Shown one piece after another: positions 1 through 29,292 of a stretch of 29,292 nt of DNA (position 1 is its first letter; each line of letters starts with the position of its first letter). Source of the DNA: a virus; the IMG/VR virus record IMGVR_UViG_3300017917_000653, positions 1 to 29,292 of that record. The stretch is one strand, 5' to 3'. Position numbers and translations under genes: made by a program. The notes beneath the pieces were generated by a model that was given only the letters and a program-made list of their open reading frames with translations, ran no database searches and was not told where the DNA came from.

Positions 1-18
1 ACCTGGTGGTGTAACTAT
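1..18. repeat. Terminal redundancy, left copy (contig circularity)
   Basis: The 18 bases ACCTGGTGGTGTAACTAT are identical to the last 18 bases of the window (29275-29292). The match keeps the capsid reading frame open, so this is an assembly overlap of a circular or circularly permuted genome rather than a biological terminal repeat. The unique length is 29,274 bp. Confidence 0.9.
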
Positions 19-274
19 TACTGCTGATGGTAACATCGCTATCGCTGGTATCCCTGTATTCAAATCTTCTTTCATCGCTGATGACAAAGTATTATTGGGT
101 GACTGGAATATGGCTAAGCGTGTTGTTGTTGACGACCTGAAAATTGAATTCTTCGAGCAGGATAGCGACAACGTTCAGAAAAACTTAGTAACTGTACGTA
201 TCGAGGCTCGTGAAGTATTGGCTATCGATCGTCCAGATGCATTCGTATTTGCTGACTTAGGTAACGTTGCCTAA
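1..274 (+). CDS. Major capsid protein, C-terminal part (gene continues from 28478 across the join)
   Basis: The first complete codon is at position 2 and the stop is TAA at 272-274, giving about 90 residues. They continue in frame from the coding sequence at the right end: joining at the shared 18 bases gives 1071 nt, i.e. 356 residues. This part carries the end of the HK97-fold A/P domains, including an I-P-V-F-K-S strand and a D-x-x-L-x-x-E-x-R-E-V-L-A-I-type ending common in HK97-like shell proteins. Codon choice (many GCT, GGT, ATC, AAC) differs from the AT-rich tail genes, as expected for the most abundant virion protein. Family assignment is by fold pattern and gene order, not by a search. 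Confidence 0.9.
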   Translation, partial: PGGVTITADGNIAIAGIPVFKSSFIADDKVLLGDWNMAKRVVVDDLKIEFFEQDSDNVQKNLVTVRIEAREVLAIDRPDAFVFADLGNVA

Positions 275-290
275 TCTATAAAGTAGTTTG

Positions 291-334
291 GAAAGTAGTT
301 TTCTACTGGGAGGATCGTTTCCTCCCCTACTTTC
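291..334 (+). terminator. Composite hairpin after the capsid gene
   Basis: An inner stem GGGAGG (308-313) / CCTCCC (321-326) with a 7-nt loop sits directly against an outer stem GAAAGTAG (291-298) / CTACTTTC (327-334). The structure begins 17 nt after the capsid stop codon. There is no U-tract (A-run instead), so it may be a partial terminator, an mRNA 3'-end stabiliser or an RNA processing site that raises capsid mRNA relative to the neck genes. Alternative pairings exist, e.g. AGTAG/CTACT. Confidence 0.55.
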
Positions 335-349
335 AAAAAATAAATAGTT

Positions 350-556
350 ATGACGAAGGTACAAGTAACAAGGGCCTATAAAGATTTAGAACTTGGTAGG
401 TTTATAAAAGAGGGGGAGATTATTAAAGTTTCTGACGAAAGAGCTTCCCTGTTATTGAACAAAAGATTTGTTAAGGTTATTGAGATTTTAGAGGAGAAGC
501 AGGAGAAACCACAAATCAAGACAAAAGAATTAAAAACCACTAAAAAGACTAAATAA
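350..556 (+). CDS. Small conserved head-region protein
   Basis: 68 residues, directly after the capsid gene and overlapping the next start by one base (TAATG). The pattern V-x-x-x-Y-K-D-L-E-x-G-R-F-I-K-E-G-E-I-I-x-V resembles the short SH3-like proteins often found between capsid and connector genes in siphoviruses ('K-G-E-x-x-x-V-S-x-E-R-A-x-x-L'). After residue 50 the tail is a lysine-rich low-complexity stretch (KTKELKTTKKTK). Its role is unknown. By position it is a head or neck accessory factor. Confidence 0.6.
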   Translation: MTKVQVTRAYKDLELGRFIKEGEIIKVSDERASLLLNKRFVKVIEILEEKQEKPQIKTKELKTTKKTK

Positions 557-1107
557 TGACACTCGGTTTAGACGTACAAATTAAGACCGATTTATCTTCT
601 GAGCCAGTATCGGTATCTGAGGCTAAATCCTATCTAAATATTGATTACAATACTTGGGATACACTTATTGGTACACTAATCTCCTCAGCAAGAACAAGAC
701 TGGAGAGATACACCGGATGTAGCTTTGGGACTAAGACTCTTGTATCGACATTTCAGAATGTAGCAAGTAATTTAGATATTCCTTATGGCCCAGTTCAGTC
801 AATAACTCATGTAAAGTCAATCGCAGAGGACGGTACAAAGACAACACTAACTGCTGGTACTGATTATAGCGTAACAGGAAACAACTTTAAGACTATTAGA
901 TTCTTTAACGGAACTACAGGTGGTATAGAGATTGAGTATGTTGCTGGCTATACTTCACTGCCTGCCGATTTGAAAGTTTCTATAATGAAACAAGTTGCTA
1001 TGGACTTTGAATACAGAGAGAATGTTATGGATAGCTCTCAAGCAGTTGAACTGTCTAATGGTGCTAAACAAACTGCTTCAAGTTATAGAAGAATGTTGAT
1101 TATCTGA
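556..1107 (+). CDS. Head-tail connector (gp6 / phiE125 gp8-like)
   Basis: 183 residues. The N-terminal pattern E-P-V-S-V-S-E-A-K-x-Y-L (residues 16-27), then 'D-T-L-I-x-x-L-I-x-x-A-R-x-R-L-E-R-Y-T-G', is the hallmark of head-tail connectors of the HK97 gp6 / SPP1 gp15 group, also annotated as the phiE125 gp8 family. In those phages 12 copies form a ring under the portal. A second typical element is 'I-E-I-E-Y-V-A-G-Y-T-S-L-P-A-D-L-K' near residues 116-137. It lies in the usual order capsid, connector, head closure, gp10-like, with one-base stop/start overlaps on both sides, which suggests translational coupling. Confidence 0.85.
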   Translation: MTLGLDVQIKTDLSSEPVSVSEAKSYLNIDYNTWDTLIGTLISSARTRLERYTGCSFGTKTLVSTFQNVASNLDIPYGPVQSITHVKSIAEDGTKTTLTAGTDYSVTGNNFKTIRFFNGTTGGIEIEYVAGYTSLPADLKVSIMKQVAMDFEYRENVMDSSQAVELSNGAKQTASSYRRMLII

Positions 1108-1448
1108 TGAAGAAAGTTAAATACAAGTCATCTGATTTTAATGAGTCTGTAATTGTAAAATCATTTACAAACACTACAGATTCAGCAGGAGGTACAAAGC
1201 CTACCTATAGTAACTATTTAACTACACTCGCAGCCGTATACCCTTATGATGGAGATTTATTCATAGAGGGGGGAGAGAGAGTAATTAATAATAAATACGT
1301 ATTTGTATTTAGATACAGAACTGAGACCGCTGCTATAGACAAGTCGTACAAGATATCTTACAGGGGGAAGGATTATATTATCCATTCTGCTATAGACGAG
1401 GGAGAGGATAGATACTATATTAAGGTAATCGCTTGGAGTAGAAAATAA
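1107..1448 (+). CDS. Head closure / head-tail joining protein
   Basis: 113 residues, the size of the Phage_H_T_join family (SPP1 gp16-like stopper). It has the usual all-beta pattern, with 'D-S-A-G-G-T-K-P-T-Y' near residues 25-34 and 'Y-K-I-S-Y-R-G-K-D-Y-I-I-H-S-A' near 81-95, the second being the characteristic strand pair of this family. It should bind below the connector ring and gate DNA exit. Start and stop overlap both neighbours by one base. The call rests on size, pattern and order. Confidence 0.75.
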   Translation: MKKVKYKSSDFNESVIVKSFTNTTDSAGGTKPTYSNYLTTLAAVYPYDGDLFIEGGERVINNKYVFVFRYRTETAAIDKSYKISYRGKDYIIHSAIDEGEDRYYIKVIAWSRK

Positions 1449-1906
1449 TGGCTAAGATTAATGTTAAGGATAGCGTATCAGCAGATTATAAGAAGTTTGT
1501 AGAAAGTATAAGCAAGCACGCAACAAATAAAGTTACGCAAGCTGTAGCTAAGATAACAAATAAGACAAACTCAGATTATTCCTCAGTTCCTGCGGATGGC
1601 AATCAAATAGTTGGCAATCCGATAAGCTATAGAATATCATCAAATAAAGGTTTAATATCTGGAATTGCATCTGCAAACAAAACAAAAGAACTTATATACC
1701 TTGAATTTGGTACTCGCTATAGCGAATCAGATTCATTAACGATAGCAACAGGATTCAAGAGCGGAATAGACACAGTAGCTATAGCAGCTCCTTATAGATC
1801 GAATAGACCTCGGTTTATAAACAGAAAAGCTTCAGGAGGAACTTACTACTTTTTGGGTAATATAGATGTAGAGGGAATAAAGTTCCTAAGGGATTTTTGG
1901 AAGTAA
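1448..1906 (+). CDS. Neck/tail completion protein (HK97 gp10-like)
   Basis: 152 residues. A charged helical N-terminus (residues 5-42) is followed by 'L-I-Y-L-E-F-G-T-R-Y' (about residues 82-91), the E-F-G-T motif of HK97 gp10 / tail completion proteins. The C-terminal 'R-P-R-F-I-N-R' corresponds to the 'A-R-P-F' element of that family. It completes a standard neck cassette with the two preceding genes. A promoter and a fibre-like gene follow, which interrupts the usual gp10 to tail-terminator order. Confidence 0.7.
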   Translation: MAKINVKDSVSADYKKFVESISKHATNKVTQAVAKITNKTNSDYSSVPADGNQIVGNPISYRISSNKGLISGIASANKTKELIYLEFGTRYSESDSLTIATGFKSGIDTVAIAAPYRSNRPRFINRKASGGTYYFLGNIDVEGIKFLRDFWK

Positions 1907-1921
1907 TGTTGATAAATATTG

Positions 1922-1952
1922 TTGTAAAAGTAAAAAATTTTAACTATATTAG
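1922..1952 (+). promoter_or_regulatory. Rightward promoter P1 (Bacteroidota type, likely late)
   Basis: TTG at 1922-1924, a 20-base spacer rich in A, then TATATTAG at 1945-1952. This fits the Bacteroidota -33 TTG / -7 TAnnTTTG arrangement with a slightly altered -7 element. The 31 bases match the promoter at 23519-23549 at 26 positions, including most of the spacer, so the two are probably recognised together. The start codon of the fibre-like gene lies 15 nt downstream. Confidence 0.7.
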
Positions 1953-1967
1953 ATAAATTTTTAATAC

Positions 1968-2804
1968 ATGGCATCGCTAACCGGACAAACCATTGCATCT
2001 ACATATAATTCGTTGTTAAAGACATCGGATAATCAGCCATTGACTGCCACATATAAGCAGATTGAGGACGGTTTAGGTAATGGCAGTGGTCTTTATATTG
2101 GGACTGGAGGTAATTTAGGTATAGGCAGAACAAGTCCATTCTATAACTTAGAATTAAATAATTCAACTGATACAAGAATACTGTCATACGTAAATAATGT
2201 AAGCATAGGTCAAATACAGGCATTGTCAACGGCCTATAGAATTGCATCTGTAGGAACAATACCATTGCAATTTTATACTAATGGTGCAAATAGATTGCAG
2301 ATCACAGATACTGGTGCTGCAGGTTTTGGAACTCCATCGCCTTCATCGAGACTTGATGTTTATGTAGCATCCGGAGAGGTTACCGCTCAAATATCATCCG
2401 GAACGGAATATGTTAGATTATTCTATCGTGATAACGACGATAACTTTGGTATTTTTATTAATGGCGCTACAAGAATGCGATTTATAGGTACTGTTGGGAA
2501 CGTAGCTATGATGGAAAATGGTAGTGGTAACTTAATTATAGGAGGGGCAGCTGCTTCTGCAGTTGCAAAACTTCATGTTGTTGGTAGTGGATATTTCTCG
2601 GGGTCTGTTGGGTTTAATGCCACAACTGTTAATGCTTCTGCAAGAGTTCAGATTGACTCAACTACACAAGGTTTTTTACCTCCAAGAATGACATCTGCTC
2701 AAAGAACTGCAATATCATCTCCTGCTGTAGGTCTTGTTGTTTATCAAACAGACGGCACAGAGGGGTTATATAATTACAAATCAACTGGCTGGGCTTTAGT
2801 ATAA
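1968..2804 (+). CDS. Fibre-like structural protein (head or tail fibre)
   Basis: 278 residues. The N-terminal 60 residues contain 'G-Q-T-I-A-S-T-Y-N-S-L-L-K-T-S-D-N-Q-P-L', a short attachment-type domain. Then come repeats of the type 'G-x-x-G-I-G-R-T-S-P-x-x-x-L-E-L', seen again as 'G-F-G-T-P-S-P-S-S-R-L-D-V' and 'A-A-S-A-V-A-K-L-H-V-V'. These are the beta-structured fibre repeats found in many fibres and spikes. The C-terminus 'F-L-P-P-R-M-T-S-A-Q-R' with 'G-L-V-V-Y-Q-T-D-G' and a final 'G-W-A-L-V' is a recurrent fibre ending in Bacteroidota phages. It has its own promoter and sits among neck genes, so it could be a capsid or neck fibre as well as a tail fibre. Confidence 0.65.
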   Translation: MASLTGQTIASTYNSLLKTSDNQPLTATYKQIEDGLGNGSGLYIGTGGNLGIGRTSPFYNLELNNSTDTRILSYVNNVSIGQIQALSTAYRIASVGTIPLQFYTNGANRLQITDTGAAGFGTPSPSSRLDVYVASGEVTAQISSGTEYVRLFYRDNDDNFGIFINGATRMRFIGTVGNVAMMENGSGNLIIGGAAASAVAKLHVVGSGYFSGSVGFNATTVNASARVQIDSTTQGFLPPRMTSAQRTAISSPAVGLVVYQTDGTEGLYNYKSTGWALV

Positions 2805-2811
2805 TATTAAT

Positions 2812-3123
2812 ATGGCTTACAAATTTAAATTCAATGATAATAGCTTTATTTGCGCAAAGTCTATAGACGGCCTGAGTAATGTTATTGAAAGTATAAGATG
2901 GTGGTATGGCAATGATGAGGTTTCTGTACCTGGATTAAATTCTTTTCCACTGCCAAGCCCTGATAATTTCGTGCCATTTGAGAATCTTACTGAAGATGAG
3001 GTTACCTCTTGGCTTGAATCTGCAAATGACATGGATGAGCTTAATAAATCTGTTGAATCGGAAATTGAGAAGCTAAAATCACAATCAAATCAAGAGGTTC
3101 TCCCTCCACCATTTCAATCATAA
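2812..3123 (+). CDS. Possible fibre chaperone (DUF7936-like)
   Basis: 103 residues, 7 nt after the fibre-like gene. The segment 'D-N-F-V-P-F-E-N-L-T-E-D-E-V-T-S-W-L' (about residues 56-73), followed by a helix 'L-N-K-S-V-E-S-E-I-E-K-L-K' and a Pro-rich end 'L-P-P-P-F', resembles small proteins next to fibre genes in marine phages ('F-I-P-Y-x-x-L-T-E-x-x-V-x-x-W' then 'L-x-x-Q-I'). I infer a role in folding or attaching the fibre upstream. The resemblance is from memory of the pattern and should be tested by profile search. Confidence 0.5.
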   Translation: MAYKFKFNDNSFICAKSIDGLSNVIESIRWWYGNDEVSVPGLNSFPLPSPDNFVPFENLTEDEVTSWLESANDMDELNKSVESEIEKLKSQSNQEVLPPPFQS

Positions 3124-3551
3124 TGAAAGACGTAGGATTCGCTATAAGAAAGGCTTATTACAGTAAACTAAATGGTGCTGTTTCTTTGAACGCATCTAAT
3201 GTTCCTGTATATGATAACGTACCTGATTCTGCGAATTACCCATACATCCAGGTCTCTAACGTTAGCGTTGTAGACAATTCCACTAAAGATAACTTTAATA
3301 GTAACTGCGTAGTTACAGTACAGGTATTTACAGGCACAGATGGCACTAACTACTCAAAGGCTGACGCAGACAATATAACAAATCAGGTTATGGGCCTGCT
3401 TATTAACCGTAGCTCACTTCCTGACGCATCTCCTGACTTTAAGGTGATAACCAATAGCCTCGAATCAACAACTTATATTGAGAGTCAATTTGATGGCTTC
3501 TACGAGGTAAGAAAAGTAATTAGAATTAGAAATATAGTAGAACAATTATAA
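3123..3551 (+). CDS. Tail terminator / tail completion protein
   Basis: 142 residues, overlapping the preceding stop by one base. Features fit the tail-terminator family (DUF3168 / lambda gpU, SPP1 gp17-like): an N-terminal helix 'I-R-K-A-Y-Y-S-K-L-N-G', the element 'V-P-V-Y-D-N-V-P-D-S-A-N-Y-P-Y-I-Q-V' (residues 28-45), a strand with 'V-V-T-V-Q-V-F', then helix 'A-D-A-D-N-I-T-N-Q-V-M-G-L-L'. It would form the hexameric ring that stops tail-tube growth and docks to the neck. Its place right before the tube genes agrees. Confidence 0.75.
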   Translation: MKDVGFAIRKAYYSKLNGAVSLNASNVPVYDNVPDSANYPYIQVSNVSVVDNSTKDNFNSNCVVTVQVFTGTDGTNYSKADADNITNQVMGLLINRSSLPDASPDFKVITNSLESTTYIESQFDGFYEVRKVIRIRNIVEQL

Positions 3552-3552
3552 A

Positions 3553-4740
3553 ATGGCATTAGTAAACGGAACAAACTTAGTTTTATACGCCTCGGATGGC
3601 GGTGTAGACAAGGCTTTTGGCCATTCTCGTAGTTTCACCTTAAATGTAGAAGCTAATACAATCGATGCTACTTCAAGAGCGTCTGCCGGATGGAGTGAAT
3701 TTATCATGGGCAGTAGATCTTTTAGTTTAGACTTCGAGGGTTTGGTTAGTTACGATGATGACATTAACGTAGAGTGGTTACAGACAGCCGTAGAGAACAA
3801 AACAAAATTCTTGGTTAAATTTACGGACAATATTGCAGGTGATTTGATTTACAACGGATATGTATATATCTCAAGTCTATCTGTAGATTCTCCAAACGAA
3901 GATGTTGTAACTTATTCAGGAACATTACAAGGAACGGAGATTTTCTCTACTACCTTTGTTACTCCTGGTGATACAGATGCACAGGCGTTTATTACTGCTG
4001 CAGGTATTACTGACCCAACTCAGATAAATGCAATTACAGCTCTCGTTGAGGACTTAAAAGCAGAGAGTTTATGGAGTAAGTTTTATGCTATCTACCCATT
4101 CGTTGGTGGAACTGCAACTACTCATAAGTTTAACCTTAAAGACCCAAGAGATTTAGATGCAGCTTATCGTCTACAATTCAATGGCACTTGGACTCATAGC
4201 TCAAATGGAGTTTTACCTTCTGGTATTGATGCATATAGCAATACATTTATAAGCAATAAATCCGCTTCGAGCTTACATATTTCTTATTATAGCAGAACAA
4301 GCGAAGCATCTCCTTATTTCGATAATGCAATTGGGGCATCTGATTTAAGTACGCCTGGTAGCGAGTATGATGTTTATTTAAAGATTAGGGACGCAAGCAA
4401 TAATGCAAGCTGTGCTATGAATATAGGATCTGCAGATTATGTGAATAATAATGGTACTGGATTCTATTTGGGGTCAAGGAATTCTTCATTGGTTCAAAAG
4501 CTTTATAAAAATGGATCCGAGGTTGCGTCTAATACATCAGGCTCTTCGTATGCTGGTACTATAGCAGCGCCTTTGTACTTAGGTAGCAATAATGCAGGTG
4601 ATTTACCTAATAATGAATTCTATAAAACAAATAAGCAGTGTGCTTTTGCAAGTATAGGTACTGGACTAACTGGGGCGGAAGCGCTTGTATTCTACTCTAT
4701 TGTACAGGATTACCAAACAGCATTATCACGTCAAGTTTAA
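3553..4740 (+). CDS. Tail tube protein paralogue with C-terminal lectin-like domain
   Basis: 395 residues in two parts. Residues 1-135 align with the shorter tube protein at 4770 (shared starts MALVNGTNLV / MALINGTNLV, then 'A-T-x-x-S-x-G-W-S-E-F' and a 'G-x-x-x-I-S-S-L-S' strand), so this is a tail tube fold. A linker 'A-Q-A-F-I-T-A-A-G-I-T-D-P' leads into about 240 residues with 'Y-P-F-V-G-G-T-A-T-T-H-K-F-N-L-K-D-P' and an ending 'F-Y-S-I-V-Q-D-Y-Q-T-A-L-S-R-Q-V'. This domain is widespread in Bacteroidota phage and prophage structural proteins and is probably a concanavalin/laminin-G-like surface domain. It may be the decorated tube subunit or an adsorption aid. Confidence 0.75.
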   Translation: MALVNGTNLVLYASDGGVDKAFGHSRSFTLNVEANTIDATSRASAGWSEFIMGSRSFSLDFEGLVSYDDDINVEWLQTAVENKTKFLVKFTDNIAGDLIYNGYVYISSLSVDSPNEDVVTYSGTLQGTEIFSTTFVTPGDTDAQAFITAAGITDPTQINAITALVEDLKAESLWSKFYAIYPFVGGTATTHKFNLKDPRDLDAAYRLQFNGTWTHSSNGVLPSGIDAYSNTFISNKSASSLHISYYSRTSEASPYFDNAIGASDLSTPGSEYDVYLKIRDASNNASCAMNIGSADYVNNNGTGFYLGSRNSSLVQKLYKNGSEVASNTSGSSYAGTIAAPLYLGSNNAGDLPNNEFYKTNKQCAFASIGTGLTGAEALVFYSIVQDYQTALSRQV

Positions 4741-4769
4741 TATTAAAAACAATTTAAAATAACAACAAA

Positions 4770-5177
4770 ATGGCATTAATTAACGGAACAAATTTAGTTA
4801 TCAAGGTTGGTGGAAACCCAATTCTTAAAGCTACTACAGCATCTATGGAGATCAGTGTTGATTTACCTGATGCAACTACAAAAGATTCTCAAGGATGGAG
4901 CGAGTTCTTCGCAGGTGTACGTTCTTGGACTTTATCATCTGATGGTTTAATCGATTACGCAACTTCTGCTTCTGTAGAGACTGATGAGCTTGTTGCTATG
5001 TTGATCGCTCGTACCGCTGTAACTGTAGAGTTTGCTACTTCTACTTCAGGAGACATGAAACTTAGCGGTAGTGCTTTCGTATCTTCAATCTCTCAGACTG
5101 CTGATATGGAGAGCCCTTCAGGCTGGAGCGTATCTTTCCAAGGTACTGGCGCATTGACTCAAGGAACTGTAGCCTAA
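4770..5177 (+). CDS. Major tail tube protein
   Basis: 135 residues, the usual size of a minimal TP901-1-like tail tube subunit. It has the N-terminal 'G-T-N-L-V-I-K-V-G-G', then 'T-T-K-D-S-Q-G-W-S-E-F-F-A-G-V-R-S-W-T-L-S-x-D-G-L', the conserved tube motif. Its codon use resembles the capsid gene (GCT, ATC, TTC), suggesting high expression, so this is probably the main tube subunit and the longer paralogue upstream a minor one. It is followed by a 49-nt gap with a short inverted repeat (TCTCCG at 5186 and CGGAGA at 5214). Confidence 0.8.
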   Translation: MALINGTNLVIKVGGNPILKATTASMEISVDLPDATTKDSQGWSEFFAGVRSWTLSSDGLIDYATSASVETDELVAMLIARTAVTVEFATSTSGDMKLSGSAFVSSISQTADMESPSGWSVSFQGTGALTQGTVA

Positions 5178-5188
5178 TTTAATTATCT

Positions 5189-5204
5189 CCGAGCGATAAC
5201 CACA
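5189..5204 (+). repeat. 16-base intergenic repeat, copy 1
   Basis: CCGAGCGATAACCACA lies between the tail tube gene and the tail chaperone gene. The same 16 bases occur in the same orientation at 12637-12652, again outside genes. At this copy it is enclosed by TCTCCG (5186-5191) and CGGAGA (5214-5219), which could pair as a 6-bp stem. Function unknown. Confidence 0.6.
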
Positions 5205-5226
5205 TTTATTTAACGGAGAAAAAATT

Positions 5227-5589
5227 ATGACAGGTTACATTCAATTAGAATTAGGTGGTAAAAAGCGTGGTGTTAAATTTGGCAACTACGCACTAATCGA
5301 GTATTCAAAAATTAACAATACCGGTGTGGTAGAGTTTAATGAGCAGAACCCTATTAAGCTATGTGCTGATTTGGTTTATTGCGGATTAAAAAATAATTGC
5401 TTTATCAAAAAGGAGACAGAGGATTTTACTTATGAGGATGTAGTTACTTGGGTTGATGATATGCCCATCTCACAAATTACAGAAATTACTCAAGTATTTG
5501 AAGAGTCTGTTAAAGCCACACAGGGAGTTACTGAAATACAACAAGCAATCGAATCTAATTCTAAAGGCGGTAAATCGCCAAAAAAATAG
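5227..5589 (+). CDS. Tail assembly chaperone (gpG-like, unshifted product)
   Basis: 120 residues. By analogy with lambda G this short product and its frameshifted G-T fusion load onto the tape measure and recruit tube subunits. It lies between tube and tape-measure genes, the fixed position of this pair in siphoviruses. The core 'R-G-V-K-F-G-N-Y-A-L-I-E-Y-S' and 'C-A-D-L-V-Y-C-G-L-K-N-N-C' fits the phage tail-chaperone fold. The gene ends ... CCA AAA AAA TAG, so the slip site directly precedes the stop. An SD-like GGAG lies about 10 nt before the start. Confidence 0.75.
   Translation: MTGYIQLELGGKKRGVKFGNYALIEYSKINNTGVVEFNEQNPIKLCADLVYCGLKNNCFIKKETEDFTYEDVVTWVDDMPISQITEITQVFEESVKATQGVTEIQQAIESNSKGGKSPKK
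5580..5586 (+). promoter_or_regulatory. -1 ribosomal frameshift site A AAA AAA
   Basis: Seven A residues in the phase X XXY YYZ immediately precede the in-frame TAG (5587-5589). A -1 slip continues as ATA GGA TGG GAA GAG without a stop into the next reading frame, which remains open to 5906. The position at the end of the gpG-like gene matches the conserved programmed frameshift of tail chaperone genes. Confidence 0.8.
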
Positions 5590-5906
5590 GATGGGAAGAG
5601 GTCGTAGACTTTGCTATATGTGAAGTAGGGCTTCTTCCCGACCAATTCTTCGATATGACATGGGCTAATTACAATCGTTATGCTTACGGTCAGATCAAAA
5701 GAAAAACCCAAGATTGGGAGCATACAAGGACTATTGTGTCGATGATTTATAACTCTAATGTTAGTAAAAAACAAGACCAAAAGAAGCCAGACCAAATACT
5801 CCCATTGTGGACAGATAAAATAGGCAAACCCCAAAAGCCTAAACAAGAACCAATAACAAAAGACGACTTCGAGGAGGTTGTTAAGAAATTAGACAAGAAT
5901 GGATAG
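5586..5906 (+). CDS. Tail assembly chaperone T-part (made as -1 frameshift fusion)
   Basis: An open frame of 106 residues entered by the -1 slip at 5580-5586. The fusion with the upstream protein would be 226 residues. The first ATG in this frame is only at 5655, but the frame is open from the slip site and the added segment 'G-W-E-E-V-V-D-F-A-I-C-E-V-G-L-L-P-D-Q-F-F' leads smoothly into 'M-T-W-A-N-Y-N-R-Y-A-Y-G-Q-I-K-R-K'. The fold pattern is that of T-domains (amphipathic helices, then a charged Lys-rich tail). It overlaps the tape-measure start by 8 nt. Confidence 0.75.
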   Translation: MGWEEVVDFAICEVGLLPDQFFDMTWANYNRYAYGQIKRKTQDWEHTRTIVSMIYNSNVSKKQDQKKPDQILPLWTDKIGKPQKPKQEPITKDDFEEVVKKLDKNG

Positions 5907-7515
5907 TAATTTTCAGGTCAAGATAACCGCAGACATAAGCGACCTAAATAGCAGATTAAAGTCAGTAGAGCAAACCCTTTCCAAGTTTAAGGGTAGCACA
6001 GATGAGGCTGCAGCCAGCATGAGTAAAATGAATAATGAGGCTGGTAGGGGCAGATTGGTTGCATTTGCTTTTGGTCAGGTTATTAGGGATGCCGGTTTCT
6101 TTGCAAACGATTTCGGTCTTGGCTTGCTTGCAATATCAAACAACATTCCGATACTTATTGATCAGTTGGTATTGATGTCTAATGTTTCAAAGGGTTTGGG
6201 TGCTGCATTATCAGTTGCTGGATCTGTAATTACGGCTGCTTTGACTGTGGTTGCATATACAATGATGTACGCAAAAAAGGCATCCGAGGATTTTAATAAT
6301 GAATTGGCTAAGGGGACCGGTGAGGCTAATAAGAATGCATTAGCTTTAAAATCATTATTATCAATAGCCCAAGATGAGACACTTAGTTTGCGTCAAAGAC
6401 AAGATGCTGTAAATAGAATAAATGCAGAATACAAAGAATTTAATGGTAATCTAACGGTAGCGGGAGCTTCATCTCAAAAGACATCAAATCTCGTAGATAG
6501 ATTAACAAAAAGTATGTTACTTAATGCTCAGGCTACAGCAATAGCAAATGAGTATTCAAGATTATCTACAGAGGCTTTTAAATTGCAGAATACACCACTT
6601 GCAGAGCAGGCCGGATTATTGGATAAAGCAAAAGTATACTGGAAATCATTTTTAGACTTCTTAAATCCATTCACGGGCCAAGGAAATCCAATAGCTGATT
6701 TTACAAAAGGTGCTCAAGCTGGTTTAAATAAATTTGGGTTAGAGGCATTCACGTCAAGAACTAAGGAGCTTAAAACAACAATGAGTGGCCTTGAGTCTCA
6801 ACTGAAGGGAGTGTATAGTCAAATAACTGCGCTTGGCTTATCTAATGAAAAAACCAAAAAATCTACATCATCTGTAAATGAAGCTACCAGAGAACAGATA
6901 GATTTAATAGCAAAAACAGTTGGTGTAACTCAGCAAAACAATGAAGTTCAGGCACAGGGCAATGTAATATATCAAGATCTTGTAGGAACTTTTTCATTAT
7001 TTGATGAACAACAAAAAAAGGCAAACGAATCTGTAAAATTCTTGGTTCAAGCCGTTGGTGGAGATTTGGTAAATGCATTTTCGGTAATGTTAGAAACCGG
7101 CAATCTGAGTTTTTCTGGTGTTATCAAAGCGATTGGTAATATGATTAAGAAGTTAATTGCAGCAATAGCCGCAGCAGCCATTTTATCATTAATACTTGGA
7201 TCTATATTCCCTAAATCAAATAAAACTGATTTTAAATCAATATTTGGTATGCTTAGTGGATTAAACTTGGGCGGAGGCAGAGAAATGGCTTCAGGTGGGA
7301 TTGTATCTACTCCAACAAGGGCATTAATCGGAGAGTATCCAGGTGCAAGGTCAAACCCAGAGATTGTTGCTCCATTAGATAAATTACAAGGTATCTTGGC
7401 AAATACAATTGGTGGCGGTCAAGTAGGTGCTGTGATTGCAGAAACAAGAGTTAGTGGTAATGATTTAGCTATCTTACTTAAGAGAGCAGATAAAAATAGA
7501 AACGGATATTACTAA
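5899..7515 (+). CDS. Tape measure protein
   Basis: 538 residues. The tape measure sets tail length. At roughly 0.15 nm per residue this predicts a tail of about 80 nm, which is short for a siphovirus. Helical N-terminus 'L-N-S-R-L-K-S-V-E-Q-T-L-S-K-F'. A hydrophobic region lies near residues 75-125. Another, 'L-I-A-A-I-A-A-A-A-I-L-S-L-I-L-G', lies near 415-432, consistent with membrane insertion during DNA entry. The C-terminal 'G-G-I-V-S-T-P-T-R-A-L-I-G-E-Y-P-G' then 'P-E-I-V-A-P-L' is a recurrent tape-measure ending. It starts inside the end of the T-frame and ends one base into the next gene. Confidence 0.88.
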   Translation: MDSNFQVKITADISDLNSRLKSVEQTLSKFKGSTDEAAASMSKMNNEAGRGRLVAFAFGQVIRDAGFFANDFGLGLLAISNNIPILIDQLVLMSNVSKGLGAALSVAGSVITAALTVVAYTMMYAKKASEDFNNELAKGTGEANKNALALKSLLSIAQDETLSLRQRQDAVNRINAEYKEFNGNLTVAGASSQKTSNLVDRLTKSMLLNAQATAIANEYSRLSTEAFKLQNTPLAEQAGLLDKAKVYWKSFLDFLNPFTGQGNPIADFTKGAQAGLNKFGLEAFTSRTKELKTTMSGLESQLKGVYSQITALGLSNEKTKKSTSSVNEATREQIDLIAKTVGVTQQNNEVQAQGNVIYQDLVGTFSLFDEQQKKANESVKFLVQAVGGDLVNAFSVMLETGNLSFSGVIKAIGNMIKKLIAAIAAAAILSLILGSIFPKSNKTDFKSIFGMLSGLNLGGGREMASGGIVSTPTRALIGEYPGARSNPEIVAPLDKLQGILANTIGGGQVGAVIAETRVSGNDLAILLKRADKNRNGYY

Positions 7516-9608
7516 TGCCATACGGAGCTAAATATAAGGTAGCATTTTCTGACGTATACCAAAATACGACACAACAATATATAGCTACAATCTATAAAAA
7601 GGATTACAGTGATGAGGTTTTCGACCTTGACATGACAGGGTCTCCTTTAACAATAGAAACGGACAGAACCGGAGATTCAAGCTATAGACCAATAATTGCC
7701 TCTAAGGCTACATTGAGCTTACTAACTGTTGGTGATGATGTTAGATTTTGGGAAGATATAAATGATAACTGGGAATCATATGTGGGTCTATGGAACGGGA
7801 ATGTATTAAATATACAGGAATTCTTTTTGGCTAATCCAGATACTTTTTATTTGGAACTAACTCAAAAAAATGAATTGAGTACCTATGATGTAAAATGGAA
7901 GGGGTGGTATGTTCCATCTTCTGATATTACATTTACGGATATAAAGCCAATGGTTTTCGATTTAACATTTTCTGACTTTGCATTACTGAATGCGGCAGAA
8001 TTTCAAGTTACAGCTACCGAACGTGAAGTTTCATTCAATGCCATAGATAGGATATCATTAAAGGATTTATTAATCAATTCTATATTAAATGCTAATCTTG
8101 GTTATGAAATAAGAGTAAACTTCCCATATACAATGTACAAGGCCGGTGGAAATATAAATTCACTCGGTGTTGCGGAAAATGTAAATTTAGAATACGATAA
8201 TATATATATACTAAAGAATGCATTATTAAATAAACTTGGTGAATATAAATCATATCAAAGAATATTAACTGAATTATGTTCACAATTTGGATTGATGGTT
8301 TATCAGGCTAATGGATATGTGTATATAAGTTCATTTGATAAATTAGTTAATGAATCATCAAGAGTATATAAAAGATATAATGGGACTACCGGTACATATA
8401 TAGCTGATGTAACAGAAACAGATAGTGTAGTTGCATTAAATTCTTCAACCTTTAGGAATATAAACAGAACACAGGAAATTAAATTATCTCTTCCTTATAA
8501 ATCATTCGATATAATATCCAAGGCCCCGATAACAACAAATAATATCAATTCATATTTCAACGGATACGATTTATCGAGAAGTATGACTCAAAATAAACTT
8601 GTAGGATGGCAATATGCACCTGATACATTAAGGGATCCAGAGCAAGATAGATCTATATATTCTTATGATACAGGAACAGGTATTATTTATAGATATGGAC
8701 ATAAGTTAACACCGTATTCCGGTCAAACAACAATAGACGAGAATAGAAATGTTACAATGACCGAAGAGTTAAAAGTTTCTGTTTCAGATTTGATATCGGT
8801 ATCAACTAATATTTACAATGACTTTTATTTAGTTCTTGATTTTCCAACATCTGAATGCTTTACAAGGGTTTATTGTACGTTAAAATATAAAAATTTAGCA
8901 GGTATTGATTCTTTTAAATATTTAAAACCGGATGGAACATGGACTACAACAAGAGATGCATCAAATAATCTTCAAAATGTAGATGTTAAGAATGTGGGTA
9001 TCCCAAATGATGGAACTGTATTTTTAACTATATTATCACCATGGACAAGTGGAACAACAGGAGATGAGGCACTTTATTTGAGCTGGGCTGTATTGCAAAC
9101 ATATAAGGGTGTTATACAAGATGTCGAATACAATAATGCTACATCTAAAAATTCATTTGATACGGCTTATAATAATAAAGAGATTTATAGCCAAGATGCC
9201 ATATCTACATTTTTTAACTATGAACTTTTTGATAATTATACATCTGGTACTGTAGGTAAGGCTTATTCATCTATAATAGGCAATATATTACTTGATAAGT
9301 ATTATGATTACATTCCTGATAAAAATAATTTAGGGAATCGATATTTACAGCCAGAGATAGGTAAATCCATTCAAAAGAATATAGGCCTTATTAATGCAAG
9401 TATAATGGGGTCATATAAATCAGAATTTAATCAAATAGGAAGTAAATATTCTTATACAATAGAGTCACTTCCCGAAAATAACTTTATACTGTTAGATTAT
9501 AAAATGGATTTTAAAAACGCAAGTCAAGATTCCATATTATATTCATGTGAATTTACTGATGATACGTCATATACTTTTGAGAATAGAATAATAAATGAAA
9601 AGCAATGA
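7515..9608 (+). CDS. Large tail-tip / baseplate hub protein
   Basis: 697 residues, directly after the tape measure where distal tail (Dit) and tail-associated (Tal) proteins are encoded. No separate Dit or Tal gene is present, so this protein may combine both roles. N-terminal residues 1-165 are beta-rich with several Trp ('F-W-E-D-I-N-D-N-W-E-S-Y-V-G-L-W-N-G'), reminiscent of a tube-docking domain. The rest has many Tyr/Asn and no recognised enzyme motif. The gene is markedly AT-rich (many ATA and TTA codons) compared with head genes. It is a candidate for host recognition. Confidence 0.7.
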   Translation: MPYGAKYKVAFSDVYQNTTQQYIATIYKKDYSDEVFDLDMTGSPLTIETDRTGDSSYRPIIASKATLSLLTVGDDVRFWEDINDNWESYVGLWNGNVLNIQEFFLANPDTFYLELTQKNELSTYDVKWKGWYVPSSDITFTDIKPMVFDLTFSDFALLNAAEFQVTATEREVSFNAIDRISLKDLLINSILNANLGYEIRVNFPYTMYKAGGNINSLGVAENVNLEYDNIYILKNALLNKLGEYKSYQRILTELCSQFGLMVYQANGYVYISSFDKLVNESSRVYKRYNGTTGTYIADVTETDSVVALNSSTFRNINRTQEIKLSLPYKSFDIISKAPITTNNINSYFNGYDLSRSMTQNKLVGWQYAPDTLRDPEQDRSIYSYDTGTGIIYRYGHKLTPYSGQTTIDENRNVTMTEELKVSVSDLISVSTNIYNDFYLVLDFPTSECFTRVYCTLKYKNLAGIDSFKYLKPDGTWTTTRDASNNLQNVDVKNVGIPNDGTVFLTILSPWTSGTTGDEALYLSWAVLQTYKGVIQDVEYNNATSKNSFDTAYNNKEIYSQDAISTFFNYELFDNYTSGTVGKAYSSIIGNILLDKYYDYIPDKNNLGNRYLQPEIGKSIQKNIGLINASIMGSYKSEFNQIGSKYSYTIESLPENNFILLDYKMDFKNASQDSILYSCEFTDDTSYTFENRIINEKQ

Positions 9609-9892
9609 CGGCTCACGAAAAAAATAGATTAGACGTTATGGCTCAGGAGATAGAAACCATAAAGGAGGAATTAACCGAACTAAAGGAGATGATTAAGGAT
9701 GTCCATACCCTATTGGCCGGCAATTCTTCGTTCCCTGATCAACGTGGGCTTGTAGAAGATTATAACATGACAAAGAAATCAGTAGAGGCTCTTGAGACAG
9801 ATTTAAAGAAGTACAAGTCTTACTTCTACGCACTGGTTACACTTGTTGGCTTAGGCATATTGAATTTTATTAAAGACTTATTATCGAAATGA
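9605..9892 (+). CDS. Coiled-coil protein with C-terminal membrane anchor (XhlA-like)
   Basis: 95 residues. A heptad-like helix 'L-D-V-M-A-Q-E-I-E-T-I-K-E-E-L' (residues 8-22) and 'V-E-A-L-E-T-D-L-K-K-Y' precede a hydrophobic stretch near residues 72-90 ('F-Y-A-L-V-T-L-V-G-L-G-I-L-N-F-I'). This layout is that of XhlA/haemolysin-type holin partners and other phage lysis membrane proteins. It opens the lysis region, overlapping the tail-tip stop by 4 nt and the following endolysin candidate by 4 nt (ATGA). Confidence 0.55.
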   Translation: MTAHEKNRLDVMAQEIETIKEELTELKEMIKDVHTLLAGNSSFPDQRGLVEDYNMTKKSVEALETDLKKYKSYFYALVTLVGLGILNFIKDLLSK

Positions 9893-10344
9893 AATTAAAA
9901 TTAGTAAGGGAGTATCTTACTCCAACAGAAACACTTGGTAGTTTATATATTGACGGAAAGTTCTTCTGCTATACGTTAGAAGACAAGGACAGGGGACTAA
10001 AGCAAACGAACGCATTAGCTGATGTACAAGCTCGTAAGGTTAAGGCTCAGACAGCAATCCCTACCGGAAAGTACAAAGTCTCTGTAACGCCTTCTAATCG
10101 CTTTAAAAGACTAATGCCTCTGGTGCATGATGTTAAGGGTTTTGAGGGTATTAGATTCCATGGTGGTAATACCCATCACGATAGCGAAGGTTGCATACTT
10201 GTAGCTCATCAAAGAAATTTAAATAAGGTTCATCCGGTAGTTAGAAATATAACCAACTGGATTTACGGATCTATGGAGAAGAAGTTGACCGCACTTCTCG
10301 GTAAAGATGTTCACGAATTAGAGATTATAAGAAAAAATGGCTAA
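9889..10344 (+). CDS. DUF5675 protein, candidate endolysin
   Basis: 151 residues. The motif 'I-R-F-H-G-G-N-T-H-H-D-S-E-G-C-I-L-V' (residues 88-105) has a His and a Ser-x-Gly-Cys arrangement like the catalytic H...S-x-G-C of L,D-transpeptidase (YkuD-like) folds, with H91 and C102 as likely active residues. It fits the DUF5675 family, common in phages and found near lysis genes. The neighbourhood (coiled-coil/TM protein, holin-like protein, spanin) contains no other peptidoglycan enzyme, so by elimination this is the best endolysin candidate. The precise bond cut cannot be told from sequence. Confidence 0.65.
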   Translation: MKLKLVREYLTPTETLGSLYIDGKFFCYTLEDKDRGLKQTNALADVQARKVKAQTAIPTGKYKVSVTPSNRFKRLMPLVHDVKGFEGIRFHGGNTHHDSEGCILVAHQRNLNKVHPVVRNITNWIYGSMEKKLTALLGKDVHELEIIRKNG

Positions 10345-10474
10345 GGCAAAAATCAGTGATGTAAGGCTATTCAAGAAGAAGCCAAAGGTTAAGAGACCTA
10401 ATCGTCATAAGAAGAGTGACTCAAAGATTAAAGGCTCTAAAAACTATAGAAAGAAATATAGGGGGCAGGGCTGA
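10337..10474 (+). CDS. Small highly basic protein
   Basis: 45 residues, starting 8 nt before the end of the previous gene and overlapping the next ATG by one base (TGATG). Nearly half of the residues are Lys or Arg, with 'F-K-K-K-P-K-V-K-R-P-N-R-H-K-K' in the middle and 'Y-R-K-K-Y-R-G-Q-G' at the end. Very similar short basic proteins ending in Y-R-G-Q-G occur in many Bacteroidota phages. A nucleic-acid-binding role is plausible but not shown. Confidence 0.6.
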   Translation: MAKAKISDVRLFKKKPKVKRPNRHKKSDSKIKGSKNYRKKYRGQG

Positions 10475-10677
10475 TGCTGGATATAAACAAAGGCCATTAT
10501 TTAGAATTGATGGACAGACTCAATATGGTAGCTTGCATGCTGAATGACTATTGCTTATCCCATCCACTATCTGAATCTAATAATGATATAGAAAAACAAA
10601 TAGAAAAGTCGATTGAAGAGGTATTGAATGCTTATAAATTAGTAGGAGAAAAAGAAGATGAAAAAGATATTTGGTAA
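10474..10677 (+). CDS. Small acidic helical protein, unknown
   Basis: 67 residues, overlapping the start of the following holin-like gene by 20 nt. It is predicted helical: 'Y-L-E-L-M-D-R-L-N-M-V-A-C-M-L', then 'I-E-K-Q-I-E-K-S-I-E-E-V-L-N-A-Y'. The acidic tail E-K-E-D-E-K-D-I-W is notable. It resembles the 69-residue protein at 11997 (helix, 'S-E-I-D-E-V-M-S', similar length), so the two may be distant paralogues. No family recognised. Confidence 0.55.
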   Translation: MLDINKGHYLELMDRLNMVACMLNDYCLSHPLSESNNDIEKQIEKSIEEVLNAYKLVGEKEDEKDIW

Positions 10678-10825
10678 AAACTGGAAAACGAGCTTATTCG
10701 GGTGGGGGCTTATGATTGGTTCTGCCGTTAGCGTATTTTTAGGAAAGGCAAGTTGGGCTGATGCAGGTGTTGCTATTGCCACAGGATTAGGATTAATTGC
10801 TGCGAAAGATGCGGGCGCTAAGTAG
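10658..10825 (+). CDS. Small membrane protein, holin candidate
   Basis: 55 residues: 'MKKIFGKNWKTSLFGWG', a hydrophobic segment at about residues 13-29, a short turn 'G-K-A-S-W-A-D-A', and a second hydrophobic segment at about 36-49, ending K-D-A-G-A-K. A charged N-terminus, two small transmembrane helices and a location between endolysin candidate and spanin fit a class II-like holin. Similar short proteins beginning M-K-K-I-F-G-K-N-W-K-T occur in other Bacteroidota phages. It overlaps the spanin start by 17 nt in another frame. Confidence 0.6.
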   Translation: MKKIFGKNWKTSLFGWGLMIGSAVSVFLGKASWADAGVAIATGLGLIAAKDAGAK

Positions 10826-11291
10826 TCTATTATTTTTATTGCTATTATCTTCTTGTGGTATATTTAAAACAAGGATAGTAACCAAGACGGATAGCATTTA
10901 TATCGACAAGACTAAAGTTGTTACTGAGCGTTTTGTTGATACGGTTATTACTATAAAGTCAGATACAACCCAATATAGCTTCAAGCAACCGCTAAGAGAC
11001 ACTACCTTTACGCTTAAAAGAGGGTCATCTTCGGTCGTTATAGAGTATTCTAATGGCATGTACTACCTATCGTCAATTACCGGCCAGAAAAGCGTTCCTG
11101 TAAAGATATATGAGAAAAAGGTAGAGTATAGGAATGTGTATATGAAGGCAAAGGATAAAAATATTGTCGCCAAGGGAAACTTTAATTATAAAGATTTTTT
11201 TATTTTCTTGATTATTAGCATTATAGTTCTTACCTTAGTGTTAAATCAAAAACTAAAAACTTATGTTTCGTCCAAGATTAAACTCTGGTGA
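10809..11291 (+). CDS. Unimolecular spanin (u-spanin)
   Basis: 160 residues from the ATG at 10809. A TTG 12 nt upstream is possible but unnecessary. The N-terminus 'MRALSSLLFLLLLSSCG' is a lipoprotein signal with lipobox L-S-S-C (Cys16). Near the C-terminus 'F-F-I-F-L-I-I-S-I-I-V-L-T-L-V-L' (about residues 130-146) is a single transmembrane helix followed by a basic tail. A lipoprotein N-end plus an inner-membrane C-end in one chain is the T1 gp11 topology of u-spanins, which fuse the two membranes of Gram-negative hosts at lysis. The region between is Thr/Val-rich, probably beta-structured. It follows the holin candidate directly. Confidence 0.7.
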   Translation: MRALSSLLFLLLLSSCGIFKTRIVTKTDSIYIDKTKVVTERFVDTVITIKSDTTQYSFKQPLRDTTFTLKRGSSSVVIEYSNGMYYLSSITGQKSVPVKIYEKKVEYRNVYMKAKDKNIVAKGNFNYKDFFIFLIISIIVLTLVLNQKLKTYVSSKIKLW

Positions 11292-12006
11292 GTACGACTT
11301 AGTAAAGAGCTTTAGAAACTCAAATGTCGTAGGTATTATTGGTGATCGCCATGCTCCATTTACTCATCCTGATTATTTTAAATTTGTTTATGAAGTCTTT
11401 AACAAGTTCCAGGTTAACACGATTGTTGACATTGGGGACGATACTGACTTTCACGCTATTAGTTATCATGAGAGTGATCCTGATGGCCATTCAGCTGGTA
11501 GTGAGCTTGATTTAGCTCGTAAGGAACATGAGCAGTGGTGGAAAGCTTTCCCCGAGGTTTATGGGTGTATAGGAAACCATTCGAGTCTCCCCCATCGTAA
11601 GTTACAGACAGCGGGCCTACCAAAGGCTATGTTTAAGACTTATAATGAAATGATGGGATACCCTGAAGGTTGGACTTGGAAGCATTCACATGAAATTGAC
11701 AATGTTATCTACCAACATGGTACAGGGAGTAGTGGTGCGCAAGGTGCGATAAATAGAGCAAGAGATAATCGTCAATCTACAGTTATCGGCCATATCCACA
11801 GCTTTGGTGGTGTTAGTTATTCTGCAAGCGACAGAGATATTATTTTTGGTATGAATGTAGGATGTGGTGTTGATGTAGGAGCTTATGCCATGGCCTATGG
11901 TAAAGTATATGCCAAGAAACCTACTTTGGGTTGTGGTATTGTAATTGACGGCCGTATAGCTTTATTTATCCCTATGGACTTAGGTTCTAAAATAGAATGG
12001 TTGTAA
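11263..12006 (+). CDS. Calcineurin-like metallophosphoesterase
   Basis: 247 residues, starting 29 nt before the spanin stop. The five metal-binding blocks are present in order: G-D-R-H (residues 27-30), D-I-G-D-D-T-D (56-62), G-N-H (104-106), Q-H-G (151-153) and G-H-I-H (176-179). It is therefore probably an active two-metal phosphoesterase. Phage members act on nucleotides, nucleic acids or phosphoproteins, and the substrate cannot be told here. It heads a short group with a small helical protein and the RusA-like resolvase, which suggests DNA metabolism. Confidence 0.85.
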   Translation: MFRPRLNSGEYDLVKSFRNSNVVGIIGDRHAPFTHPDYFKFVYEVFNKFQVNTIVDIGDDTDFHAISYHESDPDGHSAGSELDLARKEHEQWWKAFPEVYGCIGNHSSLPHRKLQTAGLPKAMFKTYNEMMGYPEGWTWKHSHEIDNVIYQHGTGSSGAQGAINRARDNRQSTVIGHIHSFGGVSYSASDRDIIFGMNVGCGVDVGAYAMAYGKVYAKKPTLGCGIVIDGRIALFIPMDLGSKIEWL

Positions 12007-12206
12007 AGGAGAAAGAAGAGGAGAGTGGGTTTGAGGCATTTGATGACCTCCAGAGCTACGTTATAAACCTGGCAGAGCTTTTGTCTATTATAGCCGATAG
12101 TAATGCTTCAGGAAAGTATGCGCTTGAGGAGAAAATAACCTCTGAGATTGATGAGGTAATGAGCATACTGATAAACATAAGAAATGGTAAAACTCGTCTA
12201 CGATAA
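11997..12206 (+). CDS. Small helical protein, unknown
   Basis: 69 residues, overlapping the phosphoesterase by 10 nt and the resolvase by 23 nt. It is acidic and helical, with 'L-Q-S-Y-V-I-N-L-A-E-L-L-S-I-I-A-D' and 'I-T-S-E-I-D-E-V-M-S-I-L-I-N-I'. Helix spacing is similar to the 67-residue protein at 10474. No family recognised. Tight overlaps on both sides support a real gene. Confidence 0.55.
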   Translation: MVVKEKEEESGFEAFDDLQSYVINLAELLSIIADSNASGKYALEEKITSEIDEVMSILINIRNGKTRLR

Positions 12207-12573
12207 CCCACCTACATTTATTGAGATAGGGAAGGTAAAGAAGAGAAAGATATACCTCGGCTATAATGCTATCTATGCAGGAATACATTACTCAGTACGT
12301 CAGAGAATAGTTCAGGAATTAAAGCAGTTCCTATGGTGTAAGGAGTTTTCAGATGTTGGCATGATAGAAGAGCCGGTAAGAATAAAAATAACCTACAGGA
12401 GAAACTTAAAGAATTGGGATTTAGACAATAAGTGCGGGCTTTGGGCTAAATGCTTTCTTGATCTTGCGAAAGGTCAGATATTTAAGGATGATAATGTCAG
12501 GTATGTTAAGGAGTTAGTCTACTCCTACGAGGAAGGTGAAGATAGGCTTACAATAGAAATCGAGCGGGTATAA
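12184..12573 (+). CDS. RusA-like Holliday junction resolvase
   Basis: 129 residues, the length of RusA (about 120). The family signature is present: 'W-D-L-D-N-K-C-G-L-W-A-K-C-F-L-D' (residues 78-93) supplies two Asp (79, 81), and 'I-F-K-D-D-N-V' (99-105) supplies two more (102, 103). These correspond to the acidic residues of the RusA dimer that bind metal. It would resolve branched DNA before packaging. It is the last rightward gene and is followed at once by the hairpin at 12582. Confidence 0.75.
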   Translation: MVKLVYDNPPTFIEIGKVKKRKIYLGYNAIYAGIHYSVRQRIVQELKQFLWCKEFSDVGMIEEPVRIKITYRRNLKNWDLDNKCGLWAKCFLDLAKGQIFKDDNVRYVKELVYSYEEGEDRLTIEIERV

Positions 12574-12581
12574 ACGAGAAA

Positions 12582-12598
12582 GGGGGCGATAAGCCCCC
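12582..12598. terminator. Bidirectional hairpin between convergent gene blocks
   Basis: Stem GGGGGC (12582-12587) / GCCCCC (12593-12598) with loop GATAA, 8 nt after the rightward block stop and 70 nt beyond the leftward block stop. The rightward strand continues AATCTTTTA and the leftward strand TTTCTCG, so both have only short U-tracts. Position between converging transcripts supports a shared terminator. Confidence 0.75.
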
Positions 12599-12636
12599 AA
12601 TCTTTTACCCAGTAGTAAACCAAATCCAAAAATCTA

Positions 12637-12652
12637 CCGAGCGATAACCACA
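12637..12652 (+). repeat. 16-base intergenic repeat, copy 2
   Basis: CCGAGCGATAACCACA, identical to 5189-5204 and in the same orientation, here lying in the gap between the converging gene blocks. Both copies are preceded by ATCT, with one extra A in this copy. No flanking inverted repeat is seen here. Confidence 0.6.
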
Positions 12653-12667
12653 CTATAAATATACATA

Positions 12668-13117
12668 TTAAACAGAAATCTTTTTAAAGTATTTATCCAC
12701 ATCTATTCCGTCTCTCATCTCGTTCTGCATAATTAGAACACATCCAAATATAATAGCAGATAGGTGATCCTCATCCTGCTCTAAACCAAGCTCCATATTT
12801 AATTCGTACTTGGCTAAATGACGATGAAGGCTTTCAAGTGCAGTCTCAGTTGGCTGTCCTAATCTCCAATTACCTTTATTATAATTCCTTGCACCTTGTC
12901 TAAGCAAGTACCCATATCTTAATCTTGCGTATGCAGGTAAGTGGTTAGGTAATGGCTTGTTTGTATCGTCATCACGTTGAGAACCGGTATCAAATACCCT
13001 TGCCTTCTTTGCTGTATCTATAGCATTCATAAATACCTCCACATCTTTCTCTGTAATGTCAGAGCTTACACTTGCATTTTTCTTCCACCAATCCATATCG
13101 TCATGTGATATTGTCAT
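12668..13117 (-). CDS. dATP/dGTP diphosphohydrolase-like (DUF5664) protein
   Basis: 149 residues. The domain pattern 'R-Y-G-Y-L-L-R-Q-G-A-R-N-Y-N-K-G-N-W' (about residues 67-84), then 'A-L-E-S-L-H-R-H-L', 'D-E-D-H-L-S-A-I-I-F-G-C-V-L-I-M-Q-N-E', matches proteins named dATP/dGTP diphosphohydrolase N-terminal domain, widespread in phages. Conserved His and Asp residues suggest metal-dependent nucleotide hydrolysis. It may trim the host dNTP pool. No purZ-like gene is visible, so a diaminopurine genome is not indicated. It is the last leftward gene, starting in an ATGA overlap with the small gene before it. Confidence 0.65.
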   Translation of the reverse strand: MTISHDDMDWWKKNASVSSDITEKDVEVFMNAIDTAKKARVFDTGSQRDDDTNKPLPNHLPAYARLRYGYLLRQGARNYNKGNWRLGQPTETALESLHRHLAKYELNMELGLEQDEDHLSAIIFGCVLIMQNEMRDGIDVDKYFKKISV

Positions 13118-13248
13118 CTTTGAATTAATTTTCTTAGGGTCAATCTAATCTCTCTTAGTTCATGCTCCTTCTGCTTTTTGAGTTGCATTAATGCCTCAAT
13201 CTGCTTATTCTTTTTAATCTCGTCTGCCAATGCTTCTAATACTTTCAT
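13114..13248 (-). CDS. Small coiled-coil protein
   Basis: 44 residues beginning MKVLEALADEIKKNKQ and ending R-K-L-I-Q-R. It is entirely helical and highly charged with heptad-like Leu spacing. It is linked by ATGA overlaps to the genes on both sides (start inside the stop of the gene at 13245, stop inside the start of the gene at 13117), which supports translation. Function unknown. Confidence 0.55.
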   Translation of the reverse strand: MKVLEALADEIKKNKQIEALMQLKKQKEHELREIRLTLRKLIQR

Positions 13249-13475
13249 TTTATCCTTTCAGCCCAAATAAATGAGCGTTTAAAATTTTCTTCGTTTGTTG
13301 TAAAGTTAGGCTTATCGTAAGTAAGGTGACGGAAGGTAAGAATTTTACCGGAACTCCTACCAACCGCCTTACTAACATTTACCAGTTCGACTTCACAGCC
13401 ACCTGAATTGTTGAATTTCCAAACCGATCCTATCAAGCTCTCAGGAACCTCATATAAAATCTTCTTCGTCATCAT
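13245..13475 (-). CDS. Small hypothetical protein
   Basis: 76 residues, possibly 75 if the second Met is used. It has a beta-rich pattern ('L-I-G-S-V-W-K-F-N-N-S-G-G-C-E-V-E-L-V-N-V', then 'K-I-L-T-F-R-H-L-T-Y'), which looks like a small barrel fold. It overlaps the preceding gene by 26 nt and the next by 4 nt. No family recognised. Confidence 0.55.
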   Translation of the reverse strand: MMTKKILYEVPESLIGSVWKFNNSGGCEVELVNVSKAVGRSSGKILTFRHLTYDKPNFTTNEENFKRSFIWAERIK

Positions 13476-13656
13476 CCTCTAAACTTAATTTAACCCTTGA
13501 CAATGTTTTTGAGGACTCTTCATAAAATCTATCCTGCTTGTCGACTATTTTAAGGTTATAGAGTGCCTGACAGAACCTAATGTTTGGATTAGCCAAAAGA
13601 TAATCCTTTAGCGTTTCGAGAATCTCAATATTGTAATTAATCCTCTTTAGCGTCAT
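13450..13656 (-). CDS. Small hypothetical protein with acidic tail
   Basis: 68 residues. The N-terminal half is helical ('Y-N-I-E-I-L-E-T-L-K-D-Y-L-L-A-N-P-N-I-R-F-C-Q-A-L'). The pattern 'N-P-x-x-R-F-x-Q-x-L-x-N-L' is seen in small proteins near replication genes of several Bacteroidota phages. The C-terminus is acidic (L-E-D-D-D-E-E-D-F-I), reminiscent of an SSB-type partner tail. It overlaps neighbours by 20 and 26 nt. Function unknown. Confidence 0.55.
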   Translation of the reverse strand: MTLKRINYNIEILETLKDYLLANPNIRFCQALYNLKIVDKQDRFYEESSKTLSRVKLSLEDDDEEDFI

Positions 13657-13795
13657 CTCCGCTCACTTCTTCTGGCAACTTAAAGGCATCTATAGCCTCC
13701 TTTACTAATACCGCATCATCCAATGACAGTATACCTTTAGCCTGGGCAACTAATGCTACCTCTACTAATACTTGAATTGCTTTGTTCTGATCCAT
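13637..13795 (-). CDS. Small hypothetical protein
   Basis: 52 residues beginning MDQNKAIQVLVEVALVAQAK and ending S-G-D-D-A-K-E-D. Two amphipathic helices separated by 'G-I-L-S-L-D-D-A' look like a small helical partner protein. It overlaps the next leftward gene by 20 nt and lies 26 nt beyond the helicase stop. No Shine-Dalgarno sequence is seen, as for most genes here. Confidence 0.55.
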   Translation of the reverse strand: MDQNKAIQVLVEVALVAQAKGILSLDDAVLVKEAIDAFKLPEEVSGDDAKED

Positions 13796-13821
13796 CTTTA
13801 AATTATTTCAACTAAATTAAA

Positions 13822-15177
13822 CTAAAAATCTGTATTTATTGGCATGAAATTATCCACATTATTATCGTAAAAGCTTGAATAGGCAAGATTACACTTCATA
13901 AGGGCTTTCCCAGTCTCTCCATTCCTATTTTTCCTTACATAAGTAACCACCATTCCCCTTGAACCTATCATCTGTCCATCAAACTCAAACTCAGGATAAT
14001 CGTAGTACTCCGGCCTCCATAGCATCAATACCATATCGGCATCCTGCTCAATACTTCCTGATTCTCTAAGGTGATGCAAGAAAGGTACTTTAGGGTCTGA
14101 TTGTTCTACCTGACGGCTTAACTGGGAGATAGCAATAATCGGAATATTCAATTCTTTGGCCAATAACTTCACCTTTCTACTAATCTCAGAAATCTCTTGC
14201 TCTCTATTCCCGCTTCTTGACTTTGTTGTAATTAGCTGAAGGTAGTCAATAACTATCAACTTAACGTCATGGCGTCTCTTCATTGTGATTGCCCTTGCTC
14301 TAATCTCGTCTATTGTTGCACCTGGCTTGTCATCAATAAATATTGGTAGGTTAGCGATACCTTGAGATAACTTAAAGTAGTCAACTAACTGCTTCTCCGG
14401 CAATGTGGTGATACGTGAGTTACAAATCTGCGATTCTATAGCTGCAAACTTCTTGGTAAGCTCTACGCTACTCATCTCTAAGCTAAAAAATCCTACAGGG
14501 GCATTGTCGTACTTTGCAAGCCTATAAGCAATATTAATTCCGAAGGTAGTTTTGCCCATCCCAGGTCTACCGGCCAATACGGCTACTTGTTGGTTCTTAA
14601 AGCCTACAATAATCTTGTCTAAATCAGTGTATCTACTCTTACATCCCGAGAATTCTCCTTTAAGCTCATTTTCCTGCTCTCTAATCAACTCAATTAGCGC
14701 TTGAGATAATTCTATTCCACCGACATTAGATACTTCGTTAGAGAGGCTTAAAACGACTTCGTTTGCAATAACCATGTTTTCGTCAAGATCTGTAGATAGG
14801 TCATATAGGCTGTCAATTAGCTTTGCAGACTTCTCAATACCTTGTCTACGCTCATGAAGCTCGAGTAATACATGGCAGAAATATTCGAAAGATGAGTAAG
14901 AGTTTGCTCGCTCCATTAGATCCATCAGGAAGAAGTTACCACCAACGTTGTCTAAGTTATTTGTATTCCTTAGCTGATTGGTTACTGATATTAAGTCGAT
15001 TGGCTTGCTTTGAGAATAGAGGCTAACAAAAGAGTTAAATAAAGTCTGGTGTTCATTTCTGTAGAAACAATTTGCGTTAATAATGTTTATTGCTGTAACG
15101 AATACTTTTGGGTTGTTTAGGATTATACCTAACACCTGTTCTTCTATTTCGATGTTATGTGGTTGGATGCGTGTCAT
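13822..15177 (-). CDS. dnaB: Replicative DNA helicase (DnaB-like)
   Basis: 451 residues, full length for DnaB. The N-terminal domain begins 'P-H-N-I-E-I-E-E-Q-V-L-G-I-I-L'. The RecA-like core has Walker A A-G-R-P-G-M-G-K-T-T (202-211), 'F-F-S-L-E-M-S' (230-236), Walker B 'L-I-V-I-D-Y-L-Q-L' (307-315), 'I-S-Q-L-S-R-Q-V-E' (350-358) and 'S-G-S-I-E-Q-D-A-D' (373-381), with 'Y-V-R-K-N-R-N-G' as the arginine-finger region. It unwinds phage DNA at the fork. Its start codon overlaps the initiator stop by one base, so loader and helicase are coupled. No primase gene is recognised, so the host primase is probably used. Confidence 0.95.
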   Translation of the reverse strand: MTRIQPHNIEIEEQVLGIILNNPKVFVTAINIINANCFYRNEHQTLFNSFVSLYSQSKPIDLISVTNQLRNTNNLDNVGGNFFLMDLMERANSYSSFEYFCHVLLELHERRQGIEKSAKLIDSLYDLSTDLDENMVIANEVVLSLSNEVSNVGGIELSQALIELIREQENELKGEFSGCKSRYTDLDKIIVGFKNQQVAVLAGRPGMGKTTFGINIAYRLAKYDNAPVGFFSLEMSSVELTKKFAAIESQICNSRITTLPEKQLVDYFKLSQGIANLPIFIDDKPGATIDEIRARAITMKRRHDVKLIVIDYLQLITTKSRSGNREQEISEISRKVKLLAKELNIPIIAISQLSRQVEQSDPKVPFLHHLRESGSIEQDADMVLMLWRPEYYDYPEFEFDGQMIGSRGMVVTYVRKNRNGETGKALMKCNLAYSSFYDNNVDNFMPINTDF

Positions 15178-15836
15178 TATGCTTTGATTTTTGGTTTTTG
15201 TGGTTCTTGTTTTGCCTTGTTAGCAAAGTTAATATATTTTTCGAAATTATCCGGTCTGAATAAAGTTGATGGTCTTAGGTATTGTTCGTAATCAGTTCCC
15301 TTCCATTTCTCATTCATTACGTCAATAACTCTTATGAAGTCTTCAAGCTTATACCCATCGTTAACTCGTCCTCCTATAAACTTTACCGTCGTTTGGTTTG
15401 TCTTTTTAAAGTCAGAATTTGTCACCTGATTTAAATGATTCAAAACCTCCTGAACAATATTATCTTTAGTATTATTATATATATTATTATTATGTAGACA
15501 TTTTTGTCGTGGGGGTACGTCATTTTTGTCGTGGGGGGTAGACATTTTTGTCGTGGGTTCTGACTCTATCTTTTTGGTCAGTTTTATGAACCTTTTTGAG
15601 TTATCCAAGACATCGATTTGAACCGTTATATACCCTTCATTTTCAAGCTCAGATACAAGACGAGAAAGGCTCCTTTCAGAGCGATCTAAGACATCTCCGA
15701 GATGCTTATTTGTTACCGTACATACACCATATCTATCGCAAAAATTAGCTATCAAACAAGCAAGCAATTTGGCCTGTGGTGTTAGGTTTTTGTCGTAGAA
15801 TATTGTAGCCGGTAATGTGTAGTAATATCCTGTCAT
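15177..15836 (-). CDS. Replication initiator / helicase loader (lambda O-like layout)
   Basis: 219 residues. Residues 15-75 form a winged helix-turn-helix ('L-T-P-Q-A-K-L-L-A-C-L-I-A-N-F', 'T-N-K-H-L-G-D-V-L-D-R-S-E-R-S-L-S-R-L', 'L-E-N-E-G-Y-I'). A polar linker (90-125) contains the iterons. Residues 126-205 ('V-L-N-H-L-N-Q-V-T-N-S-D-F', 'Y-K-L-E-D-F-I-R-V-I', 'Y-L-R-P-S-T-L-F') match the conserved phage C-terminal domain of DnaD-like and O-like loaders (Phg_2220_C). A DNA-binding head, an origin inside the gene and DnaB downstream mirror lambda O/P, here without a separate P. Confidence 0.85.
   Translation of the reverse strand: MTGYYYTLPATIFYDKNLTPQAKLLACLIANFCDRYGVCTVTNKHLGDVLDRSERSLSRLVSELENEGYITVQIDVLDNSKRFIKLTKKIESEPTTKMSTPHDKNDVPPRQKCLHNNNIYNNTKDNIVQEVLNHLNQVTNSDFKKTNQTTVKFIGGRVNDGYKLEDFIRVIDVMNEKWKGTDYEQYLRPSTLFRPDNFEKYINFANKAKQEPQKPKIKA
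15457..15559. other. Probable replication origin: three iterons plus AT-rich segment
   Basis: The 15-base core CATTTTTGTCGTGGG occurs at 15499-15513, 15521-15535 and 15543-15557, exactly 22 bases apart (about two helical turns). Copies 1 and 3 share GTAGA before the core, making GACA-TTTT-TGTC, a small dyad. The adjacent 15457-15497 is almost pure A/T with long TATTATTA runs, suitable for unwinding. Because 22 is not a multiple of three, the repeats are read in three frames, so selection is on DNA. All lie inside the initiator gene, as in lambda O. Confidence 0.8.
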
Positions 15837-15857
15837 TTAATTTGGTTTTTTAATTAT

Positions 15858-16430
15858 TTATTTCTCGTTTAGGATTAAATCCACAACTTTTTTACTGCAT
15901 CCCATATCCTTGTAAATACGGTAATAGGTAAATTCTTGTTTAGCCATTAGCTTTACTTCGTCCTTAAAATCATCGGAAAGATACTTAATTTTCTCTCTCG
16001 CAGATATTCCAAGCTTTACAATCATATCATCGGTATAATAAGCGTATAATGGCTTAAACTTAGATGCTCTTTCCTCTGAGTTACTTTTTCTTGGCAATGG
16101 CCTTGTATATTGACGGCCTGTAAATCTCTCGAAAACTCTTTTATATTTATCGGTAAAGATAGGATCAGTAGATAAGAAGAAGTCAGTAAGCTCGTTCTGA
16201 TACATGATAGTCGTTCTATGGACTTTAAATGGTAGAACAGATGTCATGTGATGCTCGCTATAATAAAATTCAGTCTTCAGGATAAAGTAAATAGCCCTCT
16301 TGCAGTCTACTATATTTGCTGTCTTCTTAGTCGTAACTATAACATCATATACATTTGCGCAAAATTCCTGAGCTGAAATATCAATTAATGTGTCTACTTG
16401 TTCTGGTGTGATTGGTCTATAGGTTTTCAT
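15858..16430 (-). CDS. DnaA domain IV-like DNA-binding protein
   Basis: 190 residues. The region about 32-90 ('D-C-K-R-A-I-Y-F-I-L-K-T-E-F-Y-Y-S', then 'V-L-P-F-K-V-H-R-T-T-I-M-Y-Q-N-E-L') resembles the helix-turn-helix of DnaA domain IV, in which 'D-H-T-T-V-x-x-A' contacts DNA. Here it reads V-H-R-T-T-I-M-Y. There is no ATPase domain. The C-terminal half is charged and helical with a second possible HTH ('Y-Y-R-I-Y-K-D-M-G-C-S-K-K-V-V-D-L-I-L'). It lies 21 nt before the initiator gene in the same operon, so it may help at the origin or regulate the block. Confidence 0.6.
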   Translation of the reverse strand: MKTYRPITPEQVDTLIDISAQEFCANVYDVIVTTKKTANIVDCKRAIYFILKTEFYYSEHHMTSVLPFKVHRTTIMYQNELTDFFLSTDPIFTDKYKRVFERFTGRQYTRPLPRKSNSEERASKFKPLYAYYTDDMIVKLGISAREKIKYLSDDFKDEVKLMAKQEFTYYRIYKDMGCSKKVVDLILNEK

Positions 16431-16442
16431 TTTTAGTTGGTT

Positions 16443-17144
16443 TTAATTTGTACAACTGCAAGAATATGCAGGTAATTGTTTTTCTAATTCAAATAAAGAT
16501 AATTGTTTTTGTGCTAAATTAAGTAATTCCTCGTAGCTTATGTCTTTAAAGTATGTTGCTCCAATTCTTTTTTCATCTGCAATCCATTTATCTGCAAGAT
16601 CTGGATAGTGTTGAAGTATTGTTATTATAGAATTTTTACCTTTAAGAAAGCATAAATCACAGTTACCGAGAATTGATGGTATCTCAAGATTATAGTTTTT
16701 TGATAGCCAATATTGATTAACATCTTCTTTTGTTATGCCCATATCGAAAAGAGGGAAATGCGGTGTAACCTTTTTATAAATCTGATTATAACCCTTTACT
16801 CGTCTTTCTTCATCGGCTCTGAATCCAATGTAACTATCAAATCTTTGTATGCCTATTGATCTCAAATATCTCTTTGCTGTTTTTATTTTAAGCTCAACAG
16901 TACACTTTCGAATCATTGGGTTTGGTAGGAATTTGTTTTTCTCCAGCATACCCTCAAATCCTCCATCATAAGATATCCTTTTAACAGTTATACCTTCATT
17001 TTTTTCGAAATCATCAATGAACTTATAAGTTAATGGGTGTCCTCTTCCGGTGTCGGTAAATAAAACAATATCATCTTGCGTTGGCTTTAGAAGTATTGTC
17101 ATTAAGGCTGAAGTCTTTCCTCCGCTGAAATTAATTACCCTCAT
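16443..17144 (-). CDS. PAPS reductase / ATP sulfurylase-like PP-loop protein
   Basis: 233 residues. The PP-loop is S-G-G-K-T-S (residues 7-12), followed by 'L-F-T-D-T-G-R-G-H' (28-36), 'R-K-C-T-V-E-L-K' (79-86), 'Y-I-G-F-R-A-D-E-E-R-R' (105-115) and a Cys pair 'N-C-D-L-C-F' (C162, C165). The C-terminal end has C-S-C. This is the phage PAPS-reductase-like family, which activates a substrate by adenylation. In phages the true substrate is mostly unknown, and roles in sulfur-based nucleic-acid modification have been proposed for relatives such as DndC. It overlaps the previous gene by 14 nt within the replication block. Confidence 0.8.
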   Translation of the reverse strand: MRVINFSGGKTSALMTILLKPTQDDIVLFTDTGRGHPLTYKFIDDFEKNEGITVKRISYDGGFEGMLEKNKFLPNPMIRKCTVELKIKTAKRYLRSIGIQRFDSYIGFRADEERRVKGYNQIYKKVTPHFPLFDMGITKEDVNQYWLSKNYNLEIPSILGNCDLCFLKGKNSIITILQHYPDLADKWIADEKRIGATYFKDISYEELLNLAQKQLSLFELEKQLPAYSCSCTN

Positions 17145-17571
17145 CTTTGCTTGGTTTTAATGGTTTATCTCCTTTCATTACAGGCTCTAAGGCTCCGCAA
17201 CATTTGCAGGTGTATCCCAACATGGCTACCTTTCTATAAAACAAATCCAAAAAGGCCTCGTAATATTCTTTGTATGGGGCATCATGCTTGTACTGTTCAA
17301 AGGAATTTAAATAATAGTAAGTTGCTGTACGGTCTTTATTTATCTGCTTTGCTATGTAGTCCGGAGTCATATACAATTCCTTATACATAAGATAAGCCAG
17401 CATCATTCTAACGGCAGGAAGTGGAGCTACCCTACTTGACCTACGAATGGCGTTCGGGCTTGCTCCTGTTAATTCCTTAATGGCTTCGAAGGCTAATTCC
17501 CAACGATAGTCATCCTCGAATGTGGCTTTAGAAAGGGAGATCGTCCTCTTCTTGTACTTTCTTGTCTCCAT
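17131..17571 (-). CDS. DnaA domain IV-like protein with Cys-rich tail
   Basis: 146 residues. Residues 31-85 read like DnaA domain IV: 'R-S-S-R-V-A-P-L-P-A-V-R-M-M-L-A-Y-L', then 'Y-I-A-K-Q-I-N-K-D-R-T-A-T-Y-Y-Y', corresponding to the basic first helix and the D-H-T-T-V DNA-reading helix. The C-terminal 'C-K-C-C-G' is a partial zinc-ribbon-like knuckle. No ATPase is present. The start lies 44 nt inside the SSB-like gene. No other start codon fits, so the overlap seems real. It is a second copy of this fold in the operon, alongside the protein at 15858. Confidence 0.6.
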   Translation of the reverse strand: METRKYKKRTISLSKATFEDDYRWELAFEAIKELTGASPNAIRRSSRVAPLPAVRMMLAYLMYKELYMTPDYIAKQINKDRTATYYYLNSFEQYKHDAPYKEYYEAFLDLFYRKVAMLGYTCKCCGALEPVMKGDKPLKPSKDEGN

Positions 17572-17821
17572 CTTGCTTTACATAATCATTTAGGCATAAG
17601 AAGTGGGTTGAGAAACCTTGAGCCTCTTTGCGTTTAACGGCCTTTAGCTTAATTGTTTCCTGCTCTACACCATTCTTACCTACCCACTTTGAACGGAATT
17701 GCTCGTTATCTGGATTGCCTAAAATCTCTCTAAGCTGTCCGATGTTAAGCTCGATTAACAAATCTGAACCTAACTCTTTTGCACTTCCACAATACTGTGT
17801 GTTTTTCTTTTCTGTACTCAT
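17528..17821 (-). CDS. Single-stranded DNA-binding-like protein with acidic tip
   Basis: 97 residues. The C-terminus is V-Q-E-E-D-D-L-P-F, almost the D-D-I-P-F acidic tip by which SSBs recruit partner proteins. Upstream are 'I-G-Q-L-R-E-I', 'S-K-W-V-G-K-N-G-V', 'I-K-L-K-A-V-K-R' and 'F-S-T-H-F-L-C-L-N-D-Y', a short beta-rich body smaller than a canonical OB-fold SSB (about 115 residues). It sits between the YqaJ exonuclease and replication genes, the usual place of a phage SSB. The assignment rests mainly on the tail and context. Confidence 0.6.
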   Translation of the reverse strand: MSTEKKNTQYCGSAKELGSDLLIELNIGQLREILGNPDNEQFRSKWVGKNGVEQETIKLKAVKRKEAQGFSTHFLCLNDYVKQDGDKKVQEEDDLPF

Positions 17822-18471
17822 TGTTTTAACTTGTTTAATAATTGTTGTTTGTAATTGTTTGCTAATTTAAGTTTTTTATCGATTAACTCGATATCTTGAT
17901 CATTCTTTTTTATCTGGAGATACTTGATACATAAATGAGTTTGGCGGGGGTCATAGCTTATAAAATACCAATCATCAATTCCTGTTAGGTAAATATAGCC
18001 TTGAATCTGCCAGTAATACTCTTTACGAGCCTTCTTAAATTCATCAGGACTAAGCAATAGGTTATCCAGGTGAATAGCAGGATTGTAAGGACACTTAACC
18101 TCAATACCAAAGCTATTATCAGCAGATACTCCATCAGGCGTACCACCAAAAAAATCATTCTTAATGATAAACCCAGGTTTGATAATCTCCGTATCGCTTT
18201 GATCGGCAAAGATATTGATCGCCTCGTCTTCATATGCGTTGCCCCATGCTGTTGCTGCGTTTCCTTGGAACTCATTTTCTATTGTTATATCAGATATTAA
18301 AGATTCTGCAAGTTTTTCCTTTATGTAGCTAATAGCTCCAACCGATAGAAGTTCACTCTTTACCTTTGGCTCTACCATTAACCGGTGAAGCTCACTTGGC
18401 GTAAATCGACCTCTTCTTGAGTTGTACCATTCTTCGCTACCATGTGGGATGTTAAATGAGTTCGTCTCCAT
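17818..18471 (-). CDS. YqaJ/lambda-Exo-like recombination exonuclease
   Basis: 217 residues. PD-(D/E)XK motifs in order: 'G-S-E-E-W-Y-N-S-R-R-G-R-F-T-P-S' (11-26), 'W-G-N-A-Y-E-D' (76-82), 'G-G-T-P-D-G' (109-114), 'I-E-V-K-C-P' (123-128) with E124 and K126, and 'Y-Y-W-Q-I-Q-G-Y-I-Y-L-T-G' (152-164). This is the YqaJ viral recombinase / lambda Exo pattern, a processive 5'-3' exonuclease giving single strands to the annealing protein. The ERF annealase is encoded two genes upstream and the SSB-like protein just downstream, completing a recombination module. Confidence 0.9.
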   Translation of the reverse strand: METNSFNIPHGSEEWYNSRRGRFTPSELHRLMVEPKVKSELLSVGAISYIKEKLAESLISDITIENEFQGNAATAWGNAYEDEAINIFADQSDTEIIKPGFIIKNDFFGGTPDGVSADNSFGIEVKCPYNPAIHLDNLLLSPDEFKKARKEYYWQIQGYIYLTGIDDWYFISYDPRQTHLCIKYLQIKKNDQDIELIDKKLKLANNYKQQLLNKLKQ

Positions 18472-18655
18472 CCTTTTTATCTTGAACTTTCATGAAAATT
18501 ATTGCCGCTATAACAATAACTATAATTGATGCTATCATAAGAAGCAAAGGAGCGAATGCAAATAACCATCCGATATTTAAAACTCCAATCGCCTTACCGG
18601 CAATCAGGAATGTGGATATAAGTAATACCCAGGCTAAGAAAATATTATCTTTCAT
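18452..18655 (-). CDS. Small two-helix membrane protein
   Basis: 67 residues with hydrophobic segments at about residues 5-24 and 31-55, the second very long and Ile-rich ('L-L-L-M-I-A-S-I-I-V-I-V-I-A-A-I-I-F'), and a charged tail 'K-V-Q-D-K-K-D-G-D-E-L-I'. It lies between the ERF and exonuclease genes, with overlaps of 1 and 20 nt. Its role is unknown. Anchoring of replication or inner-membrane takeover is possible. Confidence 0.65.
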   Translation of the reverse strand: MKDNIFLAWVLLISTFLIAGKAIGVLNIGWLFAFAPLLLMIASIIVIVIAAIIFMKVQDKKDGDELI

Positions 18656-19098
18656 TACAAGAAGTTATTAGAAGGTTTAATTGAATTTACTGCGGGGGAT
18701 GGTCTGCCATGATCATTTGTGGCGTCTGCATCTTTTGTATCATCAATTCCGAATAGCCCATTGAGTGCATATTTTCGAGAGTAACTGCTTGTCGCCCCGG
18801 TTTGCTGCGCATCATCCATACCCTTCTTATCTATTGACTCACGAGCAACTGCCGAAGCTGATATTTGATTATCTCCATCGTAAATTGTAGCAACCGCCTT
18901 TACGTAGTTTTTGCCTCCAACTTCTACAATCTCATCTGAGATATTCATGTACAATCCCTGCTTTGCTAATAATGGCTTTACAGCCTCGATAATGTCCTCA
19001 CAGCTTCTGTACTTGTACTTACCGAAGGAATTGACTTGGTTTTTTGGTGCTTTCAGTTCTGACTGGATTGCAACCATTTTTTTGATTAACTCTTTCAT
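18655..19098 (-). CDS. ERF-family single-strand annealing protein
   Basis: 147 residues. N-terminal 'V-A-I-Q-S-E-L-K-A-P-K-N-Q', 'G-K-Y-K-Y-R-S-C-E-D-I', 'L-L-A-K-Q-G-L', then 'G-M-D-D-A-Q-Q-T-G-A-T-S-S-Y-S-R-K-Y-A-L' (about residues 99-118) and 'L-F-G-I-D-D-T-K-D-A-D' are the ERF signature. It anneals complementary strands during recombination with the YqaJ exonuclease. It lacks the long C-terminal region of some ERF proteins. A promoter candidate at 19104-19135 ends only 5 nt before the ATG, so its mRNA may be leaderless. Confidence 0.88.
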   Translation of the reverse strand: MKELIKKMVAIQSELKAPKNQVNSFGKYKYRSCEDIIEAVKPLLAKQGLYMNISDEIVEVGGKNYVKAVATIYDGDNQISASAVARESIDKKGMDDAQQTGATSSYSRKYALNGLFGIDDTKDADATNDHGRPSPAVNSIKPSNNFL

Positions 19099-19103
19099 AC
19101 TCT

Positions 19104-19135
19104 TAAAGTTACGATTTTGTTTTTAGATTTGCAAA
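19104..19135 (-). promoter_or_regulatory. Leftward promoter candidate before the ERF gene
   Basis: On the minus strand TTTG (19135-19132), a 20-base spacer and TAACTTTA (19111-19104) fit the Bacteroidota -33/-7 arrangement with one mismatch at the last -7 base. The predicted transcription start would fall at or within a few bases of the ATG at 19098. It sits in a 73-bp gap, one of few inside the leftward block. Confidence 0.45.
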
Positions 19136-19171
19136 TTAAATTGTTTAACTATTGATTAAATATGTGGATAA

Positions 19172-19387
19172 TTATAATTTTATTCTGATTACCCGAACAA
19201 AGTCTGGTTCACCTGCGGCCTCAAAGTCAGCCTCAAGTTTTGTCTCCCATAATGTTTTGGAGTAGTACAACTCGCCACGCTTATAGATGTTTAGATAACC
19301 GTACTTCCTATCGGAAAGTATTTGGTAGACTCTACCGGCAACAAAGCCGAGAAATGTTAAGATGATTGTTCCTAATGCAAATTTCAT
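19172..19387 (-). CDS. Small membrane-anchored protein
   Basis: 71 residues. One hydrophobic segment near residues 3-23 ('F-A-L-G-T-I-I-L-T-F-L-G-F-V-A-G') is followed by a soluble part with 'Y-G-Y-L-N-I-Y-K-R-G-E-L-Y-Y' and 'E-A-D-F-E-A-A-G-E-P-D-F-V-R-V-I'. It starts inside the end of the XRE regulator (4-nt overlap). No family recognised. Confidence 0.55.
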   Translation of the reverse strand: MKFALGTIILTFLGFVAGRVYQILSDRKYGYLNIYKRGELYYSKTLWETKLEADFEAAGEPDFVRVIRIKL

Positions 19388-19599
19388 TGTTCTTTTCTTT
19401 TTAGGAGGGCCTGGTATCCCTCAAATTTAGGCTCGATTGTTAATTTATATCCCATTGCGTTGAAGTAAGCCCTTAGCGTCTTTACTGTCGGATTATTTGA
19501 TTTCTCGATCAAGCTGACAAAGCTTTGAGTTACTCCCATGCGTTTAGCTACCTCTACCTGCGAAAGGTTGCGGTTTTTTCTATAATCACTAAGATTCAT
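19384..19599 (-). CDS. XRE-type helix-turn-helix regulator
   Basis: 71 residues from the ATG at 19599, chosen over an upstream in-frame ATG at 19623 because GAGGAGGT lies 6 nt before it, a rare good Shine-Dalgarno site here. The whole protein is one Cro/cI-type domain: 'L-S-Q-V-E-V-A-K-R-M-G-V-T-Q-S-F-V-S-L-I-E' with 'T-V-K-T-L-R-A-Y-F-N-A-M-G'. Its size and ending 'Y-K-L-T-I-E-P' also resemble HigA-like antitoxins, but no toxin is adjacent. It probably regulates phage transcription. No integrase accompanies it. It overlaps the upstream gene by 11 nt. Confidence 0.8.
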   Translation of the reverse strand: MNLSDYRKNRNLSQVEVAKRMGVTQSFVSLIEKSNNPTVKTLRAYFNAMGYKLTIEPKFEGYQALLKRKEQ

Positions 19600-19951
19600 C
19601 TTGCACCTCCTCAGCTTCAGCAAACTCTACTTCTTCAAGAAACCTTCTCATGTCATTATTAAAGCTTTTAAGCGACTCTAAGCTCATGCATGATAGAATC
19701 TCAATGGAATCCATTAACTCTCCGCAGAACTCATCTAATACGTCTTTCTCACTTGTTTTAATTACATGATTTAAGTTCATGTGGACTTGTTCGATTGATG
19801 TTCTCATTTTTGCAATGTGGTTTCTAACTAAACTTGACTTTGCGATGTCCGGCATATGCATCTGATATTCGAACTCCATAAGTCTGTTAAGGATTTTCAT
19901 TTTTGCGAGTGATCTTCTAATTTTCTCGCCATTTTCTACTGTGATTTTCAT
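19589..19951 (-). CDS. Hypothetical helical protein
   Basis: 120 residues, almost all predicted helix: 'I-R-R-S-L-A-K-M-K-I-L-N-R-L-M-E-F', 'I-A-K-M-R-T-S-I-E-Q-V-H-M-N-L' and an acidic C-terminus 'E-F-A-E-A-E-E-V-Q-D-E-S' whose codons contain the Shine-Dalgarno site of the XRE gene. Start overlaps the upstream stop by 4 nt. No family recognised. Confidence 0.55.
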   Translation of the reverse strand: MKITVENGEKIRRSLAKMKILNRLMEFEYQMHMPDIAKSSLVRNHIAKMRTSIEQVHMNLNHVIKTSEKDVLDEFCGELMDSIEILSCMSLESLKSFNNDMRRFLEEVEFAEAEEVQDES

Positions 19952-20145
19952 ATTGATTTTATTAATTGTTTAAGTTCATTTAAATAGCTTATTTTTTCTT
20001 TTCTTTCTGCATTGATTAGCATTTGTCTCTCAAAAAGCTGATAGTATCTGAGTCTTGCCTTCTCCATTGGGGTCATGCCCTCATCTATAATTAGCTTCAT
20101 TGATTTTGTCGGCTTCCTAAAGCCTCTGATTTGTACATGGTTCAT
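19948..20145 (-). CDS. Hypothetical basic helical protein
   Basis: 65 residues from the ATG at 20145, preferred over an upstream ATG at 20178 because it gives an ATGA overlap with the preceding gene instead of a 37-nt overlap. The sequence has a basic N-terminus 'H-V-Q-I-R-G-F-R-K-P-T-K-S-M-K' and a helix 'M-E-K-A-R-L-R-Y-Y-Q-L-F-E-R-Q'. Function unknown. Confidence 0.5.
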   Translation of the reverse strand: MNHVQIRGFRKPTKSMKLIIDEGMTPMEKARLRYYQLFERQMLINAERKEKISYLNELKQLIKSI

Positions 20146-20372
20146 AACTTTTCTATCTCTTGTTTGACTTCTTGCCAATAAATTAACTCAGGTGATTTTT
20201 TAAATTTAAATGCATCCCATCTTTGTAGTATTATCATTATCTCATCAACTGCAATTAATGCACAAACACGAGCATTTTCTTTATGAAAGTATTCCCAATC
20301 TTTTGGCTCTATACCGCCTAAAACAGAATAATATTGCTCTATTAATTGTTGTGCTTTTTCTTTTGGTGTCAT
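20142..20372 (-). CDS. Conserved small Bacteroidota phage protein
   Basis: 76 residues. The pattern M-T-P-K-E-K-A-Q-Q-L-I-E-Q-Y-Y at the start, 'C-A-L-I-A-V-D-E-I' in the middle (about residues 37-45) and W-Q-E-V-K-Q-E-I-E-K-L at the end is a recurring small family in Bacteroidota phages, where it is common in early gene blocks. Its function is unknown. It overlaps both neighbours by 4 nt (ATGA type). Confidence 0.65.
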   Translation of the reverse strand: MTPKEKAQQLIEQYYSVLGGIEPKDWEYFHKENARVCALIAVDEIMIILQRWDAFKFKKSPELIYWQEVKQEIEKL

Positions 20373-20647
20373 TTTAATAATTGTTTAAGTTCTTTTAAAT
20401 CTGCCTCCGGTATTTTGTCGAAACATCCACACTCAAAACATGGTTCAATCATTCTACCATCGCCTGAGTCTATTTTTATGTTGGTTATCTCGTCAAACCT
20501 TACGGCCTTTACTTTGTTTGATATGTGTTGTATTTCTCTGATGGTGTATATCTCTCCGAGCTTTGGAACGTTAATTTTATCACCTCCGTCGGTATACCAA
20601 TCCTCATACTCACACATACACATTACTAAATCTCCAATAAGTACCAT
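20369..20647 (-). CDS. Small SH3-like early protein
   Basis: 92 residues. A beta-rich N-terminal part, 'I-G-D-L-V-M-C-M-C', 'V-P-K-L-G-E-I-Y-T-I-R-E-I', is typical of small SH3-like barrel proteins of phages. It is followed by 'C-F-E-C-G-C-F' (a possible metal-binding Cys cluster) and a helical end. It overlaps the short membrane-protein frame upstream by 22 nt. Function unknown. Confidence 0.55.
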   Translation of the reverse strand: MVLIGDLVMCMCEYEDWYTDGGDKINVPKLGEIYTIREIQHISNKVKAVRFDEITNIKIDSGDGRMIEPCFECGCFDKIPEADLKELKQLLK

Positions 20648-20727
20648 AATTTAATAATTATTAAGATTAAGGATATAGCCAGGAAACAAATCCCAGCTAC
20701 CAATCCACTTTGTTCTTTACTGTTCAT
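20626..20727 (-). CDS. 33-residue single-helix membrane protein
   Basis: Starts MNSKEQSGLVAGICFLAISL, then an Ile/Leu run and ends W-Y-L-L-E-I. It is one transmembrane helix over residues 8-30. The start lies in an ATGA overlap with the stop of the gene at 20724, and it fills the 76-bp gap between two genes, both in favour of translation. Function unknown. Confidence 0.45.
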   Translation of the reverse strand: MNSKEQSGLVAGICFLAISLILIIIKLWYLLEI

Positions 20728-21008
20728 AATTCAATTAATTTTGCTTGAGCCTCGTTATTTAGCAATCTTTTACCCTTTACAATAAGCTCATAAGTTGTTA
20801 ATACATTTATCATTCTCCATCCTTTTGCATCGGTATCCCAAACAAGCTTTAGTCCTTTAGAGTTTGGGTCATAACTAAGTCCGCCTGGATTATCAGAGAT
20901 AACATCAGTACGGAATCTAATTGATCTTACCATACCATCCTTCTTTACAAATCTGGCAATGTATTGATGCTTTTTATTGATAGCTTCGGAAATTTTAATC
21001 TTCTTCAT
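20724..21008 (-). CDS. SH3 beta-barrel protein (DUF2693-like)
   Basis: 94 residues. The pattern 'A-R-F-V-K-K-D-G-M-V-R-S-I-R-F-R', then 'S-K-G-L-K-L-V-W-D-T-D-A-K-G-W-R-M-I-N' (about residues 50-68), is that of the small SH3-fold proteins of T4-like and Bacteroidota phages ('L-x-V-x-D-x-x-x-K-G-x-R-x-I-N'). The role in the cell is not known. It starts 4 nt after the stop of the upstream gene (21013). Confidence 0.6.
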   Translation of the reverse strand: MKKIKISEAINKKHQYIARFVKKDGMVRSIRFRTDVISDNPGGLSYDPNSKGLKLVWDTDAKGWRMINVLTTYELIVKGKRLLNNEAQAKLIEL

Positions 21009-21012
21009 GGTC

Positions 21013-21390
21013 TTAAAATAAATCGGTGAATAAATTAGTTAAGATATAATGAGCGGCTTCCAGTTGTTCTTTCTCTGGGGCTAACTCATTATACCAGTAG
21101 ATGTCTCCTAAGTCTTTTAGATCTTGCTTTTGAAATGATACAAGCTCATCTGCAAGGTAAGAGATAACATCATTCTCATCCATAAACTTAGATAAGCATT
21201 TCTCGAATACATCGACAGGCACATAGAAGTAGTAAGGTGCAACATCACTTCCCACATACACCTCAAATTCTACCTCTTCACCATAATTGTAAGGAGCGCA
21301 TATAATCTCCAGGTTAGACAGCTTGTAATTAGCAGCTGAGAAAAGTTCTTCCATCTGAGAAAGATCTTCTTTTTTGATTTTGTTGTTCAT
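21013..21390 (-). CDS. Hypothetical protein
   Basis: 125 residues, acidic, with a mixed alpha/beta look: 'V-E-F-E-V-Y-V-G-S-D-V-A-P-Y-Y-F-Y-V-P-V' then helices 'V-F-E-K-C-L-S-K-F' and 'E-Q-L-E-A-A-H-Y-I-L-T-N-L'. It is the first gene downstream of the structured non-coding region (21391-21742) and may have its own promoter at 21416-21446. No family recognised. Confidence 0.6.
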   Translation of the reverse strand: MNNKIKKEDLSQMEELFSAANYKLSNLEIICAPYNYGEEVEFEVYVGSDVAPYYFYVPVDVFEKCLSKFMDENDVISYLADELVSFQKQDLKDLGDIYWYNELAPEKEQLEAAHYILTNLFTDLF

Positions 21391-21415
21391 GTTGTTGTTT
21401 GGTTTAATTGTTATG

Positions 21416-21446
21416 TAAATATAGGTTTAATATCATATATAAGAAA
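21416..21446 (-). promoter_or_regulatory. Weak leftward promoter candidate
   Basis: On the minus strand TTTC (21446-21443), 19 bases, then TATATTTA (21423-21416), one base off each consensus element. The ATG of the gene at 21390 lies 26 nt further. A pair of ATGACA boxes lies 41 nt upstream of the -7 element, similar to the 48 nt at the stronger promoter at 22177. Confidence 0.35.
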
Positions 21447-21463
21447 ATAAGAATATAAAGTTT

Positions 21464-21480
21464 TGTCATAAAATTGTCAT
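21464..21480 (-). promoter_or_regulatory. Paired ATGACA boxes, site 1
   Basis: ATGACA occurs twice on the minus strand (21480-21475 and 21469-21464), 11 nt centre to centre, with ATTTT between. The same arrangement, on the other strand, is at 22232-22248. One-turn spacing of direct repeats suggests a dimeric regulator site. Confidence 0.45.
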
Positions 21481-21587
21481 AATTAATATAGATTTAAATT
21501 ACCAGGCCGGTATATACCGATTAAGGACGAAGCCACCTGATAAAATAAATAACCAAATTAATTAAACTAACGCATGAAAAACGTCGT

Positions 21588-21632
21588 GGAGAGTAAGGAC
21601 TTGAACCTTAGCCTATCCGTTTTAGACTCTCC
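21588..21632 (-). ncRNA. tRNA-like three-way junction (D-armless)
   Basis: On the minus-strand RNA, P1 GGAGAG / CUCUCC (21632-21627 with 21593-21588) encloses a 4-bp hairpin UCUA / UAGG with 7-nt loop AAACGGA and a 5-bp hairpin UAAGG / CCUUA with loop UUCAAGU. The last is a textbook tRNA T-arm (G-G-U-U-C-A-A-G-U-C-C). The middle hairpin resembles an anticodon arm with ACG in the middle but A instead of U33. There is no D-arm and no variable loop. Flanking GAAAA / UUUUC and CAUG / CAUG could extend P1. It is too short for a normal tRNA. Confidence 0.55.
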
Positions 21633-21690
21633 ATTTTCCGCATGTCAAAGAACAAAAAGCAGGTATTAATAATCTCACCTATCTTCTTCT

Positions 21691-21742
21691 GCTTAAGACG
21701 CCCCTAAGGACGTTTCGACTATTAAAGTCTCTTCAGTTAAGC
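21691..21742 (-). ncRNA. Hammerhead ribozyme, type I
   Basis: Read on the minus strand from 21742: stem I GCUUAA, core CUGAAGA, stem II GACU / AGUC with loop UUAAU, core GAA, stem III ACGUCC / GGGCGU with loop UUAG, then C17, then stem I UUAAGC. All conserved hammerhead bases are present (C3 U4 G5 A6 G8 A9, G12 A13 A14, A15.1-U16.1, C17), and the cleavage triplet is GUC, the commonest one. The cut would fall between 21697 and 21696. One pair in stem III is G-U only on this strand. It begins at the base after the stop codon of the upstream 33-residue gene. Confidence 0.85.
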
Positions 21743-21844
21743 TTAGTTTATCTTGCTCTTAATATAATCAGCTACTAATACGATTGCAGATCCAATTAAG
21801 AAGAATAATGCAAATACACCTGATAAGAATAATACTGTTTCCAT
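21743..21844 (-). CDS. 33-residue single-helix membrane protein
   Basis: Starts METVLFLSGVFALFFLIGSA, continues I-V-L-V-A-D-Y-I-K-S-K-I-N and stops at 21743. One transmembrane helix over about residues 4-25, then a short basic tail. It lies between the 61-residue membrane protein and the hammerhead, in the same transcript. The preceding 51 nt are A/T-rich leader without a Shine-Dalgarno site. Function unknown. Confidence 0.5.
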   Translation of the reverse strand: METVLFLSGVFALFFLIGSAIVLVADYIKSKIN

Positions 21845-21895
21845 GATTGTTATAATTAGTTGTTTGGTTAATGTTAGTAATTATAAAGTAGATTT

Positions 21896-22081
21896 TTAAA
21901 ATAGATTAGATACAATACCCACAATGCCCATTAGTAAAAAGCTTCCGCTAAACATAGCAAATAGATAAGCTACTAATCTTTGGATAGATACTACCTTAAT
22001 AATCTCGTTAACCAGGTTAACTACTACTAAGGCTAAAGCTACTACGAATAATACTGCTGCGAATGTGATTAAAGTTGTCAT
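21896..22081 (-). CDS. Small two-helix membrane protein
   Basis: 61 residues with hydrophobic segments at about 4-28 ('I-T-F-A-A-V-L-F-V-V-A-L-A-L-V-V-V') and 38-59. It is the first gene of the leftward early block, about 90 nt downstream of the promoter at 22177. The leader between is unusual, made of A/C-rich repeats on the minus strand. The role is unknown, but the first position suggests an early takeover or superinfection function. Confidence 0.6.
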   Translation of the reverse strand: MTTLITFAAVLFVVALALVVVNLVNEIIKVVSIQRLVAYLFAMFSGSFLLMGIVGIVSNLF

Positions 22082-22176
22082 GATAATTTGGTTTTAATGT
22101 TTGTTTTGTCTGTTTGTTTTGTCTGTTTTTGTTTGTTTTAGATCTCTATCTTGTTTGTCTGTGTTGTTTCTATAAC

Positions 22177-22207
22177 CAAATATACAAGTTATATCTCATA
22201 TACCAAA
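22177..22207 (-). promoter_or_regulatory. Leftward early promoter (TTTG-N19-TATATTTG)
   Basis: On the minus strand TTTG (22207-22204), 19 bases, TATATTTG (22184-22177). This matches the Bacteroidota consensus TTTG / TAnnTTTG exactly. Transcription would start near 22170 and run through the small membrane-protein genes, the hammerhead and probably the whole leftward block. ATGACA boxes lie 25 nt upstream of the -33 element. Confidence 0.7.
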
Positions 22208-22231
22208 TAAAATAAATAATAAAATCACAAC

Positions 22232-22248
22232 ATGACATTTCTATGACA
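22232..22248 (+). promoter_or_regulatory. Paired ATGACA boxes, site 2
   Basis: ATGACA at 22232-22237 and 22243-22248, 11 nt apart, upstream of the early promoter. The spacing is identical to site 1 (21464-21480), on the opposite strand. Likely operator or activator site. Confidence 0.45.
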
Positions 22249-22403
22249 ATTTAGTTTTTAGTTCAATTGATTGCGTTTAAGTTAAGTTTGGTTTTGAGCT
22301 TGAAACTGATCAGTTCGAGGCAATTTATTGCGATTGCATTTAGGATATGGATGGTGGGTAGGTAACTCCATCAATAAACCTGAGTTTATCTCAATTTTGG
22401 TAG

Positions 22404-22421
22404 TTAGTGACCGGTGACTAA
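22404..22421. promoter_or_regulatory. 18-bp imperfect palindrome, operator candidate
   Basis: TTAGTGACCGGTGACTAA pairs with itself at eight of nine positions per arm. It also contains the direct repeat GTGAC. It lies about 200 bp upstream of the early promoter in non-coding DNA and could bind the XRE regulator. Confidence 0.4.
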
Positions 22422-22947
22422 GTTGGATCCGAATAAAAAAAATCTTAGCAAAAGTTTTTTTGCAATCGCCCTCTACCCCAATTATACAACCCACAGGTAT
22501 TTAGGACTGTATTAAATATAACTCATATAGCAGTATAAAATAAAGGTAGGGGAATATTAAATCAGGAATCAGATAGGTATTCAGAAAATAGATAGGCCAA
22601 AAATTATATAGGTAGGAAATTGGATAGTTGTTCCAGATACAACACAACTCGCATAAAGTCTTAGATGATAGATATTTTATTTAAGTCGCTCTCACCGACA
22701 TTCGTCGTCTACGATCGCCCATAGATAGAGTTATATAATAATGGTTGCTAAGAGAAAAATACCCCCCCCCCATCAAACTCTTTACAGGCTATGTTGTCTA
22801 AAGATAGGTCATAACCATATTTACTCGATCCAAGTAACTTCCGACTTTTTTTAGGGGTTACAAGTTTAGACATCTTCCTCGGCTATAGTCCTACCGACTT
22901 AATAATGCTAATATAAGTATTTTTTTACTAAAAAGCAAATTAAATTA

Positions 22948-23325
22948 TCAACAATTAACACTAACTGCCTTATTCTTACTAAGTATTGCGTTTGTTGCAA
23001 CTCTAACTGAAATATTCTTTGATTTCGCCATCTTATGTATATTACCATGGCAGCTATCGCAAAGACATATTATACTGTGAAGTTCATTTACGTGCATCAG
23101 GAATCTATAGTGCCTATGGTGCAGCTGAAGCATTGACTTGGATTGGCATATCTCGCACCGGCTATATCTTTTACGCCTACTTGCTTTCTTTTTAAGTTCA
23201 AACCAGTGGTCTGATTTAAGATACTGCTCATAGGTCATTCCAATCTCTGACAGAACAATATTTCTATTATTCCATGTTTCAATATAGGATTTCTCGTTCC
23301 TATTTAAATCGTTAGATGTTCTCAT
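22948..23325 (-). CDS. HNH endonuclease
   Basis: 125 residues. The HNH core is 'C-E-I-C-Q' (about residues 57-61), 'L-Q-L-H-H-R-H-Y' (66-73), 'I-I-C-L-C-D-S-C-H-G-N-I-H' (84-96), with two zinc-binding Cys pairs and the catalytic His-His. The N-terminal 'E-Q-Y-L-K-S-D-H-W-F-E-L-K-K-K-A' is typical of phage HNH proteins. It is alone on its strand beside the terminase genes. HNH proteins in that position can assist terminase at cos sites, but a free-standing homing enzyme is also possible. Divergent from the late promoter. Confidence 0.85.
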   Translation of the reverse strand: MRTSNDLNRNEKSYIETWNNRNIVLSEIGMTYEQYLKSDHWFELKKKASRRKRYSRCEICQSKSMLQLHHRHYRFLMHVNELHSIICLCDSCHGNIHKMAKSKNISVRVATNAILSKNKAVSVNC

Positions 23326-23353
23326 AAAGTAGAAACCCCATCAAGCAAATAAG

Positions 23354-23406
23354 GGTCGAGCTTATCCACCGTCAGGGGCTAAAAAATTCTTCATTGACTC
23401 TCGACC
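23354..23406. repeat. Inverted repeat in the divergent region before the terminase genes
   Basis: GGTCGAG (23354-23360) and CTCGACC (23400-23406) are perfect complements separated by 39 bases containing ACCGTCAGGGGC and an A-run. It is a GC-rich island in very AT-rich flanks, between the HNH gene and the late promoter. It could be a packaging (cos/pac) or regulatory site. Confidence 0.4.
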
Positions 23407-23518
23407 AGTCAAATTAACAAACTTTCCAAATATAAGTAAAATTTATCAAATAACGAAATAAACTTTTCCACATCTTTCACTATATACCCCTATACATTAA
23501 CTTGTGGATAACTTACTA

Positions 23519-23549
23519 TTGCAAAAGTAAAAAATATTGCGTATATTAG
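23519..23549 (+). promoter_or_regulatory. Rightward promoter P2 (probable main late promoter)
   Basis: TTG at 23519-23521, 20 bases, TATATTAG at 23542-23549. It matches P1 (1922-1952) at 26 of 31 positions, spacer included. The first gene of the packaging/head block starts 18 nt downstream. No other promoter is evident before the capsid gene. Confidence 0.7.
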
Positions 23550-23567
23550 CAGAAGTTATTAATTGAT

Positions 23568-23822
23568 ATGGCTATTAACTTTCAGAAACTGCAACATGGG
23601 AATATCTTAATTACCGAGACCGGTAAACCTAAGGTATACTTGCAGGGTTATTTTTATGGTGTTATGACGCATAATGATGCAGGAACCCATATCAATGTTA
23701 GAGACGGTGATTATAACATTACTTTCGCTGTAACTGATATCGGTACTATCAATGGTAGTGCTGGGCCTTGGACGTTAGAGACTGCTTTATCAGAACTCGA
23801 CTCTAAGATATTTAAAATATAA
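23568..23822 (+). CDS. Small hypothetical protein at the head of the late block
   Basis: 84 residues, beta-rich: 'G-N-I-L-I-T-E-T-G-K-P-K-V-Y-L-Q-G-Y-F', 'T-H-I-N-V-R-D-G-D-Y-N-I-T-F', then a short helix 'L-E-T-A-L-S-E-L-D-S-K-I-F'. No family recognised. Being first after the late promoter and just before TerS, it may be a virion accessory or packaging factor. A good AGGAGG follows its stop (23821-23826), serving the next gene. Confidence 0.6.
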   Translation: MAINFQKLQHGNILITETGKPKVYLQGYFYGVMTHNDAGTHINVRDGDYNITFAVTDIGTINGSAGPWTLETALSELDSKIFKI

Positions 23823-23831
23823 GGAGGTTAA

Positions 23832-24311
23832 ATGTTAGCTGATCCTAAAGACCTAACGAGGCACGATAGGAATAAGTTGATGCCCTGTAAGCCAGAGCTG
23901 ATGAGCCTGGAAGATATAAACGCTAAAATCGACGAGATAGAGTCAGTTACGCAAGATCCCTCTATAATGACAATGGGAAGTGCGTTAGAGCTTGCTGGGA
24001 TTACTAAGAGTAAGTGGGAGAGCTTGCAGCAGGTGTGTAAGAGGAGGGAGCTGGATAACGAACTTGAGCGAATCGAGTATATAAAACAAAGGTTTGAGAA
24101 TAGAATTTTCGAATCTGCGTTACTTAACAGAGCTAATGCGACTATGGCGATATTTGCCCTAAAGAACCACTACGGTTGGTCGGATAAGACGGATGTTAAG
24201 ATAGAAGCCACACAAACCACAAAAGTAGATGTCAGCGACATGGATGAGAATTTGAAGAGACAGTTAGCTGAGAAGTTTTTACAGGGGAGTGTGTTAAATG
24301 AAGATAGATAG
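23832..24311 (+). CDS. terS: Terminase small subunit
   Basis: 159 residues, with AGGAGG 6 nt before the ATG. A helical region with a possible HTH, 'M-G-S-A-L-E-L-A-G-I-T-K-S-K-W-E-S-L' (about residues 48-65), is followed by oligomerisation helices and 'A-N-A-T-M-A-I-F-A-L-K-N-H-Y-G-W-S-D-K' (about 100-118), a hallmark of TerS proteins in Bacteroidota and other phages ('A-I-F-x-L-K-N-x-x-G-W'). It recognises phage DNA for packaging. Its 3' end overlaps terL by 14 nt. Confidence 0.85.
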   Translation: MLADPKDLTRHDRNKLMPCKPELMSLEDINAKIDEIESVTQDPSIMTMGSALELAGITKSKWESLQQVCKRRELDNELERIEYIKQRFENRIFESALLNRANATMAIFALKNHYGWSDKTDVKIEATQTTKVDVSDMDENLKRQLAEKFLQGSVLNEDR

Positions 24312-25677
24312 TGCATTATTAGAGTCAGCCGCTATTGATTTAGCGAGAAATGACTTTTCGTTCTTTGTAAGGTTTATTAAAAAGGATTTTTCGTCTACTT
24401 GGTTTCATTCGCACATAATGGAATCGCTAATGACGCTGTATAGTGACGGTGATAGTAAAAAGCTAATGATTTCTATGCCGCCACAACATGGCAAGTCAAC
24501 ACTGGCAACACAGTTATATCCCGCCTACCTGCTCGGTGTTAATCCTGACTTAAAGATTGTTATCGCCTCCTATACAGCCGATTTAGCATCAAGATTCAAC
24601 AGGGAAGTTCAAAAGATTATTGACTCTCCTGAGTATAAGAAAATATTCCCAAATACCAAGATTGCTAAACCGAGAAGTGGTGAGGCTATAAGGAATAATG
24701 ATATGTTCGAGGTTATCGGCCATAGAGGTTATTTGAAGTCTGTAGGTACTGGAGGGTCGTTGACAGGATTCAGCGTGGATTTGCTGATATGCGATGACTT
24801 GATAAAGGATATGAATGAGGCCAAGTCTTTAAACGTAAGAGAAGGTGTTTGGGACTGGTATGTGTCTGTAGCAGAAAGTCGTTTACAAAACAATGGTAAG
24901 CAGCTGCTAATTGCTACGAGATGGGATGCAGATGACCCGCTTGGTCGGGCTTTGAAGAGAGATGATGACTGGGAGGTTATTACCTTTCCTGCGTTAAAAG
25001 AGGATGACGGAGAAAGTCGTTGGTATGATAAGAGGGTTGTTGGGGAAGCATTATGGGAAGATCGCCAATCCGCAGAGAGATTAATTAAGATTAGGGATGG
25101 TTCGCCAATCATCTTCAACTCCCTTTATCAACAAGATCCTAAGCCGGCAACTGAAAGTTTGGTTTACCCAGACTGGAAAGAATGCGATGTATTCCCTGAT
25201 GATGATGGGGTATTTTACGGATTGGACTTTGGATTTACTAATGACCCTACGGCTTGTGTGAGAATGGTTAAGGTTGGCGATAACATTTACCTTGACGAAT
25301 TGTTCTACAGCCAAAGGATGACAAATAAGGATATTGCTAACAGCCTAAAGAAAAACGGTGTTGGCCCTTATGAAGAAATATATGCAGATAGTGCAGAACC
25401 TAAGTCAATAGCTGACTTAAAGATGAACTTTAATGTTAAGCCGCAAAAGAAGGGCAAAGGCTCAGTTTTGGCGGGGATAAATAAACTGAAAGAATATAAC
25501 GTGTTCTACACCAAACGAAGTAAGAACATAGCTACCGAGGTAAAGAATTACCAATGGGTGATGGCAAATGGAGAGAGTACAAATACTCCAATAGATGCCT
25601 TTAACCACTGCCTCGATGCTGTAAGATGTGCTTTTTTTACTAAGTATGGGAAAGAACGTAAATGGTACGTAATTTAA
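24298..25677 (+). CDS. terL: Terminase large subunit
   Basis: 459 residues, full length. ATPase: Walker A P-P-Q-H-G-K-S-T (61-68), Walker B 'V-D-L-L-I-C-D-D' (160-167), coupling motif 'L-L-I-A-T-R-W' (203-209). RNase H-like nuclease: 'G-L-D-F-G-F-T-N-D-P' with D310, 'I-Y-A-D-S-A-E' with D364, 'H-C-L-D-A-V-R' with D440. It is the motor and headful/cos nuclease of packaging. The mechanism (cos or pac) cannot be decided from the protein. The stop is followed immediately by the portal start. Confidence 0.95.
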   Translation: MKIDSALLESAAIDLARNDFSFFVRFIKKDFSSTWFHSHIMESLMTLYSDGDSKKLMISMPPQHGKSTLATQLYPAYLLGVNPDLKIVIASYTADLASRFNREVQKIIDSPEYKKIFPNTKIAKPRSGEAIRNNDMFEVIGHRGYLKSVGTGGSLTGFSVDLLICDDLIKDMNEAKSLNVREGVWDWYVSVAESRLQNNGKQLLIATRWDADDPLGRALKRDDDWEVITFPALKEDDGESRWYDKRVVGEALWEDRQSAERLIKIRDGSPIIFNSLYQQDPKPATESLVYPDWKECDVFPDDDGVFYGLDFGFTNDPTACVRMVKVGDNIYLDELFYSQRMTNKDIANSLKKNGVGPYEEIYADSAEPKSIADLKMNFNVKPQKKGKGSVLAGINKLKEYNVFYTKRSKNIATEVKNYQWVMANGESTNTPIDAFNHCLDAVRCAFFTKYGKERKWYVI

Positions 25678-27621
25678 ATGGGATTTTTTGACTTCTTAAA
25701 GGCTAAGCAGCCACAAGAGCCAGTTTTCATCAAGAAGGGTATTGACCCTGGCTTTGCTAACATGATTTATAATCAGATTAACAAGGCTCCAATATTCGGG
25801 GAAGATAACTTCCAAGAGTATGTTGAAAAAGGCTATCAGTACAATGCTGATGTTTATGCTATCGTTAACTTAATTACAAGAAAAGCGGCTACTGCTGCTC
25901 CTATCCTGTATGAGATCAAAGACGATAGAGCATTCCAGAAATATAAGTCATTTAGCGCAAACATCTCTAAACCACAGGACATTCAAGAAGCACTTGCTTT
26001 AAGAACTAAGGCTTTAGTAGAAGTTAGCGAAGAACACCCTATCATCCAAACATTACTCCATCCTAATGACTATCAAAGTTATTATGAGTTTATGGATAAC
26101 GTTCTTGGATTTAAACTTGTTACCGGTAACAGCTACATTTATGGTGTTGGCCCAGTTACAGGCCCTAATTCAGGTAAGTTCCGTCAGTTGTACGTATTGC
26201 CTGCACACTTAGTACGTATTTTGTCTAATGGCAGATACGAGCCGGTAAGTGGATATACGCTGACTACTAAATACGATTCTCAGGATATTAATGCTGATAA
26301 GGTTCTCCATACTAAATACTGGAATCCTGATTATTCTACTGAAGGCTCTCACTTATACGGTCAGTCCCCACTAAGAGCAGCCCTGAGAGTTATGCAGCAG
26401 TCTAATGATGCCCAAACCGCATCTGTGAAGTTATTCCAAAACACAGGAGCAATGGGTATCTTATACGATGCAAGTGAGGATGGTCAATTAGCACCTGAGC
26501 AAGCATATGAACTTCAGCGCAAGTGGGATGCAGAGTACGGAAAGAATGAGAGCAGAGGAAAGGTTATTATCTCAGCATCTAAGATTGGATGGCAGCAGAT
26601 TGGCTTGTCTCCTGTAGACCTTGCTATCATCGACTCACAGAAGATGAACTTGCGTCAGTTATGTAACGTATACCGAGTTAACTCTGCGTTGCTGAATGAC
26701 CCTGACAACAAAACTTATAACAACATGTACGAGGCTCGTAAAGCCTTGATTTCAGACGCTATTTTGCCTGAGCTTATTGCACTACGTTCAGACCTGAATA
26801 AGTGGCTTGTAGCGCCTTATAATAAGTCAGAGAACAAGAAATATTTCCTTGACTTCGATCTTGGTGTGTTCCCTGAATTGCAGGAGGATAAAAAAGAGCA
26901 AATCCAGTACTTGGAGAGAGCTTGGTGGTTAACTCCTAATCAGAAATTAGAGGAGATGGGCTATGGAAGAAACAATGATCCATTGATGGATAAAATCTAC
27001 GTTTCTATCCAGGTTCAGCCTATCGACAAAATGAACATAGACCCGATTGAGCAAGCGGCAGGTATTGCTGCTGTAGAGTCAGCCTCGGCAAAGTCTTATA
27101 AGCCAAGTGAGGAAGAGAAGCCTATCGCTCAGTTTGAATCTATGGCTAAGGAGTTCAATAAGAACAACCCTGGCAAGAGAGTTACTGCTGCTAAATTAGA
27201 AGAGGTATTCAAGAGAGGTGTTGAGGTATTTAGAGAGCAGAACCTAAGAGGTAATGAGAATGCTTTTGCTATGAGCTTCGTTACTCGCTTTTTGGAGGCA
27301 TACGCTAAAAAAAAAGCAGATAGCTATACGGACTATCCGCAAGCAGCTACCGATAACGCAAAGCGTGCTTTGAAATATGCAGAGGAGAATGGATGGGGAA
27401 GTTGTGGTACTCCTGTAGGTAAAGCTCGTGCTAATCAGTTGGCGAATCGTGAGCCTATCAGCAGAGATACCATTGCGAGAATGGCAAGCTTTAAACGCCA
27501 CCAGCAACACGCTAACGTACCTTATGATAAAGGATGTGGAGGTTTGATGTGGGATGCATGGGGAGGAACTGAAGGTGTTGAGTGGGCTATTAGAAAACTA
27601 AAAGAAATCGAAAACAACTAA
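25678..27621 (+). CDS. Portal protein with C-terminal extra domain
   Basis: 647 residues. The first 450 or so are an HK97 gp3-like portal: 'V-Y-A-I-V-N-L-I-T-R-K-A', 'G-N-S-Y-I-Y', 'Y-G-Q-S-P-L-R-A-A-L-R', 'G-A-M-G-I-L', 'L-C-N-V-Y-R-V-N'. After an E/K-rich linker (about 480-495) comes a separate domain ending with 'G-T-P-V-G-K-A-R-A-N-Q-L-A-N-R-E-P-I-S', 'R-M-A-S-F-K-R-H' and 'W-D-A-W-G-G-T'. That domain is known as an appendage of various phage head proteins (often protease or capsid), of unknown function. Usual portals are 400-500 residues, so this is a fusion. Confidence 0.9.
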   Translation: MGFFDFLKAKQPQEPVFIKKGIDPGFANMIYNQINKAPIFGEDNFQEYVEKGYQYNADVYAIVNLITRKAATAAPILYEIKDDRAFQKYKSFSANISKPQDIQEALALRTKALVEVSEEHPIIQTLLHPNDYQSYYEFMDNVLGFKLVTGNSYIYGVGPVTGPNSGKFRQLYVLPAHLVRILSNGRYEPVSGYTLTTKYDSQDINADKVLHTKYWNPDYSTEGSHLYGQSPLRAALRVMQQSNDAQTASVKLFQNTGAMGILYDASEDGQLAPEQAYELQRKWDAEYGKNESRGKVIISASKIGWQQIGLSPVDLAIIDSQKMNLRQLCNVYRVNSALLNDPDNKTYNNMYEARKALISDAILPELIALRSDLNKWLVAPYNKSENKKYFLDFDLGVFPELQEDKKEQIQYLERAWWLTPNQKLEEMGYGRNNDPLMDKIYVSIQVQPIDKMNIDPIEQAAGIAAVESASAKSYKPSEEEKPIAQFESMAKEFNKNNPGKRVTAAKLEEVFKRGVEVFREQNLRGNENAFAMSFVTRFLEAYAKKKADSYTDYPQAATDNAKRALKYAEENGWGSCGTPVGKARANQLANREPISRDTIARMASFKRHQQHANVPYDKGCGGLMWDAWGGTEGVEWAIRKLKEIENN

Positions 27622-27624
27622 AAT

Positions 27625-28491
27625 ATGTTGCAGTACAAAAACTTAAATCAAGGCATTGCAGACGTAGACGTTAAGAAAGGTATCGTTACCGGATATTTCT
27701 CTTCGTTTGACAATATGGACAGTGATGGTGATGTTATCCGTAAAGGCGCATTTACCAAAACCATTAAGGAGAACTTCCAAAGAGTTCGTCACTTATTAGA
27801 TCATGATGCTACTAAGGCTGTGGGCAAAATCCAAATGTTACAGGAAGATGCTAAGGGCTTATATTATGAGAGCAAGGCAGGTCGTCATACTCTTGGTCGT
27901 GATTTTCTCCTTATGGTAGAGGATGGGCTTATTACCGAGCATTCCATCGGATTTGTTACAATCAAGCAGAAGAACATGGGTAATTACAATGAAATCTCTG
28001 AGGTTAAATTGTACGAAGGTTCTTCATTACAAGGATGGGGCGCAAATGAAATGACCCCAATTACAGGTATGAAAAATTATGACAACATTAGCCACATGAT
28101 GGATAACATCCTAAAGGCTATTAAAAACGGTAAGTATACCGACGAAACATTCGCAAAATTAGAGCTTCAGTTCCTGCAACTACAGAAGGAATTGGCAGAA
28201 CTTAAAGAAGCATCAGTTGAAACACCTGAGCCATCCGATGATAAGTCTACAATTACTGTGACTATCGAAGTAGAGGATACTGAGGAGTATGAAAACCCGA
28301 TGCACGAGGAAGAGCCAATGAATGAAGAAGAGGCAGAATCAGAAGAAGTAAGCGAAGAGGCTGTTAGCGAAGAGGAGGAAGAAGTTCCTGCTGAAGAGCC
28401 AGTGGCTGAAGAGCAAGCTCCATCTGAGGAAGAGGAATATGAGGAATTAATAAATCAATTATTATTTGAATATCAAAATGGAAAAAGTTGA
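27625..28491 (+). CDS. HK97-type prohead protease with acidic tail
   Basis: 288 residues. Residues 1-150 are the HK97 gp4 serine protease: 'V-T-G-Y-F-S-S-F-D-N', 'D-V-I-R-K-G-A-F', catalytic His60 in 'L-L-D-H-D' and Ser107 in 'E-H-S-I-G-F', with a following 'E-V-x-L-Y-E-G-S'. The C-terminal third (about 200-280) is extremely Glu-rich, like a scaffold-type region, and is probably removed or used in assembly. It would cleave the coiled-coil N-terminus of the capsid protein. The end overlaps the capsid gene by 14 nt. Confidence 0.92.
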   Translation: MLQYKNLNQGIADVDVKKGIVTGYFSSFDNMDSDGDVIRKGAFTKTIKENFQRVRHLLDHDATKAVGKIQMLQEDAKGLYYESKAGRHTLGRDFLLMVEDGLITEHSIGFVTIKQKNMGNYNEISEVKLYEGSSLQGWGANEMTPITGMKNYDNISHMMDNILKAIKNGKYTDETFAKLELQFLQLQKELAELKEASVETPEPSDDKSTITVTIEVEDTEEYENPMHEEEPMNEEEAESEEVSEEAVSEEEEEVPAEEPVAEEQAPSEEEEYEELINQLLFEYQNGKS

Positions 28492-29292
28492 ACAATTAAA
28501 ATCAGCAATCAACGAAAACGTTAAGAACGTAGTTGCTGAAGAACTGAACGCTAAGGCTGCCGAGGTGCAGGCTCGTTTAGATGAATTTGAAATTAAATTA
28601 CAAAAATCTACTGAACAAAAAATGGAACAAAAATCTTTCGAAAACGTATTTGGCGAATTGATCGCTAAGAACTTTGATGCTATCAAAGAAGTATCTTTGG
28701 GTAACAGAGTAAAATTGGATGTTAAAGCTGTAGGTAACATGACTATCGCTAACAACTTGACCGGTGATGCTGTACGCACTTACCAGCCAGGTGTTGCTAT
28801 GGTTCCTAACCGTCTGTTGAACTTCCGTAACTTAATCCCTTCTGTTAGCTCTGCTACTGGTATCTACACCCTGTATCGTGAAACCGGTGCTGAGGGTTCT
28901 ATCTCAGTTCAGTCTACCCCAGGTGATGCTAAAACTCAGATTGACTACGATTTAACTGCCGTTACTTACACTGCTCGTTATATCGCTGGTTACGCTCGTG
29001 TTGACAAGTCTATGTTGCAGGATCTTCCTTTCTTGCAGTCTGCACTTCCAGAAATGTTATTGCGTGACTTCTACAAGGCTGAAGATGCTAAATTCTACAC
29101 TGACTTATCTGCTGCTGCTACTGGTTCTACCACTACTTCAGCTACTGTTGACGTAGAGCAGATCATTGATTATGTTGCTAACTTAGAAGGTGCTGATTTC
29201 CAAGTAAACGGTATCGTTGTTAACCCTAAGCAGTGGGCTCGTTTGATCACTACTAAACCTGCTGATTACTCAGTACCTGGTGGTGTAACTAT
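28478..29292 (+). CDS. Major capsid protein, N-terminal part (continues at 1-274)
   Basis: 271 complete codons to the window edge. Residues 1-60 are a charged coiled coil ('V-E-Q-L-K-S-A-I-N-E-N-V', 'A-E-V-Q-A-R-L-D-E-F-E-I-K-L'), matching the delta/scaffold domain removed by the protease in HK97. The shell domain follows: 'V-P-N-R-L-L-N-F-R-N-L-I-P', 'Y-R-E-T-G-A-E-G', 'A-G-Y-A-R-V-D-K-S-M-L-Q-D' and 'N-P-K-Q-W-A-R-L'. With the left-end part the protein is 356 residues. Codons are biased to GCT, ATC, TTC and CGT, marking strong expression. Confidence 0.93.
   Translation, partial: MEKVEQLKSAINENVKNVVAEELNAKAAEVQARLDEFEIKLQKSTEQKMEQKSFENVFGELIAKNFDAIKEVSLGNRVKLDVKAVGNMTIANNLTGDAVRTYQPGVAMVPNRLLNFRNLIPSVSSATGIYTLYRETGAEGSISVQSTPGDAKTQIDYDLTAVTYTARYIAGYARVDKSMLQDLPFLQSALPEMLLRDFYKAEDAKFYTDLSAAATGSTTTSATVDVEQIIDYVANLEGADFQVNGIVVNPKQWARLITTKPADYSVPGGVT
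29275..29292. repeat. Terminal redundancy, right copy
   Basis: Same 18 bases as 1-18. Joining at this point restores the capsid frame: 797 bases from 28478 to 29274 plus 274 bases equal 357 codons including the stop. Confidence 0.9.

Follow-up and report, generated by a model that had tools for sequence, protein, structure and literature searches.

The presumed early transcription unit and its hammerhead

We analyzed the whole of IMG/VR virus record IMGVR_UViG_3300017917_000653 (29,292 bases; hereafter the window), whose ends share an 18-base direct repeat, so that it is probably a complete circular map. The genes are those of a tailed phage and include, by PHROGs assignment, terminase subunits, an HNH protein, and a DnaB-type helicase; the nearest described terminases are ~40% identical, several of them from Bacteroides phages, and we infer a host among the Bacteroidota. 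On the minus strand, a presumed transcription unit begins with an ORF for a 61-aa membrane protein (21896-22081) and continues with an ORF for a 33-aa small membrane protein (21743-21844), the hammerhead element (21691-21742), ~300 nt of untranslated RNA, and a 125-aa ORF (21013-21390). The only exact match in the window to a Bacteroidota-type promoter pattern, TTTG-N19-TATATTTG, precedes both small membrane ORFs and lies at 22207-22177; about one such match is expected by chance per window, and the same match is found at a comparable place in relative L137. This arrangement agrees with the original prediction, which had placed the hammerhead in the first early unit.

The element (21742-21691, minus strand) reads GCUUAA CUGAAGA GACU UUAAU AGUC GAA ACGUCC UUAG GGGCGU C UUAAGC. 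Its computed fold comprises helices of 6, 4, and 6 bp, each closed at the core with no mispair beside it: stem I (21742-21737/21696-21691), which forms the open end and is short at 6 bp, stem II (GACU/AGUC), and stem III (ACGUCC/GGGCGU). Judged by the core positions used in PMC3088659 (C3 U4 G5 A6 N7 G8 A9, G12 A13 A14, A15.1-U16.1, H17), the core is complete within 21736-21697 (CUGAAGA, GAA, the A15.1-U16.1 pair, and C17), as had been claimed for a complete type I hammerhead. The cut predicted from the sequence and from core homology falls after the GUC triplet, between C17 (21697) and 21696, which is the site named beforehand. Rfam model RF00163 (Hammerhead_1) aligns to the same coordinates over its full length (model positions 1-45) with a score of 26.4 bits and an E value of 2.9e-4 (501 nt searched), below a curated cut-off of 34 that is practical rather than defining. 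The match to RF03152 (RAGATH-1-hammerhead) is likewise under its curated cut-off, and an Rfam scan of the entire window at cut-off returned no match. The significant Rfam hit anticipated for type I was thus obtained only at a score under the cut-off. In 1500 first-order random genomes of about the same dinucleotide composition, a comparable motif appeared once (0.0007 per genome). These results, together with the covariation described below, support the element as a type I hammerhead ribozyme whose catalysis is predicted from the intact core. The predicted probability of the ribozyme fold is 0.49 for the bare 52-nt RNA and 0.00-0.24, at all lengths tested, once at least 48 bases of the upstream ORF are attached; alternative folds are thus predicted to be favored over the hammerhead when the transcript is longer.

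Related hammerheads and their placement at stop codons

To compare the locus with its relatives, we searched viral contigs with the terminase, which yielded 33 loci (30 at 83-90% identity), and gathered extra loci, including L202, via a neighboring conserved 120-aa protein. Searches for DNA-level relatives among annotated phages, for relatives of the 125-aa ORF in viral contigs, and for relatives of the 120-aa ORF in bacterial genomes found none. Scanning the relatives by a core-and-stem pattern revealed that L146 and L151 each carry a hammerhead upstream of terminase, on the early strand, and that L202 has two more in the same early region, where they flank one ORF on both sides and where the succession of a small membrane ORF and a hammerhead resembles the arrangement in the window. 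When the five copies are aligned, all 75 of 75 pair cells (15 pairs) are intact, and double-sided changes occur at five pairs, vs. 0-1 in slid controls. In stem I, these changes are C-G to G-C, U-A to C-G, and A-U to U-A; in stem II, they are G-C to A-U or C-G and C-G to A-U, while the core is unchanged. The compensating changes that a comparison of related phages was expected to bring out are therefore present, and this alignment, of five copies only, provides strong evidence that the hammerhead structure is under selection. Loop II has the form UNARU in four of the five copies and one inserted base in the fifth; no partner for it was identified in the stem I region. Rfam searches of small stretches recovered the L202 and L146 hammerheads as sub-threshold matches and did not recover that of L151, and searches of whole relative loci recovered none of them, probably owing to filters. 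Most relatives lack a hammerhead at this place, and its presence is patchy even among close ones, indicating that it is dispensable or replaceable.

The element abuts the upstream gene: bases 21745-21743 form the TAA of the 33-codon ORF, and the adjacent base, 21742, is the first of stem I, consistent with the earlier claim of a site immediately 3' of this gene. One base separates the stop from stem I in L146, and both L202 copies have a stop that overlaps stem I or lies almost next to it. We surveyed viral contigs using a core pattern blind to stop codons, followed by stem checks and removal of duplicates, and obtained, among the matches listed, 127 type I hammerheads in 87 loci, the present clade included; ORFs were called mechanically, and the set is a sample rather than a census. 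In 60 of these 127 listed hammerheads (47%), an ORF no shorter than 40 codons has its stop within -3 to +2 nt of stem I, as compared with 1.9% of 2679 CTGA decoy sites. The UGA of the core is itself the stop in 22 further cases among the 127 listed (17%; decoys, 7.2%; binomial p 1e-4). About two thirds of the listed phage hammerheads sit at a stop codon. Flush placement was seen in 54 of 92 cases vs. 26 expected for a random position inside the same gap, with 0 of 20,000 simulations reaching 54, an enrichment that partly reflects the compactness of phage genomes.

On the other side of the cut, the nearest ATG ORF starts a median of 28 nt downstream among the matches listed and no more than 60 nt downstream in 99 of the 127; at least two hammerheads are present in 21 of the 87 listed loci. 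The flanking proteins are mostly small and without known function. Those recognized downstream are of early types (anti-restriction, recombination, superinfection immunity), and the downstream families listed include no structural protein. The same pattern applied to bacterial genomes gave seven full hammerheads in 117 stretches, four of the seven with a stop at -3 to +10, a set (n = 7) too small for testing the stop rule alone. Registration with the stop suggests that hammerheads cut messages between genes, and it constitutes a simple, quantified rule of the kind that a role in mRNA separation predicts.

The untranslated leader and its tRNA-like element

The RNA downstream of the predicted cut carries two further elements on the minus strand: a boxA-like sequence, TTGTTCTTTGA (21645-21655), ~42 nt from the cut, and a tRNA-like minihelix (21587-21633). 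BoxA is the antitermination site of rRNA leaders; such a site binds NusB/S10 and prevents termination. The boxA-like TTGTTCWTTGAYAT resembles GTTCATTGACATA, located upstream of 16S in Epilithonimonas, and has rRNA-leader counterparts in Niabella (GTTCTTTGAAAG) and in a Sphingobacteriales MAG (GATCTTTGAAAG). The putative boxA is thus similar to sequences in rRNA leaders of three Bacteroidota genomes. The minihelix (21633-21587) comprises a 7-bp acceptor (UGGAGAG/CUCUCCA), a 16-nt linker, and a 5-bp T-stem (UAAGG/CCUUA) closed by the T-loop UUCAAGU, so that an acceptor and a T-arm with a UUCRANN loop are present while the D-arm and the anticodon arm are absent. It scores 21.4 bits with the Rfam tRNA model (cut-off, 29), and ARAGORN found no tRNA at this site; the element, which also emerged from a structural scan, is tRNA-like, not a tRNA.

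Comparable minihelices are present in eight relatives (L127, L129, L137, L142, L143, L146, L147, and L219). Their paired bases mostly differ, and their T-loops follow the pattern [UA]UC[GA][AU]NN; the L143 minihelix was read by eye and has one mismatched T-stem pair. In L127, L129, L143, L146, and L147, the minihelix is followed by a conserved AAGCC..GGCTT-type hairpin and the boxA-like TTGTTCWTTGATA or a near variant. In L151, a hammerhead occupies exactly the position of the minihelix and the downstream leader is conserved, which shows, at the level of sequence and for this one relative, a swap of the hammerhead with the tRNA-like element. A search of viral contigs for hammerheads paired with boxA left L151 as the sole true type I case, with 42 others representing chance or other arrangements; hence, the pairing is seen only in this clade. 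Minihelices are not enriched in the other hammerhead phages (1 found, 1.0 expected), so the exchange, too, is shown only for this clade. We rejected an attachment-site reading of the tRNA-like element, as both acceptor strands are present and their paired bases differ in step among relatives.

Several further structures were recorded. The boxA scan also picked up, by chance, two hammerheads that are probably of type II, with stem II as the open end, at L157 1159 (+) and L183 1945 (+). Phage L024 (minus strand, 733 and 980) has a minihelix ~40 nt before a small gene and, after that gene, a hammerhead whose core UGA is the stop. In six relatives (L127, L129, L142, L147, L151, and L219), the tRNA-like element or hammerhead directly follows a terminator-like hairpin and U-run, so that transcription of the leader needs read-through or an unseen promoter. 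Repeat units resembling CTATGTGATTTCYGGA are found in the untranslated region before the homologues of the 125-aa ORF in L127, L129, L143, L146, L147, and L151, and weaker units lie at ~22600-22550 (minus strand) of the window; these repeats could be binding sites or an origin. A further hairpin region, AUCAGGUGG...CGGUAUAUACCGGCCUGGU, spans 21541-21501 (minus strand), and its CAGGUG is common to the tRNA-like linker of relatives. A second structure, tRNA-like or three-way in form (AAAGTAG .. GGAGG ATCGTTT CCTCC C CTACTTT), lies at 280-333 on the plus strand, ahead of the following ATG and after the stop of the preceding gene, which belongs to the late block on the capsid side; it shows compensatory T-stem changes, is kept in many of the relatives that reach this place, and is possibly a late intercistronic processing or stabilizing element.

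Proposed role, alternatives, and known systems

We propose that the first early transcript contains a functional type I hammerhead that serves as a self-cleaving spacer between cistrons and is exchangeable with a presumed RNase P/Z site, a reading to which we assign a probability of roughly two in three. RNA polymerase would start upstream of the two small membrane ORFs, and after transcription of the 33-codon ORF and of the ~52 nt that follow, the ribozyme would fold and, given its intact core, cut after GUC at 21697/21696. The upstream mRNA would then extend 46 nt past its stop, finishing in stems II and III and bearing a 2',3'-cyclic phosphate, and the RNA beyond the cut would begin with a 5'-OH and contain the boxA-like site, the minihelix, and the following gene. 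A flush start after the stop would leave the ribozyme outside the translated region, where translation would not unwind it and the cut would not shorten the coding sequence. A ribosome reaching the stop might also hold the upstream sequence out of competing folds, a possible reason for the flush placement. In relatives, the RNA end before the boxA-like leader would presumably come from cutting of the minihelix by host RNase P or RNase Z. An uncoupling of the first small genes from the rest of the block is plausible and agrees with the 2011 prophage proposal.

It is also conceivable, though unlikely, that the downstream RNA is the product of consequence, with the hammerhead setting the 5' end of an untranslated early leader (boxA-like site plus minihelix) and its separation from the membrane genes being incidental. 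The L151 hammerhead points that way, since it lies between a terminator-like hairpin and the conserved leader, directly before the latter, rather than flush with a translated stop, as do the tRNA-like element found in that place in relatives and the resemblance of the leader's boxA-like site to rRNA leaders; on the other hand, the L146 and L202 hammerheads precede ordinary small ORFs, and in the wider sample the next gene follows closely (the median of 28 nt among the matches listed). Less probable still is a neutral passenger, that is, a cleavage-competent hammerhead that, having spread or originated among phages, is tolerated between genes without a role. Its patchy presence among close relatives would fit such a history, and PMC6155905 treats the function of bacterial and phage hammerheads as an open question, but compensatory changes in stems I and II around an unchanged core, the strong registration with stop codons, and the repeated use inside one phage all argue for a role.

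The two remaining explanations are highly improbable. Chance resemblance without catalysis would account for the sub-threshold Rfam score but is at odds with the 0.0007 motifs expected per random genome and with covarying copies in relatives. An RNA-circle or retrozyme-like element, replicating via cleavage and ligation, has precedent in eukaryotic retrozymes and viroid-like RNAs; the window, however, holds a single hammerhead copy in a conserved phage gene context, and the 2011 study detected neither spliced nor circular products for the prophage hammerheads (PMC3088659).

Beyond the self-cleaving spacer itself, we put forward a broader and tentative model, which we consider doubtful as a whole, of interchangeable intergenic cleavage modules in phages: either a stop-registered hammerhead, whose core UGA sometimes doubles as the stop codon, or a minimal tRNA-like hairpin that RNase P/Z of the host would cleave. 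Termination would be coupled to folding, and in this clade the modules would feed a boxA-protected untranslated leader that imitates the layout of an rRNA operon. A clade whose close relatives carry, at a single site, a hammerhead in some cases and a tRNA-like hairpin in others amounts to a natural swap experiment; if the two modules generate an identical RNA end, then cleavage itself is the function.

The window hammerhead belongs to a known phage and prophage kind. In 2011, Perreault et al. (PMC3088659) reported phage and prophage hammerheads that likely divide long phage transcripts into mRNAs of gene length, and described three tandem prophage sets that cleave in vitro, one of which also cleaves in E. 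coli. The words "stop codon" do not occur in the text of that paper (PMC3088659). The stop-codon rule and the tRNA-like exchange were not found in the literature searched, whose coverage is incomplete, and we do not claim that they are unpublished. As in the window, the prophage hammerheads lie between phage genes, although there often several per locus, and the excerpted text (PMC3088659) lacks the stop registration, the core-UGA stop, and the tRNA-like exchange seen here. RF00163 and RF03152 share the core, the helices, and a full-length alignment with the window element, which differs in its sub-cut-off scores and its 6-bp open stem I. The boxA of rRNA leaders is similar in sequence, whereas the window's site lies in a phage early leader and has a function predicted from sequence. 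HDV-like theta ribozymes lie beside tRNAs in gut phages, including those of Bacteroidota and Bacillota (PMC10879173); like the window element, they are self-cleaving phage RNAs linked to tRNA-type processing, but they belong to another ribozyme class and are proposed to act on the 3' trailers of real phage tRNAs, whereas the neighbor of the window hammerhead is an anticodon-less minihelix.
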